Program-made: the position numbers and the translations under genes
NCBI RefSeq assembly: GCF_023638035.1
Contig: NZ_JAKRVX010000002.1
Span: forward strand, 248,001-312,000
Origin: Natronocalculus amylovorans
GTDB taxonomy: Archaea; Halobacteriota; Halobacteria; Halobacteriales; Haloferacaceae
Length of the DNA stretch: 64,000 bases
Reading direction: 5' to 3'
The notes under the pieces: generated by a model
The model's database searches: none
What the model saw: the letters and a program-made list of their open reading frames with translations, nothing else
Told to the model about the DNA's origin: nothing
Part shown: piece after piece, positions 1 to 64,000 of the stretch
Layout of the letters: each line of letters begins with the position of its first letter
How positions within the stretch are numbered: the first letter of the stretch is position 1

Positions 1-667
1 GTTCTTCGAGTTCGTCCTCAACAACGTGACATGCCTCCCGTGCCACCTCAACCTTCTCAGGTGTGACTTCGCCAAGCACACGAACTGCAAGGCCTGGCCC
101 TGGGAATGGCATGCGCTCGGAGATGATCTCTTCGAGACCAAGCGCGCGAGCAACCTCTCGGACTTCATCTTTGTATAGATCGCGAACTGGCTCAACAATG
201 CCATCAAAATCAACAATATCCGGGAGTCCACCAACATTGTGGTGGGATTTGATTCCGCCTTCGCTCTCGATTCGGTCAGGATAGATCGTTCCCTGAACGA
301 GGTAGTTTGCACCGGTCTCTTTTGCCTCACGCTCAAATTCGCGAATAAACCCTTCACCGATGACGGCACGCTTCTCTTCAGGGTCGATGACACCGGAGAG
401 CGCATCAAAGAACCGATCGCTTGCGTCAACCACGCGGAGGCTTTCCATGAAAGCAAATGTTTCTTTGATTTGTTCTGTCTCGCCTTTTCGCATCAATCCG
501 GTGTCGACATACACTGGTGTGAGCTGTTCACCGACTGCTTCGTATGCAAGTGTTGCAGCAACGGATGAATCAACACCGCCGGAGAGTGCGATGATTGCCT
601 CATTGTCACCAATCTGATTTTTGATCTCTGCGGTCGCTTCGTCAATGAATTCGTCTACGTTTACCAT
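1..667 (-). CDS. guaA: GMP synthase, PP-ATPase subunit (partial, C-terminus off the window)
   Basis: Converts XMP to GMP using ATP and ammonia delivered by a separate glutaminase subunit, the split arrangement usual in archaea. About 222 codons are visible from the ATG at 667; the window edge removes the C-terminal part, the full subunit being about 305 residues. The PP-loop SGGVDSS lies at residues 29-35, followed by typical GMP synthase stretches such as [22 protein letters not shown] and [10 protein letters not shown]. No glutaminase domain precedes it. It starts 2 bases after the stop of pyrG on the same strand, so the two are very probably cotranscribed. Confidence 0.95.
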
Positions 668-669
668 AG

Positions 670-2349
670 TTAGATCTGAACTGGTTCGGAGTCGTCTGCT
701 GGTTCGGCATCGCTGCCGGCTTCTACGCCAGGTTGTGCAAGCACTGCATCAATAAGCCCGACAAACGGTGGGCTGGCCCGATCTGGACGCGATCGGAACT
801 CCGGATGGAACTGTGTGCCGAAGAAGAACGGATGGTTCTCGCGTTCGAGAATCTCCATTCGACGGCCAGCAGTACCGGAGAATGTAAGGCCATCTGCCTG
901 CAGTTGCTCGATATATTCCGGATTTACCTCGTATCGATGGCGGTGTCGCTCGATACAGGAGTTACTCTCATAGACTGACGCTGCGAGCGTCTCCGGTTTG
1001 ATATCTGTTTTATGAGCACCAAGCCGCATTGTCCCTCCCATATCGTCAAGTTCGTGCTGCTCCGGAAGGAGATCAATAACAGGATACGGCGTTTCCGGCT
1101 CAAGCTCTGCGGAGTGTGCATCATCCCATCCGAGGACATTCCGTGCGTGTTCGATAACTGCCATCTGGAACCCAAGGCAGAGACCGAGGAACGGAATGTC
1201 GTTCTTTCGGGCATATTTGATCGCCTCAATTTTTCCTTCTGTACCTCGTGAACCAAATCCGCCAGGAACAACAATACCGTCTGCTTCTTGGAGCCGTTCG
1301 GTATGCTGATCTCGCATCTCATCGGAGTCAACCCACAAGACGTTCACATCGACTTCACGCTCAATGCCTGCATGTTTGAGCGCTTCATGGATCGACATGT
1401 ACGCATCTTCAAGGGCATACTTTCCAACAAGTGCAATATCAACCGACCCGTGTCGATCGCGGGTGACAAGCTCGCGCCAGCGCTGTGACCGATCACCCTT
1501 CGGGAGTGCCTCATCCACAATTCCTAACCGCTCCATCACGTACTCATCCAACCCTTCTTCTTCGACCATCAACGGGACATGGTAGATGTCGGGAACATCC
1601 GGATTTGAGAAGACTGCATTCGTCGGCACATCACAGAAACGTGCAATTTTGGTCTTTGTCTCCGGATCGAGTTTGTCTTCCGATCGGCCAACAAGGATAT
1701 CCGGTTGCAGACCGATCGATCGAAGCTCTTTGACCGAGTGTTGGGTTGGCTTCGTTTTTTGTTCGCCGTTTTTCGAGTACGGAACCAATGTGACGTGAGT
1801 AAATAGAATGTCCTCTGGCTCCTCTTCGCTTGCGAACTGTCGTAGTGCTTCGAGGAACGGCATCGACTCAATGTCGCCGACCGTACCACCGATCTCAACG
1901 ATACAAACGTCAGTGCCCTCCGCAGCTTCACGAATACGGCGTTTGATATCGTCTGTGACGTGTGGGATAATCTGTACCGTCTTCCCGAGATAATCACCAG
2001 CGCGCTCTGCTTCAATCACGCTCTGGTACGTTTTTCCGGTTGTGACGTTGTGATCAGACGTCATATCAATGCCAAGGAAGCGCTCGTAGTTTCCAAGGTC
2101 AAGATCGACTTCGCCACCATCTTTCAGGACATACACCTCTCCGTGTTCGTATGGGTTCATTGTTCCAGCGTCAACGTTGAGATACGGATCAACCTTGACC
2201 GCGGTTACGTCGAATCCCGCGTTTGCAAGAAGTCGGCCAGTGCTGGCGGCGGTAATACCCTTGCCTAACCCGGACATGACACCTCCTGTTACAAAAACGA
2301 ATTTCCGACCTAGTGATGGGTCGTATCCCGTATTGGGTTCCGTCGGCAT
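670..2349 (-). CDS. pyrG: CTP synthase
   Basis: Makes CTP from UTP, ATP and glutamine in the cytoplasm. The N-terminal synthetase domain carries the P-loop [10 protein letters not shown] near residue 25 and the UTP-binding [10 protein letters not shown] region; the C-terminal class I glutamine amidotransferase domain has the nucleophile in GLCLGFQ and the His-Glu pair in TQFHPEF. About 559 residues, the family's normal length. I chose the ATG at 2349 because the upstream in-frame alternative at 2364 is a TTG and archaeal homologues begin near MPTEP. It is followed after 2 bases by guaA, linking CTP and GMP formation in one transcription unit. Confidence 0.96.
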
Positions 2350-2441
2350 ACTGAGTGTGCGCAAGGATTCGTCAAAACGGTTTCGAAGCCGTCTGTTGTA
2401 TGTGTAAGTTCCGCAGTCAGTTGAGTAACATATTCGGCTGC

Positions 2442-3494
2442 TCAGAGGTCGCGCCGTGAGACGCCATCAATTTCCAGCACAAAGTCAGCACCAAACGCCC
2501 CTGCCGGTGTTTGATAGCCTGTTGGGGCTTCTCCAGCAACTGTGCGCGCTGCGATCGCAAGTGCCGCAGCAACCGTCACATCATATGGGTCCGGTGTCGA
2601 AAGCAGCGAATGAGCCGTTTCGTTCGTCTCTTCGCTCCACGCTTCACCCCAAATAGTAACAGCTGCCGCAGCACGTTCTTCGGCAGTTGGCCCAGAGACA
2701 GTCCGATCAACAACTGCTTCAAGCAGTGATTGTACGGGGCCAGCCGAAAGCAGTGGTCCAAGCGTATTTCCGGCACGCATCGCGAGCCGTGCTGGCTTTG
2801 GAAGCGCCATATAGACGTGGATATTGGGGATTTTTGTAGTGTGATATGCGGTTGAGATGTCACCCCACGGGAACGCAGTAACGGTCTGTGATCCCCAGCC
2901 AAAATCGACTGTCCGTGTCCGATCGCCACCAGGAACGGCCCGAAGCTGTCCGTCCTCTCTAATCGCCCCTCCGTCACCTAAGCCACGAAGTGCGGTTTTT
3001 GTCGTTCCTGGTGAGATGCCACCAGTTGCAGAGATGGCAAGTGAGAGATGTGTCGCAGATGGAAGCCGGTCGTGAAGATGCGCCGAGAGACAGTCCGTTG
3101 GGACCACATCAAAGCCAACACCTGGCATGATCGTTACGCCCGCTGTTTCTGCGGCTTCATGCTGTCTGGCCGCACGCTCGAATACCGGAATCTCACCCGT
3201 AATATCGAGATAGTGTGTTTGTGTTTCGATCGCCGCCTCAATCAGTGGGTCTGCCGTTTCTTCGAACGGCCCTGCACAGTTGAGAATAGTGTCAACACCA
3301 TCCAGATACTCTCTGATTGTGTCTTGGTCGGAGAGATCGAACGATCGACTACGGAGATCAAGTTCAGCACCGAGCTGGTGAACACTGGTTGCATCACGGC
3401 CTGCAAGGATCGGCTCATGGCCGCGATCGACCGCTTCGCGAGCAATGAGTTCGCCAGTGTAGCCATACGCACCATAAATAAGGAGGGAGTCCAT
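2442..3494 (-). CDS. Saccharopine dehydrogenase-like NAD(P)-binding enzyme
   Basis: About 350 residues. It opens with a Rossmann fold ([14 protein letters not shown]), then [19 protein letters not shown] and [16 protein letters not shown], which are hallmarks of the saccharopine dehydrogenase / trans-acting enoyl reductase family. The substrate cannot be told from sequence. An upstream in-frame start at 3575 would add a basic, Cys-rich stretch that does not belong to the fold, so the ATG at 3494 is used. It is divergent from the aldo/keto reductase, with a 115-base shared promoter region, and downstream of nothing obvious. Confidence 0.82.
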
Positions 3495-3609
3495 ACCAAT
3501 TTGTTCGATCGGACGACAAATAAACGGTAATGGTCGACATCTGATACAACAGCCGGCTGCAGTCGCTGCAATCACAGAGTTAACCAGTCCGGAGGCAAAA
3601 GTATTCGCT

Positions 3610-4410
3610 ATGACATTTCACCGATTCGGACTCGGAACCTATCTGAACGACGACCACGACCAATGTGTTGAAAGCGTCACAACAGCGATCGACGTTGGAT
3701 ACCGTCACATCGACTCTGCGCAAGGGTACAACAACGAGCGTGCGGTTGGTGAGGGTATTGCGGCGTCCAATGTCGATCGAGACGACCTGTTTGTTGCGAG
3801 CAAACTCGCGACGGAAAACCTCGGCTATGACGATGTAATTGAGACAACGGAAGAGAGTGCCGAAAAGCTCGGCCTCGAGACGATCGATCTCATGTATGTC
3901 CACTGGCCGATCAACACGTATGAGCCGGATGAGACAATACCTGCGCTGAACGAACTCGTCGATCGTGGACTTGTTGAGCACGTTGGCCTCTCTAACTTCC
4001 GTCCGGATCAGTTGGATGCAGCGATTGATCGACTCGAATATCCCCTATTTGCGCATCAGGTCGAAATGCATCCGTTACTCCAACAAGAAGCGCTGTGCGA
4101 ATACGCTCGCGAAGATGATCACTGGCTGGTTGCGTACTGTCCGATCGCCCGCAACCAAGTTACAGAGATACCAGCACTCGGTGAGATTGCAACCAAACAT
4201 AACGCCACCCCAGCACAGGTATCGCTTGCATGGTTGTTGGCTCAAGAACAGGTCGCACCGATTCCAAAAGCAACTGGCGAGGAACATATCCGGGAAAACT
4301 TCGAGGCGCAATCGATCGAATTGGATACCGATGATCGTGAAACAATTAGTGAGCTAGCTGAAGAGCGCCGAATCGTTGATTTCGACGATGCGCCGTGGAA
4401 TCAGAACTAA
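3610..4410 (+). CDS. Aldo/keto reductase
   Basis: NAD(P)H-dependent carbonyl reductase of the AKR superfamily, 266 residues, a TIM barrel. The catalytic tetrad is visible: Asp in GYRHIDSA, Tyr in GYNNE, Lys in VASKLAT and His in MYVHWP. Also present are LVEHVGLSNF and, near the end, PIPKAT, part of the cofactor site. Closest in style to the 2,5-diketogluconate reductase group, but the physiological substrate is unknown. It runs divergently from the preceding gene and converges with the HemAT gene, 3 bases between their stop codons. Confidence 0.9.
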   Translation: MTFHRFGLGTYLNDDHDQCVESVTTAIDVGYRHIDSAQGYNNERAVGEGIAASNVDRDDLFVASKLATENLGYDDVIETTEESAEKLGLETIDLMYVHWPINTYEPDETIPALNELVDRGLVEHVGLSNFRPDQLDAAIDRLEYPLFAHQVEMHPLLQQEALCEYAREDDHWLVAYCPIARNQVTEIPALGEIATKHNATPAQVSLAWLLAQEQVAPIPKATGEEHIRENFEAQSIELDTDDRETISELAEERRIVDFDDAPWNQN

Positions 4411-4413
4411 TTA

Positions 4414-6003
4414 CTACTGTGTCCCGTTCGACATTTCGTTTTTCAGTGACTCCGATGGGGTAGCACCGAGTGAAATAACGCTATTGACGACTGTTTCTTC
4501 GTTCTGTTGCTCTGCAATGAGCTGTGTGCTAGCTCGTTCGATCTCCTCGACCTGGGCTGCCTGAGCACGGTTGGCGCCCGCTAAGTCCGCTGCATCAGCC
4601 GCAATTTCGGTGGCCGTGTCTGCACTCTCTTCAACCACGCTTGCGACAGACTCGGTGGTTGCAGCCTGATCATCAGTTGCATTAGCGACTTCTTGAACCC
4701 CTTGAGACGCATCGCTCACTGCAGCGGTTATCTCATCCAGCCGATCGAGTGCCTGTTCGACTTGTTCAACTCCGTTTGCAACCTGTTCCGTCGTCTCATC
4801 CAAGCTTTCGACAGTCTCGACGCTATCTTCCCGGATATCATCGACCATTGTTTCAATCTGTGCGGCTTGTTCTTTTGATTCCCCAGCAAGCGATTTGACT
4901 TCATCAGCAACCACTGCAAATCCAGCGCCCGCCTCGCCTGCCCGCGCGGCCTCAATCGACGCATTAAGCGCGAGCAGGTTTGTCTGCTCGGCAATGTCGT
5001 TGATTATTTCAACGACCTCATCGATCTCTGAAATTCGCTGCTGCAGTTGCACAACCTCATCTGCAACCGAGCCAGTTGTCTTCCCAATTTGGTTCATAAC
5101 TGTGACTGCGTCAGAGGCCGCAGTCTGTCCATCATCTGCAAGCGTTGCAGCTTTTGTACTTGTTTCGGCAACCTCGTTTGTTGTTGCAGCGATCTCTTCG
5201 ACAGTTGCAGAGAGGTTTGCTATTTCGCTCGAAACCGTGTTCATATCGGCTGCTTGCTCACTCGCTTGTTCACTTAGCGATGTTGACTGTGAGGCAAGCG
5301 TCTCTGTGGAGTCTGACAGTTCACGGACTGGTTGTTGGATTGTCTCCGCAACCTCTTTGGCAAGCGCTTTTTGAGCCTCAGTCTCAGCCTCGATCTGCTC
5401 TGCATACGAGTTGATGTATGTATCCATCGCAATTCCCTGATCCAGTGAAAGAAGTTTGAGAAGTGAGCACGTGTGCTCAACAACCTCTTCAACTGCAGCC
5501 GAGACCGCATCGCTGTCGGTATCGTCGCTACTACTGTGTGTTTCGATTGCATCCTCACCGATTGCAGTGAGCAACCCCTCGTAGTAGACTGAGTATTGGC
5601 CTAAATATAGATCAGGGCCAACACCGAGTAGGTCATGAAGCTTTCCAACGCGTGCCCGCTTTGCAAAATATGGCTTTTCATACTCACCCACAGCTAGTTC
5701 CCGAAGATATCGTTTTTGACCTGATTTGAGTGCGTCAATTGATTGTGTTGACCGGTCAAGAATCCGGTTTGCGGCGGCTGTTTCTGTAATCCGATCGTAA
5801 AATTCGTCAACAAGATCATCAGCAACACGGTCAAATGTCGGTTCCAATGCAGCGAGACGCTCGGCATCCGCACTTGTAAACTCCGTGTACGCCTTCCGAT
5901 CCGCAATAATCCCTTCATCTACACCAAGAGAGTCCAACAACGAATCTCCGTTAACCGACTGTCGAATAGCTGCATCGATCGCAACGTCTGGTGCCTCTGA
6001 CAT
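4414..6003 (-). CDS. hemAT: HemAT-type globin-coupled aerotaxis transducer
   Basis: Soluble oxygen sensor that signals to CheA/CheW. Counting from the ATG at 6003 (529 residues), residues 30-190 form a protoglobin domain with the probable proximal haem ligand His123 in VGKLHDLLG. Residues about 230-500 are the methyl-accepting coiled coil, whose hairpin tip [21 protein letters not shown] is intact. No membrane helices are visible, as expected for HemAT. An 8-codon upstream extension to 6027 is possible but starts with unusual residues (MFWMVVPR). No other che genes are in the window. Confidence 0.92.
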   Translation of the reverse strand: MSEAPDVAIDAAIRQSVNGDSLLDSLGVDEGIIADRKAYTEFTSADAERLAALEPTFDRVADDLVDEFYDRITETAAANRILDRSTQSIDALKSGQKRYLRELAVGEYEKPYFAKRARVGKLHDLLGVGPDLYLGQYSVYYEGLLTAIGEDAIETHSSSDDTDSDAVSAAVEEVVEHTCSLLKLLSLDQGIAMDTYINSYAEQIEAETEAQKALAKEVAETIQQPVRELSDSTETLASQSTSLSEQASEQAADMNTVSSEIANLSATVEEIAATTNEVAETSTKAATLADDGQTAASDAVTVMNQIGKTTGSVADEVVQLQQRISEIDEVVEIINDIAEQTNLLALNASIEAARAGEAGAGFAVVADEVKSLAGESKEQAAQIETMVDDIREDSVETVESLDETTEQVANGVEQVEQALDRLDEITAAVSDASQGVQEVANATDDQAATTESVASVVEESADTATEIAADAADLAGANRAQAAQVEEIERASTQLIAEQQNEETVVNSVISLGATPSESLKNEMSNGTQ

Positions 6004-6121
6004 ACGGGGAACTACCATCCAGAACATATAATTGTTCGATCCCAGTTATCGGAAGTGATAGCACATCCTGGCTGGTTGCCGCCGTCGAAAATAGCATACA
6101 GTCAGTAACAAAATAGTACCC

Positions 6122-7090
6122 ATGATTCGCGTCTCCGCGCCCGGTCGGCTCCATTTTGGATTCGGAAATTTGAGCCTCTCGCACTCGCGTCTCTACGGCG
6201 CAATTGGAATCGCAATTGATGGGCCAAAAACAATAGTCACCGCCTCGCAAGCAGAGATGGTTCGGTGTGATAATGAGATCATCCACCAGTACGCGACGCA
6301 GGTCTGTGAGGACTTCTCGCTTCCGGGTGTGGAACTAACACTTGATGCACAACTCCCACGACACACCGGTCTAGGAAGCGGTACACAGCTTGCACTCACA
6401 GTGCTTGTTGCAACACTACAGACATACGAGCAGACAGTCGATGTGCGATCGTATGCACCTACACTTGGTCGCGGTGGTCGATCGGGTGTTGGTGTTGCAG
6501 CGTTTGAAAATGGAGGATTCGTTCTTGATGGTGGACATCCGACAACCCGGTTTACAACCGATCGGCCAGCAGACGGAGAGTGGACAGTTCCGCCAGTAAT
6601 TGCTCAGCATCAGATACCAGACTCTTGGCGATTTGTACTTGTATTTCCCGATGTACCGGGCGGTCGAAATGGAGGCGAAGAGGATGAAAGTATGCGAGCG
6701 GTGATAGAGCGTGCAGATCCACAGCTTGCAGACCGAATTTCCGGTCTTATCGTGCGTCAGATACTGCCGGCAGTTGCCGGTGGACGGGTTGAAGAGTTTG
6801 GCAATGCGATCGCAGAGCTTGGCCGGCTCAACGGTGCATGGTATGCAGATGAACAGGGCGGTGTCTATCGGCCACCGGTTGGATCGATCGTTGAGTCTCT
6901 CAGCAGCAAGCCATCGATTTACGGAGCGGGCCAATCGTCGTGGGGCCCTGCGGTGTACGGTGTGACCGATCAGGGACAGGTAGCTGCGGCAAAAAAAGCA
7001 GGTCAACGTGCGCTCGCGGACGCTGGCGTTGCTGGTGATGTGCTAGTTGTCTCCGGACGGAATAGCGGTGCAACGATCGAGACGTTGTGA
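6122..7090 (+). CDS. Beta-ribofuranosylaminobenzene 5'-phosphate synthase family protein (GHMP kinase fold)
   Basis: 322 residues of the GHMP superfamily. It begins SAPGRLHFGFG, has the GHMP loop HTGLGSGTQLAL around residue 80 and the family-specific run GRGGRSGVGVAAFENGGF. In methanogens this enzyme condenses p-hydroxybenzoate or pABA with PRPP in methanopterin synthesis. Haloarchaea are thought to use folate, so the true product here is uncertain; a pABA-linked C1 carrier is possible. It stands alone on the plus strand, divergent from hemAT, followed 48 bases later by a RecA-like gene. Confidence 0.83.
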   Translation: MIRVSAPGRLHFGFGNLSLSHSRLYGAIGIAIDGPKTIVTASQAEMVRCDNEIIHQYATQVCEDFSLPGVELTLDAQLPRHTGLGSGTQLALTVLVATLQTYEQTVDVRSYAPTLGRGGRSGVGVAAFENGGFVLDGGHPTTRFTTDRPADGEWTVPPVIAQHQIPDSWRFVLVFPDVPGGRNGGEEDESMRAVIERADPQLADRISGLIVRQILPAVAGGRVEEFGNAIAELGRLNGAWYADEQGGVYRPPVGSIVESLSSKPSIYGAGQSSWGPAVYGVTDQGQVAAAKKAGQRALADAGVAGDVLVVSGRNSGATIETL

Positions 7091-7138
7091 CTCTGTAGGA
7101 GGGCAACGGCTAAGCAAACGCATCTAAATTGATACACT

Positions 7139-7975
7139 ATGCAGTATATGCCGTTCGGCATTTCGCGGCTGGATTCGACGCTTGGTGGAGGAGCACCAGT
7201 TGGGAATGTTGTTCTCCTCGCCGGGGAGTCCGGTGCTGGTGCACGCGAATTTCTTCACACAAGCGCCGTAATGAACGCATTAGCCCAGGCAGATGAGGAG
7301 CTTTTTAAATTGTATTATGATGAGGTGGGAGAGAATACAGTCTTCCCAGAAGAAATTCACTATCTCTCAATCACGTCACATCGAGATGCGATCGAGCGTG
7401 AGTTAGAATATACACTAGCTGAAGAGATTATTGATGCAGTCGGGCAGAATATTGTGTATCGAGACTTTTCCGCAGAATATTTCCAAGCGAGTGCGATCCC
7501 GCGTGAGTGGTATGTCGGCCAAGCAACATCAATTACCGATCTTGGTAAAGACGAACGTCGGGACTCCGTCTTTGGTTCGCTTGGAGATTACCTCTCTGAA
7601 CACGCCAGTGGAAACCTAATGCTGCTTGATTCGGTGACAGACCTGATTGGTGCCATCAATGACGATATCGAGTGGAGCGACATCGCAATGCTCATGCGAG
7701 GGCTTAAACGGGCTGCATACAGTTGGGGCGGGCTGATTCTCGTCCTTGTAAATACGGATACGCTGACAGAGACACAGCTTGGACAGCTGATGGATGCTGC
7801 TGGTGGAACATTTGTATTTTCGTGGGAAAGTGGTGGATCAAAGCGAGCTCGTGTAATGGTGGTTCGAGAGTTTCGAGGGGTATTATCGCGTCTTGAATCA
7901 GAAGATATCGTGCAGTTTGAGACAGAAGTTCACGACGGCGGGTTCGACATCAGCGACATCCGAAAGATTCGGTGA
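7139..7975 (+). CDS. RecA-superfamily (RadA/KaiC-like) protein with altered Walker A
   Basis: 278 residues. The start GISRLDSTLGGGAPVGNVVLLAGESGAGAR resembles the KaiC/RadA P-loop region, but the invariant GK(T/S) is replaced by GAR at about residues 34-36, so ATP hydrolysis may be lost. A Walker B-like strand, LMLLDSVTDL, is present at about residues 160-170. Haloarchaea carry such proteins under labels like HTR-like or RAD55 family. It precedes the coiled-coil zinc protein by 50 bases and may be cotranscribed. Function unknown; a nucleotide-sensing or scaffold role is inference. Confidence 0.78.
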   Translation: MQYMPFGISRLDSTLGGGAPVGNVVLLAGESGAGAREFLHTSAVMNALAQADEELFKLYYDEVGENTVFPEEIHYLSITSHRDAIERELEYTLAEEIIDAVGQNIVYRDFSAEYFQASAIPREWYVGQATSITDLGKDERRDSVFGSLGDYLSEHASGNLMLLDSVTDLIGAINDDIEWSDIAMLMRGLKRAAYSWGGLILVLVNTDTLTETQLGQLMDAAGGTFVFSWESGGSKRARVMVVREFRGVLSRLESEDIVQFETEVHDGGFDISDIRKIR

Positions 7976-8025
7976 TACTAAAAAGCGGTCAAAGCTTAAG
8001 TGTCGCCTCCTTTATCTATCAGTAG

Positions 8026-9042
8026 ATGGCAGGTGAAAAGGAGCGAACGGGCGCGCTTCCGGGGGAGCTTCATCAGTGGATCGAGCAACGAGCCGCTGAC
8101 AGTGAGCGGTCACCAACAGAGATACTTTCGCGGGCAGTGATGGCGTATCGGCTCCTTGAAGAAGGAGATCCGACGGAGTCGCTGGCTGCTGAAGTTTCGG
8201 CACTTTCGGACCGGGTTGACTCAATTGAAACTGCGTCCACTGCACCCTCCGATGAGCTCCGATCAGAGATTGAGTCACTGGAGACGCAGCTCAGCTCAGA
8301 TATTGAAGACCTGCAAAGACGCATCGTTGACGTCCTCAAAGAGGCAAAAGCGAAGGCAAAAAAATCGCATGAGCATCCTGAACTCAAAACGGAGATACAG
8401 GAACTCAGCGAAGCGGTTGATGCAGTCGAAGAGACAGTCTCAACGCTTGGAATAGAACAAGAGACGCTTGAACAAGAGATGCAGAGTCTCGACGAAACCG
8501 TGACAAGCGGATTTGCGAACTATCGGACGGTTTTGGAAGCGCTTGATCAAACAACAGTTGACCTCGCGGACAAAACGAGCATTCTTGCACGGGCAGTGAT
8601 TTCACTTCGGAGTCGGACTGAGATGATCGAGCGACAGTATGCAATCAAACAGCTCACAGACGATTTCAAACAAGAAGCAAATCAAAAACGTATTGAAACA
8701 GGAAATTGCCAGGAGTGTGGTGAGCCGGTAGTTATTGCACTGTTATCGCTTCCAAGGTGCCCGCACTGCGAATCTCGGTTCAGTGGGATCGAGCCTGGCT
8801 GGCGGTTCGTCGGGCGTGCAACATTACAAACGGAAACACAGCCAGCGCTGGAAGGCGAAATTGCTGCAATAGTTGATGACCGCAGTGCAGCAACCGGCGA
8901 AATTGATCGTTTAGCAAGAGATGACACGCCAACATCGGTGCTAGAGGACGAGCCGTCTACTGAGAACGAGCCAATACAAGAGTCTGCACATGGAGACGAA
9001 AAGACAGTGAGTGAGCCAGCGACGAAACACGGAGGCAACTAA
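8026..9042 (+). CDS. Coiled-coil protein with ribbon-helix-helix-like N-terminus and zinc ribbon
   Basis: 338 residues, family not recognised. Residues 8-45 (LPGELHQWIEQRA ... SPTEILSRAVMAYRLLEEG) look like a CopG/ribbon-helix-helix motif. Residues about 60-195 are heptad-rich and predicted coiled coil. A zinc ribbon follows, CQECG ... CPHCESRF, with CxxC pairs about 17 residues apart. The C-terminal 80 residues are acidic and probably disordered. The stop overlaps the next start as TAATG, so the two are translationally coupled. A DNA- or RNA-linked scaffold role is plausible but unproven. Confidence 0.75.
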   Translation: MAGEKERTGALPGELHQWIEQRAADSERSPTEILSRAVMAYRLLEEGDPTESLAAEVSALSDRVDSIETASTAPSDELRSEIESLETQLSSDIEDLQRRIVDVLKEAKAKAKKSHEHPELKTEIQELSEAVDAVEETVSTLGIEQETLEQEMQSLDETVTSGFANYRTVLEALDQTTVDLADKTSILARAVISLRSRTEMIERQYAIKQLTDDFKQEANQKRIETGNCQECGEPVVIALLSLPRCPHCESRFSGIEPGWRFVGRATLQTETQPALEGEIAAIVDDRSAATGEIDRLARDDTPTSVLEDEPSTENEPIQESAHGDEKTVSEPATKHGGN

Positions 9043-9560
9043 TGACTGACAACACACCGTCCGATCGGGACCGGTCGCAAAATAAAGAGGGAGACCCAAA
9101 ACCAGGCGAAGCAGTGTCGAATAACAACGATCGGGAGGGCCCACTCGGTGAGCTAGCATCTCGGATCGATTCGCGACAAAAAGGACGTGACCAAGGTAGC
9201 GATGAGTTATTTGACACGGTGGACGTTACAAGCGTTGATGAAGCGGCCCTATGGGAGGAGATTTTTTCGGACACAGACGCCGATAGTGGCGAACAAAGTG
9301 TAGACCCGTTCGATGATTTGCAAACAGGAACAACACCGGTCCAGACAGCTAAGGACGTAGCATCCATAACCGATGAAACTGCACCTGTTGATGACTCCGT
9401 CATCGTCACAAAGACCAGATATTGTCAACAATGCGAACATTTCTCAGCGCCACCAGAGGCGGTCTGTGAATACGACGGATCAGAGATCATCGAAGTCATT
9501 GGACAAACGGAGTTTCGAGTCCTAAACTGTCCGATCGTGGCCACACGCAAAGATAAGTAA
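9042..9560 (+). CDS. Hypothetical acidic protein with C-terminal Cys cluster
   Basis: 172 residues, unrecognised. The first 110 residues are strongly acidic and low in hydrophobics, likely disordered. The last 50 carry CQQCEHF ... VCEYDGSEI ... LNCPIV, four Cys that could bind one zinc ion, preceding a conserved-looking strand region (IIEVIGQTEFRVLNCPI). It overlaps the stop of the upstream zinc-ribbon gene by one base and is followed 57 bases later by tfs. Partner of the upstream protein by arrangement. Confidence 0.72.
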   Translation: MTDNTPSDRDRSQNKEGDPKPGEAVSNNNDREGPLGELASRIDSRQKGRDQGSDELFDTVDVTSVDEAALWEEIFSDTDADSGEQSVDPFDDLQTGTTPVQTAKDVASITDETAPVDDSVIVTKTRYCQQCEHFSAPPEAVCEYDGSEIIEVIGQTEFRVLNCPIVATRKDK

Positions 9561-9617
9561 GCCAAAATCGACTCACAGAGCAACGAATCTAACAAATAGG
9601 ACAACGTAGTGGGCTGT

Positions 9618-9947
9618 ATGCAGTTTTGCGATGCTTGTGGTTCAATAATGGTTTCGAACGGTGGCACAATGGTTTGTACGAACGATGACTGTGGTGCTGA
9701 AAACGATCGGGACGAGGAGCGTGCAGCACAGTTCATTTCAACAGAGAAACAAAGCGACGATGAACTCATTGAAACCGAAGAAGGCGCTGCGTTCGAAGGA
9801 AAGCCGACAGCAAAGGACGTCATTTGCGACAACTGTGGTCATGGCGAAGCATGGTATACGATTAAACAGACGGCCTCTGCGGATGAGCCACCAACCCGAT
9901 TTTTTAAATGTAAAGAATGTGGTCGGAGGTGGCGTGGATATAACTAA
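9618..9947 (+). CDS. tfs: Transcription factor S (TFIIS/Rpb9-like cleavage factor)
   Basis: 109 residues with two zinc ribbons: the N-terminal CDACG ... CTNDDCG and the C-terminal CDNCG ... CKECGRRW. It rescues backtracked archaeal RNA polymerase by stimulating transcript cleavage. The acidic hairpin tip lies within TASADEPPTRFF; the DE dipeptide that enters the polymerase active site in active TFS proteins is retained. The ATG at 9618 is preferred over the GTG at 9609 because homologues start at MQFC. It sits between the zinc-binding pair and the J-domain ferredoxin. Confidence 0.95.
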   Translation: MQFCDACGSIMVSNGGTMVCTNDDCGAENDRDEERAAQFISTEKQSDDELIETEEGAAFEGKPTAKDVICDNCGHGEAWYTIKQTASADEPPTRFFKCKECGRRWRGYN

Positions 9948-9989
9948 CACAAACCCAATCCTTTTGCTCGAATCAGCCTAATGTGGGAC

Positions 9990-10646
9990 ATGGATTCTCC
10001 CTACGATGTGTTAGGAGTCGCTGCAGATGCAACTGACGGGGAGATCAAAGCAGCGTACAAACATCGAGTAAAAGAGGCACACCCCGACCATGGCGGGACA
10101 ATGGAGGAGTTCCAACTTGTCAAAGCTGCGTATGAAGATATCAAGGCAGGAACGGCACACAGAACACAGGATATTCAACACGAACAAGAAACTGTAGAAA
10201 CCCCTGAACCGGATGTCCCAAAAACGTTCACCGTTCAGTATCTTAATTTTGAGACATTCGACGATCATGGCTGGGAACTAACGGATGAAGAGTTATTTTC
10301 GGAGGCTGAGGATGCAGCGCTTGATCGAGAGGATTTTGGAGAGTTGATTGTCCAACCGGGTGAATCGCTTTTGGAGGCTGCCGAGCGCTACGGATTTACC
10401 TGGCCGTATGCCTGTCGTGGCGGTGCCTGTGCAAACTGTGCTGTCGCAGTGATTGAAGGAGACATCCTCCAGCCAGTCGATCATATCCTCCCGGATGAGA
10501 TGATCGATCGCGGTATTCGGCTCTCCTGTCTTGGACAGCCAACAGAGACGGATATGAAAGTCGTTTTCAATATCAAAGCGCTTCCTGATCTCGAGGAACT
10601 TCGGTTGCCGCCGGGGCCGTTTAGCAAGGTCCAAGCGGACGACTAG
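9990..10646 (+). CDS. J-domain / [2Fe-2S] ferredoxin fusion protein
   Basis: About 218 residues. Residues 1-60 are a J domain (SPYDVLGV ... HPDHGG) with the HPD tripeptide that stimulates DnaK. After a linker, residues 75-215 form the haloarchaeal plant-type ferredoxin: an acidic insertion (DDHGWELTDEELF), the cluster ligands in CRGGACANC and a fourth Cys in LSCLGQP. Such ferredoxins carry electrons for 2-oxoacid:ferredoxin oxidoreductases. The J domain may recruit DnaK to load or repair the cluster. An ATG three codons earlier (9981) is also possible. The last 4 bases overlap the convergent hydrolase gene. Confidence 0.88.
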   Translation: MDSPYDVLGVAADATDGEIKAAYKHRVKEAHPDHGGTMEEFQLVKAAYEDIKAGTAHRTQDIQHEQETVETPEPDVPKTFTVQYLNFETFDDHGWELTDEELFSEAEDAALDREDFGELIVQPGESLLEAAERYGFTWPYACRGGACANCAVAVIEGDILQPVDHILPDEMIDRGIRLSCLGQPTETDMKVVFNIKALPDLEELRLPPGPFSKVQADD

Positions 10647-11260
10647 TGTTTGAGTTTAGCTGCAAGAAACGATGCGATCGGTTCTGCAACTTGTGTCTCT
10701 CGGCCAATGAAAAAGTGATCCGCTGCAAATTCGGTTAGTGAAATATCCATATCTGTTGTCTGTAGTTCCCGAGCCCGATCGACGAGTGGCTCCCAATCTG
10801 CCGTTGTATCTCTCGTTGCATACACAATCTGTGCGGGACATACAAGATGTGAGAGTGCAGCCACGGCATCTGCATCGGGGTTGAGTTGGGCCGTTGGAGC
10901 AAGCGCACTCACCGCCGTAACATCACCTCGACCCGCAGCGGTAATGAGCCCAACAGCCCCACCGAAACTGAACCCAGCAAGCGCAACCCGATCGTAGCGA
11001 TCGGTTGCCCACGAAACTGCGTTGTCAGCGTCAGTACACTCACCGTACCCGTCGTCCCATGGGCCGTAGTCGAACCGGAGACAGTCAACCCCCCGATCGG
11101 TTAGCTGGTCGCTGATCGTAACAAGACGAGTATCACCACGATGACCACGGTGTTGTGGATGTGGTGGACACGCAATGACAACAGTGTGTGCGGTGTTTAC
11201 AGCCCGATCAAGTGATGCAGGCGTGTCCCGAACGCCAGGGAGCGTGATACGTTTTCCCAT
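10643..11260 (-). CDS. Alpha/beta hydrolase (dienelactone hydrolase-like)
   Basis: 205 residues. The nucleophile elbow GFSFGGAVG contains the catalytic Ser near residue 95; the oxyanion region is ACPPHPQHRGHRGD and the catalytic His is probably in DHFFIGR near the end, with an Asp before it. Cytosolic, no signal. It ends inside the J-domain ferredoxin gene (4-base convergent overlap) and is divergent from the PspA gene. Substrate unknown. Confidence 0.82.
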   Translation of the reverse strand: MGKRITLPGVRDTPASLDRAVNTAHTVVIACPPHPQHRGHRGDTRLVTISDQLTDRGVDCLRFDYGPWDDGYGECTDADNAVSWATDRYDRVALAGFSFGGAVGLITAAGRGDVTAVSALAPTAQLNPDADAVAALSHLVCPAQIVYATRDTTADWEPLVDRARELQTTDMDISLTEFAADHFFIGRETQVAEPIASFLAAKLKH

Positions 11261-11313
11261 ATCTACGGAGAGAGTGTATCAGGTTTTAAGCCCAGCGTGT
11301 TCCATTATGATGT

Positions 11314-12180
11314 ATGGGAATCCTTTCGCGCACCTCCTACGTTATTCGGTCAAAAATCAACGCGATTCTTAATCGGGCAGAGGACCCGACAGAGACGCTT
11401 GATTACTCGTATGAACAGATGCGAGATGAACTACAGGATGTCAAACAGGGAATTGCAGATCTAACAACACAAAAAAAACGGCTCGAAATCCAAAAACGCC
11501 GGCTCGAAGAGAACGTTGAAAAACACAACGAGCAGGCGCGTGAAGCGGTCCAGCAGGACCGCGATGATCTCGCACGCAGGGCACTCGAAAAGAAGAAATC
11601 GAAGATGCAGCAGATCGAAGAGCTCGAAGGACAGATTGCAAATCTCCAAACTACCCAAGATAATCTGGTTGAAAAGAAAAACGAGCTGCAGAACCAAATC
11701 GAAGAGTTCCGCACAAAGAAAGAGACGATGAAAGCCCGATACGAGGCTGCAGAAGCATCAACTCGTGTGTCGGAAGCAATGACTGGTGTTGGCGACGAGA
11801 TGGAAGACGTCAGTCGTGCGATTGAGCGCGCTGAAGAGCGAACCGACGAGATGGAGGCGCGGTCGGCAGCCATGGATGAGCTCCAAGAAACCGGCGCGTT
11901 AGAGAATGCAATGTCCGATAAAGACGATCTCGATCGAGAGCTTGATGAGCTCCGTCAGGGCGGCGAAGTAGATGCAGAGCTTGATACGTTGAAAGCGGAG
12001 ATGGGGAAATCAGCGCCTGTTGAAGAGACGGAGCCAGCGGCCGAAACCGAGAGTACGGCTGTTGATGCAGATGGTGGTTCAGACAGCGATGAACTTGACG
12101 AGGAGCTTGAGGATCTTGATGTTGCGGTCGATGATGCGGAGATCGAAGCAGAGCTCGAAGAGCTCCAAGAAGACAAATAA
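11314..12180 (+). CDS. PspA/IM30 (Vipp1) family membrane-stress protein
   Basis: 288 residues, almost all alpha-helical coiled coil with the family start MGILSRTSYVIRSKINAILNR and the PTETLDYSYEQM motif just after it. PspA proteins form ESCRT-III-like polymers that bind stressed membranes. Residues about 225-288 form a very acidic tail typical of the haloarchaeal versions. No PspB, PspC or AAA activator is nearby. It is probably monocistronic; the next gene begins 81 bases later. Confidence 0.9.
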   Translation: MGILSRTSYVIRSKINAILNRAEDPTETLDYSYEQMRDELQDVKQGIADLTTQKKRLEIQKRRLEENVEKHNEQAREAVQQDRDDLARRALEKKKSKMQQIEELEGQIANLQTTQDNLVEKKNELQNQIEEFRTKKETMKARYEAAEASTRVSEAMTGVGDEMEDVSRAIERAEERTDEMEARSAAMDELQETGALENAMSDKDDLDRELDELRQGGEVDAELDTLKAEMGKSAPVEETEPAAETESTAVDADGGSDSDELDEELEDLDVAVDDAEIEAELEELQEDK

Positions 12181-12261
12181 CAGTCCATCTATCAACACCG
12201 ACGAGAGTTGTTCTATCTGATGGCTCCGTAGCTGTTTATCTTCTGACAGTGTAGCTGTGGC

Positions 12262-13269
12262 ATGGATGCCACAAGCGGATCCACAATGCAGGAGCGGGGC
12301 ACGAGCAGTCGGATTCGGCTGTGGGTGCTTATGGAAGCCGATCGCTGGCAGTTGACAACCGTTCTGACGGGGAGTGTTGCTCTTGGTGTCGTTGCTGCAG
12401 GTGTTGCCGTTCCGGAGATGTTTCGTGAGGTAGTCACAGAAGATCCGCTCATTGGTGAGTTGTTTGTCGGATTTGTCACGACAACAATCACGGCGGTGAC
12501 GCTGATTGTCAGTATTGGACAACTCGTACTCTCACAGGAGCTCGGTGCCGTGGGTGATCAAAAAGAGCGGATGGATGCCTCGATTTCGTTCCAACAAACT
12601 GTTGAGTCATATCTCCCACAAGCAGTGAGCCCCGCAGAGCCAAGCTCGTTCATGCAGGTGATTGTTATAGAGATCAACACAAAAGCAACAGCGCTTGCAG
12701 AGTCACTTGCCAACAGCACAGGCGAAACAGACGAACTCGAATCATACCTTCACACGTTAGTTTCGGATACGGACTCGATCGCAACATCGCTTTCAGGAAC
12801 GGAATTTGGGACGTTCGATATGATCTCTGCAGCGCTGAATTTTGCGTACTCTTCGTATCTTCATCGTGGCCGAGAGCTCCACGCAACACATGAACCCGCG
12901 CTTGACGATACAGAGGCGGAACTGTTTGAAGATCTGCTTTCGGTGTTAACGCTGTTTGCACCGGCAAGAGAACATTTTAAAACGTTGTATTTTCAGTGGG
13001 AGTTAATCAACCTCTCGCGATCAATCATGTACGTTGCACTCCCATCACTTGTCACAGGGATCTGGATTGGGTTGTTTCTCAATCCGGAACGTGTGACTGG
13101 GACGCTATTAGGTGTTGACGCGTTGGTTCTCGTTATTGCAATTGCCGTTGCGATCGTAATTCTCCCATTCGTCCTCTTGCTTTCGCATATGTTCCGGATC
13201 ACGACCGTCGCAAAGCGAACGCTTGCAATGGGGCCGTTTATTCTTAGAACTCGCACAAACGAAACGTGA
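12262..13269 (+). CDS. Haloarchaeal four-helix membrane protein of unknown function
   Basis: 335 residues, family not recognised. Two transmembrane segments lie near the N-terminus (about residues 32-55 and 68-95), a 140-residue soluble helical middle contains ATALAESLANS and EATLEAEL-like acidic helices, and two more segments lie at about residues 255-275 and 280-310. The topology resembles DUF4239-type bestrophin-like proteins, but I see no diagnostic motif. It converges with the dipeptide epimerase gene, 15 bases between stops. Confidence 0.75.
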   Translation: MDATSGSTMQERGTSSRIRLWVLMEADRWQLTTVLTGSVALGVVAAGVAVPEMFREVVTEDPLIGELFVGFVTTTITAVTLIVSIGQLVLSQELGAVGDQKERMDASISFQQTVESYLPQAVSPAEPSSFMQVIVIEINTKATALAESLANSTGETDELESYLHTLVSDTDSIATSLSGTEFGTFDMISAALNFAYSSYLHRGRELHATHEPALDDTEAELFEDLLSVLTLFAPAREHFKTLYFQWELINLSRSIMYVALPSLVTGIWIGLFLNPERVTGTLLGVDALVLVIAIAVAIVILPFVLLLSHMFRITTVAKRTLAMGPFILRTRTNET

Positions 13270-13284
13270 AACAGCTAGTCTCAG

Positions 13285-14325
13285 CTACGGCTGCACTGCG
13301 CCGATTCCTGGCCGATCGATGCCTGTTAGATCAATCTCACCATTTGGTAGTGGCACCCCGTCATATGGATCATCTGCAAGCAACAACGCCCCGTCGAGGT
13401 CGGCGTAGTCCAAAAGCGGTGCAAGATGACAGCCAGCAGCGATCGCAGCGTTTGATTCAACCATACAGCCGAGCATGACTTCCATCCCATGTGCGTGAGC
13501 GGTGTGAATCATTCGCTGTGCCTCGTATAACCCCCCGCACTTCATGAGTTTTAGATTTGCAATATCGGCTTTGTCTGCAATCTGTGGAATATCTTCAAGC
13601 GTGATGCAGGATTCATCAGCAGCGATCGGCAACACCGATCGTTCATATGCAAATTTGAGACCAGATGGATTCTCTGCTGGAACTGGCTGTTCAATAAACT
13701 CAACACCATACTCTGCGAGGACATGGCTCATCTGCACCGTTTCACGGGGGGTCCATGCCTCGTTTGCATCAACTCGGATCGTTGCATCAGGAGCTTCATC
13801 GCGAACTGCGGAGATGAGCTCTTCGTCTCTATCGGTTCCAAGTTTGATCTTTAATACGTCGTAGCCCGCCTTCACAGCGTCTGCGGTCTTCTCTCGGACA
13901 ACATCAGTTTCATCAAGCCCGATCGTAAAGGAGGTTTTTGGGGTTTGGCTTGCATCCAGTCCCCACAGTTTGTAGAGTGGGACCCCAAGTCGCTTCGCAG
14001 CAAGGTCGTGCAGGGCGATCGAAATCGCACAGCGTGCCGCGGGGTTGTCGTTCACTGCATGTTTGAGTTCACGCTCAATGGCTTCGAGTGCGTGTGGGTC
14101 GTCAATCCGCTCGACAACCGAAAGCAGCCGAGGGAGAACGGCTTCAACCGTCTCAACTGTTTCACCGTAGTGTCCAGCGGGGGCGGCTGCCCCAACTCCG
14201 GTCATTCCCCCCTCGTCAGTGATGTTGACGACAACGTTCTCTGCATGGGTTTGGGTGCCGCGAGCGATCGTAAACGGATTTTCAAGCGGGAGCGAGATTC
14301 GCTCAAACGACGTAGAGAGACTCAT
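13285..14325 (-). CDS. Enolase-superfamily epimerase (dipeptide epimerase / DgcA-like)
   Basis: 346 residues. The catalytic KxK is in LKIKLG, metal ligands are in RVDANEAW, FIEQPV and AADES, and the second-face Lys is in LKLMKCGG. Annotated families are L-Ala-D/L-Glu epimerase; in combination with an upstream DUF1611 gene it matches the DgcA/DgcN pair reported for D-glutamate use, where DgcA racemises N-acetyl-D-glutamate. Its start overlaps the DUF1611 stop by 4 bases (ATGA), showing translational coupling. Assignment to DgcA rests on this pairing, not on residues. Confidence 0.85.
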   Translation of the reverse strand: MSLSTSFERISLPLENPFTIARGTQTHAENVVVNITDEGGMTGVGAAAPAGHYGETVETVEAVLPRLLSVVERIDDPHALEAIERELKHAVNDNPAARCAISIALHDLAAKRLGVPLYKLWGLDASQTPKTSFTIGLDETDVVREKTADAVKAGYDVLKIKLGTDRDEELISAVRDEAPDATIRVDANEAWTPRETVQMSHVLAEYGVEFIEQPVPAENPSGLKFAYERSVLPIAADESCITLEDIPQIADKADIANLKLMKCGGLYEAQRMIHTAHAHGMEVMLGCMVESNAAIAAGCHLAPLLDYADLDGALLLADDPYDGVPLPNGEIDLTGIDRPGIGAVQP

Positions 14326-15362
14326 AGGTCGAGTCCCTCCACAATGGTTGCCGCGTCAAATCGAACTGGGTCGGTTGCAGGAAGTCCAAGCTCGTCTGCG
14401 TACGTGTCAACCGCTTGCTGTGCTCCATCATCATCTAGCTTTCGCGTGTTGAGTGCACCTGCGACAATTTCGGTGTCAAACACCGGTGCTGCGAGCGATT
14501 CATAGAGCTCAACGTAGGTGTCGATTGATGGGATCGAAACATCCTCATATCCATGGATTGCTTCTCGGCCGGCGACGTGACAGAGGATGAGCGACTCAGC
14601 CATCGATCCATGCAGAATACCACAGGTGACAGCAGAGTATGCCGGATGAATGATTGTCCCCTGCCCTTCGACGACAAGGAGATCGTACTCATCACCAACG
14701 TCAAGGATCATCTCTTCAACAGCGCCAGCGGTGAAATCAGAGACCACACGATCGATCGGGTTTCCCCACCCCTCAATCATAATTCCCGTCTGTCCGGTTG
14801 GAATAAGTGCAGCATCAATACCGGCTTCTTTTGCGGCCTCAACCACTTCCAGTGCAACGGTCATCTTCCCGACAGAGCAGTCGGTACCGACGGTGAGCGC
14901 AACGTGTGCGTCAACCTGATCCGCAATCCCTTGGCTGACGGTGAGGTCATCTTTTGGCTTTCGGACGTCAACAAGCTCAACCCCGTGTTCTTCAGCAAGC
15001 GAAACGAGTTCCTCGTCTTCATTGAGGAAGTAGTGAAGTCCAGCAATAATGTCACAGCCGGCTCTGATTGCAGTTTCAACGTCGTCTCGCCAGCTTTCAT
15101 CGAATCCGCCGCCGATCGGTGCAATTCCGATAAGCAGTGCATCAACATCGTTGTCGATCGCTGCAAAGGAATCAACGATCGGAGCATCCCGCACGTCAGA
15201 AACATGATCCGTCACAGATGAGCCCGCGTTGTCACGGTCAAGAACCGCCACAATCTCGTCACCGCCGTAGCGGATGACGCCAAGTGCAGTTTTTGCACGG
15301 TCTGGGAATTTTTCATGTGCGAGAATCGCAATACGACGAGTCGAACCAGCGGTCGTAGTCAT
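14322..15362 (-). CDS. DUF1611 family protein (DgcN-like)
   Basis: 346 residues. An N-terminal Rossmann-like domain (AILAHEKFPDRAKTALGVIRY) precedes a P-loop-containing domain with VGTDCSVGKMT at about residue 170 and GQTGIMIEGWG after it. DUF1611 proteins paired with a dipeptide epimerase were described as DgcN, an N-acetyltransferase acting on D-glutamate. It is first in a two-gene operon; a TATA-like box on the minus strand at 15387-15393, about 28 bases before the ATG, predicts a leaderless mRNA. Confidence 0.85.
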   Translation of the reverse strand: MTTTAGSTRRIAILAHEKFPDRAKTALGVIRYGGDEIVAVLDRDNAGSSVTDHVSDVRDAPIVDSFAAIDNDVDALLIGIAPIGGGFDESWRDDVETAIRAGCDIIAGLHYFLNEDEELVSLAEEHGVELVDVRKPKDDLTVSQGIADQVDAHVALTVGTDCSVGKMTVALEVVEAAKEAGIDAALIPTGQTGIMIEGWGNPIDRVVSDFTAGAVEEMILDVGDEYDLLVVEGQGTIIHPAYSAVTCGILHGSMAESLILCHVAGREAIHGYEDVSIPSIDTYVELYESLAAPVFDTEIVAGALNTRKLDDDGAQQAVDTYADELGLPATDPVRFDAATIVEGLDL

Positions 15363-15386
15363 ACTCGGTGGAATGACTTGCGACCC

Positions 15387-15393
15387 TATAAAT
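15387..15393 (-). promoter_or_regulatory. TATA box for the DUF1611/epimerase operon
   Basis: On the minus strand the sequence reads ATTTATA, centred about 28 bases before the ATG at 15362. This is the spacing at which haloarchaeal TATA boxes give leaderless transcripts. Confidence 0.5.
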
Positions 15394-15477
15394 CGGTGGG
15401 AGGTTGCATGGAACGCCGGTATACATCTCCCCTGGGCTCCCCCCTGTTTTTACACTGAGGACATGGAAGTATGAGCT

Positions 15478-15906
15478 ATGTCACAGCGTATTCTCGTTCC
15501 GATCGATGGCTCTGAGCAGTCAACGTCCGCACTCTCTTACGCCGAAACCCTCTATCCGGACGCAGAGTTTGTGTTATTACACGTACTGTCACCAAGTGAT
15601 GGCGCTCCACACCCAGATGCAATAATCATGCACACTGAAGAGACTGTAGCGGCTCAACGCGAAGACGCCAACAAATTATTTGAGACGGTACGCGAACAGA
15701 TTGAACCAGACCGAACCGTTGAAACAGCTATTGAAAACGGAAGTGCCGCAAGAGCAATCGTCGACTATGCTGACGATCCGGAAGCCGAGATTGACGCAAT
15801 CGTGATGGGAAGCCGCGGCAGAGATGGTGCAAAACGGTTGTTGTTAGGAAGCGTGGCAGAGACCGTCGTTCGGCGCGCATCAGTACCAGTAACCGTGGCC
15901 CGTTAA
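15478..15906 (+). CDS. Universal stress protein, UspA family (ATP-binding type)
   Basis: 142 residues, one Usp domain. The start ILVPIDGSEQS and the end G-SR-G-RDGAKRLLL-GS (the G2xG9xG(S/T) ATP motif) are both intact, followed by VVRRASVPVTVAR. Cytoplasmic stress or metabolic regulator acting as a nucleotide-binding dimer. A second Usp-like gene begins 2 bases after this stop, so the pair is an operon and may form a heterodimer. Confidence 0.92.
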   Translation: MSQRILVPIDGSEQSTSALSYAETLYPDAEFVLLHVLSPSDGAPHPDAIIMHTEETVAAQREDANKLFETVREQIEPDRTVETAIENGSAARAIVDYADDPEAEIDAIVMGSRGRDGAKRLLLGSVAETVVRRASVPVTVAR

Positions 15907-15907
15907 C

Positions 15908-16375
15908 ATGACTGCGACTGATGGCACTCCGGACCGGATTCTCGTACTGGTTGATGATGATCATACGGTTGGCCCGGTAACGAAACAAGCAGCAGCGATC
16001 GCTGCAAGTACAGGTGCAACACTGTCTCTTATTGCGGTTATTGATCCTGCAGATGGGAATCGATACTTTGGACCCGGAACAATCACAGCGATCGACGACG
16101 CAGAATCACAACTTATTGAGGAAGCAAATGCGCTCCGATCACTACATGATGTTCGCATTGATGCAGCAGTGCTTCGGGGGGAGCCAGAGGACGTAGTTCC
16201 ACAGTATCTTGAATCAGAAGCGATTGATCTGTTTGTGCTCGATCGATCGGTGCTCACGGATCGCTCTCGGTTTGGGCGTTGGCGACTTACCGATCGGCTC
16301 ACGGAGCTCAATGAGCGAATTTCGGTGCTCTTGGTTGGGAGTGGGCGCGAACAAACAACTGAACAACTCGACTGA
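15908..16375 (+). CDS. Universal stress protein-like, ATP motif lost
   Basis: 155 residues with a Usp fold: RILVLVDDDHTV at the start, LSLIAVIDPAD, and DLFVLDRSVLTDRSRFGRWRLTDRLTELNERISVLLVG at the end. The G2xG9xG(S/T) motif of the upstream gene is missing; the equivalent stretch is Arg-rich. This points to a non-nucleotide-binding partner of the upstream protein. Converges with the PAS transducer gene. Confidence 0.78.
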   Translation: MTATDGTPDRILVLVDDDHTVGPVTKQAAAIAASTGATLSLIAVIDPADGNRYFGPGTITAIDDAESQLIEEANALRSLHDVRIDAAVLRGEPEDVVPQYLESEAIDLFVLDRSVLTDRSRFGRWRLTDRLTELNERISVLLVGSGREQTTEQLD

Positions 16376-16398
16376 AACAGATCGTACTGCAAAGTCGG

Positions 16399-17760
16399 TT
16401 AGAGATCCAAATCTGCGATCAGGGCAGCCAACTCGGCAACGCTCTGTTCGATGTCAGTAACCAACTCAACCTGCCCTTGGTTTGCCTGCTTGATGGTTTT
16501 TACTTCATCCGCGAGCGAGTTTGCATGTACTGCTAGCTCATCAATTAGCGTTGCAATTTCTTCGGCATTCGCTGCTTGGTCATCGGTCACGTGTGAGACT
16601 TCTTTCGTTCCCTGTGCAGTTTGCTTGACCGCATCAGTGATAGCCGAAAGATTCTCCATTACCTGCTCGGTTCGCCCTGTTGCATCGACGAGTTGGTTAT
16701 TTGTCTCATCGATGCTCTCGATCGTTTCGGTTGCTGTAGCGATGATCTGTTGGACAGATTTCTCAATCTCTGTCGCATTTTTTTGAGACTCTTCTGCGAG
16801 AGATTTCACCTCATCTGCAACAACAGCGAACCCTGCACCAGCCTCATCGGCTCGTGCAGCCTCGATCGATGCGTTCAGTGCAAGCATATTCGTCTGGTCT
16901 GCAATATCATGGATGACCTCAACAATATCATCGATCTCATCAAGTTGTGCGCGGAGTTCATCAACATCTTCAGCCATCTGTGACGACGCATTTGTCACGG
17001 ACGTCATCCGATCGATCGCCTCTGCAGCTTCTGTTTGTCCGTCAACCGCAAGTTCTTGGGCGTGGTCGCTACTTTCGGTCACTTGATGTGCCGTTGCTGC
17101 AACTTCCTCAATACTTGCACTCAGATCCGAAACTTCGTTTTTTACCGCTGTTGCTTTATCATGTTGTTCAACCGCAATCGTTGCCCCTGCCGAAGAGGAG
17201 TCTGCCACCGACTCAGCGTTCGCTCGAAGCGTATCAACATTCTCCATGACATTCTCTGTAACCTGTTCCTGTGCTTTTGCCATCTTGTTTCGAGCTTCAA
17301 CGATGTCGGTAACAATTGGAGTTAGTTCTACGGCACCAATAACGGCCCCGTCAAGCGTTTCGATCGGGACTGCCATCGATCGGTTCCACAGGTGTCCCTC
17401 CGGTGTTGGAACCTTCCGGAACTCCTTTTCCCAAACTGTTTGCTCGGTTCGGGCAACAGTTTCGGCAAGAATCTCGGATTCACCCTCTGTTCCAAAGAAT
17501 TTGTACCCTTCCGTCCCGATCGCTTCGTCTTTCGAGCGCCCATAGGCGTTTTCGGCTTCGCTGTTGAAGTACCGGAGTTTCCGTTCGTTGTCTACGGCAA
17601 AGATTGGTTCCGGAAATGTTTCGATCAGTTGATTAAATGCATGCTTCCACTCATCGCGCTCGCGCAGGAGTTCTTCTTTTGTTTTCTGGTTATCAGGCTT
17701 TTGAAATTCGAGTAGTTCTTTGTAGGTTTCTGCTCCGTTCGCCCGGTCAACGGTTGCCAT
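16399..17760 (-). CDS. Soluble PAS-domain methyl-accepting transducer
   Basis: 453 residues without membrane helices. Residues 38-145 form a PAS domain ([26 protein letters not shown] ... [12 protein letters not shown]), residues 150-445 a methyl-accepting coiled coil with the conserved tip [21 protein letters not shown]. It would report an intracellular redox, ligand or metabolic signal to CheA. PAS ligand unknown; I see no clear haem or flavin signature. Separate from HemAT, it is the second cytoplasmic transducer in 12 kb. Confidence 0.9.
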
Positions 17761-17901
17761 GTAGTTTGTTTGCGAATTGACGATATTATAACGTGATCAT
17801 TTATGTCCTTTAATTATCATGTATGAGAACTAAATTCGATCTAGCAAACGATACGAATCGGCAAGCAGCAACTCTTGACAGCAACACTAGGACATAGCTG
17901 C

Positions 17902-18801
17902 CTATAACACGTACACTCGGGCAGTCCAAAAGTCGTGGAATGCCTGTTCAAGGGCATCTTTCGGCTTTCCGCGAGCGTCAGTTGTCTGAACAACATCCGC
18001 ACCGACATCCAGATCGTCAAGAACGGTCTGTTCACCAACAAGGATAAGCTTCTCAGCATTCCGATCACGGAGCGTTTCTTCAACTCGATCGAGGTGGTCT
18101 GCAATCTGCTCATCACGAATCCGCTCGAATCGACCCTGTGAGTACCCACCTTTTGAATGGTCGGATTTGACATCGCTCTCAAAGCCAGTAAACGTCTGGC
18201 GAGTGCGTTCATCATACTCACCAAGCGCAAACAGATCCGATCTGACGACACCAAATGCAAACGAACCAGTTGGTTCGAACCACCGTCGATCAACGACAAA
18301 CTCCGAATCCCACCGATCGATCTGTTCAGGGTGGATTGGTGGCCGAACAACTGCCCGAATCAGTCCAAAATCATCGGCATACGCAATACCAGGCGCTGCT
18401 CGACGGACGAGTTCTGTGACCCCATCAAATGCCTCCGTCACAGACTCAGGAAGCGCTCGTTCATCGGTGACGGTTACAGTAAGTGCGCCTTCTGGCCCGC
18501 TTTGGACCGATCGAAGCTGATCACAAAATCTTTCAAGTGCCTCCCCAGAAAGGTCAGTTTCGCTTCGGACAGTTTGGCTCGTCTCCGTCGATTGTGCTTG
18601 CAGTCGATCGACGGTGTCTTGCAGGGAGGTGAGCCGGTCTTCTAGTCGGTTTACCCGCTCTTCGGCCGCTTGGCGTGCGCTTGCGGCATCCGATCGGCGC
18701 TCTTCTTCAGCCTCGACACGCCGTTCGAGGTGGTGTTTCTCCTCTTGTAGTTCCTCGATCTGTCGTTTGAGCTCCGCGCGACCCAACAGCTCATCAAGCA
18801 T
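17902..18801 (-). CDS. Vms1/Ankzf1-like peptidyl-tRNA hydrolase (VLRF1 domain)
   Basis: 299 residues. Residues 1-75 are a Lys/Glu/Arg coiled coil; the remainder is an eRF1 domain 2/3-like fold. The motif KGGYSQGRFERIRDEQ near residue 215 matches the Gly-Gly-x-Ser-Gln loop of Vms1-like release factors, which release or cleave peptidyl-tRNA on stalled large subunits. The function is therefore ribosome rescue, by family. 140 bases without a gene precede it on the 3' side. DUF5802 gene lies 51 bases upstream on the same strand. Confidence 0.83.
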   Translation of the reverse strand: MLDELLGRAELKRQIEELQEEKHHLERRVEAEEERRSDAASARQAAEERVNRLEDRLTSLQDTVDRLQAQSTETSQTVRSETDLSGEALERFCDQLRSVQSGPEGALTVTVTDERALPESVTEAFDGVTELVRRAAPGIAYADDFGLIRAVVRPPIHPEQIDRWDSEFVVDRRWFEPTGSFAFGVVRSDLFALGEYDERTRQTFTGFESDVKSDHSKGGYSQGRFERIRDEQIADHLDRVEETLRDRNAEKLILVGEQTVLDDLDVGADVVQTTDARGKPKDALEQAFHDFWTARVYVL

Positions 18802-18852
18802 ACCAAATGGGACACCCGAAGCATCTTGAAACGTATGGTATCAACGATTGGA

Positions 18853-19197
18853 TTAGGTCCCCGGAGCCGATTGCCATCCCGAATACCGGAGTAGTTCCAT
18901 TGCACGGTCGCCCTCTGCAAGGAGCACCTCACGCCGTGTTGGGAGGGTGTCGATCGATAGCGAATCAGGGATGACAAGCGTTCCAGTCGGGACGGAGTCG
19001 TCACCGTGAACCGGGAAATGCGTGCCCTCCAGTTTCATTACGAGTGGTGCGTCGATCCGCTCTACGCCGTCACCGGATGTATAGAGCTGTTTGTTGACGT
19101 ATTCATGATCATTGCGTTGGATGACAGCACAGTCACCGTCATATGGCTCAACGTACATTTCCCCCAGGTAGTAGCCGCTCGAAAAACGTTCAAACAT
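18853..19197 (-). CDS. DUF5802 family haloarchaeal protein
   Basis: 114 residues starting FERFSSGYYLGEMYVEPYDGD, which I recognise as a small family restricted to haloarchaea. All-beta in appearance, with no Cys and no membrane segment. Probably cotranscribed with the Vms1-like gene, 51 bases downstream. Function unknown. Confidence 0.78.
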   Translation of the reverse strand: MFERFSSGYYLGEMYVEPYDGDCAVIQRNDHEYVNKQLYTSGDGVERIDAPLVMKLEGTHFPVHGDDSVPTGTLVIPDSLSIDTLPTRREVLLAEGDRAMELLRYSGWQSAPGT

Positions 19198-19320
19198 CGG
19201 TACATGTCACCATACCACATAGCAATTGATAAACGTTCGTAAAAACCCTTATATTGGACTACATTCAGTGGTCTTTCGGCTATCGAATGTGAAAATAAGA
19301 GAATTTGATGGAGTGTTGAC

Positions 19321-19839
19321 TTATTCCCAGCTAACGTCGATCGACTCGATAACAACGTCCTCGCGTGGTTTGTCGTTTCGTCCAGTCGGGACAGAGCCGA
19401 TCGCTTCGACAACGTCCATTCCATCAGTTACCTTCCCGAACACCGAGTGGCGGCCATCAAGATGCGGTGTTGCAGCAAGCGTGATAAAGAACTGTGAGCC
19501 GTTGGTGTTCGGGCCTGCGTTCGCCATCGAGAGAACCCCTGCAGAGTCATGGCGAAGGTCGTCGTGGAACTCGTCATCGAACTGGTAGCCTGGCCCACCA
19601 CGACCGGTTCCGGTTGGGTCACCACCTTGAATCATGAAGTCATCAATGATGCGGTGGAAAATAATATCCTCATACAGCGGTTCGCCGCTTACCGTTTCGC
19701 CGGTTTCTGGGTCTTCCCAGTCTTTTGCACCGGTTGCGAGGCCGACAAAATTATCAACCGTTCGTGGGGCACGTTCTTCAAAGAGTTCGACGGTAATGTC
19801 GCCGTGATTCGTGTGAATAACTGCGGTTGGATTGCTCAT
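19321..19839 (-). CDS. Cyclophilin-type peptidyl-prolyl isomerase
   Basis: 172 residues, one cyclophilin domain. Active-site stretches are present: FHRIIDDFMIQGGDPTGTG, SMANAGPNTNGSQFFI and HLDGRHSVFGKV, including the catalytic Arg in FHRI. It has no signal peptide, so it is cytoplasmic. It has its own upstream gap to the XapX gene; 123 bases separate it from the DUF5802 gene upstream of which nothing else is coded. Confidence 0.95.
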   Translation of the reverse strand: MSNPTAVIHTNHGDITVELFEERAPRTVDNFVGLATGAKDWEDPETGETVSGEPLYEDIIFHRIIDDFMIQGGDPTGTGRGGPGYQFDDEFHDDLRHDSAGVLSMANAGPNTNGSQFFITLAATPHLDGRHSVFGKVTDGMDVVEAIGSVPTGRNDKPREDVVIESIDVSWE

Positions 19840-19925
19840 ACACAGATATTGGGTCCATCCCTGAAAACCCTGCTGGGATCGACGCCGATCGTGGTGGTTT
19901 TCAGTCCTTCTGAAATATCGATAGT

Positions 19926-20120
19926 ATGGATATTACGCTGACTATACTCGCACTTATCACGGGTGCAATCGCTGGGGGCCTGTTTGCATTTTTCAATGTT
20001 CCCATCCCAGCGCCACCGGAATTTTCGGGGGTCATGGGAATTGTGGGTGTGTATGTTGGATACAAACTCATCTCACGGTTTGAGATCGGGTACGATATCG
20101 TGGCGGCACTTGGGTTGTAA
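19926..20120 (+). CDS. XapX-family small membrane protein
   Basis: 64 residues with two hydrophobic helices, about residues 3-24 and 36-52, separated by the polar/proline loop NVPIPAPPEFSG, the signature of the XapX domain. Role unknown. It precedes the amidohydrolase gene by 62 bases on the same strand. Confidence 0.82.
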   Translation: MDITLTILALITGAIAGGLFAFFNVPIPAPPEFSGVMGIVGVYVGYKLISRFEIGYDIVAALGL

Positions 20121-20182
20121 CTGTCACCGGCGCCGATCGAACCCGTACACTCTTAGCCCCCGACCGCATCTGACGGTGATGG

Positions 20183-21481
20183 ATGCTTCTCGCAGGTACG
20201 GTCCTCGCAGACCCCGAAACGGTGTATGAACACGGTGCAGTCGTTGTTAGTGATGACCACATCGAAGCGGTTGGCCCGTATGAGACGGTTTCAGATCGCT
20301 ATCCAGACCATGAAGAACGATCGTTCGATCTGATTGCACCGGGGTTGGTTGGCGGTCACATTCACTCTGTCCAGTCGCTTGGTCGAGGGATCGCAGATGA
20401 TGACGCACTTCTCGAGTGGCTTTTTGAGTACGTCCTTCCGATGGAAGCCTCACTGGACGCGGATGAGATGCGTGTTGCCGCAGAGCTCGGCTATCTCGAA
20501 CTGGTTGAATCAGGGACAACGACGGCAATCGATCACCTCTCCGTAAACCACGCCGACGCAGCGTTTGAAGCAGCGATCGACGCAGGCATTCGTGGACGAC
20601 TTGGAAAGGTGATGATGGATAAGGACTCACCCGAGGGCCTCATGGAGCCAACTGAGGAGGCGTTGGCTGATTCCGAGCGGCTGATCAAACAGTACAATGG
20701 GGCCGCAAATGGTCGAATTGGCTATGCGCTCACCCCTCGGTTTGCGGTTAGCTGTACGGAGGCGTGTCTCCGTGGGTCGCGAGCGTTGGCAGATACATAT
20801 GAGAACGTGACGATTCATACGCACGCAAGCGAAAACAAGGACGAAATCGCGGCTGTTGAGGCTGACACCGGAATGCGGAATATCGAATGGTTAGATGAGG
20901 TTGGGCTCACTGGCCCGGATGTAACATTAGCACATTGTGTGCACACGACCGATCGCGAGCGAGAGATCCTCGCAGAGACGAACACGACGGTCACGTACTG
21001 TCCGTCCTCGAATATGAAGTTGGCCTCAGGCATTGCACCGATCGTCGATTATCTCGATCGAGGAATCAACGTTGCACTCGGAAACGACGGCCCGCCGTGT
21101 AACAATACGCTCGATCCATTTACCGAGATGCGGCAAGCAAGCCTGTTACAGAAGGTCGAAACGCTCGATCCAACAACGACACCAGCAGGAGCGATCTTAC
21201 AGATGGCAACGACAAATGGAGCCCAAGCAGCGGGCTTCGATCAGGTTGGTGCACTCCGGGAGGGATGGAAAGCAGACATTATCGGTCTCCGAACGGACAT
21301 CACTCGCGCAACCCCGCTACATGACGTCCTCTCACATCTTGTGTTTTCAGCGCACGGCGATGATGTTGTGTTTACGATGGTTGACGGCGAGGTGTTGTAT
21401 GAGGATAGTGAGCATATCCGTGTTGATGCCGATCGAATCCGATCGCAAGCACACGTAATTGCAGACGGATTCTCTTTTTGA
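20183..21481 (+). CDS. Amidohydrolase (SAH/MTA deaminase-like)
   Basis: 432 residues. Metal ligands are seen as GGHIHSV, THASE, LAHCVH and LGNDGPP, in the order of the cytosine/SAH/guanine deaminase group; NMKLASGIAPI and the beta-sandwich ends (MVDGEVLYED) agree with the SAH/MTA deaminase or 5'-deoxyadenosine deaminase subgroup. The N-terminal motif reads GHIHSV where most relatives have GHVN or GHTH. The start at 20183 leaves a complete N-terminal beta segment. Substrate not certain. Confidence 0.85.
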   Translation: MLLAGTVLADPETVYEHGAVVVSDDHIEAVGPYETVSDRYPDHEERSFDLIAPGLVGGHIHSVQSLGRGIADDDALLEWLFEYVLPMEASLDADEMRVAAELGYLELVESGTTTAIDHLSVNHADAAFEAAIDAGIRGRLGKVMMDKDSPEGLMEPTEEALADSERLIKQYNGAANGRIGYALTPRFAVSCTEACLRGSRALADTYENVTIHTHASENKDEIAAVEADTGMRNIEWLDEVGLTGPDVTLAHCVHTTDREREILAETNTTVTYCPSSNMKLASGIAPIVDYLDRGINVALGNDGPPCNNTLDPFTEMRQASLLQKVETLDPTTTPAGAILQMATTNGAQAAGFDQVGALREGWKADIIGLRTDITRATPLHDVLSHLVFSAHGDDVVFTMVDGEVLYEDSEHIRVDADRIRSQAHVIADGFSF

Positions 21482-21657
21482 AACGGTTGGTGATCGTGTT
21501 GTGGTGAATATACGACGTTAGAGCGTATTCAAATATATCGTATTATACTGGGTTTTGTAGTATAGTGGATGTTTCTGATGAATCATGATCAAATAAGAAG
21601 TACAGATCCGAATACAATTTGAGAACAGTAATATATTTTTGCTACTGTATTTCGATA

Positions 21658-22773
21658 ATGGCTACCCGAGTCTATAGTATCGACTCGATGCGTATTATTG
21701 CAATGCTGTTTGTGGTCGTTATTCACACAAACCCATTCGCAGGAGTTGGAGGGTATGGAAACGTGCTCAACTTTCTGCTTGAAACCGTTGGCCGATTTGC
21801 GGTCCCATTCTTCTTTATTACGGCAGGATACTTTTTTGCGATGAAGACAGCCGATGGTCCGGTTTGGCCGTATCTTCGGCGGCGGTTCAGTTCGATCGGT
21901 TCGTTGTACCTCTTAGGAATTGTCCTTGCACTTCCAGTGTTCGTATCTGGAACAGTCACGTCAGCATATGCTGCAGGAGAGTCGGTTCCGCGTGCGGTAG
22001 CTGCGCACCTTATGCGTACGGTTTCACCGATCGAACTACTCTACTATGGTACCTCGGTATCCGAGATTTTGTGGTTCCTCCCAGCGCTCTTTGTTTCGCT
22101 TGCCGCGATTTCGGTGTTTGTTGTCACGGAAACAGAGCGGTATCTGCTTCCTGTGTCGGTCGGACTCCACCTTGTTGGGTTGCTTGCAGCAAGCTATACG
22201 ATGGTTATTGACCTCTCGTTTCAGTTCCGAGATGGGCTCTTCTTTGGATTCTTCTACACAACAATGGGCTACTATGTGTATACAAGCGAGTGGCAGCCTA
22301 CGCGAGATCGAAGCACACTGTATCTGGCGGTGACGATCGTCTTTGGACTGCTGCATGTAGTTGAACGGTTTATATTGGGATACTGGCTTCCGGGTCAAAC
22401 GTTCAGTGCGGGCGTCTACTCACCAACGTATACACTGTTCACCGCGGTCTCGACGCTTGCACTGTTCATATTCCTGCTCTCTCGTCCGTCACTGGGTGAA
22501 TCCACCCCGCTCCCATCGTGGGGAGCATACGCAGTTGGAATCTATGTCGTTCACCCGCCAGTATTATTTGTATTTGAACAAGTAGGGGATGCGATCCTGG
22601 CTGTAAGTACACACAGTGTGGTCGTCATACTCTGGCACCTGCTGTTTACTCCTGCAACATTCTTTGGTGCGTTAGCGGTCTATTTGATACTCCATCGGCT
22701 GCATGTAATTGAGATTGGTGGCTCACATCTTCCATCTTGGCCGCATATCCGATCGAAACAACCGCAGCGATAA
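21658..22773 (+). CDS. Acyltransferase family 3 (OafA/YrhL-like) membrane protein
   Basis: 371 residues, about ten hydrophobic segments. The start IDSMRIIAMLFVVVIHTNPF contains the family's R-x10-H signature in the first helix; further segments include FFITAGYFFAM and GIYVVHPPVLF. Such proteins transfer acyl groups to surface glycans. An upstream start at 21619 would add a hydrophobic 13-residue leader in AT-rich DNA and looks wrong. The 176 bases before it are AT-rich and hold nothing else I can see. Confidence 0.86.
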   Translation: MATRVYSIDSMRIIAMLFVVVIHTNPFAGVGGYGNVLNFLLETVGRFAVPFFFITAGYFFAMKTADGPVWPYLRRRFSSIGSLYLLGIVLALPVFVSGTVTSAYAAGESVPRAVAAHLMRTVSPIELLYYGTSVSEILWFLPALFVSLAAISVFVVTETERYLLPVSVGLHLVGLLAASYTMVIDLSFQFRDGLFFGFFYTTMGYYVYTSEWQPTRDRSTLYLAVTIVFGLLHVVERFILGYWLPGQTFSAGVYSPTYTLFTAVSTLALFIFLLSRPSLGESTPLPSWGAYAVGIYVVHPPVLFVFEQVGDAILAVSTHSVVVILWHLLFTPATFFGALAVYLILHRLHVIEIGGSHLPSWPHIRSKQPQR

Positions 22774-22778
22774 CGTGC

Positions 22779-23243
22779 TCACTCGGAAGCTGCAGATAGT
22801 TGTTTCCGCAAACACGTTGCTTGTTGTGGACACAGTTCGCTGAACTGCGTTGTCTGCTGAATTACCGGTGGAGCCATTTCTCGGTCAATCTGAGTATATC
22901 CGGACTGTTGAAAAAAGTGGGCTGCCGTTGTCGTCAATAAAAACAGCTGGGTGATTCCTGCATCCATCGCAACCTGTTCGATTTCACTACAGAGAGCGAC
23001 TCCATAGCCATTGCCTTGATACGCAGGGTCGATCGCAATCGATCGAAGCAGCCCGACTGATCCAGACTGTTCAAGCCCACCAACACCAATGCGAACTCCA
23101 TCAACGGTTGCGATGTACAACATCTCTGCAGTGACATCTGCTGTTGGGAGACCACAGGTGTCGAGGAGTTCACGACCGTATGAGAGTTCACTCGGTGCGG
23201 CTTGTGTGAGTGCAAACGTATCTGGTGAATCGTGAGCAACCAT
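22779..23243 (-). CDS. GNAT acetyltransferase, ArsN2-like
   Basis: 154 residues. Acetyl-CoA site LLRSIAIDPAYQGNGYG, then LFLLTTTAAHFF, SGYTQIDREMAPPVIQQT and QFSELCPQQATC, which together match the ArsN2 arsenic-resistance acetyltransferase pattern, including the C-terminal LCP-x4-C. Whether it acts on arsenicals here is inferred; no other ars gene is in view. The ATG at 23243 is favoured over one at 23270. Confidence 0.78.
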   Translation of the reverse strand: MVAHDSPDTFALTQAAPSELSYGRELLDTCGLPTADVTAEMLYIATVDGVRIGVGGLEQSGSVGLLRSIAIDPAYQGNGYGVALCSEIEQVAMDAGITQLFLLTTTAAHFFQQSGYTQIDREMAPPVIQQTTQFSELCPQQATCLRKQLSAASE

Positions 23244-23334
23244 GGGTGGTGATGTACTGTTTTCGTGCAATCAGTATCAGTTTACGCCTCATTGGAGTCA
23301 AACGAACTATACAGGTTGCCGGTGAGGTTCAGAT

Positions 23335-24300
23335 ATGCATACCGCAGAACGGGTCACGCTTGCCCGCCTCCCATCAGGAGTCAAGATCGAAACAACAGTT
23401 CACACATATGGCGATCCAGACAGCGATGGCCCAACGTTGTATGTCCAAGCCGCACAGCATGGCCGCGAAGTAAACGGGACTGAAGTGCTTCGTCGACTTC
23501 ACGAGCAACTCATTGCAAACGAAACCAAGCTACACGGGACGCTCATTGCGGTCCCAGTTGCAGATCCGCTCACGTTCGATCGAGTCTCGTATACGACGCC
23601 TGAGATTCTGGATTCAGTCAACGATAATATGAATCGGTGCTGGCCGGGTGATGCAGATGGCTCACTCCATGAACGAATGGCAGCCACCCTCTGGAGCTAT
23701 GCAAGCAGCGCGGATGCGATCGTTGACCTGCACACTGGGAGTCCAACAATGCTTACGCATACGGTATATATGGATGGCAATGACGAATCTAAACGGTTAG
23801 CCGAAGCGTTCGGGACCGATCTCCTGCTTGCGGAGGCCGCTGGTGATAGCGCCTCAACCGAGTGGTCCGAGCGAAACTTTGGCGGGAAGTTCAGAGTTGC
23901 CGCAACACGGGAGGGCATTCCGTCAATCACGCCGGAGCTTGCACATAGCAAACAGCTTGTTGAGCCGGCGATCGATGCCGGTGTAACCGGGATGTTCAAC
24001 GTACTAGCAGCATACGATCTGCGTGAACAGCCAGTTCCTGAGTGGGATGGTACTCGAGCCCGAAATCATCTTGGTCGAGTCCGTGCGACCGATGCAGGGT
24101 TGTTTGTCCCACGAACAGATATCACACTTGGGCAGGACGTTTCCGAGGGCGACAGCTTTGGCACAGTATATGATCCAACAACATATGAAGCGCTACAGAC
24201 AGTGACCGCCGATCGAGATGGGATTTTGTATTCGATCGCAAGAGAGGCAACAGTGACGGGTGGATCGACACTAATTGGTGTTGCCGAACGGATTGCGTAA
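23335..24300 (+). CDS. Succinylglutamate desuccinylase/aspartoacylase family (M14) protein
   Basis: 321 residues. Zinc ligands: AQHGREVNGTEVL (H-x2-E) and DLHTGSP (third His), with a C-terminal beta domain ending TGGSTLIGVAERIA. Removes an acyl group from an amino acid or similar amine; substrate not defined. It reads away from the ArsN2-like gene, with 91 bases between their starts, and its stop lies 7 bases from the convergent iron permease. Confidence 0.85.
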   Translation: MHTAERVTLARLPSGVKIETTVHTYGDPDSDGPTLYVQAAQHGREVNGTEVLRRLHEQLIANETKLHGTLIAVPVADPLTFDRVSYTTPEILDSVNDNMNRCWPGDADGSLHERMAATLWSYASSADAIVDLHTGSPTMLTHTVYMDGNDESKRLAEAFGTDLLLAEAAGDSASTEWSERNFGGKFRVAATREGIPSITPELAHSKQLVEPAIDAGVTGMFNVLAAYDLREQPVPEWDGTRARNHLGRVRATDAGLFVPRTDITLGQDVSEGDSFGTVYDPTTYEALQTVTADRDGILYSIAREATVTGGSTLIGVAERIA

Positions 24301-24307
24301 ACAACGA

Positions 24308-25927
24308 TTAGCTCACAGTATACCCTTCTTGACGAAGCATTACAATCATTGTAAGCCCCGAAATAAGAATCAACAGCAGCGCAGGGATTGCAGCATACCG
24401 GTAATGAAGCGTTGCTTGGGCATCCCAAATGATACTGACAAGCGTATCCATCCCAACCGGCTGGAGCATAAGCGTCATTGGGAGTTCCTTCATTGTTGTG
24501 AGAAAGACCAATACTGCACCAGCAACCATACCCGGAACGATCATTGGCATTGTCACTCGGCGGAATGTTTCGATCGGTCCGGCGTTGAGCGTTCGGGATG
24601 CTTCGATCACACTGTCATCAACCTGTAGGACTGACGATCGAACGGTCCCAACTGCTTGCGGGAGGAATCGGATCACGTACGCAAAGACGAGCAACCAGAC
24701 ACCTTGTCGATAGAGTGACGGAAGCGTTCGCGTTCCCAAAAAGACCAGCGCAAGACCGATGACAATGCCTGGAACCGCAAATCCGATGTACGTGGTTCGT
24801 TCGAGAATCCGCGAAATAAGCGAGTTCGTCCGTCCAGAGTAGTATGCGACCGGAAGTGCAAACAGACAGGCAACGATTGCGGCCAATACCGCTAATCGAA
24901 CAGAGTTGAGTGCAAACATCGGCTGGAATTCAAGTGACGGAACAGTGTCACCCTGACTGCGGACGAGCCAACTTGCAAAGATCGCAACTGGGAGTGCAAG
25001 GGTGACAAAGCCAAGTGTCGAAATGAACCCCATCGCAGGCCACTTCCACCGGCCAAGCCGGACTGTATTGACGGTATCTGTGCCGCCGCTTGCATCCTCA
25101 TCGCGGCCGATTCCGGCCTCAATAACAAGAATGACCGCAACGATCGCGACCAACTGCAGTGCAAGCAGTGCAGCATACTCGACTGCAAATCCGCTAAACT
25201 CCCAGTAGATTGTGCTCGTGAATACCCGAACCTGCATGAATGCTGGCGTTCCAAAATCAGAGACTGCATAGAGTGCAGCCAACAGTGCACCGGCTGCGAT
25301 CCCTGGACGAATCTGTGGCAGCGTTACCCGCCTAAACGCTTCAATCCGACCTGCGTTGAGTGTTCGAGCCGCGTCGATCAACGAACTGTCGATCGACAAG
25401 AGTGCAGCACGAGTTGTCAAGAAAACGTACGGATAGGTGTACAGTGTAATAATGAGAATTGCACCGGGAAGGCCGACAATGCGTGGGAGGGTAATCCCAA
25501 AGAGTGTATCCAGTTCGCCACCAGGACCGAAGACCGCTACAAACGCGATTGCTCCGATGTAGCTTGGAATCACAAGCGGTAACGCTGCAACGATCGTCCA
25601 CAGTCGAGGATGCGGAAGATCAGTCCGCGTTGTAAGCATCGCAAGGGGGACACCAAGAAGGATAGAAAGTAGCGTGACAAAGACCATCAGGGTGAGGCTA
25701 TTAATCGTAATCCACGCGGTTTCGGCTGACGCAACAAGGCTGAGTGCGTGTGAGAGTTCAACAGATGTTGCTTCCCGAACGACCCAGATCATCGGGGTGA
25801 CGACAAGAAATGCAACGAGTGCACTCGCCAGTGCAACCAAATACATCGGCTGGCTGAGACCAGTCAGATGCAATCGGATTCGGGTTAAGGTCGACGAATT
25901 AGTGAGATAGGTTGTAACTGCTTTCAT
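24308..25927 (-). CDS. Fe3+ ABC transporter permease, double-domain
   Basis: 539 residues, about twelve membrane helices: two fused binding-protein-dependent permease domains. Each half shows its ATPase-contact loop, IDAARTLNAGRIEAFRRVT and IEASRTLNAGPIETFRRVT. This is the FbpB/CysTW-like architecture of ferric transporters. Downstream of the binding protein by 157 bases and presumably in the same iron-regulated unit. No ATPase gene follows; it must be encoded elsewhere or be shared. Confidence 0.92.
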   Translation of the reverse strand: MKAVTTYLTNSSTLTRIRLHLTGLSQPMYLVALASALVAFLVVTPMIWVVREATSVELSHALSLVASAETAWITINSLTLMVFVTLLSILLGVPLAMLTTRTDLPHPRLWTIVAALPLVIPSYIGAIAFVAVFGPGGELDTLFGITLPRIVGLPGAILIITLYTYPYVFLTTRAALLSIDSSLIDAARTLNAGRIEAFRRVTLPQIRPGIAAGALLAALYAVSDFGTPAFMQVRVFTSTIYWEFSGFAVEYAALLALQLVAIVAVILVIEAGIGRDEDASGGTDTVNTVRLGRWKWPAMGFISTLGFVTLALPVAIFASWLVRSQGDTVPSLEFQPMFALNSVRLAVLAAIVACLFALPVAYYSGRTNSLISRILERTTYIGFAVPGIVIGLALVFLGTRTLPSLYRQGVWLLVFAYVIRFLPQAVGTVRSSVLQVDDSVIEASRTLNAGPIETFRRVTMPMIVPGMVAGAVLVFLTTMKELPMTLMLQPVGMDTLVSIIWDAQATLHYRYAAIPALLLILISGLTMIVMLRQEGYTVS

Positions 25928-26084
25928 ACTCTTTGCCTGTATGGATGCGCAGACAGCGGCAGATGTGTCTTTGGTATGTGTTCAGGGCTTTTGAACCTCT
26001 TGGATGCGTCGTCCAAGAATGCGAAGAAGTGCTGCGATCGCTTGGTATGGGCAGACGTAGGTTCGACGTGTTGGGTATCCGATT

Positions 26085-27287
26085 TTAGACTGTCATTCCT
26101 TCTTCGCGGAGGAGATCGTTTGCGGCAGCGATATCCATATCAAAGCTGCTTAAATCGAACTCCGGTGGGTTAATATCTTCAAGTGCGGGGAGGTCTCCAA
26201 CGTACTCAATTCCGTCCACGACGGGGTATTCTCCGTTTGCGTCCATCATGAACTCTTGGCCCTCTGCAGCGATTAAGTGACGGATGAACTCTGCAACGAG
26301 CTGTGGATTATCGGTCGCGTTTGTAGCAGCAACCCCTGCAACGTTGAATAGACAGCCAGCATCATTCTCGGTGAAAGATGCGCTAATCGGCGCATCAGGA
26401 TTCTCGTTGAGAATCCGTGCTGCGTAGTATTGATTTCCGAGACCAACAATTGGGTCGTCATCTGCACCGTTGTTAACCGCTTCCGCTTGGCTTGTACCGC
26501 CGGAGAACAGCTGTGCGTTTTGATCATTAACCATTGCACTCACCCAATCGCGAGTTTCAGACTCCCCTTCAAGTTCGACCATAGCCTGAATAAATGCCCG
26601 GAACGTTCCGGAGTTTGGACGGGTAGAAATAATATTTTGGAATCGTTCGTCGTATGCATATTCCATGATATCAGTTGGGAGATCGTCTACAGTTCCATCC
26701 CACCGCTCAGTGTTGTACTGAACTGCTCTGACACGCCCCGTAACACCGGTCCAGTAGCCGTTTGGCTCACGCCAGCTCTCTTGGACTGCGTTAATAATAT
26801 CTTCTGGAAGCTGTTGGGCAACCTCACCACGTTCGAGCTCACCAAGTGCACCCGGATCCTGTGAGTACATCAGGTCTGCTGGTGTGGCGTCACCTTCTTG
26901 GAGGAGTTGGTTGACATGGACGTCGTTGTCGTCGTAGTCGACCGTGACGGTGAGGCTGTCGTAGCGATCGTCGAGCGCCCGAAACACAGGGTCGATCTGG
27001 TCGCGGGTGCGGCCACAGTAGACGACAATCTCACCCTCAAGATCACCAAGATCATCCCACGATACTGCCGTAGAATCGACAGGCTCACCAAGCGGCTCGG
27101 CCTCAGCAACGGTGCTTGGAGCGGAGTCGGTGCTTCCGCTTACAGAACCGTTACCATTTTCATCAGCACCGTTCCCGTCACCTCCAAGACAGCCCGAGAG
27201 GCTAGCAATGCCAGCAACAGCAAGCCCGGTTGTCGCAAGAAATGATCGTCGACGTGTCGGTCGATGTGGTCCGCTGTTTCTCATCAT
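26085..27287 (-). CDS. Fe3+ ABC transporter substrate-binding lipoprotein (Tat)
   Basis: 400 residues. A Tat signal RRRSFLATTG and lipobox LSGC at about residues 14-33 anchor it outside the cell by a lipid; a Ser/Gly/Asp linker follows. The mature part resembles FbpA/FutA: VVYCGRTRDQIDPVF near residue 90, LMYSQDPGALGEL, and a Tyr pair YYAARIL. It is preceded by a DtxR-type operator and TATA box that place it under iron control. Confidence 0.9.
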   Translation of the reverse strand: MMRNSGPHRPTRRRSFLATTGLAVAGIASLSGCLGGDGNGADENGNGSVSGSTDSAPSTVAEAEPLGEPVDSTAVSWDDLGDLEGEIVVYCGRTRDQIDPVFRALDDRYDSLTVTVDYDDNDVHVNQLLQEGDATPADLMYSQDPGALGELERGEVAQQLPEDIINAVQESWREPNGYWTGVTGRVRAVQYNTERWDGTVDDLPTDIMEYAYDERFQNIISTRPNSGTFRAFIQAMVELEGESETRDWVSAMVNDQNAQLFSGGTSQAEAVNNGADDDPIVGLGNQYYAARILNENPDAPISASFTENDAGCLFNVAGVAATNATDNPQLVAEFIRHLIAAEGQEFMMDANGEYPVVDGIEYVGDLPALEDINPPEFDLSSFDMDIAAANDLLREEGMTV

Positions 27288-27297
27288 CTATTTTGTT

Positions 27298-27311
27298 TTA
27301 GGCCAACCTAA
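27298..27311. promoter_or_regulatory. DtxR-type iron operator 1, at the binding-protein promoter
   Basis: Inverted repeat TTAGG-CCAA-CCTAA, the core of DtxR/SirR/Idr sites. It lies 11 bases before the ATG at 27287 and just downstream of a minus-strand TATA-like box (27314-27320), so a bound repressor would block initiation. Fe2+-bound Idr-type repressors are the known readers of this motif in haloarchaea. Confidence 0.8.
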
Positions 27312-27313
27312 AA

Positions 27314-27320
27314 ATAAATA
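27314..27320 (-). promoter_or_regulatory. TATA box of the iron uptake operon
   Basis: Minus-strand reading TATTTAT, centred 30 bases upstream of the ATG at 27287. Its 3' flank is operator 1. Confidence 0.55.
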
Positions 27321-27369
27321 ACTATCGGTTTGATCTTTCTAGAACCCCGTTAGAAGGCTCAAAAACAAG

Positions 27370-27408
27370 CTATTCGAGGTTTAAGATAGCATGGTAGATC
27401 CGTGACAT
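27370..27408 (-). CDS. Possible 12-codon leader peptide in the iron leader
   Basis: Reading frame ATG...TAG encoding MSRIYHAILNLE. It begins about 10 bases downstream of the transcription start predicted from the TATA-like box at 27441-27449. Too short for codon-based proof; listed as a candidate leader peptide. Confidence 0.2.
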   Translation of the reverse strand: MSRIYHAILNLE

Positions 27409-27423
27409 CCACGCCCTATTAGT

Positions 27424-27437
27424 TTAGGGAGTCCTAA
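27424..27437. promoter_or_regulatory. DtxR-type iron operator 2
   Basis: TTAGG-GAGT-CCTAA, the second perfect 5-4-5 repeat, 126 bases upstream of operator 1. On the minus strand it sits directly after a TATA-like ACATATAAG (27441-27449), suggesting a second, distal iron-controlled promoter for the uptake operon. Confidence 0.75.
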
Positions 27438-27458
27438 AACACTTATATGTGTCGTTTT

Positions 27459-27472
27459 TTAGGCAGTCCTAA
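27459..27472. promoter_or_regulatory. DtxR-type iron operator 3
   Basis: TTAGG-CAGT-CCTAA. It is 35 bases from operator 2, on the other side of the TATA-like element, so the two operators bracket a promoter. Spacing is about 3.3 helical turns, so the two sites lie near the same face only loosely. Confidence 0.75.
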
Positions 27473-27492
27473 AAATAAGAGTCGCTACGCGG

Positions 27493-28560
27493 TCAGAATG
27501 CCTGGAGTTCTTCAAGTACGGCTTCAGCGCTGCCATCATCGATCGCAGCACGGGCCATTTCGAGCCCTTGCTCGAGATCAGCAGCATCCTCGCGTGCGTA
27601 GATACGGAACGCAGCGTTCAGTGCGATTGCATCTGCAAACTGGTCATCTCGATCGCCAGCGAGCACTTCCGTCGTGATCTTTGCAGAGTGTCCTTCCACG
27701 TCGTCTTTATCGACACCCAAGTCTTCGGTTTCGAAGTCCATACCGTAGTTTGCGGTTTCGATCTCGTAGTCGGTGAACTCCCCGTTGGTCCACTCGGCAA
27801 CTTTGGTGTATCCCGGACGGATATCGTCGTAGCCTTCCATTCCTTGGAACATGATCACGCGATCGAGGTCGTGATGTTCGCTTGCATCGAACGTGTCAAC
27901 CATCTTTTTCGCGAACGCAAGGTGGTAGAACGAGCCAAGGTGAACGTTTGCGTTTGCCGGGTTGGCGATCGTCTCAATGGTGTTGAAGAACGTCCGGACG
28001 CCCATCTTATCTCGCCGTTCGTTGAGGTCGTCAACGACAGGATTGAATGCTGGCTGGTAGTAGAACCCAAAGCCAGTTTCATCAACCATTGCAGCGGAGT
28101 CACGCGGTGTCAGCTCTGTTGCAACACCAAGCTCGTCAAGAACGTGTTTGTATGCACATCCCTTCTGTGTTGGGACGCGATCGCCAGAGTGCGTGACAAC
28201 TGGGGTACCAGCAGCAGCAGCGACAACACCGGCACCAACGCCGAGGAGTGCCGATCGGAGCTTGCCATCATAGTTTGCACCACAGTCAACAGGATCAACG
28301 CTTGGCTCAGCATACTCAACGTGTTCACACATTACGTCAGTGTATGCCGCGAGCTCTTCGGGATTATTGTGTTTCCAACGATTTGCAAGCCAGAATGCAC
28401 CGAGTGTTGTCTCGTCTGGTTCGCCAGCGAAAATCCGGCGGATTGCTTCTTGTGCCTGTTCCCGAGTGAGATCTTCTGCAGATTTTGGTCCCGATCCACA
28501 GACTTCAGTCATCAATCGTTTTAGCGGCCACTCGCCGAACGTCGCAGAGTTGTCTGACAT
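27493..28560 (-). CDS. Anthranilate phosphoribosyltransferase-like protein (TrpD2 type)
   Basis: 355 residues. Helical N-terminus with EETTLGAFW-type packing (GEPDETTLGAFWLANRW), then VDCGANYDGKLRSALLGVGAGV and THSGDRVPTQKG, which stand in place of the CGTGGD and KHGNR PRPP loops of true TrpD. The altered loops argue against anthranilate as substrate. Upstream of it is the SppA/DUF4350 group, 66 bases away; downstream are the iron operators. Role unknown. Confidence 0.8.
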   Translation of the reverse strand: MSDNSATFGEWPLKRLMTEVCGSGPKSAEDLTREQAQEAIRRIFAGEPDETTLGAFWLANRWKHNNPEELAAYTDVMCEHVEYAEPSVDPVDCGANYDGKLRSALLGVGAGVVAAAAGTPVVTHSGDRVPTQKGCAYKHVLDELGVATELTPRDSAAMVDETGFGFYYQPAFNPVVDDLNERRDKMGVRTFFNTIETIANPANANVHLGSFYHLAFAKKMVDTFDASEHHDLDRVIMFQGMEGYDDIRPGYTKVAEWTNGEFTDYEIETANYGMDFETEDLGVDKDDVEGHSAKITTEVLAGDRDDQFADAIALNAAFRIYAREDAADLEQGLEMARAAIDDGSAEAVLEELQAF

Positions 28561-28626
28561 ACGCTCGGCTACGGGTTAGTGTCGCAAAAACCCCGCGTTC
28601 ATTCTCAGAGGTTCAAAAAAGGTGTG

Positions 28627-28745
28627 CTACTCTTCTTCAGGTGGTGCGTCCGGGTCATCTGGATCATCGGGATCTTCTGGGTCGTCCGGGTCATCGGGAT
28701 CTTCTGGGTCGTCCGGATCTTCAGGATCATCAGGCTCTTCCGGTG
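28627..28745 (-). repeat. Tandem 27-base repeats coding an acidic Pro-Asp tail
   Basis: About four and a half 27-base units in the 3' end of the DUF4350 gene, each coding roughly DDPEDPDDP. The copies are near-identical at DNA level around 28665-28720, then drift. Their similarity suggests recent slippage or recombination. Confidence 0.75.
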
Positions 28746-29742
28746 GAACCGGCTCTTCACTATCCGCCCCATCTTCACCCTCTGTACCGTCGCCAGCGTC
28801 CGAATCTCCCGTATCGCCTGTCTCATCAGCCTCTGTTGTTTCTCGATCACCGCTCACGGCAAACTCGACAAGCAGCGCAATGAACTCATTTGTGTCACCG
28901 ATATTGTACCGGGTAACACCGAGGAAGCTGCTATCGCCAACAGCGAGTACGTTTCCATCAACGACCGCAAGACTGTGCACCCGATTTTCGGCTGCTCCTG
29001 CACGGCTTGCAGTCTCGCTTGATTCAAGGAGTACCGTTCCGCTCTCCGATCGGACTTCGCCAGGGATCGAAAGTACAATACCGTCTTCACTACTAATATC
29101 GGTTGTGTCGGTCGGTGTTGCAATGACCTGTTTATATCCGCCATCGTTTCTCTCCATATCATAGACGAACTGTGGGTCAAACGTCATCCCAAATGCACCC
29201 CCTAGACCGGAGAGTGTTGTTCGTTCTCGTATCGAGGAAACGCCGAATCCATCCGAAACAAGCAGTACGCGATCGGGCTCACCAAACAACATCACGCGAC
29301 CGCCGCTATCAGCAAACGACTCGACTGTGGCAACTTCGTCTACGCTGTGGGTCTGTTGTGGGCCAATAACGACATATGCGTCTGCCGCTGCGAGTGCCGT
29401 TTCAAGCTCACCACCGGAATGAAACCGTACTGTGTAGTTCTGCTGTTCGAGTGCTTCAATAAGCGGAAGAATATCTTCACGATCAAACTGGTTACCATGT
29501 GCAGTGTCAATGAGAACGGTCCCGGAGTTTTCAGCGTCGACGTCGGGATCGATGTCACCGCTTGCGTCGAGTGGGACTGATCGAACCGACTCATCAAATG
29601 CGGTTGCGTCGTACGGCTCTGCGGGAGACTGTGTGGGTGCAAACACGCCTGCAAAGAGCATACTTGCTCCTAACACAGCCGCCACGACGAAACAAAAGAT
29701 GAGCGCATAGCCAAGAATGGAGGGCTCGTTACGCATCATCAT
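28627..29742 (-). CDS. DUF4350 domain membrane-anchored protein with repetitive acidic tail
   Basis: About 371 residues. One N-terminal membrane helix (ILGYALIFCFVVAAVLGASMLF), then a DUF4350/GldG-like domain with VLIDTAHGNQFDREDILPLIEALEQQNY and GGRVMLFGEPD. The last 40 residues are Asp/Pro/Glu repeats. The start is one of three consecutive ATGs (29742, 29739, 29736) inside the 3' end of sppA, a 7- to 14-base overlap that couples the two. By family it may belong to a gliding-like or envelope ABC group, but no ABC genes are beside it. Confidence 0.8.
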   Translation of the reverse strand: MMMRNEPSILGYALIFCFVVAAVLGASMLFAGVFAPTQSPAEPYDATAFDESVRSVPLDASGDIDPDVDAENSGTVLIDTAHGNQFDREDILPLIEALEQQNYTVRFHSGGELETALAAADAYVVIGPQQTHSVDEVATVESFADSGGRVMLFGEPDRVLLVSDGFGVSSIRERTTLSGLGGAFGMTFDPQFVYDMERNDGGYKQVIATPTDTTDISSEDGIVLSIPGEVRSESGTVLLESSETASRAGAAENRVHSLAVVDGNVLAVGDSSFLGVTRYNIGDTNEFIALLVEFAVSGDRETTEADETGDTGDSDAGDGTEGEDGADSEEPVPPEEPDDPEDPDDPEDPDDPDDPEDPDDPDDPDAPPEEE

Positions 29743-30700
29743 CACCGTCCGGCACGATTGGTGTCTCAGTTGTCTCAGTCTCGTTGTGGACGATCGAACT
29801 CGTTGTAACAAGCTCTGGTTGCATGAGGAGTACAACCGGACCGCTTGATTCGTTACCGATGAATGTTGTAAACGAGATGGACTCTTTCTGCGGCGTATCT
29901 GCACTCACATAGGCGGCTTGTGAGACAAAGGTAACCGCCCCATTCCCACGGATAACCGTCGTATCGTACTGATCGACTCCGGCGCTAGTTGCTGCGTGTT
30001 CGACTGCAGACTGCCGATCGCCAATCGTGTCGGCCAAGCCACGGTCGATCGCATCATGTCCTGCGTACGTGCGAGCGTATGAGAGTTCAGCCTCAGAGAT
30101 GTCAAGGCGATCGCCTCTGCTCTCAAATGTCGCATTCACAAATGAACCGCGAAGCGTCTCAAGTTCGTGTTCAAGTGCGCGCTGTTCTCCACCGGAAAGC
30201 TTTGCTGGACCGGTTGTCGAAATGTCCTCGTTTGGTTCCAACGGTGGTGGAAGCGTTGCAAGTACACCAACACTCCCAACTTGGGAGGCTGGTTTGACAT
30301 ATATTTCTTCGCTCGGTGCTATTGCATAGTATGCCCCAGAGGCGGCAACGGCATCAACTGATGCAACGACCGGCATCTCGTCTGCGGTTCGTTGAACCTG
30401 CATGTAGAGCTCCTCGCTCGCTGCGGCACCGCCGCCACCACTATTTGCGACAAGCACGACAGCGACAATCGAGTCGTCATTGCGGGCTGTTTCGAGTGAC
30501 TGCGTCACAGTAGCGGTTCGCTCACCGTCGATCGTTCCCTCGATTGGAATCACCGCAACGGTTCCCGATGAGCTGCCAGAGAGTCCACCAGTCGCGAACG
30601 GTGCGATTGCAAGTCCAACCACAAGCGCTGCGAGCACCACAAGCGTGAACGAGCTCGTTGCTCGCATATGTATCGATCGGAGTGCATCACGCATACACAC
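29729..30700 (-). CDS. sppA: Signal peptide peptidase SppA (S49 family)
   Basis: 323 residues. N-terminal membrane anchor at about residues 17-40; the active site faces outward or into the membrane. The catalytic Ser is at residue 121 in AVAASGAYYAIA and the general-base Lys probably at 167 in TTGPAKLSGGEQR, with the usual following helix. Degrades leftover signal peptides. Ends overlapping the DUF4350 start. ATG choices within the first 12 residues are uncertain. Confidence 0.88.
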   Translation of the reverse strand: MCMRDALRSIHMRATSSFTLVVLAALVVGLAIAPFATGGLSGSSSGTVAVIPIEGTIDGERTATVTQSLETARNDDSIVAVVLVANSGGGGAAASEELYMQVQRTADEMPVVASVDAVAASGAYYAIAPSEEIYVKPASQVGSVGVLATLPPPLEPNEDISTTGPAKLSGGEQRALEHELETLRGSFVNATFESRGDRLDISEAELSYARTYAGHDAIDRGLADTIGDRQSAVEHAATSAGVDQYDTTVIRGNGAVTFVSQAAYVSADTPQKESISFTTFIGNESSGPVVLLMQPELVTTSSIVHNETETTETPIVPDGDDDA

Positions 30701-30827
30701 CTGTCCACGGAGAGCAGCAAAACCCTACGGAGCCGACGGATTCGACGACAGTCTCACTGGATGGTAGCTTTTCACATACAGTATCGAACCCGAAAACAGT
30801 AGATATCTTGAAGCCGTACACTCAATA

Positions 30828-31886
30828 ATGAGTGCGCTTTCTGGGGAGTGGCGCGAGTCGATCGATGACATCGATGCAAAGCTGATTGATGAGTATCAAA
30901 GCGGGTTTCCAATCGAACCACATCCATTTCGACGCCTCGGCAAAGAGCTCGGAATCTCTGAAGATGAGGCGTTGAACCGAGTGACCGTTCTTCGTGAGAT
31001 GGGTGTCTTCCGACGGTTCGGTGCAGTGTTGAATCCACCCGTTATTGGAAGTTCAACGCTTGCTGCGGTCAAGGCACCTGAAGACCGGTTTGATGAGATT
31101 GCGGAGTTTATAAACAACTATCGGCAGATAAACCACAACTATCGACGCGAACACGAGTGGAATATGTGGTTTGTGGTGACCGCAGGCTCACGAGATCGAC
31201 GAGATGAGATCCTCTCTGAGATTGAAACAGAAACCGGCTGTACAGTATTGAACCTCCCAATGCTGACCGACTACTATATTGATCTGGAGTTTCCGGTTGT
31301 CAATGACGACCGGTTTGCCAGAGAGAGTGTTGAATCGACAACCGTAGATGCGACACGAATTTCAGAGGAGGCAACGGGAGATCTCACTGCGTTGGAAGCG
31401 GACCTACTCATAGAAATTCAAGATGGATTCCCGCTTTCTAAAACACCATATCAGGATGTCGCAGATTCGATCGGAGCGGACGTCTCTGCTGTGATTACGG
31501 CGATCGAACGGCTCCTGGAAGATGGCTGTATCAAGCGAATTGGCTGTGTTGTTAACCACGTTGTGACTGGCTTTCACAACAACTGTATGGTTGTCTGGAA
31601 CGTTCCTGACGAAAAGCTCGACGAGTGTGGGGAAATCGTTGGAAGCCTTCCATATGTGACGCTCTGTTATCACCGCCCGCGACGGCCAGCGCTGGGGTGG
31701 GAATACAATATGTTCACCATGATCCACGGCCGAGAGGCAGAAGCAGTTGATGCAAAGATTGACGAGTTAGCGTCGGAGTATCTTCCGTTCGAGCATGAGC
31801 GGCTCTACTCAACGGAAACGCTAAAACAAACTGGCGCACAGTACGACTCGCTTGTTGCTCAGAGTTCACAAACAACCCACCAGTAA
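30828..31886 (+). CDS. Fused siroheme decarboxylase AhbA-AhbB
   Basis: 352 residues made of two Lrp/AsnC-like halves, each a winged HTH followed by the catalytic domain. Half one (to about 185) has NHNYRREHEWNMWFVV; half two (from about 190) has TLCYHRPRRPALGWEYNMF. These are the two signatures of AhbA and AhbB, which in most archaea are separate proteins forming a heterodimer that decarboxylates siroheme to didecarboxysiroheme, on the alternative haem b (and d1) route. Six bases separate it from a GNAT gene. Confidence 0.9.
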   Translation: MSALSGEWRESIDDIDAKLIDEYQSGFPIEPHPFRRLGKELGISEDEALNRVTVLREMGVFRRFGAVLNPPVIGSSTLAAVKAPEDRFDEIAEFINNYRQINHNYRREHEWNMWFVVTAGSRDRRDEILSEIETETGCTVLNLPMLTDYYIDLEFPVVNDDRFARESVESTTVDATRISEEATGDLTALEADLLIEIQDGFPLSKTPYQDVADSIGADVSAVITAIERLLEDGCIKRIGCVVNHVVTGFHNNCMVVWNVPDEKLDECGEIVGSLPYVTLCYHRPRRPALGWEYNMFTMIHGREAEAVDAKIDELASEYLPFEHERLYSTETLKQTGAQYDSLVAQSSQTTHQ

Positions 31887-31891
31887 CCGGT

Positions 31892-32374
31892 ATGGACGAA
31901 CACATGGAGCAGGGTCCTGTTCATGGCGTCTTTGTCGTTGGTACAAACCGTGAGCGCGGGGCAGCATTTTCGATCCGGGAGGCGGTATTTATTGACGAAC
32001 AGGGAGTCCCACGGGAGGATGAGTATGATGCGCACGACAACGATCCATCCGTAACACACTTTATTGCGTATGCAGATGGCACTGCAGTTGGTACTGCACG
32101 GCTTCGGCCGATCGAACACGAGGGCTCACCGGCTGGAAAAGTGGAACGTGTTGCAGTGCTCAAAACTGCTCGCAGTGATGGATGGGGAACAGAGCTTATG
32201 AAGGCAGCCGAAGCAGTGGCAATCGATGCAGGACACAGCCAGATCGTACTGCATGGACAGACACATGCGGCGGCGTTCTATGAACGGCTTGGATATGAAA
32301 CCGTGAGCGACGTCTTTGTGGAAGATGGAATTGACCATATAAAAATGCAAAAGCCGATCGAGGCTGAGACATAA
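31892..32374 (+). CDS. GNAT N-acetyltransferase (ElaA-like)
   Basis: 160 residues with DEQGVPREDEYD, GTARLRPIEHEG, VERVAVLKTARSDGWGTELM (acetyl-CoA P-loop) and AAAFYERLGYETV. Near ElaA/YjcF group. Starts 5 bases after the AhbA-AhbB fusion, so cotranslated. Substrate unknown; link to haem branch is by position only. Confidence 0.85.
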   Translation: MDEHMEQGPVHGVFVVGTNRERGAAFSIREAVFIDEQGVPREDEYDAHDNDPSVTHFIAYADGTAVGTARLRPIEHEGSPAGKVERVAVLKTARSDGWGTELMKAAEAVAIDAGHSQIVLHGQTHAAAFYERLGYETVSDVFVEDGIDHIKMQKPIEAET

Positions 32375-32432
32375 CTGTCGTCATGAGACCAAGACCGATA
32401 CATGAAAAAGCCGGCGTTACCTATAGGAAACA

Positions 32433-32771
32433 ATGAGCGACGATCGTCCAACAAAGCCAAGCGAGATTGGTTCGGCGGACGCCCCACCGATCGACGAAAA
32501 ACCATATAAGATTATTTTTGAAGCAAACAAATGTTTCGGCGCAGGTCGATGCGCAGAGGCAACAAAAAACTGGGAGCTAGATATCGAAACGGGGCTGGCA
32601 AAGCCACGATCGTACTTTATTAGCGAATCAGAGCTTGAGGAAAACGTGAGGGCCGCAGAGCTATGTCCCGCAAAGAAGGGTGACGGAATCATCCACATCG
32701 TCGATCGACGAACTGACAAGGAGATCGCACCCGATCCACATGGAGACGGGACGCTCAGTGTCGATTGGTAG
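32433..32771 (+). CDS. Ferredoxin with three-Cys (3Fe-4S-type) motif
   Basis: 112 residues. One cluster motif only: ANKCFGAGRCAEA (C-x5-C) then AELCPAKKG, lacking the Cys after the first pair, as in single [3Fe-4S] ferredoxins. The pattern matches electron carriers for P450s and radical SAM haem enzymes. Downstream of the siroheme decarboxylase, it may supply electrons to AhbD, which is not in the window. Confidence 0.82.
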   Translation: MSDDRPTKPSEIGSADAPPIDEKPYKIIFEANKCFGAGRCAEATKNWELDIETGLAKPRSYFISESELEENVRAAELCPAKKGDGIIHIVDRRTDKEIAPDPHGDGTLSVDW

Positions 32772-32885
32772 CAGTAAAAAGAGTCTAAATATAGCACAAA
32801 AGCTGCACTGTGACACCTTCAGATTGAGTTCTACACTCGCTGCGACTGGTTGGTGGGGGGAGCTGAGATATGGGCAAAATAGTAT

Positions 32886-33113
32886 CTAGTCACGATCCCA
32901 GATGTAGACGACGAGTGCGAGTATCCCGCCAAAAAACGTTAGAAAAGTAAGCGCGCCAACGACAAGAGCCCACAGGGCAGCGTTGTCGTTACCACGCGTC
33001 TGAGCGTCATTATACACCCAATAGGCAAGTACAAAAGGTACGATCAGCACGATCAAGCTGATTAAAATCAACAGTTCAAAACCGAGAGGAGTTCCAAATC
33101 CAAGGGGAACCAT
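32886..33113 (-). CDS. Small two-helix membrane protein
   Basis: 75 residues with two hydrophobic helices (about 12-32 and 48-70) and the polar loop VYNDAQTRGNDNAALWA, similar to the phospholipase D N-terminal type membrane segment common in haloarchaea. Function unknown. It converges with the ferredoxin gene (114 bases between stops) and is flanked upstream by AT-rich DNA. Confidence 0.65.
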   Translation of the reverse strand: MVPLGFGTPLGFELLILISLIVLIVPFVLAYWVYNDAQTRGNDNAALWALVVGALTFLTFFGGILALVVYIWDRD

Positions 33114-33275
33114 GATTTAGAATTTCATCAATGAATTGAAAATGTTGTTGGTTCGTTATTAGTAAATAGTTTTTTTATAATACTACATTTGGAACTTAGC
33201 TCTACTTGTATATTCGCGCGCGCTATTCAGCGCACAGCGCTTGTCAGAGTTGAGGGATTTAACAGAACTTCAAAT

Positions 33276-33281
33276 AAAAAA
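33276..33281 (-). terminator. U-rich terminator after the peptide transporter operon
   Basis: Minus-strand run of six T at 33276-33281, 25 bases after the stop of the last ATPase gene. No strong hairpin precedes it, as is normal for archaeal U-tract termination. Confidence 0.35.
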
Positions 33282-33305
33282 TGTCTATTCAGCAGCGGCG
33301 ATGTA

Positions 33306-34610
33306 CTATGGTTGGCCTGCTTTGGCCTCGTTATACAGCACACATTTTGCTTCTTGTGTCTCAGTCACTTGGTGCATCTCGATCGGTGGACGCTCACATG
33401 GGGACGCAAATGCGGTTTCAAGATTCGATTTTGCCTCGTCGGTGTCGCCGTCAAGCACCGCAATAAGCGCATCTGAGAGGAGTTTCTCCGCATCTCGATC
33501 GGAGAGCTCCGCAGGGATATTGTACGTATCTCTGATCGTCGCCGGCGTCTCATCAGTCTCGGAAACAAGCGAGATATCATCTTCTAACAGATCACGTCTG
33601 AAATTCGAGATCGATCGCCATGTGTTCTGATTAAACGAGAAGCCCTCGGGTTGGACAAGCTTTGGACAGCGAGGGTGGAACCGACAGCCACTCGGAACAT
33701 CGATCGGATCCGGCACTTCCCCAACAAGTTCGATTCGCTCACGTGTCTCTGTCGGATTAATCCGTGGGACCGACGAAACAAGTGCCTGTGTGTACGGATG
33801 TTGCGGATTATTGATAATCTCATCCGCAGGTCCGACCTCGACCATCTCACCAAGGTACATAATTCCGATTCGATCACACATATGCTTCAGCAACGAGAGG
33901 TCGTGACTGATGTACACTGCGGTCAGTCCAAGCTCGGACTGCAACCGCTTGAAGAGATCAAGAATGCTTGCACGGATCGACACATCGAGCATACTTGCCG
34001 GTTCGTCTGCAAGCAGGAAGGATGGTTTGAGCGCGAGTGCACGGGCAATACCGACACGCTGGCGCTCACCACCTGAGAGTTCGCCGGGGTATTCGTGTGC
34101 GTATGCTTCTGCTGGACGGAGTCCAGCCTGTTCGATCGTCTCATACACACGGGCATCCCGCTCTTCTTCCGTTCCGATACCGTGAACATCTAGCGGCTCA
34201 CGGACCCATTTATATACAGTAAACCGTGGGTTAATTGATTGATACGGGTCTTGGTGGATGATCTGGGCCTCACGACGGAAGGCGTTTAGCTCCTCACCAG
34301 TAACATCCGTGATATCTTTCCCGTCAAAGTAAATGTTTCCACCAGTTGGATCGTGTAGTCGGATCGCAGTCTTTCCAAGCGTGGTTTTTCCACACCCAGA
34401 TTCACCGGCTAGTCCAAACGCTTCACCCTTTCGAATTCCGAGCGAAACACCGTCAACAGCATGGACTGCCTTGTCACTTTCTCCACGGATGATACGAGAG
34501 ACGAGACCAGTGTTGATTGGGAAGTGTTTCTCAAGCCCCTTGACTTCTAATTTGTAGTTGTACGCATCATCAAGCTCTCGCTGTGATTGTGTTGCGTCTG
34601 CACTAGTCAT
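33306..34610 (-). CDS. Oligopeptide/dipeptide ABC transporter ATPase 2
   Basis: 434 residues. Walker A GESGCGKTTLGK, signature LSGGERQRVGIA and Walker B LLADEPASMLDVS. The C-terminal extension (residues about 330-434) with CRFHPRCP follows the family, and includes a further Cys-rich end (ASPCERPP, EAKCVLY). Last gene of the five-gene operon, overlapping the preceding ATPase by 8 bases. Confidence 0.92.
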   Translation of the reverse strand: MTSADATQSQRELDDAYNYKLEVKGLEKHFPINTGLVSRIIRGESDKAVHAVDGVSLGIRKGEAFGLAGESGCGKTTLGKTAIRLHDPTGGNIYFDGKDITDVTGEELNAFRREAQIIHQDPYQSINPRFTVYKWVREPLDVHGIGTEEERDARVYETIEQAGLRPAEAYAHEYPGELSGGERQRVGIARALALKPSFLLADEPASMLDVSIRASILDLFKRLQSELGLTAVYISHDLSLLKHMCDRIGIMYLGEMVEVGPADEIINNPQHPYTQALVSSVPRINPTETRERIELVGEVPDPIDVPSGCRFHPRCPKLVQPEGFSFNQNTWRSISNFRRDLLEDDISLVSETDETPATIRDTYNIPAELSDRDAEKLLSDALIAVLDGDTDEAKSNLETAFASPCERPPIEMHQVTETQEAKCVLYNEAKAGQP

Positions 34611-35664
34611 CGCTTGTCACCTCCGGAGGCGTCTCATCTGGCCGGCCAATCTCTTGTTCCATCCATGTCTCCTTCTTTGCTGCCTCTTCTTGCAGATACT
34701 CAATCTCATCTGCCCTATGGCATTCGACCATATGGCCATCACCGTAGTCCTCTGCCTCTGGAGTAACTTCCCAGCACTCCTCTGTTGCAAATGGACATCG
34801 AGGGGCAAATCGGCAGCCTTCGTCTGGATCAACTAAGTCAGGTGGCGTTCCTGGAATCGAAATGAGGTCTTTGTCTTCATCGCTGATGTCTGGGAACGCA
34901 TTTCGGAGTCCAAGCGTGTACGGATGTCGTGGGCTCATCATAATCGTCTCTGCATCTGCAATTTCAACCACACGCCCACCGTAGACAACGGCGATTCGAT
35001 CACAGGTTTCTGAAACAACCGACATATCGTGCGTGATCATGATCATCGCGCTGTCGATCTCACGCTGCTTCTCTTTGATCGTCTCCAGAATCCGATCTTG
35101 GATCACAACATCAAGTGCTGTTGTCGGCTCATCAGCAAGAATGATATTCGGACTCAAACAGAGTGCGAGTGCAATCATTGCACGTTGAGCCATCCCGCCG
35201 GAGAACTGGTGTGGGTAGTCGTCGATCCGATCGGGGTCAATACCAAGCTCATTAAAGAGCTCTCTTGCCCGCTTTCGTGCCTCTTTTTTCGAGGTGTCGT
35301 CCTCGTGGTACCGGATTACTTCAACGATTTGACTCCCAACGGTGTACACTGGGTCAAATCCATTCATTGCGTTCTGTGGGATCATCGAGATCTCGGACCA
35401 GCGGATCTGCTTTCGCAGTTGTCTGTCAGTTAGTTCGGTGATTTCAGTTCCATCATAGTTGATCGAACCATCAACAATCTCCGCATTTTTTGGGAAGAGT
35501 CGGATAATCGATTTTGCGAGCGTCGTTTTACCACTCCCACTCTCTCCAACCAAGCCGACGGTCTCGCCTCGGTCAACGGAGAGCGATACGCCATCAGTTG
35601 CACGTACCCACCCATCACTGGCGCGGTAGTACGTTTTCAAATCTGTAATTTCGAGCAAACTCAT
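34603..35664 (-). CDS. Oligopeptide/dipeptide ABC transporter ATPase 1
   Basis: 353 residues with Walker A GESGSGKTTLAK, signature FSGGMAQRAMIA, and Walker B IILADEPTTALDVV. Ends with CRFAPRCPFATEEC, the OppD-type Cys motif near the C-terminus. It overlaps the permease start by 4 bases and the second ATPase by 8, indicating strict translational coupling. Confidence 0.93.
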   Translation of the reverse strand: MSLLEITDLKTYYRASDGWVRATDGVSLSVDRGETVGLVGESGSGKTTLAKSIIRLFPKNAEIVDGSINYDGTEITELTDRQLRKQIRWSEISMIPQNAMNGFDPVYTVGSQIVEVIRYHEDDTSKKEARKRARELFNELGIDPDRIDDYPHQFSGGMAQRAMIALALCLSPNIILADEPTTALDVVIQDRILETIKEKQREIDSAMIMITHDMSVVSETCDRIAVVYGGRVVEIADAETIMMSPRHPYTLGLRNAFPDISDEDKDLISIPGTPPDLVDPDEGCRFAPRCPFATEECWEVTPEAEDYGDGHMVECHRADEIEYLQEEAAKKETWMEQEIGRPDETPPEVTSDD

Positions 35665-36602
35665 TCTTGATGCCTCAGTTCTGGGTTAACCACTTTTTCG
35701 AGCGTCCGGCCGATGAAGAACACCGACATCACAAATAGCATAATTGCGATGCCAGGTGGGAATACCCACCACCATGCAACGCGGATTGCGTCTGCAGTGT
35801 AGACGTTGAAAATCATCTCTCCCCACGAGAGCATTGTCGGGTCACCGAAGCCAAGGAACGAGAGGCTTGCTTCTGCAATCACTGCCCATCCAACCGCGAA
35901 CGCAGCGTACAAGAATGCAAGCGGGAGCACGTTCGGCAAGATGTGAAGGTACATGATCCGAACGTGGCTTGCACCGATCGCCTCAGCACTTTCAACGTAC
36001 GGGCGTTGTTTGTGACTCAGTACTTGTGACCGGATCACACGTGCGGTCGATCGCCACAAGACGAGGACGATCGCAACAATGATATTAACAATACTGCTGC
36101 CGAGAATTGCGACCAACACGATCGCAAACGGAAGGAACGGAACTGCGTAGACAATGTCTGTAATTCGCATGAGTACATCGTCCACCCAGCCGCCGAAGTA
36201 CGCACTCACAAGGCCGATATTCGTCCCAATGAATACTGCCATGAACGCAGCCAGACTCCCAACGAGAAGTGTGACACGCGTTCCAGCAATGAGCTGTGAG
36301 AACACATCACGTCCAAGTACAGTCGTTCCGAGCGGGTGCTCCAATGATGGCGGTTCAAGCCGCCCACCAACTCGCGTGGCGGTTGGGTCATGCGGTGCAA
36401 GCCCTGGAATAGTGATATTAAGGAAGTCGATCGTGATTGGCCGTGCAAAGATTCCAATGAAGATGAACGTTGCAAGGATTACGAGTCCGATCTGTCCAAG
36501 TCGATCACCCTCAAATGCTTCAAATTTGTCTCGGATAAAGCGGGCGCTGTTTGCGACGCCATCAAAGAGACGGGTTACTGGAGAGTTTGTTTCAGTGCTC
36601 AT
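35661..36602 (-). CDS. Peptide ABC transporter permease (DppC/OppC)
   Basis: 313 residues, six predicted membrane helices. The permease signature is EAIGASHVRIMYLHILPNV. The N-terminal region LIGTTVLGRDVFSQLIAGTR-like contact (HPLGTTVLGRDVFSQL) is typical of DppC. Overlaps each neighbour by 4 bases. Confidence 0.93.
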   Translation of the reverse strand: MSTETNSPVTRLFDGVANSARFIRDKFEAFEGDRLGQIGLVILATFIFIGIFARPITIDFLNITIPGLAPHDPTATRVGGRLEPPSLEHPLGTTVLGRDVFSQLIAGTRVTLLVGSLAAFMAVFIGTNIGLVSAYFGGWVDDVLMRITDIVYAVPFLPFAIVLVAILGSSIVNIIVAIVLVLWRSTARVIRSQVLSHKQRPYVESAEAIGASHVRIMYLHILPNVLPLAFLYAAFAVGWAVIAEASLSFLGFGDPTMLSWGEMIFNVYTADAIRVAWWWVFPPGIAIMLFVMSVFFIGRTLEKVVNPELRHQE

Positions 36603-37579
36603 TCGTATTCCACCCGTGGGTCAAGATAGACATACGCCAAGTCTGCAAGGAAGTTCATGATGATCACAACAGATCCCATGAGGAAGAACGCCGCCATCGC
36701 GACTGGGTAGTCATTGCTGTTTACTGCTCTAACCATCTCTCTGCCCATTCCTGGCCAATTGAACACGGTTTCAATCACAACAGAGCCACCCATTGCAGCG
36801 CCAGTTGCGATTGCCATGACCGTAACGATCGGCAGGACAGAGTTACGCGCGGCGTGTCGGTACAGCACCGTCCGTTCTGGAAGTCCCTCTGCTTTTTTGA
36901 TTTCAATGAAGTCTGCATTAAGGACATCCAACATCGTATTCCGCATCAGCAGTGTTGGGGTCGCCATAAAGACGATCGCACCAGTCAGTGCCGGTAAGAA
37001 CAGATGTCGGAGGAAATCTGTTGAGCCATATCTAGCAAGGAAGCCACCGCCAAGTTCGCCGCCAGTTGTTCGCATTCCGCCGGATGGGAACCACCCAAGC
37101 CAGAACACAAACACCGAAAGCAGTACAATCCCGACCCAAAACTCTGGGGACGATCGTGCGGCGAGTGTGACAACAATGCCACCACGTTCGAACTTCGAGC
37201 CACGCCACCAGCCCATGAGGGCACCAAAGGTGAGACCAATAAGGTACGCAAAGAACAGCGCAGTACCCATCAGTACGATCGTGTTCATAAACCGAACGAT
37301 GATGATGTCGATCACTGGCTCACGGTAGATAAATGACTGTCCGAAGTCGCCCGTAAGGAGTTGTGAAATATACTCAACATACTGTACGTGAAGTGGTTGA
37401 TCCAATCCAAGCTCTGCAATTCGCTGTTCGCGCTGCTCTGGCGTCATCCCATCAAGAATGAACATACTTGTTGGGTCACCAGGGACCAGTCGGAACAGGA
37501 CAAAAAGCAGCGTAAAGAACGCCCAAAACGTGACCACAAGTTGGAGAAGGCGCCGGATAACATACTCTCTTAATCCCAT
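36599..37579 (-). CDS. Peptide ABC transporter permease (DppB/OppB)
   Basis: 326 residues, six predicted helices. The start YVIRRLLQLVVTFWAFFTLLF and the motif KAEGLPERTVLYRHAARNSVLPIVT are those of DppB. Follows the binding protein by 78 bases; then coupled to the other permease by a 4-base overlap. Confidence 0.93.
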   Translation of the reverse strand: MGLREYVIRRLLQLVVTFWAFFTLLFVLFRLVPGDPTSMFILDGMTPEQREQRIAELGLDQPLHVQYVEYISQLLTGDFGQSFIYREPVIDIIIVRFMNTIVLMGTALFFAYLIGLTFGALMGWWRGSKFERGGIVVTLAARSSPEFWVGIVLLSVFVFWLGWFPSGGMRTTGGELGGGFLARYGSTDFLRHLFLPALTGAIVFMATPTLLMRNTMLDVLNADFIEIKKAEGLPERTVLYRHAARNSVLPIVTVMAIATGAAMGGSVVIETVFNWPGMGREMVRAVNSNDYPVAMAAFFLMGSVVIIMNFLADLAYVYLDPRVEYE

Positions 37580-37657
37580 TGGTCACCTCCTTGAGCAGCC
37601 ACTGTCTCGTTCATGTTGTTTCCTTGTAATAAATGCATGAAAGTTGGTTCGCTATGC

Positions 37658-39319
37658 TTACTGATCAGCGCCGAAATGAAGCGCACCGTCGTCGTCCCAG
37701 CCAAAGCCACCTTCTTCGAGCTCCGCACGTGCTGCATCCAGATCCTCATCGAACTCTTCGACGTCTGGGTTATGCCAGAACTCGTTGTGTTCCGAGATTG
37801 TCGAGTGGGTTACAGTTCCCATCCCATCGCGGACGAAATCAACGTACTCTGTTTTTGGAACACAGTAGGAGAGTGCACGACGGAAGTTGACGTTATCAAA
37901 CGGTTCACGGCGCATGTTGTATGCAATCTTCACGTAGCCAATATCTTCGAAGTCTGCACCATCGAGGTCATCGTCTTCGTCAATGCGTGCGAGTGCGGTT
38001 GGCTGTGGAATTGCACCAATGAAATCAATACTGCCGGATTCAAGTGCACCAAACTGTTGAGCGACATCCGAACCCGGAATACGGATAAATCGCTCCGTAT
38101 TTGGTGGGTTGAAGTGGTCATCGAACGCGCGGAGTTGCAGTTCTGACTGTCGTTCCCAGTCTTCGAACATGAATGGACCGCTGCCAACCCAGTTTTCATC
38201 TTCAAAGTCCGAAAGCTCTTCAGGCTCAACGTCGCCCCAGATGTGCTCTGGGAAGAGGTAGACCTGTCCGAGGACATTTGCAACGAACGGCGCGTACTCT
38301 TCCTCGAGATGGAACGTGATCTCGTTGCCGGAGGTTTCGATCTCGCCGATAACATCGACAAGCGAGCCGTAGGTTGGTGAGTCCGCGTAGAGGTTGTATG
38401 TGAACTCAACATCGTCAATCGTGAGGTCTTCGCCATCGTGGAACGTCATACCGTCACGGATTTCGACGGTGTAGGTTCGGCCGCCGTCTTCGATTTCTGG
38501 CTCATCTGCTGCAGCCCATGGCGTCGGAAGACCATCTGTCCCAATACGGAAGAGCTGGTCGTAGATAAGGCGAACAAATTGGCGGTCAGGTGTTGCCAAG
38601 TCCTGCATCGGGTTCAGCGAAATAATCTCCGATGGGTATCCCATAGTGACAGTATCACCCTCAAGTGGCTCAACGGAGATCATGTTCCAAAAGGAGTTGA
38701 GACCCTCGCCGAGCGTTGGCTCAATACCAGTAATACGCCCACTTGCATATGGATGAATACCACCCTCATTTGCGATGTATGCACGTGGCTGGTCGCGTGC
38801 GATGATTTCTTGTGCCTCGTAGACTGTCTGCTGGCGCTCTTCTTCATCTGGCTGCGTTACTTGCAATTCTGCAAGTTCATCATACTCCGGGTTTGAATAG
38901 CCCGGTGTATTTCGTCCACCCTCGCCCATATTGTCCGAGTGGTGCATATCATAAATGAATGTGTGTGGATCAATCCGTTCTGGTGTGCCACCCCATCCAA
39001 GCAGCGATGCATCGAAATCCTGCTGAACAACTGCCTTATCGACGTGTGCGCTGAAATCAAGTTCTTCAAAATCAACGTCGATACCGATCTCCCGCCAGTT
39101 GGCGGCGACCATGTTAGCCAGTTCGTTACGGAACTGATTCACACCGGAGGTCGGAACCACAAAGTTGAGTTCTCTAATCTGTTCACCGAGTTCTTCTGCA
39201 CCAGAAACACCGTTTCCGTTTCCGTCACCATTGCTCGAACAACCTGCAACACCGATCGCAAGCCCGGTTGCCCCTGCTGCCCGAATAAATTCACGTCTAT
39301 TTTTTTTACGAAACGCCAT
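37658..39319 (-). CDS. Peptide ABC transporter substrate-binding lipoprotein (Tat)
   Basis: 553 residues, first gene of the operon. The signal has the Tat-type RREFIRAAG and the lipobox VAGCSS, then a short Gly/Asn linker. The SBP_bac_5 fold shows DGEDLTIDDVEFTY and FWNMISVEPL. Binds di- or oligopeptides or similar nutrients outside the cell; specificity not readable. A TATA-like box at 39341-39349 predicts a leaderless mRNA. Confidence 0.92.
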   Translation of the reverse strand: MAFRKKNRREFIRAAGATGLAIGVAGCSSNGDGNGNGVSGAEELGEQIRELNFVVPTSGVNQFRNELANMVAANWREIGIDVDFEELDFSAHVDKAVVQQDFDASLLGWGGTPERIDPHTFIYDMHHSDNMGEGGRNTPGYSNPEYDELAELQVTQPDEEERQQTVYEAQEIIARDQPRAYIANEGGIHPYASGRITGIEPTLGEGLNSFWNMISVEPLEGDTVTMGYPSEIISLNPMQDLATPDRQFVRLIYDQLFRIGTDGLPTPWAAADEPEIEDGGRTYTVEIRDGMTFHDGEDLTIDDVEFTYNLYADSPTYGSLVDVIGEIETSGNEITFHLEEEYAPFVANVLGQVYLFPEHIWGDVEPEELSDFEDENWVGSGPFMFEDWERQSELQLRAFDDHFNPPNTERFIRIPGSDVAQQFGALESGSIDFIGAIPQPTALARIDEDDDLDGADFEDIGYVKIAYNMRREPFDNVNFRRALSYCVPKTEYVDFVRDGMGTVTHSTISEHNEFWHNPDVEEFDEDLDAARAELEEGGFGWDDDGALHFGADQ

Positions 39320-39340
39320 ATAAACAGGACAAAGTTTGGG

Positions 39341-39349
39341 GTATTTATG
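39341..39349 (-). promoter_or_regulatory. TATA box of the peptide transporter operon
   Basis: Minus-strand CATAAATAC, centred about 26 bases before the ATG at 39319, a good fit for a leaderless haloarchaeal promoter. Confidence 0.55.
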
Positions 39350-39507
39350 CTTTCCGATAGCACGGTTTTATTTGTCATGTGAAATATTATCTATACGCAT
39401 ACATACCCAGATAACCTGACCAGATGTTAAGCCAAATACAAAATATATGTGCGTTTATGAGATAACTTATGAAACTTATACTTACAAAAACACCCATTTA
39501 CAGAACA

Positions 39508-39515
39508 TTTATAAA
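39508..39515 (+). promoter_or_regulatory. Candidate TATA box for tRNA-Leu
   Basis: TTTATAAA followed about 26 bases later by a plausible start, leaving a 5' leader of about 50 bases for RNase P to remove. A nearer AT stretch at 39574-39585 lies too close to the mature 5' end to serve. Confidence 0.35.
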
Positions 39516-39588
39516 CTGTTTTATTTCGGGAGAAAACCTCCCTCGAAAACGAAATTGGTTTGAAGGGTGCTTGATTTATATAATTTGA

Positions 39589-39673
39589 GCGAGGGTGGCT
39601 GAGCTAGGTCAAAAGCGGCGGGCTTAAGACCCGCTCCCGTAGGGGTCCATGGGTTCGAATCCCATCCCTCGCA
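39589..39673 (+). tRNA. tRNA-Leu (anticodon UAA)
   Basis: 85 bases. Acceptor stem GCGAGGG/CCCTCGC with discriminator A, anticodon stem GCGGG/CCCGC with loop CTTAAGA (anticodon at 39625-39627), a long variable arm (CCCGTAGGGG) as expected for Leu, and TpsiC arm ATGGG-TTCGAAT-CCCAT. No intron and no encoded CCA. It reads UUA codons. Confidence 0.97.
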
Positions 39674-39717
39674 TACAGACGGACAAACACGTTGAGGCTT
39701 ATTCGACGGCTCGTTTC

Positions 39718-40437
39718 TCAGCAATCCTCACGAGTGAAGATGAGTTTGTGGCTGTTTTCGCTGAGCCATTGGTTATGCTCAACATAGTCAGTGTCATGCC
39801 GTTCAACAATAAACCAGAACCGATCGCTGTGATTTGCTTCTAGACGGTGTGATAGTTCGTGGACGACCACGTAGCGAAGCACCGCTGGTGGTGCCATGAT
39901 CAGTCGCCAATTAAGTGAGATCGTCCCGGTCGATGAGCAGCTACCCCACTTTGTACGTTGATTCCGAACTTCGAGTCGACGATATTGAACACCCATCTCC
40001 GCAGCAATCTCAGTTGCATGGGTTTCAAACGTATTTCGAGCAGTTCGTCGGTACAGCGTCTCAACTGCTCGCTTGACGCTTGTGTGGTTGACATGGTGGG
40101 CTGCAAGCCTGAGTTCACGTCTTGCGGGATCAACGACCGAGTACGATCGTGTCTCGATGATAATCGTATGTGGTATTCCCCGATACGGTAACGTTGCACC
40201 ACACTTGAATATTCGATCGGGAAGGCGTGTGGAAAGTTGACTGAAATGAGCGTCTTTTTCCAGCACCCATGCTGCGTTTGCCCGCAGAACTGCCTCTGGA
40301 TCTCTTGTGCTGTCCAGCGGAAGTATAACCACAACTCCGCGAAGATCAACACGAATCTGGGCGTGTTTGGCACGGGCGCTCTCGCGGACAGTGTAGTCGA
40401 TTGGTGTGTCAAGAAGTAGTATTTGCAGTCCAGTCAT
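39718..40437 (-). CDS. YgjP/SprT-like zinc metallopeptidase (DUF45, M48 relative)
   Basis: 239 residues from the ATG at 40437. HELSHRLEANHSDRFW gives HExxH plus a downstream His, the DUF45/YgjP zinc site. Also typical are RNQRTKWGSCSSTGTISLNWRL just before it. Cytosolic. A 21-codon extension upstream to 40500 is read but has no function that I see. Role in the cell unknown; family proteins bind DNA or assist protease function. Confidence 0.85.
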   Translation of the reverse strand: MTGLQILLLDTPIDYTVRESARAKHAQIRVDLRGVVVILPLDSTRDPEAVLRANAAWVLEKDAHFSQLSTRLPDRIFKCGATLPYRGIPHTIIIETRSYSVVDPARRELRLAAHHVNHTSVKRAVETLYRRTARNTFETHATEIAAEMGVQYRRLEVRNQRTKWGSCSSTGTISLNWRLIMAPPAVLRYVVVHELSHRLEANHSDRFWFIVERHDTDYVEHNQWLSENSHKLIFTREDC

Positions 40438-40738
40438 GAATACAGCGTAAATATGTTGGCTAGCCAATACGAGGTTCGGTCCGGTAGTAAAAATAAACAA
40501 TAGACAATAAAATGATAATTATTTTTACACGCTCAGGAGTATCACTCAAACTAAGCAGATCGTTGTGTAGGAAAAAAGGCCGTTTGCCCACGCGAGAGAA
40601 ATGGTGGGTCGCGTAGGCAAACAGCCCATTGGTCCCCGCTGACGCTTCGGCCCTCCAAGCGAAGCGTCATATGATACAACCGAGTGTAGTAACTTAAATA
40701 TGCCGGGTAGATTATGACAATAATAATAAATAAATGGG
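40438..40738. other. Intergenic region holding the hairpin element
   Basis: 301 bases without a convincing gene. It contains the candidate RNA above and AT-rich flanks with a possible plus-strand TATA box near 40514-40528. I see no repeat copy elsewhere in the window. Confidence 0.5.
40571..40671 (-). ncRNA. Candidate structured small RNA (two hairpins and U-tract)
   Basis: Minus strand. A TATA-like ATATTTAAGT (40692-40701) sits about 26 bases before the first hairpin (stem TGACGCTTCG/CGAAGCGTCA, 40669-40640, ten perfect pairs, loop CTTGGAGGGC). The second hairpin spans 40626-40578, with 16 of 18 positions paired, and is followed by six T. This is the arrangement of promoter, structured RNA and terminator. 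It lies between the monooxygenase stop and the metallopeptidase start; a 27-codon frame starting at 40629 is an alternative reading. No family recognised. Confidence 0.45.
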
Positions 40739-42100
40739 TTAGAGGGGTTGGTTAGCAGGGTGATCAGACCGCAATCGAGCGTTTCCAGCACCAAATATGG
40801 ATTCTCGAAGCGTAGACCCTTTGTAGGCCTCTCGAACAAGTCCCCGCGATCGAAGTTCAGGGACAACCAGATCAACGAAATCAGTCAGACTGTCCGGCCG
40901 AACAACCTCCTTAATATTGAATCCGTCAATTCCGACTTCTGTGAACCAGTGTTCGAATTCATCCGCAATCGTGTCTGGCGTGCCAACAATGATCGGAGAA
41001 GTTGAGCCAAGTCCAGAGAACTGTGCAACCTCACGAACGGTCCACTCTTTGTCCGGATCGGATTTCGTGAATGCGTTCATCGTGCCTTGGATTGCATCCG
41101 TTTCGATGTGTTCGATCTTCTGGTCAGGGTCTAGCGCAGACAGATCCATGTCAATAAATCCCGAAAGTAGCGCGAGCGTGCCGTCAACATCAATTTGGGC
41201 TTTGTATGATTCATACTTCGCCTGTGCGATTTCTTCGGTCTCACCGACGATCGGAACAATTCCAGGGAAGAACGCAATCGAACCCGGGTCGCGACCGAAT
41301 TTTGCCACCCGGTCACGCATATCGTCCATGTAGTCACGAACACCGCGCTCCGTTGGTTGGCTTACGAAGACCGCCTCTGCATTCTTGGCGGCAAAGTCAC
41401 GGCCGCGGTCGGAGGAGCCAGCCTGATACAAAACAGGCGTTCGTTGCGGTGATGGCTCACATCCATGTGGCCCAGGTACTGAAAAGAACTCACCCGCAAA
41501 GTCGATCGATTGTACTTTGCTTGGATCCGTGTAAATGCCTGCGTCTGGATCCCGACGGACCGCATCATCATCCCATGAGTGCTCCCAGAGCGCGTAACAA
41601 ACGTCCATGAACTCGTCTGCTCGATCATACCGGGTTTGTTTATCCATGCGGCCGTCCAGGCCGAGATTTGCGGCTGCGGATTCGAGATACGAGGTGACAA
41701 TATTGAACGCAATCCGGCCATCGGTGAGATGGTCAAGCGTAGATAGCTCTCTGGCAAGCTGGTATGGGTGTGTGTACGTAGTTGATTTGGTGATTGCGAA
41801 TCCAAGATTGTCGGTTACCTCAGCCATTGCAGGAACGAGGTATGCAGGATCGTTGGACGGTGTCTGGATCGCTTTTTCGATCGCTGTCGAATGGTCTCCA
41901 CCATACACGTCATATATCCCACGGACATCAGCAAAAAAGACGGCATCAAACCCGCCGCGTTCTGCGGTTCGTGCGACTTCCGTCCAGTACGATCGATCGC
42001 GATAGCGATGTGATTGATCGCCTGGGTAGCGCCACGAGCCGATCGAGACGTGTTCAACCGAGTTCATCGTGAACAGGTTGAGATGTAGATAGTCACTCAT
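40739..42100 (-). CDS. Flavin-dependent monooxygenase, NtaA/SnaA/DszA family (LLM class)
   Basis: 453 residues, luciferase-like TIM barrel: HVSIGSWRYPGDQSHRY, FDAVFFADVRGIYDVY, TDNLGFAITKSTTYTHPYQLARELSTLDHLTDGRIAFNIVTS, and RTPVLYQAGSSDRGRDFAA. These are the markers of FMN-dependent monooxygenases that act on nitrilotriacetate, dibenzothiophene and related substrates. Substrate unknown; the flavin reductase partner is not nearby. Could instead use F420, whose synthesis genes lie 10-15 kb away, but this family is FMN-based. Confidence 0.87.
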   Translation of the reverse strand: MSDYLHLNLFTMNSVEHVSIGSWRYPGDQSHRYRDRSYWTEVARTAERGGFDAVFFADVRGIYDVYGGDHSTAIEKAIQTPSNDPAYLVPAMAEVTDNLGFAITKSTTYTHPYQLARELSTLDHLTDGRIAFNIVTSYLESAAANLGLDGRMDKQTRYDRADEFMDVCYALWEHSWDDDAVRRDPDAGIYTDPSKVQSIDFAGEFFSVPGPHGCEPSPQRTPVLYQAGSSDRGRDFAAKNAEAVFVSQPTERGVRDYMDDMRDRVAKFGRDPGSIAFFPGIVPIVGETEEIAQAKYESYKAQIDVDGTLALLSGFIDMDLSALDPDQKIEHIETDAIQGTMNAFTKSDPDKEWTVREVAQFSGLGSTSPIIVGTPDTIADEFEHWFTEVGIDGFNIKEVVRPDSLTDFVDLVVPELRSRGLVREAYKGSTLRESIFGAGNARLRSDHPANQPL

Positions 42101-42172
42101 TGATGATCATATGTATGAGCTACCTAACAGTGTTGGCATCTACTCCATATTGGCCGAAATCTCCGTCCAGGT

Positions 42173-43357
42173 TTAGGGCCGCTGCCCATACGTCAGCGAT
42201 CGCCAAATCCACTCAACCGGTCCGTACCGGAAGTATCGCAGCCAAAGAACGGAAACCGGGATCTGTATCGCCCAGATAGCGAGAACAACCCCAACCATCT
42301 CAATCCGCGACAGCTGCCCAAATAGACCAAGTCCGTGTCCGTAGAAGACGAACGTTGCAAGCACACTTTGCAGTAGATAGTTTGTCAACGCAAGCCGTCC
42401 AACCGCAGCCAACGATTGGGATACAACACCTGTTGCCCACAGCCGACACCAGAGCATCACGATTCCAATATAGCCTCCTGCGAGCGCAAGGCTCCCCCAG
42501 TAGTTGAACTGTCGCCACAGCAGTGCATATTCAGCTTGCCACTGCATCGCAGCGATGTACCAGACGCCGATCGACGTTGTGAGGATCCCAATCGCACTTC
42601 CACCGATTGCAAGCGCAAGGTAGGTCTTTGTCGATCGGTCGTTTGTGAGAAATCCGCTCTTATACAGCGCCATCCCAATACACATCAACCCACCAACGCG
42701 CCATGCAGAGTAGTTGATAAAGCCGCTTGTTTGTCGGGTGAACGCTGTTGGTACACGGTGTTCCGTCTGTTCGACCCATCCCGATCGATACGTCTGCACC
42801 TCAGATTGAAGTACAGCGGTGGCCGGCTCCCATTGCTCACGGATAATATCTGCACCAGCAGTGAGCGCAACAAGCACCTCCGAAACGGAGATGATCCCGA
42901 TGAATCCAATTCCAAGGAGGAACAGCCGCAGCGGTGGCCAGTGTCGAAGATAGACGACCAACAGCCCACAGAGCGCATATGCAACCAGAATGTCACCGTA
43001 CCACAGCAGGTACGCATGTGCAAGCCCAATGATGAGCAGCCACACATTTCTTCGCTGGAACAGCCGAACAGCACGTTCCTTTCCAGTGGTAAATAATAAC
43101 ACACCTGCCCCAAACAGCATCGTAAACAGCGAGATCATTTTCTGTTCGACAAAGATGTGTGTAACCAGCCACGAGAAATAGTCCCACCCGGTAAAATCGC
43201 CGTACACGGTTGGGTTCAACAGGACGGCTTCGGGCATTGCAAATACCCAGATATTAACAAGCAAAATACCAAGCAGTGCAACCCCACGAAGAACATCAAG
43301 GCTCATAATCCGATCGGATGGGGCCGTTGGCGCGGGCGATGGCTGCTCAGCGGACAT
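42173..43357 (-). CDS. DUF418 (YeiB-like) membrane protein
   Basis: 394 residues, about ten hydrophobic helices. Start MSLDVLRGVALLGILLVNIWVFAMP (residues 18-42) and the C-terminal DUF418 segment (RLALTNYLLQSVLATFVFYG) are diagnostic. Role unknown in this family. The stop of the ATP-grasp gene overlaps its start (TAGTG; a GTG at 43360, then ATG at 43357), implying coupling and a joint pathway. Confidence 0.87.
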   Translation of the reverse strand: MSAEQPSPAPTAPSDRIMSLDVLRGVALLGILLVNIWVFAMPEAVLLNPTVYGDFTGWDYFSWLVTHIFVEQKMISLFTMLFGAGVLLFTTGKERAVRLFQRRNVWLLIIGLAHAYLLWYGDILVAYALCGLLVVYLRHWPPLRLFLLGIGFIGIISVSEVLVALTAGADIIREQWEPATAVLQSEVQTYRSGWVEQTEHRVPTAFTRQTSGFINYSAWRVGGLMCIGMALYKSGFLTNDRSTKTYLALAIGGSAIGILTTSIGVWYIAAMQWQAEYALLWRQFNYWGSLALAGGYIGIVMLWCRLWATGVVSQSLAAVGRLALTNYLLQSVLATFVFYGHGLGLFGQLSRIEMVGVVLAIWAIQIPVSVLWLRYFRYGPVEWIWRSLTYGQRP

Positions 43358-43359
43358 CA

Positions 43360-44628
43360 CTAACAGGAGCAGTAGTACTCCCGATCGGTGAACTCCGTGT
43401 TGATCAGTTTCACTGCAGGTGCAGGGTCAGACGGTCTGTACACGCCGGTTGTCACTCCGGCCGTATCCTCAAACGAGCCCGAAACGAGCGATTGCCACTG
43501 TGCATCCGAGAGTACATCCCAGAATGCGTCATTTGTGGCAAGCAACGAGAGGTAATCCCGGAGGTATACCCAGCGTGTCTCTTCGATTGGTGTCTCACTC
43601 GGCGCGAGCGAGTCGTCACTAACCGCATCAGCATACGCCGCAAGCGGGAGGTTTGCACCAGCTGCAACCGGCATTGAAATCCACTTCCACGGTCGGGTGT
43701 TGATATCAAGCAGTACGTACTCTTCTCTCTCACCATCGTAGACAAACTCCGCTTCGCTAATGCCGTAGTACCCTGTTTCCGCTAAGACCGCAAGTGCACG
43801 CGCTTCGATCTCCGGATGCGAGACCCGATCGACAACGCAGGACGTCCCGAACGCTTGTGGATACCGAACTCGTGCATTTCCAACAACCGCAAGTGCGTCA
43901 GCAACATCCCCAACTGCTGGATTCTCGGTCGCTGGTGGAACGTATGATGCGAGCGATCGATCCTTTCCTTGTACAATTGGAACGCGTTCTTGGAGCAGGA
44001 CCTCAATATCTGCGCCCGAAGCTTCTGCGAGCAGTGAGTCCAGCTCTTTGCGATCGGTAACTTCGACAACGTTTGTCCCGAATGCTTCCTCAAATTCGCG
44101 CTTGAGTGCCGGCTTTACAACAAGCGGGAAGGATAACGCATCAACAGCCTCATCAACATCCGTTTCATCCAACCAGTACGTTTCCGGGTATGGGACACCC
44201 AACTCATCAGCAATTCGATACAGCGACGATTTATCCAGTACGCGATCGACGATCTCATACGCTGCAAATGGGAGGTGAACACCCTCGGGCTCGGATTCAG
44301 CATAGGCGTGAACCCACTCGTCCATACAGCCAAATGCAACCGCTTCGCCGCCTGCTGCGTCAACGATCGCTTCGACATCAGTACGAAACCCGTCGAGGTC
44401 GGTCAGTGGGAATGTCACTTCACCAGCAAAATCAATCGCGTTGGATGGTGGTGCAACACCGTCGCCGTTTCGATCGAGCGCAATGACCGGAATATCATGG
44501 GCACTCAGTGCTCGCGCAACACTTACACCTGTAATGTGTGCGTTTGACACAAGCGCCGGTGGTCGATCAAATGAGTGCGCAGAGAGCGTGTCGATCAACG
44601 CATCCGTAGAGAGAAATGAATCTGCCAT
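43360..44628 (-). CDS. ATP-grasp ligase (COG3919-like)
   Basis: 422 residues. N-terminal domain: ALVSNAHITGVSVARALS (residues about 25-42), the nucleotide domain includes LVVKPALKREFEEAFG, and the Mg site shows LLDINTRPWKWISMPVAAG near residues 310-328. Carboxylate-amine or carboxylate-thiol ligase fold; substrate unknown. Paired with DUF418, whose start it overlaps, so a peptide or amide product exported or modified at the membrane is conceivable. Confidence 0.83.
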   Translation of the reverse strand: MADSFLSTDALIDTLSAHSFDRPPALVSNAHITGVSVARALSAHDIPVIALDRNGDGVAPPSNAIDFAGEVTFPLTDLDGFRTDVEAIVDAAGGEAVAFGCMDEWVHAYAESEPEGVHLPFAAYEIVDRVLDKSSLYRIADELGVPYPETYWLDETDVDEAVDALSFPLVVKPALKREFEEAFGTNVVEVTDRKELDSLLAEASGADIEVLLQERVPIVQGKDRSLASYVPPATENPAVGDVADALAVVGNARVRYPQAFGTSCVVDRVSHPEIEARALAVLAETGYYGISEAEFVYDGEREEYVLLDINTRPWKWISMPVAAGANLPLAAYADAVSDDSLAPSETPIEETRWVYLRDYLSLLATNDAFWDVLSDAQWQSLVSGSFEDTAGVTTGVYRPSDPAPAVKLINTEFTDREYYCSC

Positions 44629-44745
44629 AGATTACCTCATGACTCCACCAGCAAAAATGCATCAAAAGCGGTTGAGGCCGCCGGGATACACGACACCGGT
44701 TGCTTGACAATGGCCTTTTGCCGATCGAACACCTTTTGAGGAATA

Positions 44746-45237
44746 ATGACTGAGCTTCCAGATCGAGTTCACAGCGCGTTCAGAGATCATTCCTCGTTTG
44801 AAAAACGCCCAGACGGCGCATATGAGTCGGTAACAACGCCGTTCGACGGTGTCGTGACACCGATCCCAGCAGAGAACGGACGGATCCAGTTTGAGATCAC
44901 CGTCTCTGTTCCGATGCTTAACCAAGTCACCGAAGATGAGGTTGCACCGATCGTCGAAGAGGGATGGTATGAAACATTTGAGCTACGGGTAGTGGATATC
45001 TATGGCGTGACAAAGAAAGAGCATAACCTAGAGCCGATCGTCGAAGAGGACGGGGTCGACGCAACCGTTTCTGCAAGCTTTACAGATATAAACGAGCGAA
45101 GAGGCGTAGACGACGCGGGGGCGGTTATTGATTATGTGGAAGGAACATATGTCCAAGGGATCATCCCAGGATATGAGTACACAGATCCAGTAACACAGCT
45201 CATCTCACGTGCCAGAAATGCTGCCGGTGCAGAGTGA
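44746..45237 (+). CDS. DUF5813 family haloarchaeal protein
   Basis: 163 residues, opening LPDRVHSAFRDHSSFEKRPDG and including YEPTTPFDGVV-like (YESVTTPFDGVV) and VTEDEVAPIVEEGWYETFELR. Recognised as a small haloarchaeal family of unknown function. Convergent with the RAM-domain gene; stops 10 bases apart. Confidence 0.78.
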   Translation: MTELPDRVHSAFRDHSSFEKRPDGAYESVTTPFDGVVTPIPAENGRIQFEITVSVPMLNQVTEDEVAPIVEEGWYETFELRVVDIYGVTKKEHNLEPIVEEDGVDATVSASFTDINERRGVDDAGAVIDYVEGTYVQGIIPGYEYTDPVTQLISRARNAAGAE

Positions 45238-45247
45238 CTAACAGTTG

Positions 45248-45481
45248 CTAGCCCATCGCAATATATGTCTGGGTGTCTTCAATTCCGCTAATTCCTTGGA
45301 TACCCGCCGCAGCAATATCTTTTACACGTGCCGGAGAGTCGACAGTCACTTTCACAATAAAATCAACATCACCAGCAACAATATGTGCATCAACAACGCC
45401 ATCGATCGTCTGAATCTCTGCTTTGACCCGATCGGCGTCACCTGTATTTGCTTTAACGAGAATGTAGGCAGTCACCGTCAT
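45248..45481 (-). CDS. Stand-alone RAM (Lrp/AsnC ligand-binding) domain protein 1
   Basis: 76-77 residues: VTAYILVKANTGDADRVKAEI and VVDAHIVAGDVDFIVKVTVD, the ligand-binding part of Lrp without the HTH. Single-base gap to trkA stop (TAACATG) shows coupling. Stand-alone RAM proteins often bind amino acids or partner HTH proteins. Here it pairs with an ion-transport regulator. Confidence 0.87.
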   Translation of the reverse strand: MTVTAYILVKANTGDADRVKAEIQTIDGVVDAHIVAGDVDFIVKVTVDSPARVKDIAAAGIQGISGIEDTQTYIAMG

Positions 45482-45482
45482 G

Positions 45483-46169
45483 TTACTTCCCTCCAACCAG
45501 TGGCGCCGCAGAGTCTTCCCCAACAAGGAGCTGTCGTACATCTTCCAACACGGAGAAGGTCGCAAGCACTGCAACTCGATCGCCAGCTTCTAACGAATCA
45601 TCCTGAAGCGGGATGCCAAGCGGCCCATCCGATTTACCGAAGGCGATGATACGAGAGGCAGCAGGTAGTGCAACCTCACTCAGCGTGTAGCCACGCATGG
45701 GTGACTCGTCTGTGATCGTGATCAAAAGGACCTGAATATTCTGTGCAATATCTGCGATTGCACGAACACTGCCTCCTAAGAGTGCATTTTTTGCACCGAT
45801 CGCACCCAAGCGCTCAGGATAGATTACCTCATCAACTTCATCGGCATACTGCTGGTAGATCTCTTCTCGATAGTCCTCATCAATACGCATCACAGTGCGA
45901 CAGCCGTGATGCTTTGCGATGAGACAGGCTGCAAAGTTTGCGTTCAGATCACCAGTAAGCGCACCGACTGCATCTGCATCTTCGACGCCTGCAACCTCAA
46001 GTACAGCCTCTCGAGAGCCATCACCTTCGACAACCGTGAATCCATCCGATCGAGCAGCATCTGATTTGCTGCTATCTCGCTCAATAATTGTCACCTCATG
46101 GCCTTCTTCCCGGAGTACACGAGCGGTCCGCTGGCCGACACGGCCGGCACCGATGACTATGAACTTCAT
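45483..46169 (-). CDS. trkA: TrkA-type K+ transport regulator (RCK domains)
   Basis: 228 residues. RCK_N with VIGAGRVGQRTARVLREEGHEVTIIERD (NAD site, Asp at the end) and RCK_C with MRGYTLSEVALPAASRI. Cytosolic gating subunit of a Trk-type K+ channel; the TrkH pore is not in the window. Its downstream partner is the RAM protein above; a second RAM gene runs divergently 99 bases upstream. Confidence 0.9.
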   Translation of the reverse strand: MKFIVIGAGRVGQRTARVLREEGHEVTIIERDSSKSDAARSDGFTVVEGDGSREAVLEVAGVEDADAVGALTGDLNANFAACLIAKHHGCRTVMRIDEDYREEIYQQYADEVDEVIYPERLGAIGAKNALLGGSVRAIADIAQNIQVLLITITDESPMRGYTLSEVALPAASRIIAFGKSDGPLGIPLQDDSLEAGDRVAVLATFSVLEDVRQLLVGEDSAAPLVGGK

Positions 46170-46268
46170 GTGCTATGCTATACACACACAAGGGAATAAC
46201 TGTATCCCCAATACCCATTTCGGATTCTGAGACAAACGCTTTTGCCAGCTGGTGTGGTAATCAAAGTC

Positions 46269-46502
46269 ATGGTACACGCATTCATTATGGTCAAGACACA
46301 TGCGGCATCGTCTGCCGACCTTCTTGGGCTCGTGCGTGAGCTCTCACCGGTGACGGAAGCGCATATCGTCGCGGGTGCCTACGACATCATCGTCGAAGTC
46401 GAGTCTGAAGGCGTCTACGAGGTGCTACAAACGGCTGCAAGCGAGATTCAATCTTTTGACGGGGTTGCGGACACAAAAACGTACATCTCACTCGAAGACT
46501 GA
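46269..46502 (+). CDS. Stand-alone RAM domain protein 2
   Basis: 77 residues: VHAFIMVKTHAASSADLLGLVRELSPV and TEAHIVAGAYDIIVEVESEG, again an Lrp/AsnC RAM domain without HTH. It is divergent from trkA and its stop abuts the stop of the E1-alpha gene with no spacer. The start ATG at 46269 matches the family; the TTG at 46242 adds nonconserved residues. Confidence 0.87.
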   Translation: MVHAFIMVKTHAASSADLLGLVRELSPVTEAHIVAGAYDIIVEVESEGVYEVLQTAASEIQSFDGVADTKTYISLED

Positions 46503-47552
46503 TTACGCCAAATCGAGGTCATACGGATCGTGCCGCCCAAGATGTTTCTTGAGCTCACGGCGGCTCTGTTCAAGTTCACTTGTTGGGGTGGCGTATAGAT
46601 GCTCAAACAGCTCGTCAGGTGATGGCCGTTCAATTGCTTCTACAATCTCAATTTCTTCCGAGAGTTCCTGATCTGTCTCGGCTCGGATCTCTTCGATGAG
46701 TTTCTCTGTGAGAATAGTTTCATCTACCAAGAATGATTCATATCGATCGAGTGGGTCTTGCAGTCGCCACTGCGGAAGGTCCGGCTCGTCATCACGATAT
46801 CGACTCGGGTCGTCTGCGGTTGTGTGTGCTCCCTGCCGGTACGTGAGACTCTCGACGAGCACCGGTGACCCATCTTTTGCCGCTGCAAGTGAATCTTCGA
46901 CGGTCTGTTTGACCGCAAGCGGGTCATTACCATCAACCTGGACGCCAGTGATACCATACGCATCGGCTTTTGCTGCGATCGATTTGCTTGCAGTCTGCTC
47001 CGATCGCGGGAGTGAGATTGCCCACCCGTTGTTCTCACAAAAGAACACAACTGGTGCGTCAAAGACACCAGCAAAATTGAGTCCCTCGTGGAAATCACCC
47101 TCGCTCGTTGCCCCATCTCCAAAGCAGACGAGCATGGCTTCATCACTCCCCGCATAGTTCCGTGCCATCCCTGCACCTGCTGCGTGTGGAATCTGCGTTG
47201 CGATTGGCACCGCTTGTGGGAAAACCGGGATATCGTGATCGGAATAGTACTCCGGGTGGCCACGTCTAAATGCGAAAATATCGCTCATTGGGACGCCACG
47301 GGCGATCTGCAGCGCGTTCGATCGATACGTTGGAAAGAGCCAGTCATCATCAGAGAGCGCATGTGCGGCACCAACTTGTGATGCTTCTTGTCCACGGTAC
47401 GGTGGATACCCGCTCATCCAGCCGCGTCGCTGGAGTGCAAGTGCCCGTTCATCAAACCGCCGCGTTCGAACCATGTCCCGGTAGAGCGCAATTGCCTCCT
47501 CCTCGCTGTAGGGGAGGTCATCGCGATTACCGTCACGAATCACACTGTGCAT
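46503..47552 (-). CDS. 2-oxoacid dehydrogenase E1 component, alpha subunit
   Basis: 349 residues. ThDP motif GDGATSEGDFHEGLNFAGVFDAPVVFFCENN at about residues 145-175, substrate contacts PTYRSNALQIARGVPM. Decarboxylates a 2-oxo acid (pyruvate or branched chain) with an E1-beta partner. Unusual as an orphan: no beta subunit, E2 or E3 nearby. Converges stop-to-stop with RAM protein 2. Confidence 0.87.
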   Translation of the reverse strand: MHSVIRDGNRDDLPYSEEEAIALYRDMVRTRRFDERALALQRRGWMSGYPPYRGQEASQVGAAHALSDDDWLFPTYRSNALQIARGVPMSDIFAFRRGHPEYYSDHDIPVFPQAVPIATQIPHAAGAGMARNYAGSDEAMLVCFGDGATSEGDFHEGLNFAGVFDAPVVFFCENNGWAISLPRSEQTASKSIAAKADAYGITGVQVDGNDPLAVKQTVEDSLAAAKDGSPVLVESLTYRQGAHTTADDPSRYRDDEPDLPQWRLQDPLDRYESFLVDETILTEKLIEEIRAETDQELSEEIEIVEAIERPSPDELFEHLYATPTSELEQSRRELKKHLGRHDPYDLDLA

Positions 47553-47646
47553 GCCACGTCATCGAAAGGAACCGTGATAAAATATTCCACATCCTGTGAC
47601 ACACATCAGTCGATACCAAGAAAACCCTACAGCACGTAGATAGTGT

Positions 47647-47964
47647 ATGCTCTCTGTGATTAGTGCGATCCTGTTCATTGGTGTGCTCGCACTCCATACA
47701 GTCATTGCCGCGGTTATGACCCGATTTTTCCGAATCCGGTTAGAGACGACGTGGGGATGGATCTTTTTTACGGTGTTCTTTATTCCGGTTGTACTGCTTA
47801 TTTCTACACTGTTATTTACTGGTGTCTTCCAAATTGGGGTCGATCTTGGGGCTCCGTCAGTCGCTGCTGGTGTCCTCATTGGCCTCCCACTTGCAGTTGG
47901 ATTTACCATCGATGTGCTCTACATCCCTCCACCGGATGAAATTGAACTTCCAGAAAAGGCCTGA
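47647..47964 (+). CDS. Three-helix membrane protein, unknown
   Basis: 105 residues, three hydrophobic helices (about 3-24, 36-62, 70-90) and a short acidic tail PPPDEIELPEKA. Looks like a haloarchaeal conserved membrane protein. Converges with tmk, 15 bases between stops. Function unknown. Confidence 0.68.
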   Translation: MLSVISAILFIGVLALHTVIAAVMTRFFRIRLETTWGWIFFTVFFIPVVLLISTLLFTGVFQIGVDLGAPSVAAGVLIGLPLAVGFTIDVLYIPPPDEIELPEKA

Positions 47965-47979
47965 ATGTCGCTGGAACGA

Positions 47980-48567
47980 TTATGCGTTTACAAACCGTGC
48001 AATCGTTGCTTCGACACGATCGAGAACGACCTCTGGAGGTTCTGTCGTGTCGACACGAACGAATCGATCAGGGTTTGCTTTGAGTAGCCGTTCATAGTTT
48101 TCTTGGACCTTCGAGAGATATGCAACCTGTTCGAACTTATTTGTCGAGCCACTCCGTGCGGCGGCAAGCTCTGGATCAACATCAAGATAGAGCGTCAGAT
48201 CAGGCTCGCGGGAAAATGCTCTATGAATACCCTGGATATACTCAAGCGGCCTCACGAGTTCGCTGTCTTCGAGTGTCGCTGCTTGATATGCAAATCGGGA
48301 GTCGGAGAACCGATCGGAGATAACCATTCGATCGTCCGCCAAGGCAGGCCGAACGACACGAGAGAGATGGTCTGCGTGATCTGCGGTATAGAGGAATAGT
48401 TCCGCAAGCGAATCCGCGTCATCATTGTTGATCGAGCGGTAGACCGCATCACCGTACCACGAATCAGTCGGTTCGCGAGTAAACACTGCATCCGGGTACG
48501 TATCCTGTAATGCCTCCCAAACAGTTGTTTTTCCGCTCCCATCGAGACCTTCGAGCGTGATGAGCAT
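47980..48567 (-). CDS. tmk: Thymidylate kinase
   Basis: 195 residues. P-loop [11 protein letters not shown] at residues 5-15, DR(Y/F) motif [31 protein letters not shown]. Phosphorylates dTMP to dTDP. The ATG at 48567 is the family start; the first 14 residues from 48609 are extraneous. Divergent from the NAD-binding gene, 105 bases between starts. Confidence 0.93.
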
Positions 48568-48672
48568 ATACAGGTAGACCCGACGGGAATCAATGAACCC
48601 TCCGATCATTTTTGCGCCGGTGTTGGTCAGTTAGACGGTACTTTTAGGTCTATTCCGTCCGACAATACGGGT

Positions 48673-49575
48673 ATGAAGGTACTGGTAGCCGGTGGGAGCG
48701 GGTTTATTGGGACGCATCTGTCACGTGAACTGCTCGATCGGGATCATGATGTAACTGTGTTGGCTCGATCGCCGGATGAGACAGAACTTCCGTCTGGTGT
48801 CAACACTGCAGTTGGTGATGTATCGGCCTACGACTCGATCGTCGAGGCTGTTGCGGGGCACGATGTTGTCGTAAATCTCGTTGCACTCTCGCCGTTGTTC
48901 GAGCCCAAAGATGGCAACAAGATGCACGATGAGGTGCACAGACATGGCACCGAAAACCTTGTCAAGGCCGCCGAGGAGGGCGGTGTATCAAAATTTGTCC
49001 AGATGAGCGCGTTGGGTGCTGATCCAAACGGAGAGACCGCATATATTCGCGCAAAAGGACAGGCAGAAGAGCACGTAACTAACTCTTCGCTTGACTGGGT
49101 TATTTTCCGTCCGTCGGTCGTCTTTGGCGAAGGCGGCGAGTTTGTCTACTTTACAAAGAAACTCAAAGGAATGTTTGCACCAGGGGTGCCACTCTACCCG
49201 CTCCCGGGGGGTGGCAAAACACGCTTCCAGCCGATCTGGGTTGGTGACCTCGTCCCAATGCTTGCAGACGCAGTCGATGAAAATGAGCACGTAGGACAAA
49301 CATACGAGGTTGGAGGGCCGGAAGTACTCACCCTTCGACAGATTACGGATATGGTGTATGAGTCCGAAGGCAAGAGCGTTTCAATTGTCCCGCTGCCGAT
49401 GGCCATGGCCGGAATTGGTCTCACCGTCTTAGGAGCCGTTCCAGGGTTCCCAATGGGGAAAGATCAGTACCGATCGTTACAGTTCGATAATACAACAACG
49501 ACAAATGAAGTTTCGTCATTCGACATGTCAGCGTCAGCACTGACTTCATTTGCGTCATATCTCGGCCTCGAATAG
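48673..49575 (+). CDS. NDUFA9-like NAD(P)-binding protein (extended SDR)
   Basis: 300 residues. Rossmann GGSGFIGTHLSREL, VVNLVALSPLFEPK, and YIRAKGQAEEHVTN (Tyr-x3-Lys equivalent reads RAKGQ) place it in the atypical SDR a5/NDUFA9 subgroup, where catalytic Tyr is absent. Alternatively an NAD-dependent epimerase relative. Function unknown. Confidence 0.85.
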   Translation: MKVLVAGGSGFIGTHLSRELLDRDHDVTVLARSPDETELPSGVNTAVGDVSAYDSIVEAVAGHDVVVNLVALSPLFEPKDGNKMHDEVHRHGTENLVKAAEEGGVSKFVQMSALGADPNGETAYIRAKGQAEEHVTNSSLDWVIFRPSVVFGEGGEFVYFTKKLKGMFAPGVPLYPLPGGGKTRFQPIWVGDLVPMLADAVDENEHVGQTYEVGGPEVLTLRQITDMVYESEGKSVSIVPLPMAMAGIGLTVLGAVPGFPMGKDQYRSLQFDNTTTTNEVSSFDMSASALTSFASYLGLE

Positions 49576-49741
49576 AAGACAACTATTTTACACAACACCG
49601 GAGTTTATATACTAAATTTAGCGGGCGTGATTGCCGGTTAATACGGCTCAGATCGTGTTTAAGCAGTCATTAATACTGTACTCATGGCTTGCGTAAGCGG
49701 TGATTACTGCTGACACCGGCGAAACCCGCCTCATCACAAGG

Positions 49742-49748
49742 TTTATAT
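49742..49748 (+). promoter_or_regulatory. TATA box of cetZ
   Basis: TTTATAT, about 27 bases before 49772. The mRNA would have either a 20-base leader with a GAGGGG ribosome-binding site or open with the 7-codon frame. The intervening 166 bases upstream to the NAD-binding gene hold nothing else that I can see. Confidence 0.5.
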
Positions 49749-49773
49749 CCGTTTTGCTACTGTTTTCTCTTCA

Positions 49774-49797
49774 ATGACGAGGGGACACGAAAAATGA
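49774..49797 (+). CDS. Short leader reading frame overlapping cetZ start
   Basis: ATG ACG AGG GGA CAC GAA AAA TGA encodes MTRGHEK; its TGA overlaps the cetZ ATG as ATGA. The TATA-like TTTATAT (49742-49748) predicts a start near 49771-49774, so a leaderless mRNA would begin at this ATG. The alternative is a Shine-Dalgarno-like GAGGGG (49779-49784) driving cetZ directly. Confidence 0.3.
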   Translation: MTRGHEK

Positions 49798-50972
49798 AGC
49801 TTGCAATGATCGGCTTCGGTCAAGCAGGGGGGAAGATCGTTGACAAATTCGTCGAGTACGATGCCCAAACAGGGTCACAGATCGTCCGTGCGGCGGTTGC
49901 AGTTAATTCTGCAAAAGCCGACCTGATGGGACTCACAAACATCCCAAAAGATCAGCGCGTGCTCATCGGGCAGTCGCGCGTGAAAGGACACGGTGTTGGT
50001 GCCGACAACGAACTCGGTGCTGAGATCGCTGAAGAGGACATTGACGAAGTTCAAGGCGCGATCGATGGAATTCCTGTACACGAAGTCGATGCCTTCCTTG
50101 TGTGTGCTGGACTCGGTGGCGGAACCGGATCCGGTGGCGCACCAGTGCTTGCAAAGCATCTCAAACGAATCTACACAGAACCAGTCTACGGGCTTGGTGT
50201 CCTTCCGGGCAGCGACGAAGGTGGGATCTACACACTGAATGCGGCACGATCGTTCCAGACGTTCGTTCGGGAGGTAGACAACCTCCTTGTGTTCGATAAC
50301 GACTCGTGGCGCAAAACGGGCGAATCGGTACAGGGTGGCTATGACGAAATCAACGAAGAGATTGTCAAGCGCTTCGGTATCCTCTTCGGTGCTGGTGAGG
50401 TTCAAGCCGGCCAAGAGATCGCAGAAAGTGTCGTTGACTCTTCTGAGATCATCAACACACTCGCCGGCGGCGGCGTGTCGACGGTCGGGTATGCCGAAGA
50501 AGAGGTTGAAGAGCAGTCCTCTGGTGGCCTTCTTTCACGGCTCCGTGGCGGGGGCGAAGAAGATGACCTCGACACAGCACATACAACAAACCGGATTACA
50601 AGTTTGGTTCGCAAGGCAGCACTTGGGCGGCTAACACTTCCATGTGAGATTGAAGGCGCTGAACGTGCCCTGCTCGTAATGGCAGGTCCATCACAATACC
50701 TGAACCGAAAAGGGATAGAGCGCGGCCGCAAATGGCTCGAAGAACAGACAGGTAGTATGGAGGTTCGGGGTGGGGATTACCCGCTCAAAGGTCGTGGGAT
50801 CGTTGCAAGTGTAATCTTGCTTTCCGGAGTGACGAACGTTCCGCGAATCAAAGAGCTACAACAGGTTGCAATCGAGGCACAAGATAACCTCGAAGATATC
50901 CGATCGCAAAGCGAGACGAATCTACACGAACTTGTTAACGACGACGAAGACGAGCTGGAATCGCTATTCTAG
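49794..50972 (+). CDS. cetZ: CetZ, tubulin/FtsZ-superfamily cell-shape GTPase
   Basis: 392 residues. N-terminal GTPase: MKLAMIGFGQAGGKIVDKF, the tubulin signature GLGGGTGSGGAP at about residue 105, GVLPGSDEGGIYTLNA. The C-terminal half lacks FtsZ-specific stretches and has the CetZ-typical order. In Haloferax CetZ proteins control rod formation and motility; the role here is inferred. Downstream are cofC and cofG on the same strand, 80 bases away. Confidence 0.92.
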   Translation: MKLAMIGFGQAGGKIVDKFVEYDAQTGSQIVRAAVAVNSAKADLMGLTNIPKDQRVLIGQSRVKGHGVGADNELGAEIAEEDIDEVQGAIDGIPVHEVDAFLVCAGLGGGTGSGGAPVLAKHLKRIYTEPVYGLGVLPGSDEGGIYTLNAARSFQTFVREVDNLLVFDNDSWRKTGESVQGGYDEINEEIVKRFGILFGAGEVQAGQEIAESVVDSSEIINTLAGGGVSTVGYAEEEVEEQSSGGLLSRLRGGGEEDDLDTAHTTNRITSLVRKAALGRLTLPCEIEGAERALLVMAGPSQYLNRKGIERGRKWLEEQTGSMEVRGGDYPLKGRGIVASVILLSGVTNVPRIKELQQVAIEAQDNLEDIRSQSETNLHELVNDDEDELESLF

Positions 50973-51052
50973 CTCCGATTCGAAACAATATCGGGGATCA
51001 TTTTTGTGAGAAATCGGAGGTCTCAATAGCGTTAGCCACGGACAACGTATCG

Positions 51053-51688
51053 ATGGAGATACTCATCCCGTTTGATAACAGAGAGCCGAAGACACGGCTC
51101 TCTCCGGTACTCAATCGAGATGAGAGACAACAGTTCGCGGATGCGATGCTCTCTGATGTCCTATCTGCGATCAAGGAAACCAATCATACACCACACCTGC
51201 TTGTGACAACACCAACCGACCGGAGTGAGAAGGTAACTGTCGACGATCGATCACTAACAGCTGCGGTCAACAAGTTTCTCTCGACTACGAAACTGCCGGT
51301 TGCGATTTTGATGAGCGATCTGCCACTATGTACGCCAGCCGTAATTGAACGACTCTTTTCGTATGAGACGCCGATCACGATTGCGCCGGGGCTTGGTGGA
51401 GGGACCAATGCGTTGGTGATCCGAGATAGATCGTTTTCGGTTGATTACCACGGCTACTCGTACAGAGACCACTGCCAGCATGCTGCGTCGAACTCGCTCG
51501 CGGTCTCTGAGTGTGATTCACGACGGTTAGCAACAGATGTGGATGAGCCAACTGACCTCAGAGAAGTGGTATTGCACAGCGATGGTGCAGCGGCAACGTG
51601 GCTTCGTACGAACGGTTTCTCGCTGAATATCGAACAGAAAAGTGGGAGAGTCAGTGTCAAAAGAGACGAAAACAACAACAGAGAGTGA
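51053..51688 (+). CDS. cofC: 2-phospho-L-lactate guanylyltransferase (CofC)
   Basis: 211 residues. IPFDNREPKTRLSPVLNRDERQQFADAMLSDV (nucleotide site), LMSDLPLCTP and GLGGGTNALVIRD are characteristic. Makes lactyl-2-diphospho-5'-guanosine, the side-chain donor for cofactor F420 (phosphoenolpyruvate is the substrate in some groups). Followed by cofG after 34 bases, or with overlap if cofG uses an upstream start. Confidence 0.92.
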   Translation: MEILIPFDNREPKTRLSPVLNRDERQQFADAMLSDVLSAIKETNHTPHLLVTTPTDRSEKVTVDDRSLTAAVNKFLSTTKLPVAILMSDLPLCTPAVIERLFSYETPITIAPGLGGGTNALVIRDRSFSVDYHGYSYRDHCQHAASNSLAVSECDSRRLATDVDEPTDLREVVLHSDGAAATWLRTNGFSLNIEQKSGRVSVKRDENNNRE

Positions 51689-51722
51689 TAGGTTTTTGGC
51701 TGTTCGGCGGAGAGACCGTGAT

Positions 51723-52883
51723 ATGGACCGATCGGAGATCGAATCACAGCTTGGATTGTCTATTCCAGACCGTGAACTCGATCGCCTCCTTGCAGTTCGC
51801 CCTCGTGATGTTGCAGCCGCATCCTCGCTCACATTTGCTCGGAACGTATTTTTACCGCTCACAACGGCCTGTAAGTACACCTGTACCTACTGTACGTTCT
51901 ATGATGTCCCCGGACAAGCGTCACTGATGACTCCCGAAGAGATACGTGAAACGGTCCGAGTTGGTGCGGATGCAGGCTGCACCGAGGCGCTGTTTACGTT
52001 TGGTGACAAGCCGGACGAGCGATACACAGAGATTCACGACCAACTTACTGACTGGGGGTACGATTCGATCATCGACTATCTATATGACGCGTGTTTGATT
52101 GCGCTTGATGAAGGGTTACTCCCGCATTCGAACCCCGGTGACCTCACAGAGGCGGAGTTCACACAGCTCAAAGAGGTAAACGCATCCATGGGCGTGATGT
52201 TGGAAACAACTGCGGATGTTGATGCACATGCCGGCAATAGACGCAAAACACCACAACAGCGCCTTCATACGATTCAGGCAGCAGGGAGACAGGCCGTTCC
52301 GTTTACAACCGGGATACTAGTTGGAATTGGCGAGACATGGCGCGATCGGGCACTGAGCCTTGCAGCGATTGCAGCGTTACATGAGGCCTATGGTCACATT
52401 CAGGAGGTAATCATCCAGAACGTGGTCCCGAACGATCGATCGAGTTTTGAACAGCCATCAGTTGAGACCATGCGGCGAGTGGTTGCAATGGCCCGTGCAG
52501 CACTTCCTGCGGATGTGTCGGTGCAAGTGCCGCCAAATCTCTCGCCAACAGCATCGTTGCTTGACTGTGGGGTTGATGATCTTGGTGGAGTCTCACCAAT
52601 TACAGATGACTACATTAATCCGGAGTACAAATGGCCCGCATTAACGGAACTAACCTCACTTGCAGATACCGCAGGCGTCCCTCTACACGAGCGGCTGCCG
52701 GTCTACAACCGGTTTCTCCCGGCACAGTTCCGTCGTGACGAGTTCTCGACTGTATCTGCACCTGCGGGCGGAGCCGAAGCGTGGCTTTCCGCAACGATTA
52801 GGCGTGCAATATCCGCTTCAACAGTCCATGGGGAGCGTTTTCGAAAGGTTGCCCAGCGTGATGGGCCTGTACCAACCTATTAA
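51723..52883 (+). CDS. cofG: FO synthase subunit 1, CofG (radical SAM)
   Basis: 386 residues from the ATG at 51723. Radical SAM Cys 50, 54 and 57 in ACKYTCTYCTFYD. With CofH it joins tyrosine and 5-amino-6-ribitylamino-uracil into the deazaflavin FO, chromophore of F420. An upstream start at 51642 lies inside cofC, and the extra residues are not conserved in style. Confidence 0.92.
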   Translation: MDRSEIESQLGLSIPDRELDRLLAVRPRDVAAASSLTFARNVFLPLTTACKYTCTYCTFYDVPGQASLMTPEEIRETVRVGADAGCTEALFTFGDKPDERYTEIHDQLTDWGYDSIIDYLYDACLIALDEGLLPHSNPGDLTEAEFTQLKEVNASMGVMLETTADVDAHAGNRRKTPQQRLHTIQAAGRQAVPFTTGILVGIGETWRDRALSLAAIAALHEAYGHIQEVIIQNVVPNDRSSFEQPSVETMRRVVAMARAALPADVSVQVPPNLSPTASLLDCGVDDLGGVSPITDDYINPEYKWPALTELTSLADTAGVPLHERLPVYNRFLPAQFRRDEFSTVSAPAGGAEAWLSATIRRAISASTVHGERFRKVAQRDGPVPTY

Positions 52884-52937
52884 ATAGCCGCAAAATCAGT
52901 AGCCGTCGGCACCTTTTTGCCAGTATAGTCATATAAA

Positions 52938-53810
52938 ATGGACAGTACTATGGATCCAGTCGTACTTCAACTCGGTGTCGAGTCGATAAATGTCGGAGAC
53001 ATTCTGCAACGGACAGTTGCATTCTTTGTTGGGCTCTTTGCAGTCTTACTTGTTGGGCGGCTGTTGTTCGTCCCGCTTGTCCTCAAAGGGTTAGAGAACA
53101 GAGATTTTGACAAAGCAGTACAAAGTCTCGGCGAAAGTGTCACAGGGGGGATTGTGTGGTTCGCGGCAATTGCAGTCGCATTTACACTGGGTGGGTTCGG
53201 TGCCTTCTTAGGTGCATTTGCGACGCTTGGTGGTGCGCTTGCACTGGCGATTGGATTCGCTGCACAGGACCTAATTGGGAATTTCGTTGCTGGTGTCTTT
53301 ATTCTGAAAGACAAACCGTTCGAGGTCGGCGACTGGATCGAGTGGGACGGCCAGAGCGGCCGTGTCGAAGACATTGATCTACGTGTCTCACGTGTCAGAA
53401 CGTTCGACAATGAACAGATCACGGTTCCGAATGGTGACCTCGCAAACAATGCTGTTAAAAACCCAGTTGCGTACAATACGCTCCGACAGAAGTTCGTCTT
53501 CGGAATTGGGTACGACGACGATATCAACGCAGCAACAGAATACATCACCGAAGAAGCAGAGAACCACCCGGACATTCTGGAGGATCCTGCACCATCCGTT
53601 CGATTGGTTGAACTTGGTGACTCCGATGTTGGGCTTCAGTCACGTTTCTGGATCGAAGACCCAGACCGTGGTGACTTCGTGCGAGTTCGCTCTGAGTACA
53701 TTCAGGCAGTTAAAGAGCGCTTCGACGAGGAAGGCATCGACATCCCGTACGTCCACCGGACGCTTACTGGCGAAGTCGAAGTAATCGAGTCGATCGCACA
53801 AGAAGCGTAA
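52938..53810 (+). CDS. MscS-family mechanosensitive channel
   Basis: 290 residues. Three membrane helices in the first 120 residues; the pore helix is FGAFLGAFATLGGALALAIGFAAQDLIGNFVAG, then the beta domain EVGDWIEWDGQSGRVEDIDLRVSRVRTFDNEQITVPNGDLANNAV. Releases solute on osmotic downshift. Follows cofG by 54 bases on the same strand. Confidence 0.93.
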   Translation: MDSTMDPVVLQLGVESINVGDILQRTVAFFVGLFAVLLVGRLLFVPLVLKGLENRDFDKAVQSLGESVTGGIVWFAAIAVAFTLGGFGAFLGAFATLGGALALAIGFAAQDLIGNFVAGVFILKDKPFEVGDWIEWDGQSGRVEDIDLRVSRVRTFDNEQITVPNGDLANNAVKNPVAYNTLRQKFVFGIGYDDDINAATEYITEEAENHPDILEDPAPSVRLVELGDSDVGLQSRFWIEDPDRGDFVRVRSEYIQAVKERFDEEGIDIPYVHRTLTGEVEVIESIAQEA

Positions 53811-53957
53811 GCGCACGATCGATCGAAATCGAACCGTTACGATCGGAAAATAACTCATTTTATACGGCAACAGCTGTGTTGGAGTCTGCATTCGTGAGTA
53901 GGCTATAGAATCCCACAGAGCACACAGCACGGTTCGGCACCCATTTCTCGCGCTTAG

Positions 53958-54671
53958 TTAATCCTCGTCGACGATGAACTGCGAGGCGATGTCTAAGACA
54001 TCCGATTTTGATAGTGCCGGATCAAATGCCGCTGGGAATGGGGCCTCTTGATCAAGCACCCGAAGGAATGAGGCGTGTCGTGCTTCGACACTGTGAATGC
54101 TGAGCGCTGGTGGGACGAGATCCTCGTTCTCGATGAAGGGTGCCGCGCCAGCGTACGCAGAGACACCGGTGTCTTCGAGCGCGATTGCGGTGGCAATGAA
54201 CTCGTCAGGCTCCTCAACGGTACTTCCAAAGTCGAACTCGGGTTCGTCAACGGGATCGCCGTCGAGTTCCTCGACTACTGCGCCAAGCACCTCGAAGTGG
54301 ATCTCTTCGTGATCCCGAATCGTCCCCAGGTAGTCGTACACGTTGTCCGTGATCGGATCGCCAAAGTCACTGAGTACGTCGGAGTCCGTTAGTTCATCTT
54401 CGCTGATGTTGTCCAATCCCTGTTCGTAGAATCGGAATTCGAGTGCCTCCAACGTCCGAGCAAAATTGAGAATCTCGATATCGTCCTCAAACTCGTTTTC
54501 GATCATCTCCGGTGCCTCGTCATACTCATCGTCGTCTGCAGCAGCTGGTGCTGCGAATGCCCCACCGAGAGCAAGTACGCCGAGTGCCCCTGCAGATCCG
54601 GCCAGAACCTGCCTTCGGGTGTTGTACAACGGTTGCGTCGATCGGTCAGGATCGTTATCGTCTGGTAACAT
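53958..54671 (-). CDS. Tat-exported ferritin-like domain protein
   Basis: 237 residues. Tat signal with RRQVLAGSAGALGVLALGGAF and an Ala-Ala cleavage area, then a four-helix bundle with the metal pairs ARTLEALEF (E) ... RDHEEIHFEVL (E-x2-H) and ALEDTGVSAY (E) ... SVEARHASFL (E-x2-H). Such proteins bind a di-iron centre outside the cell; whether it stores iron, detoxifies peroxide or does something else is unknown. Upstream lies the AT-rich gap. Confidence 0.85.
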   Translation of the reverse strand: MLPDDNDPDRSTQPLYNTRRQVLAGSAGALGVLALGGAFAAPAAADDDEYDEAPEMIENEFEDDIEILNFARTLEALEFRFYEQGLDNISEDELTDSDVLSDFGDPITDNVYDYLGTIRDHEEIHFEVLGAVVEELDGDPVDEPEFDFGSTVEEPDEFIATAIALEDTGVSAYAGAAPFIENEDLVPPALSIHSVEARHASFLRVLDQEAPFPAAFDPALSKSDVLDIASQFIVDED

Positions 54672-55437
54672 TACAAATGGTAATCATACGTGTATACGCT
54701 TTGTTATGCCACTACACCGCTTTCATCCGTGATTACAATAAGGAGTAAGCTGAAACGGGAAACAGTATGGTATGGTAACGTATATGTTGCACAGTACCGG
54801 AGGAACAGGACACGTCCCTCGGTAAGGATAGCCTCAAATCCACTATTATTTGACAAGTATTCTAACTTACTTGTGATTATGTTATTTACTCATGAGTTAG
54901 ACAGAAAAGCCTCCTAAAATTTGAATAAATTCATAAGTTTTCATTTGTATACAACTTATTCCACTCTATATATCAAATTAATATAAACGCCGAAATACCA
55001 CTTACACCGAATCTAACCCACTAATGGCACAGATTTGCTATTTTTTTAGTGCTGGCAGTTGTACACCTTACATAAATAGCGAGAATTGGATTCATGTTGT
55101 ATATCTTATGTGTATAGAGTACGTAACGGAGTTGTGTCCATTATATATACATATATGACCATGTCAAGAATAAAAACAAAATATATTTGATAAATCGACT
55201 GCTTCGTTTCCGTTTTCGTTTCCCTGCTCTGAGGGGCCGGTTCTCAAGACTTAGCATATCCCACTGTATAGAGTAGATGAAGTTTTGAGAAATAATGTGT
55301 CGCCGAATACCGTATCGGGGGTCGAGACGTCGAATTATGCGGTTCATCCGCTTTCCATAGCGATCGAACAGATCTTCAGTGGACGCGTCAGCTACTTGAA
55401 TCGGCAGTGAGTGAACCGCACAGGCAGAGACAGGCCG
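54672..55437. other. AT-rich 766-base stretch without a recognised gene
   Basis: Composition is far richer in A and T than the surroundings, especially 54840-55200. Contains the presumed promoter of the ferritin-like gene at its left end. In the frame of the gene at 55438, reading continues past the TAG for 99 codons to 55141 (basic C-terminus); this may be a readthrough or decayed extension. No coding signal for it beyond length. No transposase seen. Confidence 0.5.
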
Positions 55438-55992
55438 CTATATCCGATCGCCGAACCGATCTGGAATCTCTTTTCTGATCGCAACGTAGAGAATCCCAAC
55501 AACAAGTGCAACCGTCGCTAATACCGGGATCGGCTCAGTAAAGAGAATAATTCCTGGCACGATAAGTACGATCGAGAGAAAGAGGTCTTCGGGAGCGCCA
55601 TCGTACCGGATCCAGTATTTTGGGGCAAGCCATCGTCGATGTGTATGCGCATACACGGCTTCTTGTGACTCTTTGTTCCACGGCCGAGGTTCAGGACCAG
55701 CACCAAACCAATCCATACCGGAATGGATCGCAGCTGATACAAAAAAGAAGCTCAAAAACACCGTAAGCGACGAAAGGCTGTAGACTGCTGCGCCGATCGA
55801 CAGAACAGTTGGAATCCAGTAGTAGACCGGAAAGTGGAGCGTTTTACGATGAACACCAACAAACAGGTCAAGGTCGGGGAAAATACCACCAGCAATCCCT
55901 CCGATCGCGGCGATGACTGCAAACTCGGGTGCGATCGGAAACATTATTGTCGCGAGGGTAATACCGACACCGATGTGGGTGGGGCTCATCAT
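55438..55992 (-). CDS. Metal-dependent hydrolase-like membrane protein (DUF457/YdjM)
   Basis: 184 residues from the ATG at 55992 (55989 is also possible). Five hydrophobic segments; the family's conserved polar motifs are SPTHIGVG, FPDLDLFVGVHRKTLHFPVYYW and SAAIHSGMDW. The His/Asp set suggests a membrane metal site. Sixty-five bases downstream of the cofH stop on the same strand. Function unknown. Confidence 0.82.
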   Translation of the reverse strand: MMSPTHIGVGITLATIMFPIAPEFAVIAAIGGIAGGIFPDLDLFVGVHRKTLHFPVYYWIPTVLSIGAAVYSLSSLTVFLSFFFVSAAIHSGMDWFGAGPEPRPWNKESQEAVYAHTHRRWLAPKYWIRYDGAPEDLFLSIVLIVPGIILFTEPIPVLATVALVVGILYVAIRKEIPDRFGDRI

Positions 55993-56057
55993 AGCTGATA
56001 TATATTGACGAGCGTCGATCGGGATGATCTCAACGTGCAACTGGAGACCCAGAAGCC

Positions 56058-57458
56058 CTAATCGTCAGCAACGGCGGGGTGCGAGTGCTCTCTGTGTCCC
56101 GATGAGAACATTGGCGTTCCATCAGCACGCGGACCAAGTTGTGGTCCGATCTTGTCTGCGTCTGGGTCAACCCTCCGTGTTCGACGGTAATCAGTTGATC
56201 GTTCGACAGCGGGTCGACCGATCGCCGAAATCATCTCCCCATACTCATTGACGGTTCGATACTCACCGTATTTTCCACCCGCTCGTTTTGTGATCTCTTC
56301 GGAGAGGATCGTTCCCATAAAGTCGTTTGCACCACAGTTGAGCAGTTTCAGCCCTTTTGCATTCCCGTATTTGACCCACGAAGACTGAATGTTCTCGATG
56401 TTATCCAAAAAGAGCCGCGAAACAGCAATCATCAGCTCATCCTCTGCATCAGATGCGCCGCCATCAACAACTCCATGTTTGTACAGTGGCGTGTTCTCAT
56501 GGATAAACGAAAGCGGAACAAACTCCGTGATGCCACCAGTACGGTCTTGAAGATCTCGAATAACGTTGAGATGGGTGACTCGATGTGCGACGTTCTCAAC
56601 GTGACCGTACATGATTGTAGAGGTAACATCAAGTCCCGCGGCGATCGCACCCTCAATTGCGTCCACCCAATCCTGACTGGTAATTTTCCCGGGGCAGATG
56701 ACATCCCGTACCTCATCGACAAGAATCTCTGCGGCAGTTCCAGGTGCGGAATCAAGCCCAGCCGCACGCAACTGTTCGTACGCCTCTTTGTAGGTCCACT
56801 CTGTGCCTCGAATTGCGTGATACGCCTCCTCAGGCGTCATCGAGTGGACGTGAATGTCTTCAACCGACATCGCTTCGATCTGCTCGATGTAGGTCCCCGG
56901 ATCCGTCGTGTACGTCTCCGGTGGTTTGTAGTTTACTTCGCTTGCAGGATTCTCGTACCCGGAGAGAATCTCGTGATGTTCTTGATTGAGGGCGAACGCA
57001 GGATGCAATCCGGAGACAGAGCAGACCTCTGAGATACCAAGATCAAGTGCGTCAGTGACAATCGCACGTGACTCTTCGGGTGTTTTTGTGAACCCGCCGT
57101 GCTCACCCTCGTAGCTTGCCTCGAACTGGTGGGCCGTGTTTTTGAAATTGCAGAATAGACAGCCAACATTACACGCAGTGGTCACATTGTTGTTTAGATT
57201 GACAACGAACGTGACATCATCACCGACCACTTCTGCCCGGCGCTGATCGGCTGCTTCAAGCACTAACTCTTTCCGATGGTGATCGATTCCATCTGTTTCA
57301 GTACCGGTTGCCATGAGCTCAATCCCGTCATCGATGGTGAGTCGATCGCCATTCCGTGCGTTTGCTAACGCATTCTCAAATGACTGATCGGTTGTTGGGA
57401 CACACTCGAAGTCGAACGCATCAGGATCAAGCTCAGCGGCAGACCGGCGACTCATCAT
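56058..57458 (-). CDS. cofH: FO synthase subunit 2, CofH (radical SAM)
   Basis: 466 residues. Radical SAM Cys 96, 100 and 103 in ACNVGCLFCNF, then KTPEESRAIVTDA and NAKGLKLLNCGANDFMGT, the CofH pattern. It completes FO synthase with CofG 3.2 kb away on the opposite strand. Longer than many CofH proteins by an N-terminal acidic segment of about 30 residues. Confidence 0.92.
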   Translation of the reverse strand: MMSRRSAAELDPDAFDFECVPTTDQSFENALANARNGDRLTIDDGIELMATGTETDGIDHHRKELVLEAADQRRAEVVGDDVTFVVNLNNNVTTACNVGCLFCNFKNTAHQFEASYEGEHGGFTKTPEESRAIVTDALDLGISEVCSVSGLHPAFALNQEHHEILSGYENPASEVNYKPPETYTTDPGTYIEQIEAMSVEDIHVHSMTPEEAYHAIRGTEWTYKEAYEQLRAAGLDSAPGTAAEILVDEVRDVICPGKITSQDWVDAIEGAIAAGLDVTSTIMYGHVENVAHRVTHLNVIRDLQDRTGGITEFVPLSFIHENTPLYKHGVVDGGASDAEDELMIAVSRLFLDNIENIQSSWVKYGNAKGLKLLNCGANDFMGTILSEEITKRAGGKYGEYRTVNEYGEMISAIGRPAVERSTDYRRTRRVDPDADKIGPQLGPRADGTPMFSSGHREHSHPAVADD

Positions 57459-57537
57459 TCTACTCTCTCCAGCGAACAGGTAAAAAATAGGTGGTACCGG
57501 AACCTACCTTTATGCCCTCAGGGGCCACTGTCATCGT

Positions 57538-58926
57538 ATGTCAACGGATCTCTCGTTTCTTGATTCGCTCTCACTCGACGGCCGCATATCACGTGGGAGT
57601 TCCGATCGAACCGAACATGCAAGCGATTGGCAGACCCGTGACGTTGGGATTGAGCCGGACGTTGTTGTGTTCGCGCATTCGACGGAGGATGTCTCGCGTG
57701 TGCTTGCAGCGGCAAACGATCGCAGCATTCCGGTGACACCGTATGCGGCAGGCACTGGATTGGAAGGCGGAGCGCTCCCGCTGCAGAAGGGAATCAGTCT
57801 TGATCTCACAGGATTGAACGAGATTCGATCGATTCGCCCAGCCGATCAACAGATTACTGTTGGCGCAGGTGTGATCGGAAGCGACCTCAATGACGCCGTT
57901 GCAAAGCACGGCCTCTATCTTCCACCGCTACCTGCCTCAGGGTCGATTTCGACGGTCGGTGGGATGATTGCAACGGATGCAAGCGGGATGCAGACAGTCA
58001 AATATGGAGAGGTTGCAGACTGGCTGCTTGATGTAGAGGTCGTTCTCGCAGATGGGCGGGTCACAACATTCGGCTCAAAAGCGAGAAAAACGTCGAGCGG
58101 ATACAATCTTAAAGAGCTGGTTGTTGGAAGCGAAGGGACACTGTGTGTTATCACCGCAGCGACGTTCCGTCTCGCAGGGCGCCCGGCTCAGATCCGCCGC
58201 GGCCGTGCCGTCTTTGAGACGCTTTCAGACGCGACCGCTGCGATCGCAGATGCAATCACTTCTGGTGTCGATGTTGCGACGATCGAACTGATGGATTCGG
58301 ATGCAACCATGCTTGTGAACGCACATAGCGAAACTGACCTCCCGGAGGTACCGATGGTGTTTGTTGAGTTTCATGCAAACCATCATATTGAGGAGGAGAT
58401 TGAGTTCTGTCAGTCTATTTTTGCCTCGCACAATCTCCGTGAGTTCGACCTTCCGGAGAGCGAACGGGAGATGGATGCGATCTGGGAGGCAAGAGAGAAT
58501 ATCACCTACGCAGCAGCGGAGTGGAAACCACATCTTAGAGAGAGCGAACCGGGAGATGTGACGGTTCCGATTAGTGCGTACGGACCGCTTGTCGATCGGG
58601 TCAAAGAGATTGCACAGGAACACGACCTTCTGATTCCGTGTTTCGGACATGCAGGCGACGGTAATCTCCACTACTTTGCGCTGTTAAACCCGGATGATCC
58701 GGAGATGGTCGCCCGATCCGATGCGGCGTATGAAGAGATTGTCGAGGCCGCAATCAAGTTGGATGGCACTGCAACCGGCGAACATGGGATCGGAATTGGA
58801 AAACAGAAGTTCATGGAACAAGAGCACGGATCCGTGAGTATTGACGTCATGCGATCGATCAAAGACGCCTTCGATCCGAATGGGATTTTGAATCCGGGGA
58901 AAGTCCTGCCACCCGTCAACGACTAG
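57538..58926 (+). CDS. FAD-binding oxidase, GlcD/D-lactate dehydrogenase family
   Basis: 462 residues. FAD domain: VVVFAHSTEDVSRVLAAANDRSIPVTPYAAGTGLEGGALPL, and SGSISTVGGMIATDASGMQTVKYG. C-terminal HAGDGNLHY with the metal-binding His and the end EHGIGIGKQKFM. Oxidises glycolate, D-lactate or similar alpha-hydroxy acids. No GlcE/GlcF partners adjacent, which argues for a self-standing D-lactate type. Confidence 0.87.
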   Translation: MSTDLSFLDSLSLDGRISRGSSDRTEHASDWQTRDVGIEPDVVVFAHSTEDVSRVLAAANDRSIPVTPYAAGTGLEGGALPLQKGISLDLTGLNEIRSIRPADQQITVGAGVIGSDLNDAVAKHGLYLPPLPASGSISTVGGMIATDASGMQTVKYGEVADWLLDVEVVLADGRVTTFGSKARKTSSGYNLKELVVGSEGTLCVITAATFRLAGRPAQIRRGRAVFETLSDATAAIADAITSGVDVATIELMDSDATMLVNAHSETDLPEVPMVFVEFHANHHIEEEIEFCQSIFASHNLREFDLPESEREMDAIWEARENITYAAAEWKPHLRESEPGDVTVPISAYGPLVDRVKEIAQEHDLLIPCFGHAGDGNLHYFALLNPDDPEMVARSDAAYEEIVEAAIKLDGTATGEHGIGIGKQKFMEQEHGSVSIDVMRSIKDAFDPNGILNPGKVLPPVND

Positions 58927-59079
58927 TTAGCGGCTCCACCGATTCCTGGCAGCCGGTCGGGTAGGAAACCTACTCATTCGGGACAATATACTCACACATG
59001 TGCATATATAATTCGGAAAATTACCACTGATACACACAAAAGTGAAAGTTACTTAGGGGACGCCGACGCGATGTGATGT

Positions 59080-60123
59080 ATGACGAGCGTCAAGGAGTTC
59101 CGAGTCGATCGGAATGCCACACCGACCGAACTGGGACGGGGGAGTTTTGTGTTTACAGATGCGTACTCGGTCTTCGATTGGGGACAGATGCCGGATCCGA
59201 TCGAACGCAAGGGCGAGAGTCTCTGTACGATGGGTGCGTACAACTTTGAAGTTCTTGAAGCAAACCATATCCCAACGCACTATCTCGGTGTCGTTGACCC
59301 TACGACGGACGGAACTGAGCCGGTCGATCTTGCGGAGTGTACGGCTGCGCCGAACGAGATGGTGATCGAACTGACACAGGTTCCAACACTTCCATACACC
59401 GGCAGCGAGGGTGAGACAGCATACGACTACGACGCCTATCACGAGGCTGCGGGTGAGAACTACCTGATTCCGCTTGAGATCGTCTTCCGTAACACCGTCC
59501 CTGTGGGGTCAAGTCTCCGAAAACGGGGCTCGCCGGCCGCGTATGGACTAGAGATGGGGAGTTGGCCTGCTGAGCCGGTTGACCTTCCAGAGCCGGTTGT
59601 CGAGTTCTCGACCAAGTACGAAGAGCAGGATCGGTATCTCGACCGAACGGAGGCAGAACAGATCGCAGGTGTGGCTGAACTCGATCGGCTTGAGGAGTTG
59701 GCGCGTGCGGTAAATCATATCATTACCGAACAGGCTGTACGGGCAGGATTCACACATGAGGATGGGAAAATAGAATGTCTCTACTATGATGGAACGATCA
59801 AAGTTGCAGATGTGGTCGGGACGTTTGACGAAAATCGATTCTCTTACGACGGCCAACAGGTCTCAAAAGAAGTGATCCGGCAGTTCTACAAGCGCGAACA
59901 GCCTGACTGGGTAAGTGCGGTTGCAACCGCTAAAAAAGAGGTTGCACTTGCTGATACGGCTGATTGGCGGCCGCTGTGTGATATTTCACCGATGTCTCTC
60001 CCGGATGAAATTCTCACTGCAGCCTCTGATATGTATTCGTCGGGAGCGAATGCATACACTGGAAAAGCGTGGTTTGATGCACCGTCGATCGGGGATGCAG
60101 TTGCCGCGGTTGAGAGCCTGTAA
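59080..60123 (+). CDS. purC: SAICAR synthetase (PurC)
   Basis: 347 residues, at the longer end of the family as in haloarchaea. Recognisable: [55 protein letters not shown] and [15 protein letters not shown]. Joins CAIR and aspartate in purine synthesis. Followed convergently by purU, 24 bases between stops. Confidence 0.92.
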
Positions 60124-60147
60124 CTATTAAATATCGTAGATACGAAA

Positions 60148-61119
60148 TTAGTCGTCTGCTGGTGTTGGTGGCCTTTCGATCGGTTCAACTGGGTCGTCTG
60201 TCGGCGCGATTGGATTTGCCGCATCTGCGGCAGCAGAGAGTCCAAGCTGGTACGCCGCAGGATCTGCATTGTCTCTGAGGCTGGTTCGGCCACGGTGTGG
60301 TGCGATCGCATCGTCAAGATGCAGTGAAACCGCCTCAAGGAGTGCTTCGGCCTCAAGCGGCTGTCCACGCGCCTTGATTTCGTCGATCGTTGCGTCGTCA
60401 GGCACATCAAACGCCCGTTGGGTGATGATCGGACCCTGATCGAGATCAGTAGTTACGTAGTGTGCTGTGACACCGGCGATTCGAACACCCTCTTCTTTCG
60501 CCTGTCTGTATGCTGCCGCACCTGGGAACGCAGGAAGCAGGCTTGGGTGGATGTTGATAATTCGATCTTCGTATCGGAAGACGATTTTTGGACCGAGAAT
60601 GCGCATGTATCGTGCTAAGACGATCAGGTCGACCTCGTGCTCTGCAAGGATGTCCAAGATCCGATCCTCATCAGGTGAGCCGCTTCCGTCACCGACATCA
60701 TAGAACGGGATCCCGTGATTGTCCGCTATGTCTCGGAGGTCGCCACGGTTCCCGATGACGACTGAAATTTCAGCGTCGACATCGCCATCAAGCCGTGCTT
60801 CGATCAGCGATTCAAGACAGTGAGTCTCTTTGGTGACGAAGACGGCGATGCGTTGGGTCTCTCGATCGCTGGGGAAGCGGACCTGAATATCAACATCGAG
60901 TTCTCGGCCAAGCGATGAGAGTGCAGATCGAAGCTCCGATCGCTCACAGCGCATCTCGGCAGTGTCAACACGCATGGTCATCCGGAAAATACCATCACGA
61001 ACTGCCTGGTCGAGGTCTTCGATATTAATTCCACGCTCGAACAGCAGTGTCGTGACACGGGCGATGAGCCCTGTTTTGTCCCCCCCAATGACCGTAATCT
61101 CAGTTAGTTCGGTCGTCAT
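60148..61119 (-). CDS. purU: Formyltetrahydrofolate deformylase (PurU)
   Basis: 323 residues. ACT domain at residues 1-90 (GGDKTGLIARVTTLLFERGI), then the formyltransferase fold with NIHPSLLPAFPGAAAY and GVTAHYVTTDLDQGPI, holding the catalytic Asn-His-Asp. Hydrolyses 10-formyl-THF to formate and THF, and can feed formate to purine synthesis. The C-terminus is an added acidic/Pro stretch. Divergent from purS. Confidence 0.9.
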   Translation of the reverse strand: MTTELTEITVIGGDKTGLIARVTTLLFERGINIEDLDQAVRDGIFRMTMRVDTAEMRCERSELRSALSSLGRELDVDIQVRFPSDRETQRIAVFVTKETHCLESLIEARLDGDVDAEISVVIGNRGDLRDIADNHGIPFYDVGDGSGSPDEDRILDILAEHEVDLIVLARYMRILGPKIVFRYEDRIINIHPSLLPAFPGAAAYRQAKEEGVRIAGVTAHYVTTDLDQGPIITQRAFDVPDDATIDEIKARGQPLEAEALLEAVSLHLDDAIAPHRGRTSLRDNADPAAYQLGLSAAADAANPIAPTDDPVEPIERPPTPADD

Positions 61120-61319
61120 CGGGAGCCCTCCACGGTGTGCTGTTCGGTTGCTGTCATCGAGATACCGAAAGGAATCGATCGCAAAAAGGGTGTCTGTCCG
61201 GAACGCCCATCGAGTAGCGGTATCGTGTCACTAGCTAACGTACGCTTACTCTATACACGTTAGTGCATGAACGAAGCGTTCCAAAAGAGCTTTTGACCAT
61301 GGTCGCGCAGTATCTTTCG

Positions 61320-61577
61320 ATGACCGCCTACACCGCAACGGTGACTGTTCGATTGAAACATGGTGTTCTTGATCCGGAAGCGGAAACAACGAAGCGATCG
61401 CTTGAACGGCTTGGATTCGAACTCTCCGCACTGCGCTCTGCAGACAAATTCGAAATCGATCTCGATGCGGACGATGCGTCGGCTGCCGAAGCAGAGGCAA
61501 CAGAGATGACGGAGCGTTTGTTAGCAAACCCAACCATCCACGACTACGAGATTTCGGTCGCGGAAACAGAGGCCTAA
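61320..61577 (+). CDS. purS: FGAM synthase subunit PurS
   Basis: 85 residues: YTATVTVRLKHGVLDPEAETTKRSLERLG and the C-terminal NPTIHDYEISVAE. Bridges PurQ and PurL in the FGAM synthase complex. The ATG at 61320 is the family start; upstream in-frame starts at 61263 and 61299 add residues lacking in relatives. Two bases before purQ. Confidence 0.92.
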   Translation: MTAYTATVTVRLKHGVLDPEAETTKRSLERLGFELSALRSADKFEIDLDADDASAAEAEATEMTERLLANPTIHDYEISVAETEA

Positions 61578-61579
61578 CC

Positions 61580-62257
61580 ATGACGGTTGCTGTCGTCCAG
61601 TTTGGTGGCTCAAACTGCGATCGAGACGCAGTACGTGCACTCACCTATCTCGGAGTTGATGCCGAGCGAGTCTGGCACGAGGATGGACTTCCTGAAGAGA
61701 CGACGGGTATCATGCTTCCGGGTGGGTTCTCTTACGGGGACTACCTTCGAGCGGGTGCAATGGCTGCGCAGTCTCCGATTATGGATGAAGTCCGATCGAA
61801 GGCAGAGAATGGGACGCCCGTGCTCGGTGTTTGTAACGGTGCTCAGATTGGCTGTGAGTCAAAACTCACCGACGGTGCGTTTACGACAAACAAGAGTGCT
61901 CGATTCCAGTGTGAACACGTCTATCTTCGCGTTGAACGCGCAGATACACCGTGGACCAACGCCTACGATGTTGGCGATGTTATCGAGATCCCGATCGCAC
62001 ACGGAGAAGGCAGGTTTGAGATTACCGAAAAGCGGTACGATCAGCTCGAAGCGAACAATCAAGTGCTATTTCGCTACTGTGACAAAGACGGAAATAGTAC
62101 CGATGACGCAAACCCCAATGGTTCAACCGGAAACGTCGCGGGAATTCTTGGAACATCAGAGACGGTTGCTGTGTTGATGCCGCATCCAGAACGCGCAACA
62201 CTGCCTGACATTGGTGGCACAGATGGCGAAGGTATTCTTCACGGATTCGCCGAATAA
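61580..62257 (+). CDS. purQ: FGAM synthase glutaminase PurQ
   Basis: 225 residues, class I amidotransferase. QFGGSNCDRDAV, LPGGFSYGDYLRAGA, catalytic Cys in GVCNGAQIG, and the His-Glu pair in MPHPER. Supplies ammonia to PurL. Coupled to purS; PurL itself is not in the window. Converges with the KaiC-like gene (6 bases between stops). Confidence 0.95.
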   Translation: MTVAVVQFGGSNCDRDAVRALTYLGVDAERVWHEDGLPEETTGIMLPGGFSYGDYLRAGAMAAQSPIMDEVRSKAENGTPVLGVCNGAQIGCESKLTDGAFTTNKSARFQCEHVYLRVERADTPWTNAYDVGDVIEIPIAHGEGRFEITEKRYDQLEANNQVLFRYCDKDGNSTDDANPNGSTGNVAGILGTSETVAVLMPHPERATLPDIGGTDGEGILHGFAE

Positions 62258-62263
62258 TCCTCG

Positions 62264-63811
62264 CTACTCGGCTTGTGAGACGGTTGATTGAACCTGAATG
62301 CCTGGTTCGCCATCATCCCGTTTTACGAGTCGGGTCACCCCTGTTTTTCCGTGCGCACCCTTGTCTAATCGGATGTATTGGAGATCGCTTTGGTCCTCTA
62401 CCCATGTCTCAAATACCTGCTGGGCATCGAACACGTAGAACTCTGCAAGTCGTTCATCCATCGTTCGTGGATTCTGCACGAAAATGATTGTATCGTCATC
62501 GGTAAGCAGATTCGCTTGGATCCACCCATGCTGAAAGCGAAGGTCTTTCGCAGAGAGCTCTTGCAGTGCAGTTTCAGAGTAGACGATCGGAACCGCGTCG
62601 CGTGATCCGCGTCGCTCGTCGATCGATCGATAGATACGGAAGATACGTTGCATGACGTAGAATCGGTTGTGGGTCAACATACCGGTGAGCCCACGCTTGT
62701 GAACACGGTAGATGTTTGGATGATCGTAATCCCAGTCCGCATACCAGTCGATAATGAACAGCCGGTTTTCATCAAGAAGCTGTCCGAGTGACGAGATCCG
62801 ACTTGCAATTTTTGTCTCAACCCACTCACGACCAAGGGTTCCCGGAACAAAGATTGGCACTGCAGCGCCAGCAAGCAACGACTCGACAGCAACCTCTGCG
62901 ACGATATCACTGACTCGTGCACGGCCATCGTGTGACAGCACAACGGATTGCCCCTTTGAGAGCCCACCGCCACCCAGTTCATCTAATCCAGGAACGCCGG
63001 TTTTCCAGACGCGGCCAACCGGCTGTGTTGGGGACCACCGCGAGACGACGGTTGGTCCATTTCGCGTGATTTCAAACTCATGCATCCGGGTATCGTGATC
63101 GACACCGCGAAGCTTCTCAACACGGAGATATCGGTGGTAATCACCACGGATTGGTTCATGAGAGAGACTAATAACACCGTGTGCCGCAAATCGGAGCAGT
63201 TCAGGTGCAGCAGAGCCGGTTACAGCTCCACTATCCGGCTCTTCTGCGATGAGAAGCGTTGTTGCATCAAACCGATCGGCAAAGAGTCGGATCAGCTCCA
63301 AAATATCCCGCCGGAGAAGATCGGGATTGTCAGCCATCGGGGCAATGCCTGAAAGGCTGTCAACGACAATTCGATCGACCGGCAGATACTCTGTTAGATG
63401 CTCTTCTAAATATTCCGTCGTAAACGGGGCGTAGAAATCATGTGGTCGGTCCTCATCTCGCTGGAGTTCGCTCAACATAAGCCCATCTACACCATCAATT
63501 CGTTGCCCAGGTCGTGCATGAACCGATGCGATCGAAAGGTTTGGATCGTCTAACTCAAACGAAAATGGGGCAAACGAGTCGCACAACTCTTCGCGTGTCT
63601 GTTCAGTTGTTACATAGAGTGCCCGATCGCCATCATCGAGTCCTGCTTGGAGGAACTGCATGGCGAAGGTACTCTTTCCGGTACCCGGTCCCCCCGAAAG
63701 GAGGATCGCCCGGTTCGCGGGGAACCCACCATCAAGCAGGCGATCAAGCCCAGCGTCGCCTGACGGCACTTGTGTAAGTTCGTATTCAGTCTCACCGTAT
63801 ACATCAGCCAT
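62264..63811 (-). CDS. KaiC-like two-domain ATPase, second P-loop degenerate
   Basis: 515 residues. Domain 1 (to about 235) has an intact Walker A GGPGTGKST, an acidic TTEQTREE and a Walker B DRIVVDSLSGIAP. Domain 2 (from about 255) starts GVPGLDELGGGGLSKGQ but its P-loop reads SHDGRARVSD with no GK(T/S). So one active and one silent domain. KaiC family in archaea are signalling or clock-like regulators, often tied to chemotaxis; function here unknown. Confidence 0.86.
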   Translation of the reverse strand: MADVYGETEYELTQVPSGDAGLDRLLDGGFPANRAILLSGGPGTGKSTFAMQFLQAGLDDGDRALYVTTEQTREELCDSFAPFSFELDDPNLSIASVHARPGQRIDGVDGLMLSELQRDEDRPHDFYAPFTTEYLEEHLTEYLPVDRIVVDSLSGIAPMADNPDLLRRDILELIRLFADRFDATTLLIAEEPDSGAVTGSAAPELLRFAAHGVISLSHEPIRGDYHRYLRVEKLRGVDHDTRMHEFEITRNGPTVVSRWSPTQPVGRVWKTGVPGLDELGGGGLSKGQSVVLSHDGRARVSDIVAEVAVESLLAGAAVPIFVPGTLGREWVETKIASRISSLGQLLDENRLFIIDWYADWDYDHPNIYRVHKRGLTGMLTHNRFYVMQRIFRIYRSIDERRGSRDAVPIVYSETALQELSAKDLRFQHGWIQANLLTDDDTIIFVQNPRTMDERLAEFYVFDAQQVFETWVEDQSDLQYIRLDKGAHGKTGVTRLVKRDDGEPGIQVQSTVSQAE

Positions 63812-63881
63812 TGTGACGTTGTAGGTACTGGGAAGGCAAGCAGTATAAACCCCAGCGACGGTGAATTGACAGGCTTTGTGG

Positions 63882-64000
63882 CTATCGGACGAGCGGCATA
63901 TTGTAGCTCGTCTCCGCTTCGATCACGAGCTCCCACGTTGTTTCACACTCACAGGAGACTTGCTCGAACACCGTCTCGTCTTGGCGGAGGTTGAAATCCT
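63882..64000 (-). CDS. C-terminal end of a small Cys-rich hypothetical protein (partial)
   Basis: 38 codons and the stop TAG at 63882-63884 are visible; the start is beyond the edge. The fragment reads DFNLRQDETVFEQVSCEC then ETTWELVIEAETSYNMPLVR. The CEC pair and the overall pattern resemble small haloarchaeal zinc-binding proteins. Seventy bases before it on the other side begins the KaiC-like gene. Confidence 0.6.
   Translation of the reverse strand, partial: DFNLRQDETVFEQVSCECETTWELVIEAETSYNMPLVR

Follow-up and report, generated by a model that had tools for sequence, protein, structure and literature searches.

A predicted small-RNA gene in Natronocalculus amylovorans belongs to an order-wide haloarchaeal family with a nearly invariant 5′ module

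INTRODUCTION

Haloarchaeal small RNAs are said to evolve fast, and 22 of the 27 Haloferax volcanii small RNAs that were deleted are confined to that species (PMC3956466). The H. volcanii RNA hts10 (HVO_2213s), detected by sequencing and listed as 161 nt at positions 2078656-2078816 on the forward strand of the chromosome, was reported to occur in 18 other haloarchaeal genomes, and its deletion leads to mild growth effects (PMC3956466). Two H. volcanii RNAs of 111 nt have also been described: sRNA_61, which shows high ribosome occupancy and contains an open frame of 32 aa that lacks a stop codon (PMC12482152), and STRG.2577.4, the most abundant small RNA (PMC12482152; PMC5892119).

Here, we analyzed an intergenic element in the window, a 64,000-nucleotide stretch of the N. 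amylovorans genome, for which a preliminary description had proposed a new structured small RNA. Sequence analysis indicates that the element is a genuine gene for a small RNA, equipped with an archaeal promoter and a terminator of its own and with predicted ends. The RNA is a member of an existing, unstudied small-RNA group, not of an unseen class, and the order-wide extent of the family was previously unrecognized.

RESULTS

Architecture of the element

The element occupies the minus strand between two genes, with its own promoter located after the luciferase-like gene (Table 1). The promoter consists of a BRE-like CCGGCA (40706-40701) followed by a TATA-like TATTTAAG (40700-40693), with TTTAAGT at 40698-40692. 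Comparison of 132 distinct homologous upstream regions revealed that CGGTANNTTTAAGT is fixed at -37 to -24 before GACGC, a spacing that predicts a transcript starting with hairpin 1. In this hairpin, TGACGCTTCG (40669-40660) and CGAAGCGTCA (40649-40640) form a perfect 10-pair inverted repeat around the loop CTTGGAGGGC. The repeat arms of hairpin 2 (40626-40609 and 40595-40578) are 18 nt long and 89% complementary; both of their mismatches are G-U pairs in RNA, giving 19 continuous pairs (40627-40577) around the loop CCCACCATTTCTC. The promoter, the perfect ten-pair hairpin, the second hairpin with two mismatches in its 18-nt arms, and the six T noted in the preliminary description are all present in the sequence, and the whole promoter-to-terminator unit measures about 95 nt.

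The minimum free energy of the element is -51.3 kcal/mol, compared with a shuffled mean of -32.2 (z = -6.1), and none of 200 dinucleotide shuffles was equally stable; the plus-strand fold is weaker (z = -3.5). A chance origin is excluded mainly by the conservation across genomes, together with the constant distance of the promoter in the 132 homologues. The promoter spacing, the fold, and the covariation described below support the earlier proposal of a transcribed, terminated, and structured RNA, and the element is probably transcribed in N. amylovorans. Two other features lie near the downstream gene: the AT-rich sequences GTAAAAATAA/TTATTTTTAC (window 40487-40528), just upstream of the YgjP-like gene, which form a perfect inverted repeat of 10 bp and may be an operator, and a plus-strand tRNA gene (Rfam, 58.9 bits; window 39589-39673) just past it.

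Table 1. Features of the element and its flanking genes in the window
Feature	Position	Strand	Basis or remark
Luciferase-like monooxygenase gene (PF00296), upstream of the RNA	40739..42100	-	Conserved type-B neighbour
BRE/TATA promoter element CCGGCATATTTAAGT	40692..40706	-	Sequence and homologue upstream regions
Transcription start, predicted	40669..40672	-	Inferred from TATA spacing
Hairpin 1, TGACGCTTCG-CTTGGAGGGC-CGAAGCGTCA	40640..40669	-	Inverted repeat, fold, compensatory stem changes in divergent paralogues
Hairpin-1 loop CUUGGAGGGC, invariant, GGAGG inside	40650..40659	-	Main copies and divergent paralogues
G-rich single-stranded linker GCGGGGACCAAT	40628..40639	-	Alignment of main copies
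Hairpin 2, 19 pairs, terminator-like; variable sequence, conserved pairing	40577..40627	-	Fold and covariation
T6 tract, presumed terminator and RNA 3′ end	40572..40577	-	Sequence
YgjP-like metallopeptidase gene (PF01863), downstream of the RNA	39718..40437	-	Not a conserved neighbour

Conservation and distribution of the 5′ module

The first ~40 nt of the RNA are almost invariant in practically all salt-loving archaea examined. Of 292 near-complete genomes of Halobacteriales, 290 contain the 54-nt hairpin-1/linker module, GACGCTTCGCTT(T)GGAGGGCCGAAGCGTCAGCGGGGACC, according to a covariance model; no match was obtained in about 240 other Halobacteriota sampled, and all 52 matches in the phylum sample fall within Halobacteriales. 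By BLAST, 55 of 60 relatives' genomes match, typically with 95-100% identity across one and the same stretch of 42 nt. Searching named genomes for a sequence pattern yielded more than 100 haloarchaeal loci, including one in Actinarchaeum halophilum; the pattern comprised 19 bases inside hairpin 1, where the loci are consequently skewed towards identity. It imposed no selection on the linker and downstream columns, and the BLAST and covariance-model searches required no exact identity. Alignment of 35 type-A sequences (defined below) spanning the order, including Actinarchaeum, gave 50 invariant columns, GACGCTTCGC(T)TTGGAGGGCCGAAGCGTCAGCGGGGACCAA.TCAGGGCGGC. The linker GCGGGGACC is unchanged in all 44 aligned main copies, and the loop TTGGAGGGCC is invariant in the main copies and the divergent paralogues alike.

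The window genome contains exactly two copies. The second, at G000:C12:70352-70406, is of type A and has hairpin 1 and the linker in common with the window copy (match 70364-70406). Genomes outside the window's family mostly carry one copy, located upstream of one PadR-family gene, and those inside the family mostly carry two. The window copy is a type-B, family-level paralogue beside the luciferase-like gene, with the ancestral type A elsewhere in the genome. The RNA family is inherited through the haloarchaea, that is, the order Halobacteriales minus its deepest sampled families. No match was found in phage or viral contigs, and only two plasmid records matched, which together with the two genomic copies speaks against a mobile or repeat element; the many copies with mobile-element flanks that the preliminary description had considered were not found, and the neighbourhoods are conserved. 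Rfam 15 gave no match at the gathering score and no credible one at E values up to 10.

Compensatory changes in both hairpins

All 115 distinct hairpin-2 sequences, with 94 distinct arms, fold with 11-24 pairs. The median pairing energy of the arms with their own partners is -26.7 kcal/mol, compared with -14.8 kcal/mol for arms swapped between species. The arm-swap test was used in place of MAFFT and RNAalifold, which miss the hairpin 2 of type A owing to its variable arms and length. In the type-B hairpin 2, seven pairs are altered on both sides. Its loop sequence is not conserved among type-B homologues, which speaks against the CCCACC loop as the pairing element suggested earlier.

Hairpin 1 is nearly unvarying in the main copies, which are therefore uninformative on its pairing. 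Divergent extra copies were found on a Haloarcula plasmid, on pHLAC01, and in the genomes G020 and G079. Analysis of these paralogues revealed compensatory stem changes (UA to CG, CG to UA, and a both-arm deletion), so that compensatory changes in homologues, sought in the preliminary description, are present in both hairpins. Two hairpin-1 pairs show double changes, a level equalled in 5 of 500 shuffles and in none of the slid controls, in a small sample of nine divergent rows with both double changes coming from one sequence. The divergent copies retain the loop UUGGAGGGCC / TTGGAGGGCC, and the linker AGCGGGGACC is retained in all but the G079 copy. Since the loop and linker are kept and the stem changes, the loop and linker appear to be the primary constraint, with the stem serving as a scaffold. 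Divergent copies on megaplasmids or elsewhere (L269:4001-4110, L270:4000-4100, L271, L272, and L273) have extra bases before the loop or altered stems; the divergent extra copies are possibly specialized or decoy versions.

Gene neighbourhoods and history

Type B follows the luciferase-like gene in several genera of the window's family, namely Halorubrum and relatives of it; the Haloferax type B sits elsewhere. The YgjP gene was found near none of the homologues, which removes the idea, raised in the preliminary description, that the RNA regulates the downstream metallopeptidase in cis.

Type A lies on the same strand as, and upstream of, a gene for a PadR-family protein of about 94 aa, with DUF7117 and FolD genes upstream. 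Sequence identity of the PadR-family protein is about 76-88% throughout the order, and its gene has its own conserved TATA promoter, after which comes a TCGACAGTAA-like motif (e.g., L003:2424-2708, minus strand, and homologues). The protein is a relative of RosR (match to hsRosR in the PDB, 2e-25), a RosR-like paralogue. Many genomes have an opposite-strand amphi-Trp domain gene between the type-A RNA and the PadR gene (e.g., L003:2936-3220); it is missing in others, pointing to repeated insertion or loss. In Halarchaeum, the PadR gene is upstream of and divergent from the RNA (L078 and L079; also L142). One genome (G022) has lost type A from the DUF7117-PadR interval and kept type B, and another (G005) has type A only; the copies therefore look interchangeable.

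In the RpoB′ tree, two families without the RNA (f9 and f11) are sister to all other haloarchaea. Both possess DUF7117, with FolD beside it in one, and lack the RNA as well as this PadR orthologue, which places the appearance of the RNA and PadR on the same branch. This joint appearance is a single event, so that a functional link is only suggestive. DUF7117 was rejected as a partner of the RNA, as it is not co-inherited. Genomes of a further family (f2), which are reduced and incomplete, also lack both the RNA and PadR.

DISCUSSION

The element is very probably a genuine trans-acting noncoding RNA, and the trans action envisaged in the preliminary description is thus supported as probable. 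In the mechanism that we propose, the RNA would start directly at hairpin 1, whose loop would display UUGGAGGG, followed by the exposed linker GCGGGGACC, and hairpin 2 would only terminate the transcript and protect its 3′ end. The loop-plus-linker module would form a docking site in trans for an invariant partner, either a protein or the ribosome; the GGAGG of the loop could pair with the anti-Shine-Dalgarno CCUCC of 16S rRNA, and the RNA may act as a riboregulator or titrator, not via long antisense pairing. We consider this mechanism, in which a ~95-nt RNA docks through its loop and linker, somewhat the better bet, and we regard the chances as evenly balanced that the partner is an invariant protein or the ribosome rather than mRNAs bound by seed pairing. 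The GGAGG-type loop pointed out earlier does contain an invariant GGAGGG, and its match to the 16S 3′ end (GATCACCTCCT) amounts to 5 bp of complementarity. This pairing is at best suggestive and leaves the invariance of the linker unexplained. The best match to 23S rRNA, of 13 pairs, was rejected as chance-level (score of 32.5, compared with up to 31.0 in 20 shuffles), the 23S stretch being self-complementary.

The main rival is a base-pairing small RNA whose loop and linker would serve as short seeds for C-rich mRNA sites, altering translation or stability. The exposure of the G-rich elements fits such a role, and archaeal precedents exist in sRNA162 (PMC3510493) and SHOxi (cited in PMC12482152). 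However, the invariance spans loop and linker alike, and a scan of 40 genomes for perfect 12-13-nt complements of the linker found no conserved one beyond the gene itself, only sporadic matches at a level near that of the reversed-pattern control. Nor is there special complementarity to the adjacent PadR mRNA (mean z: linker, -0.2; loop, 0.3), and we judge seed pairing unlikely, though still a serious contender. A cis-acting element controlling the next gene, whether a leader, an attenuator, or a riboswitch-like terminator, would agree with the same-strand gene that follows at both loci (YgjP here, PadR at type A) and with the distance of 260-900 nt to PadR in most type-A loci. It is very improbable, as the gene following type B is not conserved, PadR has a promoter of its own, the opposite-strand amphi-Trp gene often intervenes, and PadR is placed upstream and divergent in Halarchaeum.

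The perfect palindrome formed by TGACGCTTCG and CGAAGCGTCA, together with the origin of the element and the PadR orthologue on the same branch, could also be read as a DNA operator that lies at the start site and is recognized by the co-inherited PadR, with no RNA function. The loop and linker, dispensable for a palindrome, are nevertheless the most conserved parts, a covarying terminator hairpin comes next, and RNA from the syntenic H. volcanii locus was detected (PMC3956466), leaving very little probability for this reading. Least probable of all is a short protein-coding gene. We did not recover the 27-residue frame of the preliminary description in that form. In favour of coding, a 42-aa TTG ORF (40551-40679, with an ATG at 40670) runs through the element; there is also a 109-aa TTG frame. 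The ribosome occupancy and 32-aa frame of sRNA_61 would point the same way, sRNA_61 being a candidate match only. Against coding, the reading frame differs from homologue to homologue through a CTT/CTTT indel in the loop, whereas the nucleotide sequence is constant; most homologues lack a start codon (24 of the 132 upstream regions have an ATG close to the start); and the variable hairpin 2 would make up half of the protein.

With a 5′ module that hardly varies across the order and usually occurs once per genome, this RNA stands at the opposite extreme to the fast-evolving haloarchaeal small RNAs and would be expected to serve a core function. That the docking RNA is a core noncoding component of haloarchaeal gene expression, binding a universal protein or the ribosome and having arisen with the PadR regulator at the origin of the main clade, is a tentative proposal, for which we see the chances as below even. 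The RNA can be studied in an existing genetic model, H. volcanii, and is well suited both to the definition of an Rfam family and to the search for a universal archaeal RNA-binding partner.

Comparison with the published RNAs indicates that hts10 is, by synteny, the H. volcanii counterpart. In three Haloferax species (L034, L042, and L112), the type-B gene order is E1alpha, AsnC-like, TrkA-N, a 78-aa AsnC-like gene, a gene of ~200 aa, the RNA, and a transducer. HVO_2209 is oadhA4 and HVO_2212 is a 78-aa protein; matched to this order, they place the RNA at HVO_2213s, in the same position between the HVO_2213 and HVO_2214 orthologues and in the orientation that the gene numbering implies. The hairpin-1/linker module, with the promoter in front of it, is common to the window copy and to the Haloferax copies from this position (L034 included). 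The listed length of hts10 is 161 nt, compared with the ~95 nt predicted for the window RNA from its promoter and terminator. The RNA is therefore only partly new in the sense of the preliminary description, its positional counterpart having been reported earlier, whereas the invariant core and its order-wide extent, the second paralogue, the covariation, and the function are not described there (PMC3956466). The second copy type could explain the mild phenotype of the hts10 deletion, since the deletion strain presumably retains a copy of type A.

sRNA_61 and STRG.2577.4, which are similar in length to the window RNA and are chromosomal or intergenic, could be the same RNA, and we regard them as a lead only. 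The type-A copy of Haloferax denitrificans (L088) contains a GTG-started frame of 32 codons without a stop. Among the trans-acting haloarchaeal small RNAs of Haloferax, SHOxi is a 254-nt RNA on pHV3 (PMC12482152), and sRNA132 likewise has two stems and a linker. However, sRNA132 is restricted to Haloferax and its linker is pyrimidine-rich (PMC6560208); the order-wide occurrence and G-rich linker of the window RNA rule out membership in that family. A possible functional analogue is rancRNA_s194, a 97-nt intergenic RNA of H. volcanii that binds ribosomes (PMC6104027) and, unlike the window RNA, is reported to lack conservation outside this species (PMC3956466). H225.2R, a 96-nt H. volcanii small RNA, was considered as a possible type-A counterpart. 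CsrB/RsmZ-like titrating RNAs carry repeated GGA motifs that are bound by CsrA/RsmA, and the RNA described here contains two GGA motifs, one in the loop and one in the linker.
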